IMG/VR virus record: IMGVR_UViG_3300010399_000230
Coordinates: 1 to 35,748 of that record
Source: a virus
Direction: 5' to 3' (one strand)
Length of the DNA stretch: 35,748 bases
Shown here: one piece after another, positions 1 to 35,748 of the stretch
Position numbering within the stretch: the first letter of the stretch is position 1
Layout: every line of letters begins with the position of its first letter
Made by a program: the position numbers and the translations under genes
Notes under the pieces: generated by a model
Database searches by the model: none
Seen by the model: the letters and a program-made list of their open reading frames with translations, nothing else
Told to the model about the DNA's origin: nothing

Positions 1-2
1 GG

Positions 3-254
3 GCTGAGGTCTGGGCTCAGGTCGGGGCTCGGGTGGGGGCTCAGGTCGGGGCTCAGGTCGGGGATCAGGTCGGGGCTCAGGTCGGGGCTCAGGTCAGGGC
101 TCAGGTCGGGGCTCAGGTCTGGGATCAGGTCGGGGCTCAGGTCGGGGCTCAGGTCAGGGCTCAGGTCGGGGATCAGGTCGGGGATCAGGTCTGGGATCAG
201 GTCAGGGATCAGGTCTGGGATCAGGTCGGGGCTCAGGTCGGGGCTCAGGTCGAA
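3..254 (+). repeat. 12-bp in-frame tandem repeat array
   Basis: About 21 head-to-tail units of 12 bases, consensus GCTCAGGTCGGG, encode A-Q-V-G. Apart from the two edge-proximal units (positions 3-38), units differ at only two sites: codon 1 is GCT or GAT, and codon 4 is GGG, TGG or AGG. Every one of these differences changes the amino acid. The array runs off the window edge. Confidence 0.95.
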
Positions 255-908
255 AAAATCGGCGACGCTGCGCGCGAGGGCTTCAGCAACTACGGCTATG
301 ACGCCCTGTGGGGAACCGGCTTCGCAGCATGGGTGAGCTATTTCCGAGATGTGTGCGGATGGCAAGACCCGATCCTGAAGAAGTTCGAAGTCCTCGAAAC
401 GCTTGTCAAGTCATGCGGCTGGACGTGGTGGCATCAGAACGTGTTGGCCATTTCTGATCGGCCTCGCGTCATCAACCGCGATGACCAGAACCGCCTGCAT
501 TGCGAAACCGGGCCGTCCATCGCCTACCCCGATGGTTGGAGCCTCTATCACTGGCACGGAGTTGCCATTCCCAGCGAATGGGTAACCGGCAAAAAGCCTT
601 CCGCCAAAGAGGCCCTGAAGTGGGAAAACATGGAGCAGCGCCGAGCTGCCTGTGAAATCGTCGGTTGGGCATCGATCCTTCGCGAACTGAAGGCGAAGGT
701 AATCAACGCCGACATCGACCCGGAAATCGGAACGCTCGTTGAGTGCGAACTGCCCGACGCCGGAAAGGAGAGATTCCTTCGCGTTCAGTGCGGCACTGGA
801 CGAGAGTTCGCTTTGTGTGTTCCGCCGACCATGAAAACCGCCCGGGAAGCCAATTCATGGACGTACTCGCTTCCCGCTCAAGACCTTCAACCCGAAGTCC
901 GTACCTAA
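3..908 (+). CDS. DUF6745-type protein with tetrapeptide repeats, 5' truncated
   Basis: The reading frame is open to the window edge, so the true start lies outside; the GTG at 33 is only a codon inside the repeat. The visible part opens with about 20 copies of a four-residue unit ([16 protein letters not shown]). A non-repetitive body follows with aromatic-rich stretches ([25 protein letters not shown]) and a phrase resembling [16 protein letters not shown]. This body and the C-terminus match my memory of the uncharacterised DUF6745 family, which often carries such repeats and has an additional N-terminal region that is missing here. No enzymatic motif is visible and the function is unknown. 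The next gene follows after 11 bases and is its usual partner. Family assignment is fairly sure; role is not known. Confidence 0.75.
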
Positions 909-919
909 AGGAAATCAGC

Positions 920-1276
920 ATGACCCGCACCTTCACGAACCAAGCCGCCCAAGGCGACCTTCTCATTCGCCGCGTCAAGGCGCTGCCGGCCAATCTCAAG
1001 GCCGCTCCAGTCTGCGACGGGACGTTCATCGTCGCGCACTCGGAGACCGGTCACAACCATGTCATCGACGCCCGCCCGAACGTCAAGGTCTACGACACGG
1101 AAGACCCGCTCCTGAGCTATCTGGAAGTCATCAACGCGACCGATGCGATGGAGACGCTCCTGCGCCATCTGCGCGGTCATGACACGCACGAGACGATTTC
1201 CATCCCGCCGGGCATCTACGAGTTGCGCCGTCAGCGCGAGTACACGCCTGAGGGCTGGAGGCGTGCGGCGGACTGA
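920..1276 (+). CDS. Conserved hypothetical protein, partner of DUF6745 gene
   Basis: The ATG at 920 follows an AAAGGAAA ribosome-binding site at good spacing, so I prefer it over upstream in-frame codons. The 118-residue product has the phrases GDLLIRRV, FIVAHSETGHNHVID and IPPGIYELRRQREYTPEGW. I recall such proteins encoded directly after DUF6745 genes in many proteobacteria, and the same arrangement is seen here with an 11-base gap. It is probably a small cytosolic protein; I see no signal peptide, membrane segment or catalytic motif that I can name. A shared function of the pair is inferred from adjacency only. A hairpin with a T-rich tail follows. Confidence 0.8.
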   Translation: MTRTFTNQAAQGDLLIRRVKALPANLKAAPVCDGTFIVAHSETGHNHVIDARPNVKVYDTEDPLLSYLEVINATDAMETLLRHLRGHDTHETISIPPGIYELRRQREYTPEGWRRAAD

Positions 1277-1283
1277 CTTCGGC

Positions 1284-1316
1284 GGGGCTCCCGCACCTCG
1301 CAGAGCCCCTTCTTCT
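1284..1316 (+). terminator. Possible intrinsic terminator or attenuator
   Basis: GGGGCTC (1284-1290) and GAGCCCC (1303-1309) form a perfect 7-bp stem with a 12-base loop, followed by TTCTTCT. The tail is interrupted, so termination may be partial. It sits between two genes of the same direction and would reduce read-through into the zinc-ribbon gene. Confidence 0.45.
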
Positions 1317-1336
1317 ACTGACACAAGGAAATTACC

Positions 1337-1528
1337 GTGAGCAACACGCAAGCTAAGCCACGCCGAATGAAGCCCTACTCGCGCGAATGGGAGCGGCAGG
1401 CCAACGAAGCGGCGCGCTCCTTCGCGCCGAGGATTCACCCATGCAAGGACTGCGGCGGCCCAGTTGTCGATGGTTACTGCTGCCGGCGCTGCGGGTCGAG
1501 CGATCCGAAGTCATCCCCTGCCGCCTGA
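1337..1528 (+). CDS. Small zinc-ribbon protein
   Basis: A GTG start is preceded by AAGGAA six bases upstream. The 63-residue product is basic in its N-terminal half (PRRMKPYSREWERQ) and ends in a four-cysteine knuckle pattern, CKDCGG followed by CCRRCGS, which fits a zinc ribbon of the rubredoxin or treble-clef kind. Such mini-proteins are common in phage accessory operons, and the combination of basic tail and zinc ribbon would suit nucleic-acid or protein binding. No specific function can be assigned. Confidence 0.65.
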   Translation: MSNTQAKPRRMKPYSREWERQANEAARSFAPRIHPCKDCGGPVVDGYCCRRCGSSDPKSSPAA

Positions 1529-1573
1529 CCCTCTCCCACAAGAGCCCATCCCGATAGGGGAAAGGAAATGTAT

Positions 1574-2191
1574 ATGAGCGACGGCGCGCAAATCGCTGCT
1601 CTTTACGTCGAGACCGACGGCGCCTACTTCGGCCTGCCTGGCGTCGACCCGTGGGATGAGGCGCGGGACGCTCGCAAGTACATGGGGCCTCACCCCGTGG
1701 TCGCTCATCCCCCTTGCCAATTGTGGGGGCCGATGGCCAACGTCAACTTCGCACGCTACGGCGGTCTGCACAACAAGCCGGGCCGCGACATGGGCTGCTT
1801 CCAGTACGACCTTCTGTGCGTGCGCGAGTTCGGAGGCGTGCTCGAGCATCCTGCCAAGTCGCGGGCCTGGGAATCCTTCGGTCTGACGAAGCCGGTCGCG
1901 ATGGGATGGAGTCAGTGCCGAACCGGGGGATGGGTCTGCGAGGTTTGGCAGTCGGCCTATGGCCACCGCGCGAACAAGGCGACATGGCTTTACGCGGTGA
2001 CATCCGGCAAGCCGCCCGAACTCCGATGGGAGCGGCCCGTCGGAAGCCATCAGGTCGGGTTTCAAGACCAGCGAGGCAAGGAGAGGAACAAGCCCACGTT
2101 GTCGCGCAAGGAGTCGAACGCCACGCCTTCCGAGTTTCGGGACGTGCTCATCAACATCGCCAAGCTGGCGACCAAGGAACTCGCATCATGA
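1574..2191 (+). CDS. Phage protein with PPCQ motif, possible DNA-modification enzyme
   Basis: Two in-frame ATGs occur at 1568 and 1574; only the second has usable spacing from the AAGGAA box, so I chose it (205 residues). The N-terminal half has YVETDGAYFGLPGVDPWDEARDAR and then VVAHPPCQLWG, which resembles the catalytic PPC loop of cytosine-5 DNA methyltransferases. Later segments GGVLEHPAKSRAW and GHRANKATWLYAV match a phage family I recall that carries the same blocks and is normally annotated as hypothetical. The protein is shorter than a full cytosine methyltransferase, and I cannot place an S-adenosylmethionine-binding motif or a target-recognition domain. Methyltransferase-related fold is inference; the phage family match is more secure. 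Its stop overlaps the next ATG (ATGA). Confidence 0.6.
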   Translation: MSDGAQIAALYVETDGAYFGLPGVDPWDEARDARKYMGPHPVVAHPPCQLWGPMANVNFARYGGLHNKPGRDMGCFQYDLLCVREFGGVLEHPAKSRAWESFGLTKPVAMGWSQCRTGGWVCEVWQSAYGHRANKATWLYAVTSGKPPELRWERPVGSHQVGFQDQRGKERNKPTLSRKESNATPSEFRDVLINIAKLATKELAS

Positions 2192-2478
2192 GCAAAGCAC
2201 CCGATAACGCCAGCGGGGCGGTGAAGCGCATTCGCCGCGCGCTGAAGACGTGGAAGGGCTCCGAGGGAGTCATCTGCGATCAAGCCGATGTACTGGAGCT
2301 GCTTGACGCCTCTCGCCTCCTCGCCCGAAAGGATGCTGAATTGCAGCGACTTCGGCAGGCGTTGCGACTTGCGCGCCCTCACGTCGAGGCCCATCGCGAC
2401 TACTGCCTCGGAAAGCACGGCGTGGTCGGCAAGATGGATCAGATCCTCACCGAAATCGACGCCGCTCTGAACCCCTGA
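2188..2478 (+). CDS. Small hypothetical phage protein, helical
   Basis: The start ATG overlaps the previous stop as ATGA, indicating translational coupling. The 96-residue product has the helical stretch VLELLDASRLLARKDAEL and then QRLRQALRLARPHVEAH, which looks like a short coiled coil. It has few features otherwise and no recognised family. Proteins like this are typical of the leftward or early accessory operons of temperate phages and are usually dispensable in the laboratory. I do not assign a function. Confidence 0.65.
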   Translation: MSKAPDNASGAVKRIRRALKTWKGSEGVICDQADVLELLDASRLLARKDAELQRLRQALRLARPHVEAHRDYCLGKHGVVGKMDQILTEIDAALNP

Positions 2479-2491
2479 AGGACACGCCACC

Positions 2492-3355
2492 ATGACCGAC
2501 AAGCCCATCACCCTGCCGCCGCTGCCTGAGCCGTATTTCGGCGAACCCAAGAATGAAGCCGATACGCATCTAGGCCCGTGCTTCATAGGGCGCGACCTGG
2601 AGTCCTTCGCCCGCGCCGCCGTCCTGGCCGACCGCGCCCTCAATGCGACTGCCCAAGGGATGTGGCAGCCCATCGAGACGGCGCCGAAGACCGGACGCAC
2701 GTTGCTGTTGGGCTACTCCAATTCTCACGGGCGCTGGCGCACGCTGCGTGGCCAGTGGTTCTCGCGCGAGATCATCGACGACGAGTGGGAGAACGCCGAG
2801 GACTGCGAAGAGGGTTGGTACGAGACTTCCGTCGAGTGCGACAGCGATCACTCTGTCTGGAAGACCGAGCCCACGCACTGGATGTTCACGCCCGCAGCCC
2901 CTACCGCTCCCATCCCGGCTGTCGATGCGGTGGCGGGAGAGCCGGTGGCGCGCATGGCGTCGGACAGCGACGAGACCGGCGACCTTACAGCGGCATACAT
3001 GGCAGGAGTTGAGCGCGGCAGGGAACTCGCAAACCCCTCTAAAGAGCCGAGGGCATGGATTGACGTTCGCGCTGAGCGACAGCGCCAAGTCAGTGCCGAA
3101 GGGTGGACGCCGCAGCACGACGACGAGCACTCGCAGGGTGAAATGGCTCTTGCCGCAGCGGTCTACGCCGTGACAAAAGGGCCGCGCGACACCGTGCCGC
3201 CTGCTTGGCCTTGGGATTCCGAATGGTTCAAGCCGAAGGACTGGCGCAGGAACCTAGTTCGCGCCGGGGCACTGATCCTGGCTGAGATCGAGCGACTCGA
3301 CCGCGAGTCCGACCGCAAGTCTCGGCACGCCGCTGCCGCACCTTGGCTGGAGTAA
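2492..3355 (+). CDS. DUF551-containing mosaic phage protein
   Basis: A clear AAGGA box lies eight bases before the ATG. Residues about 58-75 read WQPIETAPKTGRTLLLGY, the hallmark of DUF551, followed by a tryptophan-rich segment that ends in THWMF, also typical of that domain. The C-terminal part from about residue 190 (DVRAERQRQVSAEGW, then PPAWPWDSEWFKP and RRNLVRAGALILAEIERLDR) is a second unit that I recall as a separate small protein in many prophages. The 287-residue gene thus looks like a fusion of two accessory modules joined by a proline- and alanine-rich linker. Neither module has an established biochemical role. Cytosolic location is likely. Confidence 0.7.
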   Translation: MTDKPITLPPLPEPYFGEPKNEADTHLGPCFIGRDLESFARAAVLADRALNATAQGMWQPIETAPKTGRTLLLGYSNSHGRWRTLRGQWFSREIIDDEWENAEDCEEGWYETSVECDSDHSVWKTEPTHWMFTPAAPTAPIPAVDAVAGEPVARMASDSDETGDLTAAYMAGVERGRELANPSKEPRAWIDVRAERQRQVSAEGWTPQHDDEHSQGEMALAAAVYAVTKGPRDTVPPAWPWDSEWFKPKDWRRNLVRAGALILAEIERLDRESDRKSRHAAAAPWLE

Positions 3356-3358
3356 ACC

Positions 3359-4231
3359 ATGGACGAAGACAACAACGCCACCCCACCCCGTGCGGGCTCG
3401 GAGACGACTGCATCGGCGAGCGACGCCCTGGTGCAGATGGTCGATTACGCGATCCATCACGGCTGGCCGTATGACGCCCAGAAGCGCATCGAGGGCATTC
3501 GAGAAGCGGACAAACAGCGTGCTGCTCTCGCTGCATCGGCGAGCGAGCAGGGAGTCATGGGGGCGGAGGTGGTGGACGATGACCTCGTGAAACGCCTTCG
3601 CAACACGCCGAACTGGCGGCGCGAGAGCTATGGAAGCTGGAAGGACTGCGTCACGGAATACGACCGCGCTCCTTTCGAGGCGGCCGACGAGATCGAGCGC
3701 CTGCGCACCACTCTCGCTGCTTCCATGGGCGCCGAGAAGACCGTCGAAGTCCTATGGCGCACTCTGAAGGAGGCTGTGGCCATGATCGACAACCTGCGGT
3801 ATTCGCAAGCCGGCGATGGGGCGCATGAAGATACCTTCGATGTTTTCCAGCGCATCTACCGTGACAAGTTGAATCTGGTTCTGACGGCTGTTGCTACGCC
3901 CATGCTGCCTGACGAAATCCATCTGTCGGTCGACCGCTACGAGAGGATGGCCCGCGCGGCGCCAGCGCTCTGCGTCAAGCCCGCCTGTCCGGAGAATTGC
4001 TGTGGCTGCAACCATGCCATCAACGGCCAGCAGACGCGAGACTATGCGATCCGCTACGCCTACCTTCGCAGCAGGCCACTGGACGCGATCAGCGCTGGCG
4101 GAGTCTTCATCGGGCGCACGCCACAAAACCAAGTGCTCAACGAAGAGGATGCTGACGCTGCAATCGACAGTGCCATGCTCGCCACCCCTGCCGCTCCCTC
4201 CCAGGGAGCGGGGACGGGAGAGAAGCGATGA
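3359..4231 (+). CDS. Hypothetical mosaic phage protein with cysteine cluster
   Basis: GGAG is placed seven bases before the ATG. The 290-residue protein contains two similar segments, AALAASASEQG near residue 56 and RTTLAASMGAEK near residue 121, which resemble linkers shared by Burkholderiales phage proteins. A cysteine-rich stretch near residues 204-217 (CVKPACPENCCGC) could bind metal or be incidental. The C-terminal third (TRDYAIRYAYLRSRPLDAIS, then EEDADAAIDSAM) resembles a small phage module that occurs on its own elsewhere. Like its upstream neighbour, it seems to be built from recombined accessory parts. Function unknown. It overlaps the next gene by four bases. Confidence 0.6.
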   Translation: MDEDNNATPPRAGSETTASASDALVQMVDYAIHHGWPYDAQKRIEGIREADKQRAALAASASEQGVMGAEVVDDDLVKRLRNTPNWRRESYGSWKDCVTEYDRAPFEAADEIERLRTTLAASMGAEKTVEVLWRTLKEAVAMIDNLRYSQAGDGAHEDTFDVFQRIYRDKLNLVLTAVATPMLPDEIHLSVDRYERMARAAPALCVKPACPENCCGCNHAINGQQTRDYAIRYAYLRSRPLDAISAGGVFIGRTPQNQVLNEEDADAAIDSAMLATPAAPSQGAGTGEKR

Positions 4232-4425
4232 GCGCTCGAAAGCGAAAACGATTCCTCGACGCGCGACAGTTTGGCCTTGCTCGCCAGCACATCGCTTACT
4301 CGATGCCTGGCTGGGCGTTCGCCGACGAGCCGGACGACCTGGAGGGATTTCTTGCAGAGTCCGCCCGGGTGCTGCAACTGATCGAAGAGCGGACTAAAGA
4401 ACTTATGAACAGGGCTTCAGCATGA
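4228..4425 (+). CDS. Small hypothetical phage protein
   Basis: The ATG overlaps the preceding stop (ATGA), and its own stop overlaps the next ATG in the same way, so the gene is locked into the accessory operon. The 65-residue product starts with a basic cluster (SARKRKRFLD) and ends with a charged helix (ESARVLQLIEERTKELM). No domain is recognised. Support comes from the two coupled overlaps and the codon pattern, not from homology. Confidence 0.55.
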   Translation: MSARKRKRFLDARQFGLARQHIAYSMPGWAFADEPDDLEGFLAESARVLQLIEERTKELMNRASA

Positions 4426-4646
4426 CCAACACTACCCCACAAGCCGCCGAGGCGGCGAGGCTCGCAGAGGATGCCATGCTGGCGCTCGCACTGATCGAGC
4501 GGCGCGACGACCACAACTGCCGCAAGGTAGGACGGATCATCGACCGCCTCCGCTGCTGGAGCCCGGCAGCCTGTCGCGCCCACGAAGAATGCATCTTCGG
4601 CATTCCCACCGACGCCGCTTCACTTGGAGAACAGCATGACCGATAG
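4422..4646 (+). CDS. Small hypothetical phage protein
   Basis: Coupled to the previous gene by an ATGA overlap. The 74-residue product begins with an alanine-rich helix (QAAEAARLAEDAMLALALIERRD) and contains three cysteines in its middle and C-terminal parts, without a clear metal-binding spacing. The end overlaps the next gene start by 11 bases, where that gene's ribosome-binding site is embedded. Function not recognised. Confidence 0.5.
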   Translation: MTNTTPQAAEAARLAEDAMLALALIERRDDHNCRKVGRIIDRLRCWSPAACRAHEECIFGIPTDAASLGEQHDR

Positions 4647-4953
4647 CACACGAGCGGCGTTCGAGGCGTGGGCGCGCACAGCGATGCCCGCCTGCGATAT
4701 TTCGATGCTGCCCAACTCTGGAGGTGCCTACAACAGCATTGTCCTTGAGGCTCGCTGGACTACCTGGCAAGCCGCTCGCCTATCTGCTTTGGAAGAAGCG
4801 GCGAAGGTCTGCAGCGACAACCGGCAAATCGTCAGCGGAAGCCCTGGCCCACTGTTCGATGCCGGCTGGACATCCAGTGCCGACCACTGCACCGCTGCTA
4901 TCCGTCAACTGGCTGCGGAAGCAGGCAAGCGCCCTGCGGCGAAGGAGGAATGA
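4636..4953 (+). CDS. Small hypothetical phage protein
   Basis: I take the ATG at 4636, which has GGAG six bases upstream; an in-frame TTG at 4624 has no better site. The 105-residue product begins MTDSTRAAFEAWA and contains WTTWQAARLSALEEAAKVC and CTAAIRQLAAEAG. I know this pattern (FExW, then WxxWxAA, ending in CAxAIR-like) from many prophage proteins of the accessory early region, where it is described as a conserved phage protein without known function. Its stop overlaps the next gene's first ATG candidate. Confidence 0.65.
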   Translation: MTDSTRAAFEAWARTAMPACDISMLPNSGGAYNSIVLEARWTTWQAARLSALEEAAKVCSDNRQIVSGSPGPLFDAGWTSSADHCTAAIRQLAAEAGKRPAAKEE

Positions 4954-4955
4954 GG

Positions 4956-5192
4956 ATGAACCTCGTTGGAACAAAAGACTTGGCCGAGCTGCTCAAGCTC
5001 CAGCGCAAGACCGTCACCGACAAGCTGACGAAGCGGCCGGGCTTTCCGGCTCCCGCCGTGGATGGCTCGCAGAAGAACCGGCTTTGGGCGCTGGACGAGG
5101 TTCTAGCCTACCTCAAATCCGGGCGGCGATCTGCTCGGGCGTCTCGCGATAGTAAGCGTCAAGCAACTGCCGGAGATCCCGATGCCCACTGA
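4956..5192 (+). CDS. AlpA/excisionase-like DNA-binding protein
   Basis: The first ATG at 4950 sits one base after GGAGG, too close to be used; the ATG at 4956 is seven bases away and is chosen. The 78-residue product starts with a helix-turn-helix of the AlpA or HTH_17 kind (VGTKDLAELLKLQRKTVTDK, a short wing, then RLWALDEVLAYL). Such proteins act as excisionases or regulators beside tyrosine integrases. The gene is the last of the plus-strand operon and runs 80 bases into the integrase gene on the opposite strand, so its basic C-terminal tail is encoded antisense to the integrase C-terminus. Excisionase function is inferred from fold and position. Confidence 0.7.
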   Translation: MNLVGTKDLAELLKLQRKTVTDKLTKRPGFPAPAVDGSQKNRLWALDEVLAYLKSGRRSARASRDSKRQATAGDPDAH

Positions 5193-6108
5193 TCCGCGCC
5201 AAGGTCATCACGTCCACACGGCGGGCGAGCAGCGTCAATGCCTCTGCCCGACTGTCATGGAAATGAAGATGGCCCAACAGGCAGGAGTCGCGCGCCTTGC
5301 GGAACAAGGTATCCAACGAAGCGGATTTTATAGTCCATATCGGCCCGGATTTACCTTGAGCAATGCCGATCAAGGCGGCGCCCCTGCGTGTCAGGGGGAC
5401 GACCCGCGCACCTACGCCCTCAACAGTTTTGTGTGTCGAAAGCGTGACGACTCTGGTCTGTAGGTTGATCGCTTCCCGCGTCAGCCCCATGATCTCCCCG
5501 GCCCGCATCGCCGTCCGCAGCGCGATCATGAAGGCCCAGGCGACTTCCTGATACTTCGTCGTCGGCTTCTGACCCGTCTTGTAGCCGAGCCAGCGAACGA
5601 TCCGCTTCACGTCCTGCCACCTGATGCGCTGCGTTCGAGCCGGGTTGTCCCCGGGCATCCGCAGCGCCGCCCAGGGGGAATCACCGCACCAATGCCACTC
5701 CTTGCTGGCGACCGTCCACAGATTGCGCAGGAGGTTGATCTCGCGCTGGACACTCCCCTTGGTGACCTTCTTGAGCCTGGCATCCCGCCAAGCTACCAGG
5801 TCAGGCGTCTTGATCTCGGCCAGGATCTTCCCGCACAGAGCAGGGTAGTCCCGCTCCAGCGCGCGAAACTTCTTGCTCTCGAAGTCCTTCCCGCGCTTGT
5901 GAGCTGATACCTCCCGCTCATAGCGATCGATCGCGTCGCTCAGCGTCTTTGCCGGCCACTTGCCGACCTTGCCCGAGACAATGTCGTTCTCCTGCTGGAA
6001 GGCCCAAGCCTGCGCGGTAGCCTTGTGCGGGAACGTCTTCGACCGCCGCACGCCCTCCCGGGCGACTTCCGCTCTCCACCCTCCATCGACTCGCCGTATG
6101 TAGGCCAT
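5113..6108 (-). CDS. int: Tyrosine-family phage integrase
   Basis: This 331-residue protein catalyses integration and, with a directionality factor, excision between attP and attB. The N-terminal about 60 residues (MAYIRRVDGGWRAEV, KTFPHKATAQAW) form an arm-binding or SAM-like region, residues about 55-140 the core-binding domain, and the rest the catalytic domain. The expected residues are visible: R202 in AMRAGE, K227, H284 and R287 in HDSR, H309 in SGHR, and the nucleophile Y319 or Y320 in DAYYRE. The start has GGAG six bases upstream. Upstream are two direct repeats that may be binding sites. The gene lies convergent to the excisionase-like gene, and transcription would continue from the late strand unless terminated before it. 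Assignment is secure. Confidence 0.96.
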   Translation of the reverse strand: MAYIRRVDGGWRAEVAREGVRRSKTFPHKATAQAWAFQQENDIVSGKVGKWPAKTLSDAIDRYEREVSAHKRGKDFESKKFRALERDYPALCGKILAEIKTPDLVAWRDARLKKVTKGSVQREINLLRNLWTVASKEWHWCGDSPWAALRMPGDNPARTQRIRWQDVKRIVRWLGYKTGQKPTTKYQEVAWAFMIALRTAMRAGEIMGLTREAINLQTRVVTLSTHKTVEGVGARVVPLTRRGAALIGIAQGKSGPIWTIKSASLDTLFRKARDSCLLGHLHFHDSRAEALTLLARRVDVMTLARISGHRDLRQLLDAYYRETPEQIAARI

Positions 6109-6114
6109 GCGCTC

Positions 6115-6136
6115 TCCGCGTAATCTTCCGCGTAAT
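6115..6136. repeat. Two direct repeats upstream of integrase start
   Basis: TCCGCGTAAT occurs at 6115-6124 and again at 6127-6136, a 12-base period, just upstream of the integrase ATG at 6108. Read on the minus strand, the nearer copy overlaps the GGAG ribosome-binding site. This may be a binding site for integrase or excisionase, or an autoregulatory element. Confidence 0.6.
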
Positions 6137-6502
6137 TGGCGCGGAATTCGCAGGCGATGTTAGCCGGTCAACGTATGGAAATGGTGGTCATCTGCCTAAA
6201 GCGATCACCTATGAAATTGGGGCGAATGAATGGGAATATGGCTGTATATTGGCTAACAGCATTGATGCCCCGGGGCGGACTCGTTTTTGAGCGCTGGAGC
6301 GGCTTTCAGCGGGGCTAGCGGTCTAGGCGCGGATCGGCTACCATCGCAGAAGTCGAGTTTCGAAGGACTGCCCGTCCGCGAAATTGCTTGCCATAGCGTT
6401 CGCTATGAAATAAACTGCGCGAATCGCTGGGTCAACCGGGAATCGTGGCTTGGGGTGGGCATGCGCAGCCCGCTCGGTATGCGTCCAAGCCGACTGAGCG
6501 AA

Positions 6503-6543
6503 GATGACCCTCGGCGTCCTATCGCGAGGGTCATCGGCTTTTT
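6503..6543 (+). terminator. Strong hairpin with T-tract, plus orientation
   Basis: GATGACCCTCG (6503-6513) pairs perfectly with CGAGGGTCATC (6525-6535), followed by GGCTTTTTG, giving an intrinsic terminator in the plus direction. No plus-strand gene is visible just upstream, so it may stop stray transcription from the integrase side into the late genes. A second hairpin, GGGCA/TGCCC at 6543-6561, lies next to the late operon's stop codon; on the minus strand neither is followed by a T-run. Confidence 0.6.
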
Positions 6544-6566
6544 GGGCAGGATAATGCCCAGATTAC

Positions 6567-7733
6567 CTAGGCGGCCTCAAGCATTTCCGGCACAACGGTC
6601 GCGCGGGCAACCTGCCCGAACTTCTCGTGGTACGTGATGGCGCTGACCTGCCTGTCGGCGATCCAGCCTCCCCGAGCGGCATACGCATCCCGCGCAGCCA
6701 ATGTTGGGTGCTGAATCACAGTCATCCCGCTGTGTTCTTTCTCTTCGACGTGGTGCCGGTGCCCGCAGTGAGCATACCGGCGCGTTGTGGTGCCCCACTC
6801 CTGCGGGAACTGCGAGGCAAAGAGGATGGGAAGTTGATCGTTCTTCTTCAGGTGCCCATGGTGCCAAGCCAACATCGTTGAGCCATGCTGGTAGACGTAA
6901 TACGGCAGCGGTGAGTCGATCACTTGGACACGAGGTTCATTCTCGTAGAGGGCGGCAAACAGGGTTCGCAGCCACACGGATGAGGCCATGTCGTGATTGC
7001 CCTCGGCCATGAGGACGACAACCTTCTCATGACTGGCCAGAGCCATGTCCACCACCTTGCGCAGCGTGCGGACGGCGACCTGGACGACCTTCGAGAACCG
7101 GCCGTCAGAATCCAGCACATGCCCTGACGTTGGAGTAACAGGCGATAGGCCGTCCTGGTGGAGGAAGTCCCCGAGCTGGGCGACGACGGCAACTTTCGCC
7201 GCAGGGCTGGCTAGGATCATTTGCGAGAAGCATCCGACGAGGGTTTGCTCGGCGATCTTCAAATCCCAATCGGCTCCGGCTTCCCTGCCCCACGCAAGCA
7301 TGCCGACATGGCTGTCCGTGAGGGTGAAGACGTTGCACAGGTGCTCCGAGACTTGTGACGGGCCTTTGATCGGCCTAGCGCGCGGGATTTCCTCTGACAG
7401 CGCCGCGACGGCTTCGCGCATCAATTCAGCGCGTCTCTCATCGTCGGCCGCAGATTTCACCCACTGTCCTGCGAGTTTGCCTTCCTTGTCGTAGTAGCTC
7501 GACACCCCTTTGACCTGGTAGCCGTCCGGCACCGTCTTGGTCATGTCGTGCTTGGGGCTGTAGCCCATTGCGGCAGCTCTACGCTCCAGAGAGCGGATGG
7601 ATTGGCTTACACCGCCCTTATTGATGCCCAGGGCTGTCGCCGCTTTTCTCTCGCTACCATGCTTTTCGATAGCATCGATAAGTTCAAGCTGGCGGACTGT
7701 GGCCCAGGTGCGTAGCTCGTCGTACTTCCTCAT
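6567..7733 (-). CDS. HTH-metallophosphoesterase fusion protein
   Basis: The ATG at 7733 overlaps the upstream gene's stop and is preferred over in-frame codons further out. The 388-residue protein has an N-terminal helix-turn-helix at about 12-52 (RQLELIDAIEKHG, then KAATALGINKGGVSQSIRSL), a linker, and a calcineurin-like phosphoesterase domain from about 130. All five metal-site blocks are visible: TDSHVG (D140, H142), LGDFLH (D189), EGNHD (245-248), HHGHLK (292-294) and CGHRHH (324-328). Family members are metal-dependent phosphodiesterases or nucleases, often of the Mre11/SbcD type. In phages such proteins are annotated as DNA repair exonuclease or metallophosphatase, with substrate unknown. 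The HTH suggests it works on or near DNA. It is the last gene of the late/lysis chain. Confidence 0.85.
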   Translation of the reverse strand: MRKYDELRTWATVRQLELIDAIEKHGSERKAATALGINKGGVSQSIRSLERRAAAMGYSPKHDMTKTVPDGYQVKGVSSYYDKEGKLAGQWVKSAADDERRAELMREAVAALSEEIPRARPIKGPSQVSEHLCNVFTLTDSHVGMLAWGREAGADWDLKIAEQTLVGCFSQMILASPAAKVAVVAQLGDFLHQDGLSPVTPTSGHVLDSDGRFSKVVQVAVRTLRKVVDMALASHEKVVVLMAEGNHDMASSVWLRTLFAALYENEPRVQVIDSPLPYYVYQHGSTMLAWHHGHLKKNDQLPILFASQFPQEWGTTTRRYAHCGHRHHVEEKEHSGMTVIQHPTLAARDAYAARGGWIADRQVSAITYHEKFGQVARATVVPEMLEAA

Positions 7734-7999
7734 TTTGAGGCCCGCTTGCGATTGCTGGGGCGCTCTGTCAGGAACGTCACGGAGCGGATCATTCCGGCGG
7801 GGATCTGATCCCTGGCCGCGATGATCTCTGGGTGCCATGCCTGGGTGAGGATCACGCCTTCGTCGCTCTGCTGCATGAGGTAGCCCACCTGTTGCACGAT
7901 GTGAGGTTTGAACTCGACCGGCACGTTATCAGCCCAAGGGCTAGCGTCGATCACGTTGGCGTCCTGCCACACAACGAGCACGATGGGAGGTGGCGTCAT
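7730..7999 (-). CDS. Small hypothetical phage protein
   Basis: The start at 7999 overlaps the Rz stop (ATGA), and its own stop overlaps the phosphoesterase start, so it belongs to the lysis-end operon. The 89-residue product contains IVLVVWQDANVIDASPWADN near the N-terminus, YLMQQSDEGVILTQAWHPE in the middle and a basic tail (RPSNRKRASK). I recall similar short proteins in phage late regions, but they have no described function. It looks cytosolic and globular. Confidence 0.6.
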   Translation of the reverse strand: MTPPPIVLVVWQDANVIDASPWADNVPVEFKPHIVQQVGYLMQQSDEGVILTQAWHPEIIAARDQIPAGMIRSVTFLTERPSNRKRASK

Positions 8000-8502
8000 T
8001 TCGCCTCCGTCAGGGCTTGCTGCTTGGCTGCGTAATCACGCACGGCGCGAGCGTCGGCAGCGAGAGATTCGGCAGCGCCTGCAAGCTGGATCTGTATGCG
8101 CAGACCATCTGCCAGTAGATCCCCGGCTTTGGCGGCTCTGGATTCACAGGCGGCAAGGGAATCACCGGAGCTGCCACGGAGGGAGGAGGCAAGGGCGTTG
8201 CGCAGCCCGTCGTTATCAGCACGGAAAGCAGCAGCGACGGAAGCAACCTGGTTCTGTGCAGAGGCTCTGGCATCGAGGGCATCCTGTTTGGCTTTCGCCA
8301 GTTGGGTTTCAAGAGCGCGGTTCTGCTCTGATTGCGCGAGGTTGGCCTGAACTTGAGCAGCGGCCTTGGACTCGGCCTGTCCCTTGTCGTACTTGTGGAC
8401 GTGATACGCCGTAAAGCCGGCAACAAGCGCCGTTTCAACGACCAACCCAACCGCGGCAGCAAGCCAACGCTGCGGGATGGCTTCGAGGGCTAGTCCGAGC
8501 AT
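7996..8502 (-). CDS. Rz: Rz-like inner-membrane spanin
   Basis: The 168-residue protein has an N-terminal hydrophobic segment at about 12-33 (WLAAAVGLVVETALVAGF), which would anchor it in the inner membrane, followed by a long alanine- and glutamine-rich coiled coil (SKAAAQVQANLAQSEQNRAL and onward). This is the layout of i-spanins (Rz, DUF2514-like), which with the outer-membrane lipoprotein Rz1 disrupt the outer membrane in the last step of lysis of Gram-negative hosts. Its reading frame encloses the Rz1 gene in another frame, a classic arrangement. It overlaps both neighbours in the operon. Confidence 0.85.
   Translation of the reverse strand: MLGLALEAIPQRWLAAAVGLVVETALVAGFTAYHVHKYDKGQAESKAAAQVQANLAQSEQNRALETQLAKAKQDALDARASAQNQVASVAAAFRADNDGLRNALASSLRGSSGDSLAACESRAAKAGDLLADGLRIQIQLAGAAESLAADARAVRDYAAKQQALTEAK
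8010..8273 (-). CDS. Rz1: Rz1-like outer-membrane spanin lipoprotein, embedded in Rz
   Basis: Within the Rz gene, in a shifted frame, an ATG at 8273 (or 8282) opens an 87-residue product. Its N-terminus is a lipoprotein signal: basic start (PEPLHRTR), hydrophobic core (LLPSLLLSVLI) and TTGC with the cysteine at residue 24. A proline-rich segment follows (ATPLPPPSVAAPVIPLPP), as expected for o-spanins. The lipobox is imperfect because threonine lies at -3 instead of leucine. The C-terminal part extends further than in lambda Rz1. The nested position and composition make the assignment firm. Confidence 0.85.
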   Translation of the reverse strand: MPEPLHRTRLLPSLLLSVLITTGCATPLPPPSVAAPVIPLPPVNPEPPKPGIYWQMVCAYRSSLQALPNLSLPTLAPCVITQPSSKP

Positions 8503-8690
8503 CGCGTTGCCTCGTGGTTGGCTTCAGGAGCGACCTGGGCACAAGCGATCTTGGAGTTGCGGCCAGAGCGCCACATTTCTCGGGCCATCCCCATCAGGTC
8601 ATCCCGACTAACGCATTCATCAAGCCAGCGTGACAGATCAGCCTGGAACAATCGCTCCAGATCGCGAGGCAGCTTGCGGTCGCGGATCAT
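8490..8690 (-). CDS. Small hypothetical protein in lysis cassette
   Basis: This 66-residue gene overlaps the holin-like gene's stop at its start and runs 13 bases into Rz. The product is charged and helical (RKLPRDLERLFQADLSRWLD, then DDLMGMAREMWRSGR) and has no membrane segment, so it is not itself a holin. A role as an antiholin or lysis timing factor is possible only by position. No family recognised. Confidence 0.55.
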   Translation of the reverse strand: MIRDRKLPRDLERLFQADLSRWLDECVSRDDLMGMAREMWRSGRNSKIACAQVAPEANHEATRCSD

Positions 8691-8911
8691 GGCGCGTCCT
8701 TCGGTGCAGTCGTCTCGCCCTGATCGATCAGGCGGCCGATGATCGGCAGTGCCACGAGGACGTAAGCCACTACCGTGACCGCCATGGCAGGGATTGCGGC
8801 CTTCAAATCGGCGGGGACGTTCTGCCAGGCGAAGCGCACCGCCCCATCGAGGGCGACGAGTTGCACCGAAAGCATCCGGTGGGCGCGATGCCAGTTGTCG
8901 ATGAGTTTCAT
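8687..8911 (-). CDS. Holin-like membrane protein
   Basis: The start ATG at 8911 overlaps the endolysin stop as ATGA and is preferred over an upstream in-frame codon at 8926 inside the endolysin gene. The 74-residue product begins MKLIDNWHRAHRMLSVQL and has one clear hydrophobic segment (AIPAMAVTVVAYVLVALPII). Proteins starting like this are common next to phage endolysins and are annotated as holin family or DUF7940. The role would be to make the inner-membrane lesion that releases endolysin. The single strong membrane helix leaves its topology open. Confidence 0.7.
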   Translation of the reverse strand: MKLIDNWHRAHRMLSVQLVALDGAVRFAWQNVPADLKAAIPAMAVTVVAYVLVALPIIGRLIDQGETTAPKDAP

Positions 8912-9345
8912 GCGGTCACCTGCCAAGCTCCAGTTTCGATTGCCCGAGCTGCGCGCTCAGCCCTTGCCTGCGTCTGCCGATACCACTCGCTGGCCCGGAT
9001 TCCCCCGGCCGCGTCGTTCCATCGCTGGTCGCGAATCGCAGCCAGCGTGTTCTTGAATCCGAGCAGGCCGCGGACTCCCATTTGAAACGCCATGGAAATG
9101 ACGACTGCTTGGCGTACCTCGTCTAGGTCGACGAACCACGGCAGGGCAGCGACGACACCACGAAAGGCGTCTCCGTAGTCCTGGGCGAACTGCGCGTCGA
9201 TCTTGGCGTCGCTCCAGATTTCGCCCTCATGGTCGAGGCCATCGGTGTACTTGTGGCCAATGCCGTTGCTCCAGAGACCGCGCGAATCCTTGTAGGCGAC
9301 TGATCTCCGGCCTTCCTCGCACTGGATGAGTCCTTCCGCATTCAT
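8908..9345 (-). CDS. Endolysin, T4-type lysozyme (glycoside hydrolase 24)
   Basis: The 145-residue enzyme would cleave the beta-1,4 bond between N-acetylmuramic acid and N-acetylglucosamine in peptidoglycan. Residues line up with T4 lysozyme even in numbering: E11 as the general acid (CEEGRRS), D20 in YKDSRG, and S26 where T4 has T26, followed by NGIGHKY. Further conserved parts are SMAFQMG and GFKNTLAAI. There is no signal peptide or N-terminal membrane segment, so it should accumulate in the cytoplasm and need a holin. The start overlaps the stop of a small membrane-protein gene just upstream. Confidence 0.92.
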   Translation of the reverse strand: MNAEGLIQCEEGRRSVAYKDSRGLWSNGIGHKYTDGLDHEGEIWSDAKIDAQFAQDYGDAFRGVVAALPWFVDLDEVRQAVVISMAFQMGVRGLLGFKNTLAAIRDQRWNDAAGGIRASEWYRQTQARAERAARAIETGAWQVTA

Positions 9346-9488
9346 GGCTTGCCTTTCAGTGCACGATGGATTCGGATCACGACCAGGACGATGCTCAAGA
9401 AGATCAGCAACTTGTCAGAGGTGACTGCGGAGACGACAAGAGCGCCAATCGAGATTGCGCCGTCGATCAAGGCGTGGTCATGGTTCAT
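9342..9488 (-). CDS. Small membrane protein, candidate holin or antiholin
   Basis: A 48-residue reading frame lies between the tailspike stop and the endolysin, and its TGA overlaps the endolysin ATG. The product starts MNHDHALIDGAISIG and has two hydrophobic stretches (ISIGALVVSAV and LLIFLSIVLVVIRI) separated by TSDK, followed by a basic tail (HRALKGKP). This is the shape of a short two-helix holin or pinholin. With another holin-like gene downstream of the endolysin, one of the two may be the antiholin. Evidence is the overlap and the membrane pattern; no family was recognised. Confidence 0.65.
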   Translation of the reverse strand: MNHDHALIDGAISIGALVVSAVTSDKLLIFLSIVLVVIRIHRALKGKP

Positions 9489-9496
9489 GAGTCCTC

Positions 9497-11584
9497 TCAC
9501 AGCGAGTAGGTGATAGTCGAGCCCACCGGGCCCTTCGTGCTGCTGTTAGTCCACCCTGTGGGCGAGCCGCCGATCGAGTAGGTGATCACGCCGCTTCCGG
9601 GCGAGATGCTGGCAGTGACGTTGGCGGTGTAAGCGCCGTTGTTGGTGGCCGACACCGGACAAACAACCGTACTGACGAACGGCTGCAGGAACCCAGGCAG
9701 GCCAGTGATCGTCAGCGCGTTGCTCACTGACGTTCCGGTGATCGTTGGAATCGTCAGTGTGACCTGGTTGCCGTTGAGCGCCCACTCGATGTTTCCTGTC
9801 ACCGACGATGTGCAGCCAGTGATGGAGCCCGAGAAGGTGCCGGAGTTGGCCGACGTGATCGTCGAGCCGGTCTGCGTGAATGGCACCGTCGAATTGGACG
9901 GGTTGGTCTCCAGCGAGAAGCCCGTCAGCGTCGAAGTGGTGGACTGGACGACCGGGTCGGTGGTAGTCGTCTGCACCACGGAGATGCCGCCCACCTGCAC
10001 CGCGGCGCCCGTCGCGCCAGCGAATCGCACCCCACCGGAGGCCATGGAGCCCTGCAGAGAACCGCCGTTGATGTTCAGGCCGTCGCAGGCGCCCACGATC
10101 AGGTATCCGGCGTTCTGCTGCGCGCCACCGGCGTTCTTGACGACATTCCCCGTGGCGACTGCGTTCTTTGTGTTCGTCAGGGCGATGTTGGCCGTGTTGC
10201 CGCCGTTGACCAGGCCCGCCGCGTTGTAGAAGCCGTCGACGATGTTGCCCACCAGCTGCAGGCCCGACATTGGGTGCGCCGCATCGAATCCCTGACAGAA
10301 GATGCCTGCGTGCTGCGCTGCCGCGCCGGCCCAGGTGTCGGTCGTCGTCGCGCGGATGTTGTTCAGCGCCAGGATGATGTTGGTAAAGACGTTGGTCACC
10401 AGCGAGGCGGTCAGGTCAAAGCCCACGCGCACGTTCCAGATCTGGTTGGCAATGGCCGTGAAGTTGTTGACCTCGTGGCACATCACGGCATCCCAAGCCG
10501 GGCAGTTCCACATGAAGTTGTGCGACCAGTTGATGCCCGACTCGGGCGAGCCGTTGAGCATGTCGCCCGTGGCCGAGAAGCAGTAGCTGTTGCCGGCGCC
10601 CGCAAAGTCGCTGTCGTGCACGAAGTTGCCGACGCCTCGCAGGTAGTTGCTCAGCGAGGCCAGCACGCCGAACAGATACCAGTTGTGGACGTTGTTGCGC
10701 TCAAGGACGACCTGCGAGCACTTGACCGCCGCCAGCAGCGTGTAGAAGTCGCTCAGCTCGCAGTCCCGGACGGACACGTCGGTGCAGGCGGCAAAGTCGA
10801 CCAGGCCGGTTCCCTTGGCCTCGTAGCCGCCCACGGTCGCCACCGGCATGGTGCTCGAACCCAAGCCCTGGAACTTGATTCCTTCTAGTTTCACGCCGGT
10901 GCGACCGACGGCCTCCAGGATGTGGTGTCCCGCCACCGTGCTTTTGAGCGTCGCCCCCTTGACGCCGCGGATCTGCGTGTAGTCGGACAGGACAGCAATG
11001 TTGTTGGCGTTGTGCAGGCCTGGGGGGACGAAAAGGTGCAGGCCTTTGGCGCTGGCCGCAGCCATGGCGGTGTTCCAGTTCGACGAGAGATCGTCGGCGT
11101 TCGTGCCAGCAGCAATCCCCGACCACTTCGCGCGGTCGATGAACCGCAGGATGGACACCTCGTTGAGCTGAAGCAGGTCGCTCGTGACCTTTAGGAACGA
11201 CGGTGCGAGCGAGTCGTACAGGCCGATTTGACCGGCGCCCTGCGAAGGATCGGTCTGGTTGGCAATTGCGACGCTCAGGTCACCGATGGGATCAGCCTTG
11301 CGCGTCCAAACAGTTGACCCATCTGAACGCTTGAGGCAAATGTCATAGCTGCCAGTCGTCAGGTACAAAGGCGCGGGAAGCTCCCCCCGGGCATTCAAAG
11401 CGATGTACTGTCCACCCAAACCATCATTGGTGTAGGTGTGTGGAACCAGCCCAGCCGAGTCGGTATACGCCGTCTTGAACGTAGTCGTTCCGGCCGTGTA
11501 GGTGTACAGGCGCATTCCCAAGCCAGCCACGCTGGCATCGGTGAACTCCTGAAGGCTGAAGACTCCGGAGAGGCTTGCGGTCAT
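9497..11584 (-). CDS. Tailspike with beta-helix domain (receptor-binding protein)
   Basis: The 695-residue protein starts with a particle-binding domain I recognise from many podovirus spikes: VFSLQEFTDASVAGLGMRLY, YTAGTTTFKTAYTD, then GGQYIALNARGELPAPLYL. From about residue 165 it is a repetitive parallel beta-helix with phrases such as NNIAVLSDYTQIRGV, VSVRDCELSDFY and QVVLERNNVHNWY. The C-terminal about 120 residues are rich in serine, threonine and glycine and resemble a beta-sandwich. Such trimers bind, and often cleave, surface polysaccharide. Catalytic residues cannot be assigned by eye. Its leader carries the hairpin element also found before the coat gene. It is followed directly by the lysis genes. 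Confidence 0.85.
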   Translation of the reverse strand: MTASLSGVFSLQEFTDASVAGLGMRLYTYTAGTTTFKTAYTDSAGLVPHTYTNDGLGGQYIALNARGELPAPLYLTTGSYDICLKRSDGSTVWTRKADPIGDLSVAIANQTDPSQGAGQIGLYDSLAPSFLKVTSDLLQLNEVSILRFIDRAKWSGIAAGTNADDLSSNWNTAMAAASAKGLHLFVPPGLHNANNIAVLSDYTQIRGVKGATLKSTVAGHHILEAVGRTGVKLEGIKFQGLGSSTMPVATVGGYEAKGTGLVDFAACTDVSVRDCELSDFYTLLAAVKCSQVVLERNNVHNWYLFGVLASLSNYLRGVGNFVHDSDFAGAGNSYCFSATGDMLNGSPESGINWSHNFMWNCPAWDAVMCHEVNNFTAIANQIWNVRVGFDLTASLVTNVFTNIILALNNIRATTTDTWAGAAAQHAGIFCQGFDAAHPMSGLQLVGNIVDGFYNAAGLVNGGNTANIALTNTKNAVATGNVVKNAGGAQQNAGYLIVGACDGLNINGGSLQGSMASGGVRFAGATGAAVQVGGISVVQTTTTDPVVQSTTSTLTGFSLETNPSNSTVPFTQTGSTITSANSGTFSGSITGCTSSVTGNIEWALNGNQVTLTIPTITGTSVSNALTITGLPGFLQPFVSTVVCPVSATNNGAYTANVTASISPGSGVITYSIGGSPTGWTNSSTKGPVGSTITYSL

Positions 11585-11590
11585 AATGGT

Positions 11591-11617
11591 CTTTCGGCGC
11601 CTCTCGGCGTTAGAAAG
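11591..11617 (-). promoter_or_regulatory. Two-stem RNA hairpin element in tailspike leader
   Basis: Read on the minus strand: CTTTC, UAA, CGCC, GAGA, GGCG, CC, GAAAG. The inner stem CGCC/GGCG closes a GAGA (GNRA) tetraloop, and the outer stem CTTTC/GAAAG is set off by a UAA/CC internal loop. The 3' strand ends six bases before the tailspike ATG, where the ribosome-binding site should be, and no other good site is present. Confidence 0.75.
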
Positions 11618-11723
11618 TGAATCGGAAAGGTCTAGGGCGAGCCCATGTCGTATGTCGGTTACGTGTTGACGAAGGCCGCTGTCATCGTGTTTCTGGCGTT
11701 CTGCTGGGGCTTGTACTGCGGGT

Positions 11724-13247
11724 TCACCGGTCGGCCACTAGGGCCGGAGCGGCCTGATAAGCGAGCTGATTCACAGTCGGATTCGAGAGCGACTGCAGCG
11801 CGTTCGGCGCGCCAGCGGAGGCGTTGACAAGCCTAGCCGCAAGAGCCTTGAATGCAGCGCTCTTGTCGGCCATGAAGACCGCCCAGCCAACTGGGTTGTG
11901 CGCGAGAGCAGCCAACCCCATGGGGTTCTTGTTTGCCTCCATGAGCGCACGACGCTCAGTGACGCTTAGCGTCGTCAGCAGACGCGACTCTTCGGCATTG
12001 AGAGGCCCAACCTCAGGAACGGCATTGGCGATCTCATCCTTGAGCCCGCGAGCAAGTCCTTTTTGCGCCTCGGTCTCTGCGCTTCCCAGTTGCCCATACT
12101 TGCCGCGCAAGACGCTGTAGGTGCCTTGCTTGATGTCCTGGGCTGCCTGCACCGGGAGATCAGCGCCGGGATAGTTCGGGTGATTCAGGAAGTCCTGTTC
12201 AACGCCCTGGATTGCGCTCAGGTCGCTGGTAGGGCTGACCTGATTCCCGAACTTCTGGCGCACATCGGCGAGCGCAGCCAAGACATTGGACTTCGGAATG
12301 GTCGCGCCAGAGTTCGCGATGGCATTGGAGATCGCGGAGTTCTTGTCGTCGATCAGCGCACGCAGCTGGTTCACGCCAGCAGTGTTCGGATTGATGCCAT
12401 AGTCGAGAAGCGTATCGACAGCGGTTTGGGCATCTCCGCTGCGCAGTTGTGCGATGGTTGGCTTGAGCGCACTTTGCATGAGCCTTCGGCCAGCGTTATG
12501 CGCCGCATCGGAAAACGTAGATCCAATGGCTTGACCAACGGTGCCAGCCGTCGCCGCTGCAGTCGGCAGAAGTCCGCCCGTCGCGGCGCCAACGACTGCA
12601 TCATGGGGATCAACCAAACCGGCCGAGACGCCACCATTGATAGCGCCACCCGTCGCCCTGGTGAGAGCATTGACAATCCCACCCGCATTCCCAGCTGTTG
12701 CTCCGGCAGTGCGAATGGCCTGAAGCAGATTTGGTGCTGCAGTGGCGATGGCAGGAACAGCACTCAGGCCCTTGGCAATCGCGGCTCCGGCCCCGGAAGT
12801 TCCTGCGATTTCGGCCCCGACCTTGCCAGCCTTGAACGCTGGCGAGTTCGTGTCGGCGCCCATGTCCTGCAGCGACCAATTCATGTCCTGCCGGAGCTGA
12901 TTGCCGTCAGCCGGGTTGGAGCTCGCGGGGCTGTAGCCGAGGAACTGCTGTTGCGCGTCTGGCGTCGTGGCTCGGTTGAGCTTGTTCGAGGCGCTAATGA
13001 GGGTTGCGCCGATGCTGCCAGCGCCGCGGAGCCCCCCGGCTATGAGGTTGCCGGCCTGGTTGCGCAGTTCGGTCAGGAAGGACGGGCCGGCCTTGGCATC
13101 CTGGCTGATCTGGTCATTGTTCACGGCCGAGGCTGCGGACGATCGCTGAGCAATCACCCGCTTGACCGTGCCTTGAATGACGGTCGGGTCGGTGCCGTCC
13201 GGGAAGTTCAGTTCCGTCCCGTCAGCAAGTCGCGCGGTGACAGTCAT
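11724..13247 (-). CDS. Ejection-type internal virion protein
   Basis: The 507-residue product opens with TVTARLADGTELNFPDGTDP, a short N-terminal motif I know from phage ejection proteins of the P22 gp16 or gp20 position. A long alanine- and glycine-rich middle follows, with hydrophobic stretches that could insert into or cross a membrane (GAGAAIAKGLSAVPAIATAA, GGLLPTAAATAGTVGQAIG). The C-terminal half is helical. Such proteins are packaged in the head and leave with the DNA to help it cross the cell envelope. It overlaps the preceding gene by four bases and is the third of three consecutive genes of this type. Exact P22 equivalence is not established. Confidence 0.7.
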   Translation of the reverse strand: MTVTARLADGTELNFPDGTDPTVIQGTVKRVIAQRSSAASAVNNDQISQDAKAGPSFLTELRNQAGNLIAGGLRGAGSIGATLISASNKLNRATTPDAQQQFLGYSPASSNPADGNQLRQDMNWSLQDMGADTNSPAFKAGKVGAEIAGTSGAGAAIAKGLSAVPAIATAAPNLLQAIRTAGATAGNAGGIVNALTRATGGAINGGVSAGLVDPHDAVVGAATGGLLPTAAATAGTVGQAIGSTFSDAAHNAGRRLMQSALKPTIAQLRSGDAQTAVDTLLDYGINPNTAGVNQLRALIDDKNSAISNAIANSGATIPKSNVLAALADVRQKFGNQVSPTSDLSAIQGVEQDFLNHPNYPGADLPVQAAQDIKQGTYSVLRGKYGQLGSAETEAQKGLARGLKDEIANAVPEVGPLNAEESRLLTTLSVTERRALMEANKNPMGLAALAHNPVGWAVFMADKSAAFKALAARLVNASAGAPNALQSLSNPTVNQLAYQAAPALVADR

Positions 13248-14857
13248 TGCAGGAGATTCCCGTTAGCGTCGAAGTGCAGCACCGTTGCGGCTGAGCCCGA
13301 TGGCGTGGAGGGCGCCGCGGTTCCATTGATCTTGGCGGCAAAGTCAGGAGCCAACCTAGTCAGGACTGCTTTGGACTCGGGCGTAATGAACTGGCCGAAA
13401 TTCGCCCGAGGGCCCATTCCGCGTTGGTAAGCGTCCTGCTTGGCTTGGAGTGCGCCAAGAAGCAACTCCATGCCGCTTTGGAGATACGCCTTCTGCTGAT
13501 CCTTGGATGCGTTCTGATCGAACGACTTCTGCCATTCGTTCAGTTCCGACAGGGAGCCACCACCACCACCCGCATAGACCTTGCGCAATTCGGAGGCCAG
13601 CGCATCTGCCTTCTGCTTGTAGACGCCTTGTGTCGTCTGCCCCAGCAGCTTCTGCCCGACGTAGTTCTCGACAGGATTGGTCAAGCCCGGCAGGACGTTC
13701 GAGTTATCCAACTTGTCGATTGCGTCGGAGAGCTGGCCGGCGTGATGAATCGCCGTGTTCAGATTGGTGATGGCAGACCCATCCTTTCCGCCAGGGGCGA
13801 AGGACTGCGCCGTCTTGTTGCGCTCAGAATAGGTCGTCTGGTCAGTGCCGGGGTCATACTGCATCGCCATCTGAATCAGCGCGGAGCCCTGGGGCGTGCG
13901 CGTGAACTGCGGCGAAATCTGCAACCGTCCTTCTGCCAGAGCCTTGACTTGAGACGCCACACCAGGGTCGAGCGTTTGCAGATACGCATCGCCCGAAAGT
14001 CCTGCCGCCGCCTTAGTCGCTGCCGGTGCATTGGTGTTGAGACCCAGCGCGCCGAACGGGTCGGCCTTGACCTTCTCGACAGCGAGCGAGTTTGCAGCGC
14101 GGGTGTTTTCCGCATTGATCGTCGCCGCAGTGTTAGCGCGCGAGGTCTGTGCAGAGAGCTGGGCGTCCGGGCTGATGGTGTTCTTGACCGAGCTAACGAC
14201 CTGCGTTGCGCCAGTCAGCGGGTCGCTCGCGAGGGTGTCGGTCGTGGCGCCAGTGTTGCGCGTCGAGATGCTCTGCGTGTTGGCCTTGAGCAGATCTGCC
14301 ATCGGCAGGATCTGCTTGAGCTTTTCGATGCGGAAGGCTTGATAGGCCGTCGGGTCGGTCGGCACTTGCGCGATTTGCTTCTGCGCATCATCCATGCCCC
14401 AATAGCCCTTGGAAACGCCATCGTTGATGGCTTGAATTGCAGCCTCCGGGGTAGCCGCCGAGGTGAGCGACTGGATGCCGTGTTGCAGCATCTCCCATTG
14501 CGTGTCTTGCTTGGTCTTGGCGGCAGTGGCGTTCGAGGCATTGGCGGCGCCCAGATCCTTCTGCGCCGCCGCCTTGGAGGTCACGTTGTCCTGAATGGTC
14601 TTGAGGACGCCCGGAGCAACATCCGGCGCGATCGACAGCGCCTGACTCTGACCTGCGTCAGAAGTCAGATCGAGTCCCCCTTGCACGGCTGCTCGGAGCG
14701 CATTCTTTTGCCCATTGACCGCCGCCGCCTGTTGCAGCGTCAGCGACTGCAAGGCGTTCTGATTGCGCAGCGCGTCTGCCTTGGCGTAGTCGTTTGAGTA
14801 GTCGACGACCGAGCGCGCCGGCTGCAGGTACTGCTGGAAAAGGTTCGCGTTTGCCAT
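13244..14857 (-). CDS. Large ejection-type internal virion protein
   Basis: The 537-residue product is rich in alanine, glutamine, asparagine and threonine and is predicted to be largely helical, with repeats such as NTAATINAENTRAANSLAVE and ALRNQNALQSLTLQQAAAVN. It has no enzymatic motif. Its place between the small glycine-rich virion protein and the gp16-like gene, and its composition, fit the second ejection protein of P22-like phages. The C-terminal part from about 330 (ALIQMAMQYDPGTDQTTYSE, then GGGGGSLSELNEWQKSFDQN) contains a glycine hinge and probably a helical bundle. Start and stop overlap or abut the neighbours. Confidence 0.7.
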   Translation of the reverse strand: MANANLFQQYLQPARSVVDYSNDYAKADALRNQNALQSLTLQQAAAVNGQKNALRAAVQGGLDLTSDAGQSQALSIAPDVAPGVLKTIQDNVTSKAAAQKDLGAANASNATAAKTKQDTQWEMLQHGIQSLTSAATPEAAIQAINDGVSKGYWGMDDAQKQIAQVPTDPTAYQAFRIEKLKQILPMADLLKANTQSISTRNTGATTDTLASDPLTGATQVVSSVKNTISPDAQLSAQTSRANTAATINAENTRAANSLAVEKVKADPFGALGLNTNAPAATKAAAGLSGDAYLQTLDPGVASQVKALAEGRLQISPQFTRTPQGSALIQMAMQYDPGTDQTTYSERNKTAQSFAPGGKDGSAITNLNTAIHHAGQLSDAIDKLDNSNVLPGLTNPVENYVGQKLLGQTTQGVYKQKADALASELRKVYAGGGGGSLSELNEWQKSFDQNASKDQQKAYLQSGMELLLGALQAKQDAYQRGMGPRANFGQFITPESKAVLTRLAPDFAAKINGTAAPSTPSGSAATVLHFDANGNLLQ

Positions 14858-15574
14858 TTACGGCCTCCCAGGGTTCCAGCCGCCACCGGCATCGATGTTG
14901 TCGGGAGAGTTCGATGCGTAGCTGCCGCCAGCGGTGTAGCCAGTCGGAGTAGGCGTGTAATACCGCTGCGCCAGTGCGGCAAGCTGGTTGCCAGCGTTGC
15001 CCCAAATGTTGGCCTGTGCCATCTGCCCTGCTGCCCTGGCGTCACCCTGGTTCGTGATGAGCGAGGTCATCGCATTGGTGCCAGCTTGACCAGCAGCCGC
15101 ACTGGCACCCGTTGCCGTCTGACCAAGGCCAGCCAAAGCAGCGAGGCGATTCAAGCGGTCTTGGCTGCGCTGATAGGCGGCGTTGTAGGCGCCCGTCGCA
15201 TAGTTCGTCGCATATTGGTCGGTCGCCTTGAGTGCAGCGCCAGACACGCGACCACCCATCGCCGCAATCTTGCGATCCAAAGCGGTTTGGCCCTGATCCA
15301 GATTGAACTGATAGCCAGGGTCATTGGCCATGACATCCGCAGCCGTGGTCGGCTTGTTGATGTCGGTCTGATACTGTCCGAGCGCCGTCTTGCCGGCATC
15401 GAGGTATGGCTGCTCGTTGGCCTGGTTGATGTCAAATTCGCGTTGCTGCTCGCCCAGAGCTGCAGCCGAGGACTGCGCCTGAGTCTTGGCGGCATCCTTG
15501 GCGCCCTTGCTCGCCAGGTAAGCGCCACCCAGCGTAGCAACACCACCGGCAATTGCTGCGACTCCAAACGGCAT
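14858..15574 (-). CDS. Small internal virion / DNA-transfer protein
   Basis: The 238-residue product has an N-terminal hydrophobic glycine-rich segment (GVAAIAGGVATLGGAYLAS), then an alanine-glutamine coiled region, and the signature FDINQANEQPYLDAGKTAL followed by GYQFNLDQGQTALDRKIAA. I know this arrangement from many podovirus proteins at the position of P22 gp7, thought to be ejected with DNA to bridge the envelope. The C-terminus is serine-, glycine- and asparagine-rich. It abuts the next gene with no gap. Confidence in a virion role is good; the detailed mechanism is inferred. Confidence 0.75.
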   Translation of the reverse strand: MPFGVAAIAGGVATLGGAYLASKGAKDAAKTQAQSSAAALGEQQREFDINQANEQPYLDAGKTALGQYQTDINKPTTAADVMANDPGYQFNLDQGQTALDRKIAAMGGRVSGAALKATDQYATNYATGAYNAAYQRSQDRLNRLAALAGLGQTATGASAAAGQAGTNAMTSLITNQGDARAAGQMAQANIWGNAGNQLAALAQRYYTPTPTGYTAGGSYASNSPDNIDAGGGWNPGRP

Positions 15575-15575
15575 G

Positions 15576-16109
15576 TCAGCGCTCCACGCGGATGCACACG
15601 ATCATCGTGATCCGCTCATAGTTGGTCGGGTTGACCACCCAATGGGTGTGTGAGTTGTCGAACGTGAACAGGTCGCCCGGCCGCGTTTCGAGTTCTTCCC
15701 CGTCAAAGCAGAACTTCTGCCCTGGCGCGCTCGTGATCTGCACGGCGAACTTGTCGTAACGCCGTGCGTGCCAGCCCGGATCGGTGTGGGGCTTGACGCT
15801 CTTTCCAGCGGGGATCCGCGTGATCAGCACGCCGCCCAGCTCAACCCCATCCACGGCGCGCATCACGTCCAGGCACAGCGCCTTGACACCCAGGACATCC
15901 GCCGAGGGATACCAATGCGAGTCATGAGGCTGGCCGTCGACCGCGCGTTCCGGGTCGCCATAGCGAACCCAAATGTCATCGAGCCCGTGGTGAGGGCTGG
16001 TCGGGTCTTCGGTTCGCGCCTTGTGCTCGTTCCAGAGTTCGGGATGCTCCTGAAGTGCCCAAAGCACCGGAGCGACCCGGAGACCTTCGGTCAGCCGTTG
16101 GATCTTCAC
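15576..16109 (-). CDS. 2-oxoglutarate/Fe(II) oxygenase, aspartyl/asparaginyl hydroxylase-like
   Basis: This 177-residue protein has the double-stranded beta-helix signature of Fe(II)/2-oxoglutarate hydroxylases of the Asp/Arg-hydroxylase type. KPHTDPG supplies the metal ligands H108 and D110, NSHTHWVVN the distal ligand (H154 or H156), and ERITMIV the 2-oxoglutarate-binding R166. It would hydroxylate a protein or another substrate. It lies inside the virion operon between a small gene and the first ejection protein, overlapping the former by four bases, so it is expressed with structural proteins. A virion protein or a host surface protein could be the target; both ideas are inference. The catalytic set appears complete. 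Confidence 0.85.
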
Positions 16110-16294
16110 AGCTCACCCCGCATGATTCGCTCGTCCCGCTCGCGAAGCATCTCGTCGGCGATGTCGGCACATTCAGCCGTCGTGCGGGGGATCGTGTTGT
16201 CACGCGTGGTGCCGGGATGGAGCGCCATGCTCTTGACGCTGGCGAAATACATATCCCAGGCGGTTCGGCGCATGATGGAGTCTTGCTCGCTCAC
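16106..16294 (-). CDS. Small hypothetical protein in virion operon
   Basis: The 62-residue product has ATGA-type overlaps at both ends, which supports it as a real gene. It contains [20 protein letters not shown] near the start and a charged helix [16 protein letters not shown] at the end. Very similar short proteins, with the phrase WDxYFxAxxSM, occur in many phages beside tail or head-completion genes. Function unknown; small structural or chaperone roles are possible. Confidence 0.6.
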
Positions 16295-16632
16295 GAGTAC
16301 AGACCCCCGCTGATCATGTGGGCCGTGATCGCGGTCGCGGCGCTTGCCAGTCCCTCCAAAATTGCCCCGGCCGGCATGATCGGCACATCCACGTCCAGGA
16401 AGTCGTTGGCATTGATGGACTTTCCAGAGACGAACGCATTGGCCGCCGCAGCCGCTCCAGCCGCAGGTACGGCATAGAGCGTGACGGTGACCGCAGCACT
16501 TGTCGTGTTGGTCAGGCGCACTCGCCCACCACGCAGCAGCGACCCCGCTGGCGTGGTCGGCACGGTCAGAAGCGGGGCTGCGGACGTTCCAAGCACCGTC
16601 GGTGCGAAGAAGGAGCTATAGGTGATCGTCAT
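16291..16632 (-). CDS. Small beta-rich virion-associated protein
   Basis: The 113-residue product begins [20 protein letters not shown] and continues with a beta-sandwich-like pattern ([20 protein letters not shown], then [19 protein letters not shown] and [10 protein letters not shown]). I recall similar proteins in phages of this type, annotated as hypothetical. The fold pattern and position after the coiled-coil gene suggest a decoration, fibre-base or neck component. It is coupled to both neighbours by short overlaps. The structural role is inferred from context. Confidence 0.55.
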
Positions 16633-17018
16633 GTGTTGCGGTCTTCCAGTTGTTCGACGCGCTGCCTCAAGTCGGAGATTGAGCGCAGGCCAGCCAACTC
16701 GGCGTCACGGTCAGCGATTTGGGAGCGCAGCATGTCGCAGTCGTTGCGAAGGCTGGAGACGGTCTGCCGCAGTTCGTCGACAGCCCGCATAGCGTCCTGG
16801 GCCATCGGATCAGATCGCGAGAGCTGGGCGTCCGCATCAAGGGCGTCGATGTTGTCGGACAGATCGCCGTTGCTCAGCGCCGACACGCCACCGACGCGGC
16901 GAGCGAGGTCGAAGAAGAATCTCGCGTACTCGCTGCTAGCGGGAATGCTGACCGTCTGACCCTGGAACGTGAACGTGCCAATGGGGATGGTCGACTTCGG
17001 GATGGTGAGCGTGCTCAT
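16629..17018 (-). CDS. Coiled-coil virion-operon protein
   Basis: The 129-residue product has a beta-rich N-terminal third (LTIPKSTIPIGTFTFQGQTV) and then a predicted coiled coil from about residue 70 to the end (AVDELRQTVSSLRNDCDMLR, DRDAELAGL, DLRQRVEQLED). It overlaps the gp10-like gene by four bases. A short trimerising coiled coil in the tail-gene cluster would fit a tail needle or fibre accessory (the P22 gp26 position), but it is shorter than gp26, and that equivalence is only a suggestion. Confidence 0.55.
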   Translation of the reverse strand: MSTLTIPKSTIPIGTFTFQGQTVSIPASSEYARFFFDLARRVGGVSALSNGDLSDNIDALDADAQLSRSDPMAQDAMRAVDELRQTVSSLRNDCDMLRSQIADRDAELAGLRSISDLRQRVEQLEDRNT

Positions 17019-18415
17019 GCGTCCACCGTCGCCTGCGTCAGGGTGAACGGCACCGGATCAGTGACCCGCAGCTCAAACACCATGTCGCGTCCACCCCCAA
17101 GCGGCATCCAGCGAATGCGCTGCATCCACCGGCCGATAGCCCCGAGGGAGCGAAGCAGCCACGCCCCGAAGGTCTGCCCGCCGTCCTTGCTGATGCGCAG
17201 CATGACTTGGCCCCCATAGCCCGTCGTGCACATGAGTTCCAGGCCGCGGATCGTCACAGGCTCCATTGACGGATTCGGAAGGTGCGGCCACACCCGAGAA
17301 CGCACGAGCGGAGCCGAGTCGATCGCGTAAATGTCGTCGGCCATCCGGTACATCACCGAACCTGCGAAGGCGTGAGAGACGGCCCCAACAGAGACGACTT
17401 GATCCACCCGGAAAGGTGTCCAGTCGCCATTCACAAGCTCACCCCGCTCGTGCCATTCCTTGCTGGCCGCGTCCCAGCACCAGCTCGTGGACATACCCGG
17501 AGCGTTGACGCAGATGAACTCCGCACCAGCCTTTTGCTGCACCCACAGCACGCAACGGGTCAGATCAACCCCCGGGGCTTGTAGGCATGTCTCAACCGCC
17601 GTGGTAGAGATGCGCACCGGCTGATGGCCCACCATCATGTAGACGATGCCCGTTCCCCGGGTCGTGCAGCCCACGAAGATCAGCGTATCGGCGGCATTGA
17701 TGATGGCGCGAGGCCCGACAGCCCCCACAGCGATTGGCGTGGAGTTGTAGCGGACGAGAGGGAACGAAGAGTCCCCGTCGTAGATCCACACTTCGGTGGA
17801 GAACGGCTTGAAGAAGTACGTCTCTTGCTTGAGTTCCCGGCTCGTGACGATGGAACCTGGCTGAGCATCGGCGCTAGAGAAGTCCAGCGCATCCAGCGAG
17901 GTCGCATCGTCGATCGCCGAAATGTAGAACTGCTCCTGGTTGTTCGGCGGCACGAAGACGAACGTCCCGTCAACCTGTGTCACCGAGATCGCGCCACGCC
18001 AGTCAGGGTCGGTGATGCGACCAAAGACGTTGTTGGAAAGCGTCAAGACGTAGCCGTTCTGCCCATCCACGAGGACAAGTTGCTGCTCGCCCGCGCACAT
18101 GCAGACGTAGGACGTGCCATCGGAGATCGTTCCGCGAGACACCGCAGCGCCCGACACCCACTCATAGAGCGTTGAGCCCGCAACGATGAATTCACGCCCA
18201 TCCGCCGTGACGGTCGACCCACGAATGGTGTGGCCGAAGTCGTGCAGGCTGGCAAGCCCATCTGTGCTCTGCAGCACCACCTGATGCGCCTCGCCAAGTC
18301 CCTCGATCTGGCGAAGGTAGAGGTTGACCGAGCGCTGAACGGCGCTCTTGCGGTCTGGCAGGTAGTAGGACGGCCCGATACAGGGGACGAAGGCGTTTCC
18401 AGCCATCAGCGCCAC
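17015..18415 (-). CDS. P22 gp10-like tail accessory / DNA-stabilisation protein
   Basis: The 466-residue product begins with FVPCIGPSYYLPDRKSAVQR and NLYLRQIE, typical for proteins at the P22 gene 10 position (packaged DNA stabilisation protein). It continues as a repetitive beta-structure with TLYEWVSG, VLVDGQNGYVLTL and YVFVPPN-like strands, consistent with a beta-propeller-like fold. In P22, gp10 closes the portal channel with gp4 and gp26 and prevents DNA loss. The gene directly follows a gp4-like gene with a 10-base overlap, the same order as in P22. Sequence identity to P22 itself is likely low. Confidence 0.75.
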   Translation of the reverse strand: MALMAGNAFVPCIGPSYYLPDRKSAVQRSVNLYLRQIEGLGEAHQVVLQSTDGLASLHDFGHTIRGSTVTADGREFIVAGSTLYEWVSGAAVSRGTISDGTSYVCMCAGEQQLVLVDGQNGYVLTLSNNVFGRITDPDWRGAISVTQVDGTFVFVPPNNQEQFYISAIDDATSLDALDFSSADAQPGSIVTSRELKQETYFFKPFSTEVWIYDGDSSFPLVRYNSTPIAVGAVGPRAIINAADTLIFVGCTTRGTGIVYMMVGHQPVRISTTAVETCLQAPGVDLTRCVLWVQQKAGAEFICVNAPGMSTSWCWDAASKEWHERGELVNGDWTPFRVDQVVSVGAVSHAFAGSVMYRMADDIYAIDSAPLVRSRVWPHLPNPSMEPVTIRGLELMCTTGYGGQVMLRISKDGGQTFGAWLLRSLGAIGRWMQRIRWMPLGGGRDMVFELRVTDPVPFTLTQATVDA

Positions 18416-19074
18416 CCCGTCAGGATGTTGCCACTCCGGCGCTTGGCCGAGTCGATCATGGCCGGGCTCGAGGTTTGCGCCGCAAGACGGTTGCGAGCAG
18501 CGCGAGCCGCCATCTCGACTTTCGGGAGAGCGCCCGGATTCAGCGTCGAGGCCAGCCGTTCAGCCAGCATCGCCGACAGGCCCGACTGGAATCCACTCGG
18601 CATCGAGTAGTTGGTGTCCAGGTCGGCGAAGTTGCTCACCTGCGCATGGGTCAGCAGCGTGATCGTCTGACCCGCCGCAGCCGGCCACAGATAGACCGTC
18701 GTTGCCCCATCGTGACAATAGAACTGCGGGATGGAGGCCGTCGCCTTCTGCGAGATGGCTTGGTACTGCTCCATCGTCAACGGATCAAGCGGGAGGTCCA
18801 TCCCGGCCTGATAGCTGACCGTTGCTCCGAGGATGTCGTTACCCGACGAAATGCCGGCCCACGTCACGCCTAGCGTGCCGCTCGTGCCATTGCAGACACC
18901 CGGCGTCAGGATTTCCTGGAACAGCAGCGACTCGACACCATCGATTTCGTCGACAACATCGTTTAGCGCGGACAGGCACAGCGCACCAAGGTCGGCGTCG
19001 AGCGTCTCTCCCGGGCTCAAGCGATTGAGCCAGAAGGTCAGAGCCCCGCCGACGATGGTGCGAGCCGTCGTCAT
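18406..19074 (-). CDS. P22 gp4-like head-completion / tail accessory protein
   Basis: The 222-residue product is helical in the N-terminal third (ALCLSALNDVVDEIDGVESL) and has a central beta-part (GATVSYQAGMDLPLDPLTME, FYCHDGATTVYLWPA). A helical C-terminus follows with SGFQSGLSAMLAERLASTLN. It matches the family of P22 gp4 and similar adaptor proteins, which bind under the portal after packaging. Some relatives carry peptidoglycan hydrolase activity, but I see no such motif here. It overlaps the gp10-like gene by 10 bases. Confidence 0.75.
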   Translation of the reverse strand: MTTARTIVGGALTFWLNRLSPGETLDADLGALCLSALNDVVDEIDGVESLLFQEILTPGVCNGTSGTLGVTWAGISSGNDILGATVSYQAGMDLPLDPLTMEQYQAISQKATASIPQFYCHDGATTVYLWPAAAGQTITLLTHAQVSNFADLDTNYSMPSGFQSGLSAMLAERLASTLNPGALPKVEMAARAARNRLAAQTSSPAMIDSAKRRSGNILTGWR

Positions 19075-19077
19075 CGA

Positions 19078-19341
19078 TCAGGCCGGCAGCAGGCCCAGGA
19101 GCTTTGCCAGACCCCAGCGGCGGTCATAGGCAATGCCAGCAGCGTCGAGCTGAGCACGCACCGATTCGACCGTATGGCCGTGGCCGTCGTCCTCGCTGGG
19201 ATCAGCTTCGGTGGCGACCCACTTGGGCTCGTAGCCCATCGCCGAAAGGCGCTTGTGCTCGTCTTCGTCGTTGGCAACGGCAAAGCCTGCCGAGACGCGC
19301 AGGATGTCCGTGGTGGGCTTGGTCAGGTTCAGGGGATACAT
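19078..19341 (-). CDS. Small virion-operon protein with C-terminal HeH-like motif
   Basis: The 87-residue product begins MYPLNLTKPTTDILRVSAGF and has AVANDEDEHKRLSAMGYEPK, a phrase I recall from short proteins next to phage coat genes. The last 30 residues (TVESVRAQLDAAGIAYDRRW, then KLLGLLPA) fit the helix-extended-helix (HeH/LEM-like) motif often found there. The role is unknown; it may help connect head and tail or organise DNA. It lies downstream of the coat gene, after an intrinsic terminator, with a good AAGGAAA ribosome-binding site. Confidence 0.65.
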   Translation of the reverse strand: MYPLNLTKPTTDILRVSAGFAVANDEDEHKRLSAMGYEPKWVATEADPSEDDGHGHTVESVRAQLDAAGIAYDRRWGLAKLLGLLPA

Positions 19342-19355
19342 CGTGTTTTCCTTGC

Positions 19356-19387
19356 AAAAAGGGGCGGAAGCCTTTCAGCGACCGCCC
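19356..19387 (-). terminator. Intrinsic terminator after coat gene
   Basis: On the minus strand GGGCGG (19387-19382) pairs with CCGCCC (19367-19362), loop 14 bases, followed by C and TTTTT. It lies between the coat stop (19412) and the next start (19341). Partial termination here would keep coat mRNA above that of the low-copy tail genes. Confidence 0.7.
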
Positions 19388-19411
19388 AACCCATGTCAAC
19401 CGTCGAGGAAC

Positions 19412-20686
19412 TCAGTTCGTGCGGCGAACGCCGAAGTTCGGCAGCACCACACCAGCGCCCCAAAGCACGTCAAAGCGGCTGATGAAGCGGTTGTTGAGGA
19501 TGTCGAAGCCGCGGACGAATCGCAGCGAGATGCCGCCTTCGTCAGCCAGCGATGCCTGGTAGGCCATGTCCATTCCCTTGGGCAGTTCCTGCTTGGGAGA
19601 GACGAACACCACCGCGTCCTTGTGCCAGACGAGGTTATTGGAGTACGTCGTGCTGGCAGCGCCAGAGGTGACCGTGATCGCGGCGTTGTCGGCCGGTCGG
19701 TTGGTCACGTTCTGGAAGGCGCCACCAGCGATGATGGCCGGCGAGATCGGGATCGTGGCGTTGCCGCTAGCATCCGAAGAAACTTGCGCCGTCACCAGGA
19801 ACGACTGCAGCACGCCCGTCGATTGCTTGGTCTCGGGGTTGACCGAGAACACGCCCCCGATCGTGAAGGTGTCGCCTTGGTTCAGGCGAACCGCAGCAGC
19901 AGCCGTCCAGCCGTCCGTGACCAGGTTCGTGGTCGCCGCATACGGGTTGTCGGTCGCGCCCGTGTTGATGGTGCCTTGGTTGGCGCCATTGACCAGCGGC
20001 GTGCCGCCCAGCGGGCCGACGGTGTGCGACGGCACGTTCTGCGACATGGCGATGTCCAGGCCCGCACCGGTCTTGACGATACCCGTCTTGTACTGGTCTG
20101 CCAGGATCTGCTGGCTGTTGAACAGCGACGAGACACCGGCCACGATGGTGGCGTTTGCGCCCGGTTCGACAGCGGCCATGCGCTGACCGTCACGCGGCAC
20201 GCTCATGCGATCGAGCGGAACACCAGCGTTGAGCAGGTCGGCGAACGTCGCGGGCGGCGTGCCCGGCGTGCCCACCATCTGGTGAAAGCCGTTCTTCATG
20301 ATCTGGCCGAGCTGGTAGTCCAGAATCGCCGAGATCTTCAGGCCGGCCGGCATCAGGTAGCGCTTCTTGAACGCCGGGTCGACCTGGCCGTTCGAGCCGA
20401 TGGAGGTCGCCAGTTCGGTGGAACCGACAGCGAAGTCCACGCCCAGCAGCGGCTGAATCGTGATCGGCGTGGTGGACTCGGTGATGTCCTGCACGTTGGC
20501 CGCATCGCCAGTGCGGTGCGTGAACTGCACCGGGCGGCGGGCGTTCAGGACGGAGCCGGGCTTGTACTGGCCCGACCACGAGTCCTCGAAGTCCGATTGC
20601 ACGTTGCCCAGGAAGGCGGACGTGTTGTGGGCGATACGCAGAACTTCGTTGGTGACGATCTGCGAGACTGCAAGAGCGTTGCTCAT
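19412..20686 (-). CDS. Major capsid protein, P22 coat (gp5) type
   Basis: The 424-residue length is close to that of the P22 coat protein (430), and the opening SNALAVSQIVTNEVLRIAHN, then DFEDSWSGQYKPGSVLNARR and FTHRTGDAANVQDITESTTP, follow the P22-type coat pattern (HK97 fold with an inserted domain). A beta-rich stretch at about 265-350 (GDTFTIGGVFSVNPETKQ, FLVTAQVSSD) corresponds to the I-domain. It builds the icosahedral shell on the scaffold encoded just upstream. The ATG has GGAG eight bases ahead, lying within an RNA hairpin element, and two tandem copies of that element precede it. Confidence 0.9.
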   Translation of the reverse strand: MSNALAVSQIVTNEVLRIAHNTSAFLGNVQSDFEDSWSGQYKPGSVLNARRPVQFTHRTGDAANVQDITESTTPITIQPLLGVDFAVGSTELATSIGSNGQVDPAFKKRYLMPAGLKISAILDYQLGQIMKNGFHQMVGTPGTPPATFADLLNAGVPLDRMSVPRDGQRMAAVEPGANATIVAGVSSLFNSQQILADQYKTGIVKTGAGLDIAMSQNVPSHTVGPLGGTPLVNGANQGTINTGATDNPYAATTNLVTDGWTAAAAVRLNQGDTFTIGGVFSVNPETKQSTGVLQSFLVTAQVSSDASGNATIPISPAIIAGGAFQNVTNRPADNAAITVTSGAASTTYSNNLVWHKDAVVFVSPKQELPKGMDMAYQASLADEGGISLRFVRGFDILNNRFISRFDVLWGAGVVLPNFGVRRTN

Positions 20687-20692
20687 GATGAA

Positions 20693-20721
20693 AACTCCGG
20701 CGCCTCTCGGCGTTAGGAACC
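20693..20721 (-). promoter_or_regulatory. Proximal RNA hairpin element in coat leader
   Basis: Minus-strand reading: GGTTCC, UAA, CGCC, GAGA, GGCG, CC, GGAGTT. The inner CGCC/GGCG stem and GAGA loop equal the tailspike copy, while the outer stem differs and still pairs, using G-U wobbles at its far end. The 3' strand contains the GGAG ribosome-binding site of the coat gene, so folding would sequester it. Confidence 0.75.
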
Positions 20722-20745
20722 TCGGCGCTTCTCAGCGTTAGAGGT
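20719..20745 (-). promoter_or_regulatory. Distal RNA hairpin element in coat leader
   Basis: Minus-strand reading: ACCTC, UAA, CGCU, GAGA, AGCG, CC, GAGGT. Compared with the other two copies, C:G next to the tetraloop becomes U:A, a compensatory double change, and the outer stem is a third different but perfectly paired sequence. It shares three bases with the proximal copy. Confidence 0.75.
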
Positions 20746-20756
20746 GTGAACTTGGA

Positions 20757-21581
20757 TCAGCGTCCCCGCTCCTGCTTGTTCGCCCAGGCGATGTAGGCCT
20801 TGGTGTTGCTCGGATCGGGCATGCCACTTGTCGACTTGCCGCCACCCTTGATCGGTTCAATCGGCGTCGGCGCGTTGGATCGTTGGGGCTTGCTGGCCTT
20901 CTTCGCTTCGAGCTTGGCTTCGATCTGCGCGACCTTGCGTGCAGCCTGCCTGTCGCTCATGTGCGAAAGCGATTCAGCTTCATCCGCGTTGTCAGGATCG
21001 GTCAGGTACTCGATCAGCGCCGCTGGCATCTCGCTCTCGAAGATCGCGTCGGTGGCCGGCTTGGGCCGACCGTTGGAGCCGGTCAGGCCCCCAAACACGT
21101 CATCGAGTTCAGACGACAGGGTGTCGAACTTTTCCTTGCCCCATTCCTTTGACAGGGCATCGACGACTCCGCGGCGGTGCTCGATCTCGGCCTGTTGCTG
21201 GCGAAGGGTCGGTGCGAGCTGTTCGGCTCGCTCTTTGACAATCTTGTCCAGCTCGGCCTGAGAGAGCGTGAGCTTCTCGTCGTTGCCTTGCGATGACGTG
21301 GTTGTACTGGATTGAGTCGGCGCCGTCTCCGCAACCCGTTGCGGTTGCGTGGCGCGAGCTTCGTAGAGTTGGCGCGTCTTGCGATCGATGGCGCGGCGAA
21401 GGCGCTCGATCTCGCGTTGCTCCGGCGTCTTCTCAGGCTTGGCCTTGGCTTCCTCTCCTGAGGCTTGCTCGGTTGAGGATTCGGTGCTTTCGCCCTGCGG
21501 CTGGTGGGACAGTTCTGCGAGCGCGTTGTCGCTCGCCTCAACGGCAGTGGCCGCGACTGGCAATGCGTTTTCGGTAGACAT
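20757..21581 (-). CDS. Scaffolding protein
   Basis: I choose the ATG at 21581, with GGAG upstream, over a longer in-frame form beginning at 21677, giving 274 residues. The protein is highly charged and rich in E, A, Q and K. It has long helices (EREIERLRRAIDRKTRQLYE, LSQAELDKIVKERAEQLAPT) and a basic C-terminal region (KLEAKKASKPQRSNA) suited to contacting coat protein. Location between portal-side genes and the coat gene matches P22 gene 8. The product would fill the procapsid and leave on maturation. No sequence motif is diagnostic, so the call rests on composition and position. Confidence 0.8.
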   Translation of the reverse strand: MSTENALPVAATAVEASDNALAELSHQPQGESTESSTEQASGEEAKAKPEKTPEQREIERLRRAIDRKTRQLYEARATQPQRVAETAPTQSSTTTSSQGNDEKLTLSQAELDKIVKERAEQLAPTLRQQQAEIEHRRGVVDALSKEWGKEKFDTLSSELDDVFGGLTGSNGRPKPATDAIFESEMPAALIEYLTDPDNADEAESLSHMSDRQAARKVAQIEAKLEAKKASKPQRSNAPTPIEPIKGGGKSTSGMPDPSNTKAYIAWANKQERGR

Positions 21582-21762
21582 GGAGGCTCCGGTTGCGTCC
21601 TTTTTGGACGGACTTATCCGGGTCTCGTTGTACCTAGCGTGCCTCGATGGGTCACCGCAATCCGTTGCGTCTGGCAAGTCCCCGTTTTTTGGGCCGCTTC
21701 CGAACTCCCCGAGGCACCGCCAGCCTCGATGCTAGTCGCCGGACTTATCGGGCTATTCGCCC
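21582..21762 (-). promoter_or_regulatory. Structured leader of scaffold gene
   Basis: The 181-base gap before the scaffold gene holds a hairpin CGTCC-AAAAA-GGACG (21596-21610, minus reading), the 19-base hairpin element at 21651-21669, and two pairs of direct repeats: CGGACTTATC at 21609 and 21740, and GCCTCGATG at 21641 and 21723. No gene is evident. The density of repeats suggests a regulatory leader or recombination remnants. Confidence 0.5.
21651..21669 (-). promoter_or_regulatory. 19-base hairpin element, scaffold-leader copy
   Basis: CGCAACGGATTGCGGTGAC on the minus strand forms CGCAA-CGGA-TTGCG. An identical 19-base copy lies before the portal gene at 27548-27566, with different flanks. 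Confidence 0.65.
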
Positions 21763-23883
21763 TCAAACGGCGCCGGGCGAATAGTTGATGCCCATGCCCG
21801 CGGCCAGCGCGTAGCTGCCCGCGCCGAGCGTGAATCCGCTGTATGTGGTGGGGCTCGCGAACAGCGGATCGAGCGTCTTGACCTGAGCGTCAAGCGTGTT
21901 GCCGATCAGCGTCGCCGGGTTGGTCGTGTTGGGTGTCGAGTACACCGTGGCCGACCCGCTACCCGAGGCGTTCACCGTGGCCGATGGCGCGTAGAGCACG
22001 TTGCCCTTGAGAACCGTGCCGATCGGGTAGGTCGCCGCAGCAGCGTCTGACACCAGCGACATCCGTGTCAGCGTGCTCGAGTAGCAACTGTTGTTCTTGA
22101 CCAGGACATTGTTGCACCCGGGGGTGACAACGCCGGACGCCTGGCCATACAGCAGCGCCAGGCGATGGCTGTTGTTGCCGGCCGTCGCTAGCTGGCTCGA
22201 GTGATTGCACGCGTTATGCCGCACCGTGATGTTGTCGCCCTGGACGACTGTATCGGCATAGGCATAGAAGCTCGCGTTGTAGTCATAGGGGCCGAAGTAG
22301 TTGTGCTCGACGATCACCTTCGAGATCGGCTCGTTGTGCGAGAGATCTTGCGCCTGCACCTGGATCTGGATGCCTCCGCTGATGTTCACGCCACCCATCG
22401 GGTCGAACTTGTTGTTGCGGATGCAGTAGGTGCCGCTGGTGTACTTGCTGTTGAACGGGTCGCCGGTGTCCCCGTACGGGTACGCCGAGGCCCCAACCAT
22501 GCCGCGCGTCGCCAGCAGGTATTTCGTCGAGTTGGCGCCCTTCCAGTAGTTCGACTCGAACAGCGAGTAGGACAGGCCTTGGAACCGCCCCGTGTGCTCG
22601 CCCGTGTTGCTGCGGTCGAAATTGTTGCCGGCACAGTAGAGGAACTGCGTTCCGTTGGCGACGCAGAAGATGGACACATTCCCGGAGTTGCCTGCGCCCG
22701 GGAACACCGCCGGCTCGCCGCTGTGGTTGCTAGTCGTGCAGTCCTGGATTGTGTTGCTCGTGCCGTCCAAGAGGATGTCGCTGGCGCAGTGCTGGAAGTC
22801 GCAGCGCAGCAACGTGCAATAGCCCTTGGTCTCCACGTCATAGGCGACGCCAGAGCCGACCGACTGGTAGCCGCGGCAAGCGTAATTGCCCGTGACGAAG
22901 TTGGTCGACGCCACCAGTGCGCTGACGCTGACCGTGTACGTGCCGACGCCTCCCGTCCCTGTGCCGAGCGCCGTGATCTTGGCCGTGCTGCTCAAGCCAG
23001 TTGCGGCCGAGGGGAAAATGCTGTCGCCGACTGCCAGCGGCGCGCCGCCGCCAAGAACGGCGGTGACGGTCAGGATGTTGCCGCTGCCGCCAGCGCCATT
23101 GTCGATGGTCGCGGTGACCAGGTTCGTGCGGCCGACGATGGCCAGATCCATGAATCGGCAGTCGTTGCCGCCACCGATCGCACTGGAAAAGCCAGTGCCA
23201 TCGTCCACGTCATACGCAATGGTGGGGCGCGCGCCCGTGCCATACTTTCCGACCGTGCAGTTGTTGCGTCCGCTAAGCGAGATCACGTCGGCATTGACAG
23301 CCTCGTGAAACGTCTCGCCGGCGCGAAACAGGAACCGCATGCCGTCGGCCAGGTATGGCTGGATCGCGTTCGCGTTCGACGCCGTCAGTTGCACGCAGCC
23401 GGCCGGCGCCCCGGTGAAGTCACCCGAAGAGCTGACGCAAATGGTCTTCGTGCCTGCGTAGACCACGGCTGGGTCGAGTACCGTGATCGTCGCGGTGACG
23501 CTGGCGATGTTGCCTGTGATGGCGGACGTGACTTGCAACGTCACCGTGTAGGTGCCGGGCGTCTCGAAAACGTGACCCGCGACCGGGCCATAGCCCCAAT
23601 TTCGAGACGCGGTCGGATCGGCGCCCTGCCCCCAGGCGGCCACGCCGGGGCCAGTGGTCTCACCGAAGTTCCAGACGTAGGCGCAGTCCCTGAATGGATT
23701 GGTCGTCTCGGTGTCGGTGGTGTTGCAGCCATGGAAGACGACGGAGAACGGCGCGACGCCCGTGTTCGAGTAAAGCGCCGCCCGGTTCGACACCAGCACC
23801 GGCGTCAAGGTGATCGGAATCGCGACTGCCGCCGCAGCGGCGCGCATGATCGCATTCCGCTGGTAGCGCGAGATCGTGCGCAT
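21763..23883 (-). CDS. PKD plus beta-helix protein, candidate second tailspike or depolymerase
   Basis: The 706-residue product starts with a basic, then hydrophobic stretch (MRTISRYQRNAIMRAAAAAV, IPITLTPVLV) that resembles a signal or membrane segment. Residues about 40-135 form a PKD domain (GVAPFSVVFHG, YVWNFGE, HVFETPGTYTVTLQVT). From about 140 on it is a right-handed parallel beta-helix with SNTIQDCTTSNHSG, YSLFESNYWKG and NVLVKNNSCYSS, ending in LDPLFASPTTYSGFTLGAGS, a known close of such helices. It lacks the head-binding domain of the other spike. Polysaccharide binding or cleavage is the family expectation; attachment to the virion is inferred from its place in the morphogenesis operon. 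Confidence 0.75.
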   Translation of the reverse strand: MRTISRYQRNAIMRAAAAAVAIPITLTPVLVSNRAALYSNTGVAPFSVVFHGCNTTDTETTNPFRDCAYVWNFGETTGPGVAAWGQGADPTASRNWGYGPVAGHVFETPGTYTVTLQVTSAITGNIASVTATITVLDPAVVYAGTKTICVSSSGDFTGAPAGCVQLTASNANAIQPYLADGMRFLFRAGETFHEAVNADVISLSGRNNCTVGKYGTGARPTIAYDVDDGTGFSSAIGGGNDCRFMDLAIVGRTNLVTATIDNGAGGSGNILTVTAVLGGGAPLAVGDSIFPSAATGLSSTAKITALGTGTGGVGTYTVSVSALVASTNFVTGNYACRGYQSVGSGVAYDVETKGYCTLLRCDFQHCASDILLDGTSNTIQDCTTSNHSGEPAVFPGAGNSGNVSIFCVANGTQFLYCAGNNFDRSNTGEHTGRFQGLSYSLFESNYWKGANSTKYLLATRGMVGASAYPYGDTGDPFNSKYTSGTYCIRNNKFDPMGGVNISGGIQIQVQAQDLSHNEPISKVIVEHNYFGPYDYNASFYAYADTVVQGDNITVRHNACNHSSQLATAGNNSHRLALLYGQASGVVTPGCNNVLVKNNSCYSSTLTRMSLVSDAAAATYPIGTVLKGNVLYAPSATVNASGSGSATVYSTPNTTNPATLIGNTLDAQVKTLDPLFASPTTYSGFTLGAGSYALAAGMGINYSPGAV

Positions 23884-23887
23884 AGCT

Positions 23888-25297
23888 TCAGCCCGGGAAC
23901 ACTTCGATGCGACCGTGCACCAGCGCCACCCAGTCGCTGGCCGTCGTCGTCTGCAGATTGATCGCCACCGCTTGCGTGGTAGTCGTGTCGACCGCCAGCG
24001 TGCCCATCGCGGTGGTCACCGCAGCCTGGTTCTCCGGGTAGTTCCACTGCTTGTTCTTGACGCCCGCGTTGGCGATCACCATCGTTCCGCTGCCGCCAAT
24101 CGACGTGGTGCCCTGAACTTGCGGGAAGGCGCCGAACGACGCGCCAAGGTAGGGCAGCGCCTTCTTTGTGCCGGCGCTGTTGTTCCAGCGAGCGATGGCG
24201 TTGTAGCGAATAGCTCCGTTGGCACCGAGACTGTCGGCGGCCATGTTCACGCTGAGCGCAGTGGTCGTAGCCACCGTGCCCGCCGTCGTGCCGCCTGCGT
24301 TGGTAGTGAAGGCCGTCTTCGATCCGGGGATCGTCGGCAGGCCGCTGCCGGGCGTGTAGGTGTTGTTGTAGACGATGCCCGCTGTCGTGGAGGACATCTC
24401 GACGTAGTACCAGCCTGCCGCCTGCCCCGAGAAGATCTCGTTGGCGTTGAACTTCATGAAGCAGTTGGTGTAGGTCTGATCGAATGCGGTCGCAATCGTG
24501 AGCGCAGCGCCGTTGGCGCCGATCGTCGAGCCGCTGGGCGGCAGGATCAGCGTCACACCAGATTGGATGACTGCGGGCGAGCGATAGTCGACCCCGGGGG
24601 TAGCCGCGACAGCAGCGCCAGACCCGTTGCCCTTGAGCAAATTGGTCGTCGAGGCAATCGAGCCCGAAAGCGAGATCGCAGTCCCGTCCGGGTAGTACAG
24701 GTTATTGGACGCATCGACAGCAACAAGGCCGGCCGTCGCGCCGGCAGACTTCTGCGCCGTAGACTGAACATCCTTGGGTTGCAGCGTGTAGGTGCCGGCC
24801 GTCAAGCATTCGAGGATGTCACCCTGCCAAACGCCAGGGATGCCGTCGATGGCAGTGGTGAACGTCGTATAGCCAGCCGTCGTGTTGAGGTAGGCCGTAC
24901 CGAGGATTGCAGTCCCCGAGGTCAGCGTCGGCGTGCCACCAGCAGCGGACGCAGCCCAGGACACAGGAATTCCTACCGCGCTCACGTCGCCAGAGCTGAG
25001 CGTTACATTGCCACTCGAAGGCGTCTTGCCATTGACGCTGCTGACCGCGCCGCCACCGTTCTCGTAGTCGATATATGACAGGTTGTCGACGGTTTGGTTG
25101 GTGACGACAACAGTGGCGCCCTGCACATAAGGGCCGAAAATCTTGCGCGTCGGATCAGGGCCGCGGAGCTTCGTGACTGCCGAGCCACCAACAGGCGTCT
25201 CCACCGTCAGGAAGAAGCCCCCATTGCTGGCAAACGAGACGTAACTGCCAGGCGAGATGGTGAAAGTCTGGCTACTGCCCTGGGCGATCGTGCTCAT
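23888..25297 (-). CDS. Tail fibre-like protein
   Basis: The 469-residue product is glycine-, serine- and threonine-rich with mostly beta-pattern sequence. Near residue 87 AVSSVNGKTPSSGNVTLSSGDV is a fibre-repeat motif found in many phage tail fibres (VxSVNGKxGxVxLxxxDV). Further on, QKSAGATAGLVAVDASNNLYY and NLLKGNGSGAAVAATPGVDYRS are also typical fibre segments. The C-terminal part may fold as a compact knob. The gene start overlaps the portal gene by 26 bases, so it is translated with the portal mRNA. Placement of a fibre gene between portal and scaffold is unusual for P22-like order. Confidence 0.7.
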   Translation of the reverse strand: MSTIAQGSSQTFTISPGSYVSFASNGGFFLTVETPVGGSAVTKLRGPDPTRKIFGPYVQGATVVVTNQTVDNLSYIDYENGGGAVSSVNGKTPSSGNVTLSSGDVSAVGIPVSWAASAAGGTPTLTSGTAILGTAYLNTTAGYTTFTTAIDGIPGVWQGDILECLTAGTYTLQPKDVQSTAQKSAGATAGLVAVDASNNLYYPDGTAISLSGSIASTTNLLKGNGSGAAVAATPGVDYRSPAVIQSGVTLILPPSGSTIGANGAALTIATAFDQTYTNCFMKFNANEIFSGQAAGWYYVEMSSTTAGIVYNNTYTPGSGLPTIPGSKTAFTTNAGGTTAGTVATTTALSVNMAADSLGANGAIRYNAIARWNNSAGTKKALPYLGASFGAFPQVQGTTSIGGSGTMVIANAGVKNKQWNYPENQAAVTTAMGTLAVDTTTTQAVAINLQTTTASDWVALVHGRIEVFPG

Positions 25298-27515
25298 TGG
25301 TTACTCCGGGCGCCATCAACGGCGATGCGGGGTGAATCGGAGGCGACATCGGCGCCTGGGGAACCTCGGGAACGCCTTGCGGTGGCGTGCCAAGTTGGTG
25401 CGGGATCTGCGGGATAGGCGCGACTGGCGTGCTGTCGGCCGGCAAGGTGATCTGCTGGCCTTGAGGCTCGCCCGGCCACGGATTGGGGTCGCTGATCAGC
25501 TCGCGAAGCTGCTGCTGAACGACCACAGCAACCTGCTCGGGGTTGAACGACGGGCCGATGACCTTGAGGCGATTCGTTTCTGCGTTGAAGGCGTCGATGG
25601 CGAGTTTGGTCGCGCTGTCTTGCTGGTCGACCTTCTTTTGCTCCAACTGCGCATGCGCCTGGTCAGCATCGGCCTGGGCGTCGTGGGCGATCTGCACGGC
25701 CTGCTGAAGCTGCTGCGTGAGCTGCGCGATCTTCTGCGTGAGTTCGGCAGTCGTCGGGCCTTTGGCGCCGTTCTGGGGCTGCAACACCGCCTTGACGGGA
25801 TCAGGCGCCATCGCAATCAGCACTTGCTGCAGCTTGTCGCCGTTGGGAATGTCCAGCGTCCCAGCCCACAAAGGCGCGATGGCCGGCGTCAGCTCGGGAT
25901 TGGCGCGCATCATCTCGGTAAACGCTTCCTGAGCCTGCTGGCGCTGCGTGGAGAACGGCGCACCGACGACAACACGAACGTCGTACTTGCCCACGTTAGG
26001 ATTGATCGACAGCCCCTCGTCCGTCTCCTCGGCGGCTTCCTTCTGATCCGGGTTCATGACAACAGAGCCGGGCGTCGAGTCGATGCCAAGAATGCGCATC
26101 TGCCGCTTGGTGTCGACCAGCCGCGGGATCATGGACAGGCAGAGCTTTCCAACCTGGGCAACACTGCCGGCGAGGTTGTTCGGAAACACGCTGGTCGCCG
26201 CCTCGCCCTGCTGCTTGCGCGAGTCGATGGCAACGCCGCTTGTCTCGTTGGACGGCGCTCCGAGCGTGGCCTGATACATGCCCAGCGAAGCCTGGATGTC
26301 GTGCAGCGCCTGCTCAGCGCCTGACGTGTAGTTGGCGAGGTTGACAGCCAGCGGAGCACGCAGCGGCGGGGAGATCGGCTGCCCGCTCTCGTCAATGTCG
26401 TTGAACGGCAGGTAGGCGCGCGAGTCGACCGAAGCCCGATCCCACAGCCGCTCGACGCCACGAATGGAGCGAATCGAGGCCAGCCACGGCGACTTGGGCG
26501 CGGCGTTCATGTACGCCCGAATCTCGCTGATGTGGTAGTTGTAGGCCCGCTGGGGCTCACGAGCGCGACGAGGAATGCCGCAGTACTTGATCCGCCCGTC
26601 CGACCACGCAACGTAGCCGTAGACCGGAACAATGCCGATGCCGTCAGCCGGATATTCCGTCTCAGGCGTCAGGATCTCAGCCCCCGACATGAGAACCCAG
26701 CGCACGCAGCGGGTCGTCTCCGAGAAATCCCGCACGAACTTGGGCGGTCGAGGCTGGGCCTTGGCCTTCTCGAAGTCTTCCTCTGACAGGCTGTACTCGT
26801 CGCCGTCGTCAGAGCGGACAACGAGCATCATCTCCTTCTTGGTCTCGATGCGCCATTCCTCGGCGATCAGAACCGAGTCGCGCACATCGCTGATTTGCTG
26901 GCCGTCCACGTCGCCGAAGCTGACCTTGGCGGCCTTGGCCCCGAACTCCCGTTCAAAGGCTGCATAGGACATGCTCGTGAGCAGTTGTCCACGGTCGGCA
27001 TCGCTGCCGTCGATCTCCACGCTCCAGGGATCGAACATCACGCGAAGTGGATCGCCTTCGCTGCTGATTCGCGGCTCTTGGTAGTTCAGCGCCCTGTCGG
27101 TGAACTGAGGACGGACGATGAGGTAGCCGACACCCGTTCGAGCAGCCGAGGTCTCCGCTCGCATGTAGTGCTGCATGGCCCGACTGGCGTATTCGATGTT
27201 GCGGAATAGTCCGTCAAGCTGCTCAGCGGCTCGCTGGTCGGCACCCGCAGCCGCAGGCACAGCATGGAGGGCTGGAGGCGATTGCTCAATCTGCCCGATA
27301 ACAGTAGCCGTGTATTGGCCGGTCTGATCCATCGTCAGGCAAGGCCGAGCGCCACCGGGATCGCGCTCTCGCTGCGACCGTTCCACGTCGTCCCATTGCT
27401 TGGGGTCGCTCGGGTCGCTGAAACGCAGGTCTTCCTCGATCTGGCGACGCTGATCCGTCAGCGCTTCGCCTGCTTCGAGGTACCACTGTTGCGCGTCCCT
27501 GACCGTATCTGCCAT
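25272..27515 (-). CDS. Portal protein, P22 gp1 type
   Basis: I take ATG 27515 (MADTVRDAQQW); an in-frame start nine bases further out is possible. The roughly 747-residue product has the typical P22-type portal opening (WYLEAGEALTDQRRQIEEDL, FSDPSDPKQWD), then NIEYASRAMQHYMRAETSAA and RIAEEW-like core segments (SVLIAEEWRIETKKEMMLV). A long C-terminal helical barrel region rich in Q and A follows (LTQKIAQLTQQLQQAVQIAH). Twelve copies form the ring through which DNA enters and leaves the head. It follows the terminase gene and overlaps the fibre gene at its end. Assignment is strong. Confidence 0.9.
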   Translation of the reverse strand: MADTVRDAQQWYLEAGEALTDQRRQIEEDLRFSDPSDPKQWDDVERSQRERDPGGARPCLTMDQTGQYTATVIGQIEQSPPALHAVPAAAGADQRAAEQLDGLFRNIEYASRAMQHYMRAETSAARTGVGYLIVRPQFTDRALNYQEPRISSEGDPLRVMFDPWSVEIDGSDADRGQLLTSMSYAAFEREFGAKAAKVSFGDVDGQQISDVRDSVLIAEEWRIETKKEMMLVVRSDDGDEYSLSEEDFEKAKAQPRPPKFVRDFSETTRCVRWVLMSGAEILTPETEYPADGIGIVPVYGYVAWSDGRIKYCGIPRRAREPQRAYNYHISEIRAYMNAAPKSPWLASIRSIRGVERLWDRASVDSRAYLPFNDIDESGQPISPPLRAPLAVNLANYTSGAEQALHDIQASLGMYQATLGAPSNETSGVAIDSRKQQGEAATSVFPNNLAGSVAQVGKLCLSMIPRLVDTKRQMRILGIDSTPGSVVMNPDQKEAAEETDEGLSINPNVGKYDVRVVVGAPFSTQRQQAQEAFTEMMRANPELTPAIAPLWAGTLDIPNGDKLQQVLIAMAPDPVKAVLQPQNGAKGPTTAELTQKIAQLTQQLQQAVQIAHDAQADADQAHAQLEQKKVDQQDSATKLAIDAFNAETNRLKVIGPSFNPEQVAVVVQQQLRELISDPNPWPGEPQGQQITLPADSTPVAPIPQIPHQLGTPPQGVPEVPQAPMSPPIHPASPLMAPGVTNEHDRPGQ

Positions 27516-27547
27516 GGGGCGCAAATGTCCACGCGCGCGCGCGTTGT

Positions 27548-27566
27548 GTCACCGCAATCCGTTGCG
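27548..27566 (-). promoter_or_regulatory. 19-base hairpin element, portal-leader copy
   Basis: CGCAACGGATTGCGGTGAC on the minus strand directly after the terminase stop; here the stem is CCGCAA-CGGA-TTGCGG. It is an exact 19-base match to the scaffold-leader copy and is followed by an alternating GC run (27532-27543) before the portal start. Confidence 0.65.
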
Positions 27567-27568
27567 GG

Positions 27569-28828
27569 CTAGAGCCTTGACCCCTGTGCGGCGGACTGGT
27601 TGAAGTCGTAAGCCGGCACGTCTCCATTGGAGAGCTTGTCGGCCACAACAGCAAGGTAACGCCATGCGTCCGCGCCGTGGCTGGCGTCGTCGTGCAGCGG
27701 CTGGCCGAACGTGCCGTTCGCGTTCTTGACTCGCTTGTAGCGTTTGAGCGAGTTCAGAAGCTCGCCCGCGGACTTGTCCATGTAGACGCGCGGGAACAGC
27801 ATCCGAGCCGCCTTGATGCCGTCCTCAATGCCAATCTGCGGGACGATCTGAACCCTGCGGCCCATGGATCGCAGCATTTCCTCGGTGCTCTTTCCGGTGT
27901 GAGTGTTCTTGGCCCTGCCGTCGTGAGGAATCCAGTCTTGACCCCAGCGGTAATCAAGCTTCGACATTTCATCGACGTAGCTTGCCAGCGTGCGAAAGCT
28001 GTCCATGATGCAGCCAATGATGCGCATCTCTGAGGCCACGCGCTGCACGAAGACGATCACCATCTGGTCATTCCAGCCCAAGTCCCAAACGGTGTGGACT
28101 GGCAACAATGGATCGTAGGGAACGCGCGCGACGCGGTTGGCAAGCTGCATGGCTGCAATCTCTACGGCGTAGATCGCGCCTTCGACAGCCGGCCGGCATT
28201 CACCCTCCCAAATGGTCTTGTAGCCTTCAGGATCGCGGGCGAGCTTGGCGATGCGTTCCTCGTTGAGCACCTTGGGAAGCCACGGGTTGTCGCGCCAGTT
28301 GACCGGAATCACGATTGAGTCCGGCTGCGGGTTCAGAACGAACTCGGTGTAGGTGTAGTCCGTGTCCAACTCTGGATTCAAGCCGATCCAAATCTCCGAC
28401 TCCTGCGCACGGATGGTTGGCGTCAGGACTTCCCACGACTTCTTAGAGACGACCTGAGCTTCCTCAACCCAGCAGCGGCGAGCGCCTTCCCAAGACTTGA
28501 TGTTCGTGATGCCCTGAGTTCGTAGGCCAGCGTATCCAAACTGAGTGTCAACACCAATGCCGCGAATCTCGTTAGCCAGGACTTCATAGCGACCCCCGAG
28601 GTTCATTGCCTCAATCTGCTTGGACAAGACTTCGTGGACAGAGTCCGCCATGGACTTCATCGTCTCCCGAGCGCAGAGGATGCGGCCAGGCTTGGTCAGC
28701 CCGTCGATCAGCAGCTTTCGTGCGATCGTCCACGACTTGCCGCCACCGCGACCTCCGTACATGACCTTGTAGCGGGCTGGTTCGTCCAGGCGCTCGGCCC
28801 AGGCTGGAAGGTCGATCTCAAGATCCAT
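27569..28828 (-). CDS. terL: Terminase large subunit
   Basis: The 419-residue motor-nuclease packages DNA into the procapsid. The ATPase domain shows Walker A at about 24-32 (YGGRGGGKS), an adenine-binding or C-motif region, and Walker B at about 120-126 (CWVEEAQ). The C-terminal RNase H-like nuclease domain shows the first acidic residue in VWDLGWND (D250) and the last in HDDASHGADAWRYL. The form resembles the PBSX or Terminase_3 type. The start overlaps the small-subunit-like gene by 11 bases. Complete and in frame; assignment is secure. Confidence 0.95.
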   Translation of the reverse strand: MDLEIDLPAWAERLDEPARYKVMYGGRGGGKSWTIARKLLIDGLTKPGRILCARETMKSMADSVHEVLSKQIEAMNLGGRYEVLANEIRGIGVDTQFGYAGLRTQGITNIKSWEGARRCWVEEAQVVSKKSWEVLTPTIRAQESEIWIGLNPELDTDYTYTEFVLNPQPDSIVIPVNWRDNPWLPKVLNEERIAKLARDPEGYKTIWEGECRPAVEGAIYAVEIAAMQLANRVARVPYDPLLPVHTVWDLGWNDQMVIVFVQRVASEMRIIGCIMDSFRTLASYVDEMSKLDYRWGQDWIPHDGRAKNTHTGKSTEEMLRSMGRRVQIVPQIGIEDGIKAARMLFPRVYMDKSAGELLNSLKRYKRVKNANGTFGQPLHDDASHGADAWRYLAVVADKLSNGDVPAYDFNQSAAQGSRL

Positions 28829-29099
28829 GGCTCGGCTTCACGTACTTCACAGTGACGTTTAGCTTCAGGTCGTCTCCATTCACGCCTGTTACTTGCAGCG
28901 GCAGCACCTTGCCAACCAGCGTCAGGAACGCCGATGCTGTCCGCGGGTTGCTCGCGCAGCCAATGAGGTACTCGACGCCGCCAGCACCCTCCAGTGCCTG
29001 CAGGATCATCTCCTTGACCTCGCGCGTCATCTTGTTGGGCACGCCGGCTTTGCGTCCCTTGCCAGCGGCTGGCGGTCTGGTTCCCTTAGCAGCAGCCAT
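28818..29099 (-). CDS. Terminase small subunit-like protein
   Basis: The ATG at 29099 has AGGAG upstream and overlaps the preceding stop; longer in-frame forms would run through the upstream gene. The 93-residue product begins with a basic, disordered segment (AAAKGTRPPAAGKGRKAGVP NKMTREVK), followed by a helix (EMILQALEGAGGVEYLIGCA) and the phrase LVGKVLPLQVTG. Proteins with this K/R-rich start and LPLQVxG end lie just before terL in many phages and are thought to be small terminases or recognition factors. It is shorter than classical TerS proteins, so the call is likely but not certain. Confidence 0.65.
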   Translation of the reverse strand: MAAAKGTRPPAAGKGRKAGVPNKMTREVKEMILQALEGAGGVEYLIGCASNPRTASAFLTLVGKVLPLQVTGVNGDDLKLNVTVKYVKPSHGS

Positions 29100-29347
29100 C
29101 ACTTTTCTCCTGTTACCGTGACTTCTTCGACCAATTGCAGTCTTCCCTTCATGCGAAGGCGAATGACATGCACGCTTTCGAGGATGCCCTCTTCGACCAG
29201 TTCCCGCAGAAGCCAGACGGCAGTCCACTTTGTGATTCCGAACTTGGCTCGCAGCAGGGCGTGCGTCAGCTCTTCATCGGGGTTATCAAAGTAAAAGCGC
29301 TTGACCCGGGCCTTCAGGCCTCGCTCGCGTCTCTCAATCTCTGTCAT
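29099..29347 (-). CDS. Winged-helix DNA-binding protein
   Basis: A strong ribosome-binding site AAAGGAGG and a TGATG overlap with the previous gene fix the start at 29347. The 82-residue product is a compact winged helix: RVKRFYFDNPDEELTHALLR, then AKFGITKWTAVWLLRELVEE as the recognition helix region and a beta-wing (GILESVHVIRLRMKGRLQLV). It probably regulates late transcription or takes part in genome recognition with the adjacent terminase. No named family. Confidence 0.65.
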   Translation of the reverse strand: MTEIERRERGLKARVKRFYFDNPDEELTHALLRAKFGITKWTAVWLLRELVEEGILESVHVIRLRMKGRLQLVEEVTVTGEK

Positions 29348-29724
29348 CACACACCTCCTTTGCAAGTCCCTCGCGCTCGTGGCGCGTCCTCAAAGTGAAA
29401 AGGCTTCGGGTTGAGTGCAAATACCTCGATGGTCTTGGTGCGGGTGCCGAGGCGCTCCGCGATGTAGACCGTTCCGTGGGTGTGCATGGCATTGAGGACG
29501 CGGCTAATCGTTTGCTTTGCCGATCCCAATTCGATAGCGAGTGCTTTACGTGTCTTCGGCCCGCGCTGGAGAGCTGCCAGCAGTAGCGCGAAGTTTTCGC
29601 TCGGAGTCCGCGCAATGCTCTTCAAGGCACCCGACTTGCCGACTTCGGCAGCAAGCGTCCGAACAGGCGCAGTCGCGGCGTGCGTGCCGTCAGATTGACT
29701 AGATTCGACTACTGGAGCATTCAT
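29347..29724 (-). CDS. Winged-helix transcription regulator-like protein
   Basis: The 125-residue product has a disordered first 40 residues and then a winged helix (ENFALLLAALQRGPKTRKAL, AIELGSAKQTISRVLNAMHT, HGTVYIAERLG) with a final beta-strand pair (KTIEVFALNPKPFHF). It opens the late gene block, directly before another winged-helix gene and the terminase genes. It may be a late regulator. The ribosome-binding site is weak. Relationship to a known family is not recognised beyond the fold. Confidence 0.65.
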   Translation of the reverse strand: MNAPVVESSQSDGTHAATAPVRTLAAEVGKSGALKSIARTPSENFALLLAALQRGPKTRKALAIELGSAKQTISRVLNAMHTHGTVYIAERLGTRTKTIEVFALNPKPFHFEDAPRARGTCKGGV

Positions 29725-29768
29725 GGACGGACTCGCTGGGTGGACGGAGAAGGATGAGGTTCTATTCA

Positions 29769-29797
29769 GGGCTGATCTCAGCCCGGAGGCTCGGGCT
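29769..29797 (-). promoter_or_regulatory. Two mutually exclusive hairpins
   Basis: The central segment (29778-29785) can pair with GGGCTGA on one side (29769-29775) or CGGGCT on the other (29792-29797). This lies between the NinG block and the late genes. No T-run follows, so it would be an RNA switch or an accident; I favour neither strongly. Confidence 0.3.
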
Positions 29798-29897
29798 AGG
29801 CTTGCTCCGGTGTATCGAGGGCCGGAGCGACGGAGCCACTATCGGGCAACGACAAGGGCGCTGGTTGCAAGAGCGTTGGCGAAGGTTCCGCAGTCAT
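29796..29897 (-). CDS. Possible 33-residue peptide coupled to upstream gene
   Basis: ATG at 29897 overlaps the preceding stop as ATGA, and an AGAGAAG box precedes it. The product is proline-, leucine- and serine-rich (MTAEPSPTLLQPAPLSLPDS and onward) with no fold that I can name. The overlap is the main support, because every other gene of this strand is coupled in the same way. A plus-strand frame covers the same DNA, so only one is likely to be real. Confidence 0.35.
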   Translation of the reverse strand: MTAEPSPTLLQPAPLSLPDSGSVAPALDTPEQA

Positions 29898-30139
29898 GTC
29901 TTCTCTAGAGCGCGCCGGGCCACTGCTCCAAGGTCGACGCCATCCATGACGACACGCCCTCGGCAAGCGTGCGCGATCTGTTCGAGCGAGCGCCTGGGAT
30001 AGCGAGCGGACGCGGCTGCTGCTCCGAGGTCTACGCCATTGATATTCATCATTCCGGGTGGACACGCTTTGGCGATCGTGCGCATCGCCTCGCGTAGATG
30101 ATCGTCATTGCGACGGAATAGATTGCTCAGGAATGCCAC
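29894..30139 (-). CDS. Small hypothetical protein with repeated GVDLGA motif
   Basis: A GTG at 30139 lies one base after the NinG stop, so translation is coupled. The 81-residue product begins VAFLSNLFRRNDDHL and contains NGVDLGAAAASARYPRRSLE and then MDGVDLGAVARRALEK, an internal duplication of about six to ten residues. It is helical and basic otherwise. Function is unknown. The long open frame extending upstream in the same phase is a shadow of NinG. Confidence 0.55.
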   Translation of the reverse strand: MAFLSNLFRRNDDHLREAMRTIAKACPPGMMNINGVDLGAAAASARYPRRSLEQIAHACRGRVVMDGVDLGAVARRALEKT

Positions 30140-30140
30140 G

Positions 30141-30668
30141 TCATTTCTCCAGTTCTTGCTTGGTGAGGATGCGGAAAGCGTCCCGCATGGTCTTGAGTTC
30201 GTCCACGCTGTATTTCGAGGGTGGGTGCGGGCCTTCCAGCCGCTCGACCACCTCCAGCCCGCGGCGCTCCACGAGGCCGACGCGGAACATGGCCTGGTTG
30301 CCGTGAAGGTGCATGTTGCAGCGCACACATTGGCCATGGATGTTGTCCAGGTGGAAGCGCAGTTCTGGCCTGGCGCCGCGCGAAAGCCAGTGACCAGCCT
30401 GGAAAGACGGCTCCCAGGGCGCTTTGCAGCTGATGCACGGCTTGTAGCGATCTCGGGCGCGGACATAGGCGTTGACCGCCTTTTGCACGTCATCGAGCCA
30501 CCTGGATCGGGGGCGCATGTTGACCAGAGCCAGCTTCAGGGCGGCTCGCTCTGCCTTGACGGACTTGATGGCGCACCGCGGCCCGCAGACAGCCTGCGTC
30601 GTGCGAAAGCGCAGGAATGCCTTCCCACAGGTCTTGCAGGTAGCTTCCGGTGATGCGGTGAGGGTCAC
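30141..30668 (-). CDS. ninG: NinG/Rap-type recombination protein
   Basis: The 175-residue product matches NinG of lambdoid phages, which binds and cleaves branched DNA and supports Red-type recombination. The N-terminal zinc motif CKTCGKAF with VCGPRCA is visible. A second metal and HNH-like part follows: CISCKAPWE, QAGHWLSRGARPELRFHLDN and GQCVRCNMHLHGN. It uses a GTG start overlapping the previous stop. No annealing protein or exonuclease is seen in the window, so partners may be of the host or lie in the missing segment. Assignment is secure. Confidence 0.9.
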   Translation of the reverse strand: MTLTASPEATCKTCGKAFLRFRTTQAVCGPRCAIKSVKAERAALKLALVNMRPRSRWLDDVQKAVNAYVRARDRYKPCISCKAPWEPSFQAGHWLSRGARPELRFHLDNIHGQCVRCNMHLHGNQAMFRVGLVERRGLEVVERLEGPHPPSKYSVDELKTMRDAFRILTKQELEK

Positions 30669-31219
30669 GCCACCCCCATCGTCGCAGCGAGGTTGAAGAT
30701 GCTGTTGGCGACCTTGGGCGTCTTGTAGATCGCCTCACGCTTGATGTCGTAGATCGTGCGATCCGACACCCCATATGCGGCGGCCAGCTCAGCCCTGGAA
30801 AGGTTCGACGCGCGGATTTCCAGCGCCCGCGTCATGTCCAGCTTTGAGAGGCCGGCCGCCAATGCGCCGTTTCGGGTCTTGGCGTATTGGGCGGGGTCTT
30901 GCCTCATGGCTGCGTGAACGTCCTTGCGGATCTTCGAGACAGACTTCTCGACCAGGCACTTGTCCGAGATGCACTCCCGGTGGCCGCAGCGAACCGAGAT
31001 TTGGAATCCCTCGCGGATTCGCTTGCCCAGGACGACGCCGAAGATGAATGGCCGAAGGTTGACCTTCTCGCTGCCCCGGTAGAAGTACGGGAAGCCTCGG
31101 GCCGTCTTTCCACCCTGCCAGAGCAGGCATTCGCCCTCTTCGATGCACAGAGGAAGGAAGTCCTCCATCGTCCAGACCTTGCGGGCGGTGCGCAGGCCGG
31201 AGCCTTCCTTGCGGGTCAT
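30665..31219 (-). CDS. HNH-like protein with C-terminal HTH
   Basis: The ATG at 31219 overlaps the stop of a small membrane-protein gene and has GAGG upstream. The 184-residue product has a middle part with RPFIFGVVLGKRIREGFQIS and then CGHRECISDKCLV, reminiscent of the HNH arrangement in phage homing-type nucleases, though the usual N-P-x-H-L is altered to SDKCL. The C-terminus has a helix-turn-helix (LSRAELAAAYGVSDRTIYDI). It may be a degenerate nuclease that became a DNA-binding regulator. The position beside ninG suggests a role in recombination or late control. Uncertain in function. Confidence 0.6.
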   Translation of the reverse strand: MTRKEGSGLRTARKVWTMEDFLPLCIEEGECLLWQGGKTARGFPYFYRGSEKVNLRPFIFGVVLGKRIREGFQISVRCGHRECISDKCLVEKSVSKIRKDVHAAMRQDPAQYAKTRNGALAAGLSKLDMTRALEIRASNLSRAELAAAYGVSDRTIYDIKREAIYKTPKVANSIFNLAATMGVA

Positions 31220-31350
31220 GCTGCCTCGAAGATGATGAGAAGCCCAGCAGCCAGAACCCAACCGCTGTACTCAATGTGAAGGTAGATGCCTCCCATTGCC
31301 AGCAGCGTGAGCCCGATACCCAGCATCAACTTGAGAACGTTGTTGCTCAT
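31216..31350 (-). CDS. 44-residue membrane protein
   Basis: A perfect AAGGAGG box precedes the ATG at 31350, and both ends overlap neighbouring genes by four bases. The product has two hydrophobic segments (VLKLMLGIGLTLLAMGGIYL and WVLAAGLLIIFE) with a short polar turn between them, fitting a two-helix inner-membrane hairpin. No family is recognised; superinfection exclusion or membrane signalling are possible roles but not shown. Confidence 0.65.
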   Translation of the reverse strand: MSNNVLKLMLGIGLTLLAMGGIYLHIEYSGWVLAAGLLIIFEAA

Positions 31351-31580
31351 GCTGCCTCCTTGACCTGCTGGGGCGCTCCGACATAGCCGCCCAGCGATTC
31401 ATTCCACCGCGCAGGCAGAAGGTCATTGCGACGAGCCCATGTCGAGGTTCGGGGCAGCCTCGCCGCCCAATACCCACGGGCATACTCGCCGCTGACCTTC
31501 TGCGGCACCGGGGGCGGCTCGTTTCGACCATCCCAGGCGTCTTGCTCTCCACGACGGAAGCCAAGTTCAAATTCGGTCAA
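31347..31580 (-). CDS. Small hypothetical phage protein, TTG start
   Basis: The start is TTG at 31580, with AAGGAG upstream, and it overlaps the previous gene's stop as TTGA. The 77-residue product begins TEFELGFRRGEQDAWDGRNE and has GEYARGYWAARLPR, a pattern I recall from short phage proteins with a FxxGxxDAxxG core. No function is assigned. It is part of the coupled minus-strand chain. Confidence 0.6.
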   Translation of the reverse strand: MTEFELGFRRGEQDAWDGRNEPPPVPQKVSGEYARGYWAARLPRTSTWARRNDLLPARWNESLGGYVGAPQQVKEAA

Positions 31581-31954
31581 TGGAGTTCTCCTTGCTGAGG
31601 TTTGCGGCCGAACCTCTCGCGCAGGCGCCGGGCGTTCTCCGCCAGTTCCTGCTTTTCGATGCCGCGGGCGCTGAGTTCGTCGGCGTTGAGTGCTGCCTTG
31701 GTGCGGGCAACCTCCGTGGACGGCGAGGCGTGATCCAGCTTCTTGGCTTTGAGCGGATACACGTCTGCCCAGCCTTGAACGATGGACTGTTCGAGGCAGG
31801 CGAGCGGGTCATGGCCCAGGTCGCGGAGCTTGAACAGCTCGCGCAGGATGAGGTTCAGGGCGAAGTCCGTCGGCGGCTTCTTGAGGGTCTTCTTCCTCAT
31901 CTCGACGAAGGCGTCCCAGGTTTCCTGCGGGATCCAGGATGGGAGGGCTGTCAT
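31577..31954 (-). CDS. Replication-associated protein resembling phage O C-terminus
   Basis: ATG 31954 has GGAG upstream and overlaps the previous stop. The 125-residue product carries WIPQETWDAFVEMRKKTLKK, NLILRELFKLRDLGHDPLAC and LEQSIVQGWADVYPLK. This is the C-terminal block of many phage O-type replication proteins, where it recruits or loads helicase, followed here by a charged helical tail. The usual N-terminal origin-binding winged helix is absent, so the protein is either a stand-alone loader or a truncated initiator. It is the only replication-like gene in the window. Confidence 0.6.
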   Translation of the reverse strand: MTALPSWIPQETWDAFVEMRKKTLKKPPTDFALNLILRELFKLRDLGHDPLACLEQSIVQGWADVYPLKAKKLDHASPSTEVARTKAALNADELSARGIEKQELAENARRLRERFGRKPQQGELH

Positions 31955-32274
31955 TGGTGCTCCGGGTAGATATGCGCGCATACGCCAGCCAACCGAATGG
32001 CGCGATTGATCGCACCCCAAGTCGACTCGTAGTAGCCGTGCTTATGCGACTCACCGTTCTCGCGCCAGTACTGCCAGAAGGCATCTGCAGCTTCGTGCGT
32101 TGGGATCACAGCGATTCGATAGTTGATGACTTCGAGTGCGTCACGATGCTTTGGATAGGCCTTCAATGGCTCTTCGCCGTCCCACACGAGAAAGCCGCGC
32201 GGGTCGCTCTTGATGTCTTCCGGATGTCGTGGCTCTCCGGTGAATGGGTTGAACAACATGGTTCCGATGCTCAT
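31951..32274 (-). CDS. Conserved phage accessory protein
   Basis: The ATG at 32274 follows AAAGGA at proper spacing; longer in-frame versions run into the non-coding block. The 107-residue product begins SIGTMLFNPFTGEPRHPEDI and ends with AFWQYWRENGESHKHGYYES and WGAINRAIRLAG. I recall both pieces from phage proteins, the first as a common N-terminal leader of accessory proteins and the second as a small domain. The function is unknown. It is the first gene after the structured non-coding region and overlaps the replication-like gene. Confidence 0.65.
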   Translation of the reverse strand: MSIGTMLFNPFTGEPRHPEDIKSDPRGFLVWDGEEPLKAYPKHRDALEVINYRIAVIPTHEAADAFWQYWRENGESHKHGYYESTWGAINRAIRLAGVCAHIYPEHQ

Positions 32275-32679
32275 CTGAAATCCTTTCGCCCACAGTTGCG
32301 GAAGGGAGTTGGGTGATCCCTGCCCTTTGTTCCTTGCATTCCTACGACCTGAGACACCGAAAGAGCTATCGAGCCCTGCCGATTCAGCTTCTAAGCCCGG
32401 GATGGCCATTCCCGCCCTGAGATCACCCTTTTACGGGCCGTTTGCAAGCGTCGGCTGGTCTACCTAGCTTGGCCGGCCTCCCTTCAGCGCCGGTCTTTCG
32501 GTGTTCCGCAACTGGAGTGCGGCCTCATGTTTCCTTCCGAGCGGCCCATCTAGGCCCATTGCTATCGCGCGGAGTGCGGCTTAATGAGAATGGCTTCTCA
32601 AGAAGACTTTTCTGCGCTAGACTTGAGCCGTCCTTGGCGGGATACGGCCTCGTGTGCTTAGCGCAGCGGGGCTTTTTCT
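32275..32679. other. Structured non-coding region between early gene blocks
   Basis: About 400 bases without a convincing gene. It contains a near-palindrome around GGGATGGCCATTCCC (32400-32414), a 16-base direct repeat differing at two positions (32514-32529 and 32571-32586, beginning GGAGTGCGGC), a hairpin CCGCA/TGCGG (32506-32522), a short inverted motif CTTCTCAAGAAG (32594-32605) and a plus-strand terminator-like hairpin at its end. The region could hold an early promoter, operator or replication origin. Confidence 0.45.
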
Positions 32680-32680
32680 T
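32647..32680 (+). terminator. Possible intrinsic terminator
   Basis: GCCTCG (32647-32652) and CGGGGC (32667-32672) pair with one G-T wobble and are followed by TTTTTCTT. It is oriented for plus-strand transcription, opposite to the flanking genes, and may stop an antisense or small RNA transcript from the non-coding block. Confidence 0.5.
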
Positions 32681-32880
32681 TAGGGCTGCACCTCCTGATT
32701 CCCTGCGCGCCGATTCCAGTGCGCAATGGCTAGATCGCGCTCATGGCGATCAGGGCCTCCGGCACCGCATTCAAGGCATTCCACGGCGTGTGAATGCCAA
32801 TCCTCGGACGGGAGGTCGTAGTCGCTGACGTGAACGTCTGCGCTTCCGCAGAACGGGCATGGCTTCAGAAGCGGACTCAT
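32680..32880 (-). CDS. Lar-like restriction-alleviation zinc protein
   Basis: The ATG at 32880 overlaps the CII-like gene's stop as ATGA. The 66-residue product begins LLKPCPFCGSADVHVSD and has VECLECGAGGP, then AIAHWNRRAG. This is the complete pattern of the Lar family (CPFCG, a second cysteine pair, and a final A-x-x-x-WN-x-R). In Rac prophage, Lar modulates EcoKI to protect unmodified DNA; most homologues are untested. The short length is normal for the family. Assignment to the family is strong. Confidence 0.8.
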   Translation of the reverse strand: MSPLLKPCPFCGSADVHVSDYDLPSEDWHSHAVECLECGAGGPDRHERDLAIAHWNRRAGNQEVQP

Positions 32881-33284
32881 ACGGCCTCCAGCTCGCGAAG
32901 CTTGGCGCGCAGGGCCGCGACTTCCTGAGCCCGGCTGTCCTTCAGGACAACTTCGCAGCCCACCTGATGCGCGAGCCACTGCAGCGGCGCCCGTGAGTTC
33001 GTCGCGTGCATGAAGGCAACGAGGCGCTTGGCCCACTGCTGCCCCACTCCACGCATGAACCTGCTCATGTAGCCGGCCGAGATATGGATCTCGTCGGCGA
33101 TCTCCTGGTCTTCCTTGCCAGACCGGCGGACAGACTCGTTCAAGGCCCCGTTGAAGGTGGCCCGCACGAGGACGAAAGCATCCAGCAGCGTCGGAGCGGA
33201 CTCCGGGCCTAGGCACTCGACTTGCGAGTGCTTTCCAGCGCTTGCTTTCACTTTCCATTCGGTTGGTTCAAAACTGCAATCCAT
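32877..33284 (-). CDS. CII-like phage regulatory protein (Phage_CP76 type)
   Basis: I choose ATG 33284 with GGGAG upstream. The 135-residue product contains LDAFVLVRATFNGALNESVR, SGKEDQEIADEIHISAGYMS, RFMRGVGQQWAKRLVAFMHA and APLQWLAHQVGCEVV. This looks like the CII-type regulatory proteins grouped as Phage_CP76, which have a lambda repressor-like HTH and activate or repress the lysogeny decision. It ends in a helical segment (EVAALRAKLRELEAV). Its place in the minus-strand early operon, downstream of a Cro-like gene, is that of lambda cII. Family match is from memory. Confidence 0.65.
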   Translation of the reverse strand: MDCSFEPTEWKVKASAGKHSQVECLGPESAPTLLDAFVLVRATFNGALNESVRRSGKEDQEIADEIHISAGYMSRFMRGVGQQWAKRLVAFMHATNSRAPLQWLAHQVGCEVVLKDSRAQEVAALRAKLRELEAV

Positions 33285-33324
33285 AGCGGCGACTCCCATC
33301 GCGGTTTAAGAAAGATCGGTTTGG

Positions 33325-33399
33325 TGCTGCGCCCGACGTGCCGCACCACCCGCAGTGGGGGAGTCGGCCACGCAGGCACTGCGGCCGGCAGGCGCAGCA
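33325..33399. promoter_or_regulatory. Long imperfect inverted repeat
   Basis: TGCTGCGCC (33325-33333) pairs with GGCGCAGCA (33391-33399), and inside it GCCGCA (33340-33345) with TGCGGC (33380-33385), separated by symmetric 5-base internal loops. The result is a 75-base folded element between the membrane-protein and CII-like genes. It may be an operon attenuator or a stable RNA. Confidence 0.5.
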
Positions 33400-33420
33400 A
33401 CAAACGGACGGAGTGAGGAA

Positions 33421-33516
33421 ATGACCGAAGCAGAACTCTTGGCCTGGGCTCGCACCCGCGGGGCCATGCTCATTGCAAGGCTCAAGGTGCTTGCGCACAG
33501 GGGAGAGATGCTTTGA
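33421..33516 (+). CDS. Possible 31-residue peptide opposite the early operon
   Basis: An ATG with GAGG seven bases upstream opens a plus-strand frame in the gap between two minus-strand genes, just after the long inverted repeat. The product (MTEAELLAWARTRGAMLIAR and 11 more residues) would be a single amphipathic basic helix. There is no homology support, and chance cannot be excluded in GC-rich DNA. Confidence 0.25.
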   Translation: MTEAELLAWARTRGAMLIARLKVLAHRGEML

Positions 33517-33524
33517 GGCATGGA

Positions 33525-33851
33525 CTAAGCCCCCAGCGCCAGCCATGTCAGGCAGACGCCGGCAACAAAGCCCATCACACCCCAACCGATCACAGGCTGG
33601 AATGCCCAGATGACTTCGCCGTCGCCGCCGCGAGCGCTTTGACCGCACACTTCGAGGCTCTTGCAGCTACCTTCGAACGTCATGAGGGCGCCGTACCCGG
33701 GCAGCAGCGGGCGAACGTGGAATTTGTCCCCGCGACGAACGATCACCAGCGTTGTGCTGGCAAACAGTCGGCAATCGCCTTGAGGCTCAGTGATTTCGAC
33801 CCTCTCAAGCCAGGAGGGAATGGGCTGACCCGTGCGGATGATTCGGAGCAT
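33525..33851 (-). CDS. Hypothetical membrane-anchored early protein
   Basis: The gene starts three bases after the Cro-like stop. The 108-residue product has a soluble N-terminal part (MLRIIRTGQPIPSWLERVEI, ASTTLVIVRRGDKFHVRPLL) and one C-terminal hydrophobic segment (IGWGVMGFVAGVCLTWLAL), so it is probably tail-anchored in the inner membrane. As the second gene of the early minus-strand operon it may affect superinfection or host functions. No family recognised. Confidence 0.6.
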   Translation of the reverse strand: MLRIIRTGQPIPSWLERVEITEPQGDCRLFASTTLVIVRRGDKFHVRPLLPGYGALMTFEGSCKSLEVCGQSARGGDGEVIWAFQPVIGWGVMGFVAGVCLTWLALGA

Positions 33852-33854
33852 GGA

Positions 33855-34112
33855 CTAGCTCTCCACCTTGGAGGTGCGGGGAGCCTGCTCGTGATTCACG
33901 ACGCGAGAGCGCTTGTCTGCGCATTCGAGCGCGTGCTTCAAGAGCGTAGAGACAGGCACTGCGCCCTTGGTGAATGCCGACACTTCGCGCATCAGCGGCA
34001 TGGGCACGCCATCCCTGCGCCAGAGCGTCACGGCGACCTTTGAGCGCCCGACATGCTCGGCCAGAGCCTTCGCCCGGCCACGCTCGGCATCAAGCCATTT
34101 GGTGAGTTCCAT
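33855..34112 (-). CDS. Cro-like (YdaS-type) DNA-binding protein
   Basis: The 85-residue product has a clear HTH: LTKWLDAERGRAKALAEHVG, then RSKVAVTLWRRDGVPMPLMR and EVSAFTKGAVPVSTL. This is the form of YdaS/Cro-type proteins, which take the early regulator position in many proteobacterial prophages. It is the first gene of the minus early operon, directly next to the operators. A near-consensus promoter ends six bases before the ATG, so the mRNA is predicted to be leaderless. Cro-like rather than repressor is inferred from direction and partner. Confidence 0.75.
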   Translation of the reverse strand: MELTKWLDAERGRAKALAEHVGRSKVAVTLWRRDGVPMPLMREVSAFTKGAVPVSTLLKHALECADKRSRVVNHEQAPRTSKVES

Positions 34113-34115
34113 GGC

Positions 34116-34143
34116 TTGAGTTTAGCTTTGGGTGGACTATGAG
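34116..34143 (+). promoter_or_regulatory. Possible divergent promoter for repressor gene
   Basis: TTGAGT (34116-34121), 16 bases and TATGAG (34138-34143) give a weaker plus-strand promoter that overlaps the opposite one. Transcription from here would begin about 34150, excluding the ATG at 34139 as start and favouring 34244. Confidence 0.45.
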
Positions 34144-34147
34144 TCAA
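34119..34147 (-). promoter_or_regulatory. Promoter of Cro-like gene, predicted leaderless
   Basis: On the minus strand TTGACT (34147-34142), a 17-base spacer and TAAACT (34124-34119) form a near-consensus sigma-70 promoter. A start site seven bases past the -10 box falls on the A of the ATG at 34112. An operator covers the -10 box. Confidence 0.7.
34120..34130. promoter_or_regulatory. Operator copy 1
   Basis: GTTTAGCTTTG, ten of eleven bases identical to the two copies at the downstream promoter. It covers the -10 box of the Cro-like promoter. Confidence 0.65.
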
Positions 34148-34149
34148 GA

Positions 34150-34169
34150 GAAAGCTAAACGGCGTTTAG
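34150..34169. promoter_or_regulatory. Operator copy 2 with adjoining palindrome
   Basis: GAAAGCTAAAC (34150-34160) is the exact reverse complement of the operator. It shares its end with the perfect palindrome CTAAACGGCGTTTAG (34155-34169), which adds a further half-site. Confidence 0.65.
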
Positions 34170-34243
34170 ATACGCTCCCGGCATCAGTAGCGCACAGCAC
34201 GAGCCGGAAACGGCACTGTAAAAAATCACAGGATTGGTTTGAC

Positions 34244-34555
34244 ATGCACTCGCTTCGCCGATACAAACTTAAGCAACTGCTGGAAAGCAGGTTCAAAGGA
34301 GATAGGGGGGCATTTTTGACGGAGAGCGGAATCACCAAGGGGCGGCTTTCACAGCTGCTGGACGAGAGCGAGCCCTTCGGGGACGTAGCAGCGAGGAAGA
34401 TGGAGGAGCGGCTTCATTTGGAGCCGGGGTATTTCGACGCCATGGACGCCCAGACTGTTGAGTGGGCCGTCATGTTCGACACGCTGCCGCCAGGCGTCAA
34501 AGCCAAGTGGCTTGACCTGGTAAAAATGCTCGGCGCAGGCGATAAATCGGCCTGA
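34244..34555 (+). CDS. Repressor-like HTH protein without protease domain
   Basis: I prefer ATG 34244 to the ATG at 34139 because the latter would put operators and promoter inside the gene. The 103-residue product has an HTH in its first half (YKLKQLLESRFKGDRGAFLT, ESGITKGRLSQLLDES, AARKMEERLHLEPGYFD) like repressors of Burkholderiales phages, and a short tail (WAVMFDTLPPGVKAKWLDLV). The S24/LexA-type self-cleavage domain is absent, so RecA-stimulated autocleavage is not expected. It would hold both operator-bearing promoters off. It stands alone between the divergent promoters and a strong terminator. Confidence 0.7.
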   Translation: MHSLRRYKLKQLLESRFKGDRGAFLTESGITKGRLSQLLDESEPFGDVAARKMEERLHLEPGYFDAMDAQTVEWAVMFDTLPPGVKAKWLDLVKMLGAGDKSA

Positions 34556-34581
34556 ACAGTCGAACAGACAGAACTCCCCAC

Positions 34582-34604
34582 AAGCCCACTTCGGTGGGCT
34601 TTTT
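34582..34604 (+). terminator. Intrinsic terminator after repressor gene
   Basis: AAGCCCAC-TTCG-GTGGGCTT forms an eight-base-pair stem with a UUCG tetraloop, and T bases follow (TTC after TT of the stem). A textbook terminator insulating the repressor gene from the next promoter. Confidence 0.9.
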
Positions 34605-34646
34605 CACGTCCATCGAGCCCGACACCCCTAAACTTTTTGTCTTTTT

Positions 34647-34657
34647 GTTTAGCTTTC
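34647..34657. promoter_or_regulatory. Operator copy 3
   Basis: GTTTAGCTTTC lies just upstream of the -35 box of the plus-strand early promoter, 23 bases (about two helical turns) from copy 4 and in the same orientation. Confidence 0.7.
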
Positions 34658-34659
34658 GC

Positions 34660-34688
34660 TTGACGGCGGGTTTAGCTTTCTCTAGACT
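34660..34688 (+). promoter_or_regulatory. Operator-controlled early promoter
   Basis: TTGACG (34660-34665), a 17-base spacer and TAGACT (34683-34688) form a strong sigma-70 promoter for the plus-strand operon beginning at 34728. The spacer contains operator copy 4. Confidence 0.8.
34670..34680. promoter_or_regulatory. Operator copy 4
   Basis: GTTTAGCTTTC in the spacer between the -35 and -10 boxes; a bound repressor would exclude RNA polymerase directly. Confidence 0.7.
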
Positions 34689-34727
34689 GCATCCATGCGC
34701 TGAACGGTTCGGCGCCTGGAGCAGACG

Positions 34728-35030
34728 ATGAGCCCCCTCAAGGAAATGTACGCAGCGGCCGACGACGTGAGCGATTGGGCCGTGAAGCAGCAACAAGCGC
34801 GCTTCCAGCCCATCGGCTCTGCGATCCCCGATCCTCGCCCTGCTCCGCGCTACGTGCCGCAAAGCATCCTGTGCCGTGCCGACATTCGCAGGGCGATCAA
34901 CGACCACGACCAGGCCGAAGCCGTCGAGTGGATGTTCACGCATGGCGAGCTGTCGGACGAGCTGGCCGAGCGCATTGAAGAACTTTCTTGCACGTTCGCC
35001 GAAAAGCGTCTTTCGGAGATGGGCGAATGA
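34728..35030 (+). CDS. Small hypothetical early protein
   Basis: The ATG has GGAG six bases upstream and is the first gene behind the operator-controlled promoter. The 100-residue product contains MYAAADDVSDWAVKQQQARF, a proline-rich middle (IPDPRPAPRYVP), and an acidic helical C-terminus (VEWMFTHGELSDELAERIEE). No family recognised. As first gene of the repressed operon it should be expressed soon after infection or induction. It overlaps the next gene by four bases. Confidence 0.65.
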   Translation: MSPLKEMYAAADDVSDWAVKQQQARFQPIGSAIPDPRPAPRYVPQSILCRADIRRAINDHDQAEAVEWMFTHGELSDELAERIEELSCTFAEKRLSEMGE

Positions 35031-35239
35031 AGGCCGCTCCCCTCTTCGACGCTCTCACGGCCCTTCACATTGCCGTCACCGCCAAGCACACCGACGACTT
35101 CAAGATTCCTCACGCTATGTGGATGAAGCTGATGCAGGCAGAAATCGGCCTGCGGCAAGCATTGCAAGAGGCTGCTCTGGAAGTGCCTATCGAAGACGCA
35201 CGCACGCCAGCCCTGATCGGGCAAGGGGGTGAGTCGTGA
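35027..35239 (+). CDS. Small hypothetical early protein
   Basis: The start is coupled to the preceding stop (ATGA). The 70-residue product is helical (LFDALTALHIAVTAKHTDDF, MWMKLMQAEIGLRQALQEAA) with no recognised motif. An upstream in-frame codon at 34988 would lie inside the previous gene and is not needed. Confidence 0.6.
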   Translation: MKAAPLFDALTALHIAVTAKHTDDFKIPHAMWMKLMQAEIGLRQALQEAALEVPIEDARTPALIGQGGES

Positions 35240-35304
35240 TCCGCTTCCTCCATCGCCTGCTGGTGATCGTCACCGGCCAACCTGACCAGTGGGAGACCAA
35301 GTGA
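35236..35304 (+). CDS. Possible 22-residue coupled peptide
   Basis: A GTG at 35236 overlaps the previous stop, and the TGA at its end overlaps the next GTG start. The product [20 protein letters not shown] plus two residues is short, basic and partly hydrophobic. It may be a real micro-protein or a translational bridge between two genes. Confidence 0.4.
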
Positions 35305-35748
35305 CTAACCAAATCAAGATCGTTTCCCGCTGGGATTCGACTCAAATCCTGTTCACGTTTGATGTGCCGGAAGGCATGGAGAGCGGAATGCAGGTACGAG
35401 CTGCGCTGGAGGCGGCGCTAGCTTCCAGGGCCAACCTGTCCAGGGCCGACCTGTCCGGGGCCAACCTGTCCGGGGCCAACCTGTACGGGGCCGACCTGTC
35501 CGGGGCCGACCTGTCCGTGGCCAAACTGTCCGGGGCCGACCTGTCCGGGGCCGACCTGTCCGGGGCCGACCTGTCCGTGGCCAACCTGTACGGGGCCAAC
35601 CTGTACGGGGCCAACCTGTCCGTGGCCAACCTGTCCGGGGCCGACCTGTCCGGGGCCGACATGTCCGGGGCCGACCTGTCCGTGGCCAGACTGTCCGTGG
35701 CCAACATGTCGAGCGCCGACCTGTACGGCGCCAACCTGTCGAGGGCCA
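35301..35748 (+). CDS. Pentapeptide-repeat protein, 3' truncated
   Basis: The GTG at 35301 opens a frame that stays open to the window end (149 residues seen). The N-terminal 43 residues ([39 protein letters not shown]) match the lead-in I know from phage pentapeptide-repeat proteins. After it come at least 21 units of A(D/N)LSG type, for instance [20 protein letters not shown]. Such repeats fold as a right-handed quadrilateral beta-helix. Some family members mimic DNA and bind gyrase, but phage copies are untested. The C-terminal domain lies outside. It belongs to the operator-controlled early operon. Confidence 0.85.
35430..35748 (+). repeat. 15-bp in-frame tandem repeat array
   Basis: About 21 units of 15 bases, consensus GCCGACCTGTCCGGG, run off the window edge. 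In the first 18 units all differences are amino-acid changing (GAC/AAC, TCC/TAC, GGG/GTG and CTG/ATG among others). Silent changes appear only in the last few units. Confidence 0.95.

Follow-up and report, generated by a model that had tools for sequence, protein, structure and literature searches.

The window analysed here, that is the whole stretch of 35,748 bases, is an IMG/VR virus record which contains a P22-type coat gene. Three copies of a short hairpin element lie on its minus strand, two in tandem 5' of the coat gene and the third 5' of a long open reading frame, with cores at 20740-20724, 20715-20699 and 11612-11596. The first of these cores reads TAACGCTGAGAAGCGCC, and the other two both read TAACGCCGAGAGGCGCC. 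Within the window, TAANNNNGAGANNNNCC occurs three times against 0.07 expected, and 0 of 100 shuffles reached three occurrences. The first-pass annotation had placed its three copies at these very sites. The features of interest are as follows.

20719-20745, minus strand: hairpin copy 1, upstream member of the tandem pair, with outer stem ACCTC/GAGGT, UAA/CC, inner stem CGCT/AGCG and loop GAGA (sequence, pattern match and fold)
20693-20721, minus strand: hairpin copy 2, adjoining the Shine-Dalgarno (SD) sequence, with core 20715-20699, inner stem CGCC/GGCG, loop GAGA and outer stem GGTTCC/GGAGTT (sequence, pattern match and fold)
20695-20698, minus strand: GGAG SD sequence of the coat gene, within the 3' strand of the copy 2 outer stem (sequence)
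19412-20686, minus strand: P22-type major coat protein gene, 3' of the tandem pair (PF11651, 2e-36; phrog_283, 3.8e-66)
11591-11617, minus strand: hairpin copy 3, with outer stem CTTTC/GAAAG, UAA/CC, inner stem CGCC/GGCG and loop GAGA (pattern match and fold)
9497-11584, minus strand: putative tail fibre or tailspike gene of 695 amino acids, 3' of copy 3 (open reading frame)

Fold and surroundings of the window hairpins

RNA folding predicts the described stems for each of the three hairpins, leaving UAA and CC unpaired. The earlier claim of three different outer stems that all pair is borne out to this extent, but bases 20719-20721 are common to the outer stems of copy 1 and copy 2, so that these two cannot both form in full. 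In the predicted fold of the tandem pair, copy 1 has an outer stem of 5 bp and copy 2 one of 3 bp (UCC/GGA). A covariance model matched copy 2 at 20693-20722 (E 4.4e-9) and copy 3 at 11590-11619 (E 8.6e-9). Between copy 3 and the start codon that follows it, no canonical SD sequence is present. The product of this downstream gene, for which "tailspike" is an earlier label, gave no match to any Pfam or PHROG family, and the element was also found 5' of genes for homologues of it in two other loci (L005 and L020).

Two further observations concern the record itself. An aspartyl/asparaginyl hydroxylase-like gene (PF05118) is located amid the structural genes at 15576-16109 (minus strand), and both record ends are tandem arrays inside open reading frames (1-252 and 35424-35748), made up of a 12-bp unit repeated 21 times and a 15-bp unit repeated 21.7 times.

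Natural variation and distribution of the element

Outside the window, the element was found in dozens of viral contigs, on the coding strand and directly 5' of the SD sequence of structural genes. The exact 17-base core is present in at least 22 stretches of viral DNA, most of which read CC-TAACGCCGAGAGGCGCC-GGAG a few bases 5' of a start codon. Whole records of carriers hold one to four copies each, and the copies followed up run in the direction of the late genes. Downstream of the element lie at least four annotated capsid families (P22_CoatProtein, SU10_MCP, Mu-like gpT and GP7), but also genes for scaffold, portal, the terminase large subunit, a DNA ejection protein, the major tail protein, a virion structural protein, a family of about 100 amino acids that follows the capsid protein in gene order, and putative fibre proteins. 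Tandem pairs recur 5' of capsid, portal and tail genes.

Structural constraint was assessed by scans in which one part of the element was left free while the remaining parts were fixed; the figures obtained are samples of the matches listed. With all four inner pairs free, 37 of 40 viral places were fully paired among the matches listed, and these used only the stems CGCC, CGTC and CGCT. When the two variable inner pairs and one loop base were left free, 137 of the 143 matches listed had Watson-Crick pairs, compared with 6% by chance. G-U pairs are nearly absent from the inner stem (1 of 143 among the matches listed), which is unusual for a covarying RNA stem. A free internal loop returned UAA/CC, UAA/CT or UAA/CA in 29 of 68 matches listed, all 29 with a start codon, while every other loop was seen at most twice among the matches listed, as scattered background. 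Leaving a loop of 3-8 bases free gave, among the matches listed with SD sequence and start codon, GNGA in 46 of 47 tetraloops and GNGA plus a pyrimidine in 8 of 9 pentaloops; no GNAA loop was among them. In alignment A1, 53 double-change cells were counted against 9.1 ± 2.6 in shuffled alignments and 0-9 in slid controls. Within orthologous SU10-type capsid leaders, the stem varies between CGCC, CGCT, CGTC and TGCC with matching partners, at constant loop and position. Hence, the proposal of a functional RNA with conserved loops and covarying stems at a ribosome-binding site (RBS) is supported by the covariation tests, and further covarying copies in related phages, on whose existence this proposal had been staked, were indeed found. 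The consensus of the element is [outer stem, at least 2 bp]-YAA-CGNN-GNGA(Y)-NNCG-CH-[outer stem], and it abuts the SD sequence on its 5' side. In viral copies, GAGA loops occur mostly with CC in the 3' part of the internal loop, and GCGA and GTGA mostly with CT, an association which may reflect either lineage or contact.

Close relatives of the window phage (coat identity 76-80%) are mostly without the element, and it is absent from the capsid-gene leaders of relatives among phages of Rhodoferax, Methylophilales, Bradyrhizobium, Xanthomonas and Pseudomonas. A short blastn search of GenBank phages with three element variants gave chance-level matches only, and a plasmid search gave no convincing match. 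In bacterial genomes, the element is rare and its chromosomal copies sit in prophage or mobile regions. Searching about 85,000 genomes with the pattern with all four pairs free yielded 59 places among the matches listed, five of them fully paired, in four genomes. The carrier genomes that could be named are Variovorax, Ramlibacter, a Thiobacillaceae MAG and one unplaced Proteobacteria MAG, mostly of Burkholderiales type, a host range resting on few named genomes. At E 1e-4, matches were obtained in 3 of 401 genomes from the family group that includes Variovorax, 2 of 399 genomes of the order and 1 of 398 of the phylum, each count including the Variovorax genome itself. There, strong matches are confined to one 10-kb region, 5' of structural genes. 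A natural prophage of Variovorax paradoxus ISL-79 contains three strong copies. Copies in Ramlibacter and SZAS-78 lie 3' of an integrase gene and 5' of a small HTH-like gene, with a primase-helicase beyond in SZAS-78. Three bacterial loci place the element 5' of small HTH-like genes near an integrase (L292:5116-5370, L255:3489-3854 and L338:1237-1494); in the second of them the element is tandem and a primase-helicase is nearby. Satellite-like mobile elements, as judged from this gene content, may therefore use the same signal. A loose-pattern search of four carrier genomes gave no host copies: TAA-type matches were all known copies of the element, and CAA-type matches look like background. 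Outside mobile regions, no host gene was seen to carry the element; any host factor would thus need other sites for its own genes.

The outer stem at the Shine-Dalgarno sequence

After removal of duplicates, 210 copies were collected, of which 167 have a start codon 8-15 bases downstream of the core, with distances of 9 and 10 bases predominating. An SD sequence at ordinary spacing to the start codon lies between core and start in 158 of these 167 SD-adjacent copies, and in 137 of the 167 the SD sequence takes the position seen in the coat leader of the window. The nine copies with no recognisable SD sequence include window copy 3 and two leaders of portal genes whose stems are UUUAC/GUAAA; L005 has a portal leader of this SD-less kind. 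The idea that UAA is simply the stop codon of the preceding gene fits no more than 22 copies.

Pairing of the outer stem was tested on 39 SD-adjacent copies that no pattern had selected for outer pairing. Outer pairs 1 and 2 are both formed in 38 of them (shuffle mean 19.5, maximum 29), by C-G, U-G, U-A, G-C and A-U pairs, whereas pairs 3 and beyond are at chance level in SD-adjacent copies. Outer stems of at least 5 bp occur in 13 of the 43 copies without a nearby start codon, compared with 17 of the 167 SD-adjacent ones. The outer stem is real, yet it is kept short where the SD sequence lies in it. The earlier idea that folding hides the SD sequence is weakened by this result, as retention of the first two pairs with longer pairing at chance argues against strong masking of the SD sequence as the general principle.

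Possible binding partner and mode of action

The MS2/R17 coat operator hairpin and the T4 RegA and gp32 sites are phage translational operators, and the present element resembles them as a short RNA element with conserved unpaired bases at the RBS of phage genes. It differs in its YAA/CH internal loop, its GNGA loop and an only lightly paired SD sequence, and in serving many structural genes per phage in unrelated dsDNA phages, with a ligand that is only conjectured. While the hairpin does lie at the RBS as in MS2-like operators, the downstream genes are not those under one coat protein, since they comprise at least four annotated capsid families as well as scaffold, portal, terminase, ejection and tail genes. 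Coat-protein autoregulation is thus unlikely, and coat protein, named earlier as a possible ligand, is not supported in that role. Lambda-type boxB of nut sites shares the short stem and GNRA-like loop, 5-nt variants included, but the element studied here, when compared by position, is SD-adjacent at structural genes, has an internal loop and an outer stem, and occurs in several copies per late region; no connection with an antiterminator came to light. Ribosomal-protein leaders likewise are cis RNAs controlling the translation of highly expressed assembly proteins; here, however, the genes are phage virion genes and no resemblance to an Rfam family is seen. A CsrA/RsmA site would need GGA in the hairpin loop, whereas the loops are GNGA (mostly GAGA, GCGA and GTGA) and GGA lies in the outer stem and SD sequence. 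An intrinsic terminator does not apply either, as 20600-20900 contains no terminator-like site and the hairpin is followed by SD sequence and start codon instead of a U run. Phage-carried RNA motifs were also obtained by comparative genomics by Weinberg et al. 2010 (PMC2864571), who described phage-associated candidate RNAs (e.g. manA and wcaG; cyanophages) linked mainly to metabolic genes; the main text of that study does not mention capsid. Rfam 15 gave no match in the window at the gathering score and only stray sub-threshold matches at element loci, and no published description was found in the open literature, the range of our search, in line with the earlier statement that no element of this layout was known. 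RBS hairpins are a known kind, while a single element common to many structural genes of dsDNA phages that are themselves unrelated is, to the extent of our search, undescribed.

The constancy of YAA, CH and GNGA next to changing paired bases suggests recognition by a trans-acting partner. Clustering the open reading frames of 32 carriers revealed no universal phage gene, the best being terminase in 21 of 32, with the caveat that rapid evolution could hide a phage protein from BLAST clustering and that contigs may be incomplete. A lambda NinG-like gene (PF05766, 4.4e-50) is present in the window at 30141-30668 (minus strand). NinG seemed common in the first 12 phages and is enriched among carriers, but with 11 of 27 carriers against 1 of 23 controls it is no universal partner. 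The phage or host regulator envisaged in the first-pass annotation is still conceivable; none of the phage gene families occurs in every carrier. This negative evidence and the occurrence of the element in unrelated phages speak for a host partner or the ribosome.

With moderate confidence, and judging from sequence, we therefore read the element as a cis-acting RNA of phage late mRNAs that is bound at translation initiation by a host-supplied factor or the 30S subunit. The YAA/CH internal loop and the GNGA loop would form the recognition surface, held in place by the stems, with the first two SD bases inside the outer stem. The binder could be an RNA-binding protein supplied by the host, or the 30S subunit close to the anti-SD sequence, and its binding would determine how much virion protein is made, or when, for the whole set of genes as one regulon. 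Tandem copies would provide some genes, among them capsid genes, with a second site. We lean towards enhancement, as most of the SD sequence is left free and the gene products are abundant proteins; repression by occlusion is possible.

Other explanations fit parts of these data. A translational operator for a phage-encoded repressor or activator, which on binding to the hairpin would close or open the RBS of every structural gene, would account for sequence-specific loops at the RBS and for the presence of several copies in one phage, some of them in tandem at capsid, portal and tail genes; it is unlikely, as unrelated phage types would all need one protein and neither terminase nor NinG, nor any other gene family, is common to the carriers. 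Rather unlikely, too, is a purely cis-acting leader that stabilises the mRNA or keeps the SD sequence unpaired and so raises translation with no specific partner. The genes are typically highly expressed, the element is next to the SD sequence and the outer stem is short where the SD sequence lies inside, but a generic hairpin has no need of YAA/CH, of inner pairs C-G then G-C, or of GNGA and never GNAA across unrelated phages.

Cleavage of the late polycistronic mRNA by an endonuclease at a hairpin 5' of each structural gene would suit both the location between genes of co-directional late operons and the tandem copies. We consider it very unlikely, given that the element is shorter than a typical RNase III site and that the tight SD linkage would be left unexplained. 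Chance palindromes or a REP-like mobile repeat, which a short, multicopy, palindromic core might suggest, are refuted by the shuffle counts, the unbiased covariation, the constant strand and spacing from the start codon, and the sequence change within orthologous leaders, leaving a virtually negligible probability.

Returning to binding by a host factor or the ribosome, a broader and tentative version holds that the element is an RNA module for docking the ribosome or a host protein, exchanged among unrelated phages, and satellite-like elements, whose hosts belong to one clade; this module may define a translational regulon of virion genes and work even with no canonical SD sequence. The timing of virion gene expression in dsDNA phages is thought to be mainly transcriptional. 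A strictly conserved RNA element that marks the RBS in numerous structural genes, in phages whose capsids are unrelated, would mean that late translation stands under one common signal. About 200 natural variants are available for finding the partner, and the element could be a portable expression part for Burkholderiales.
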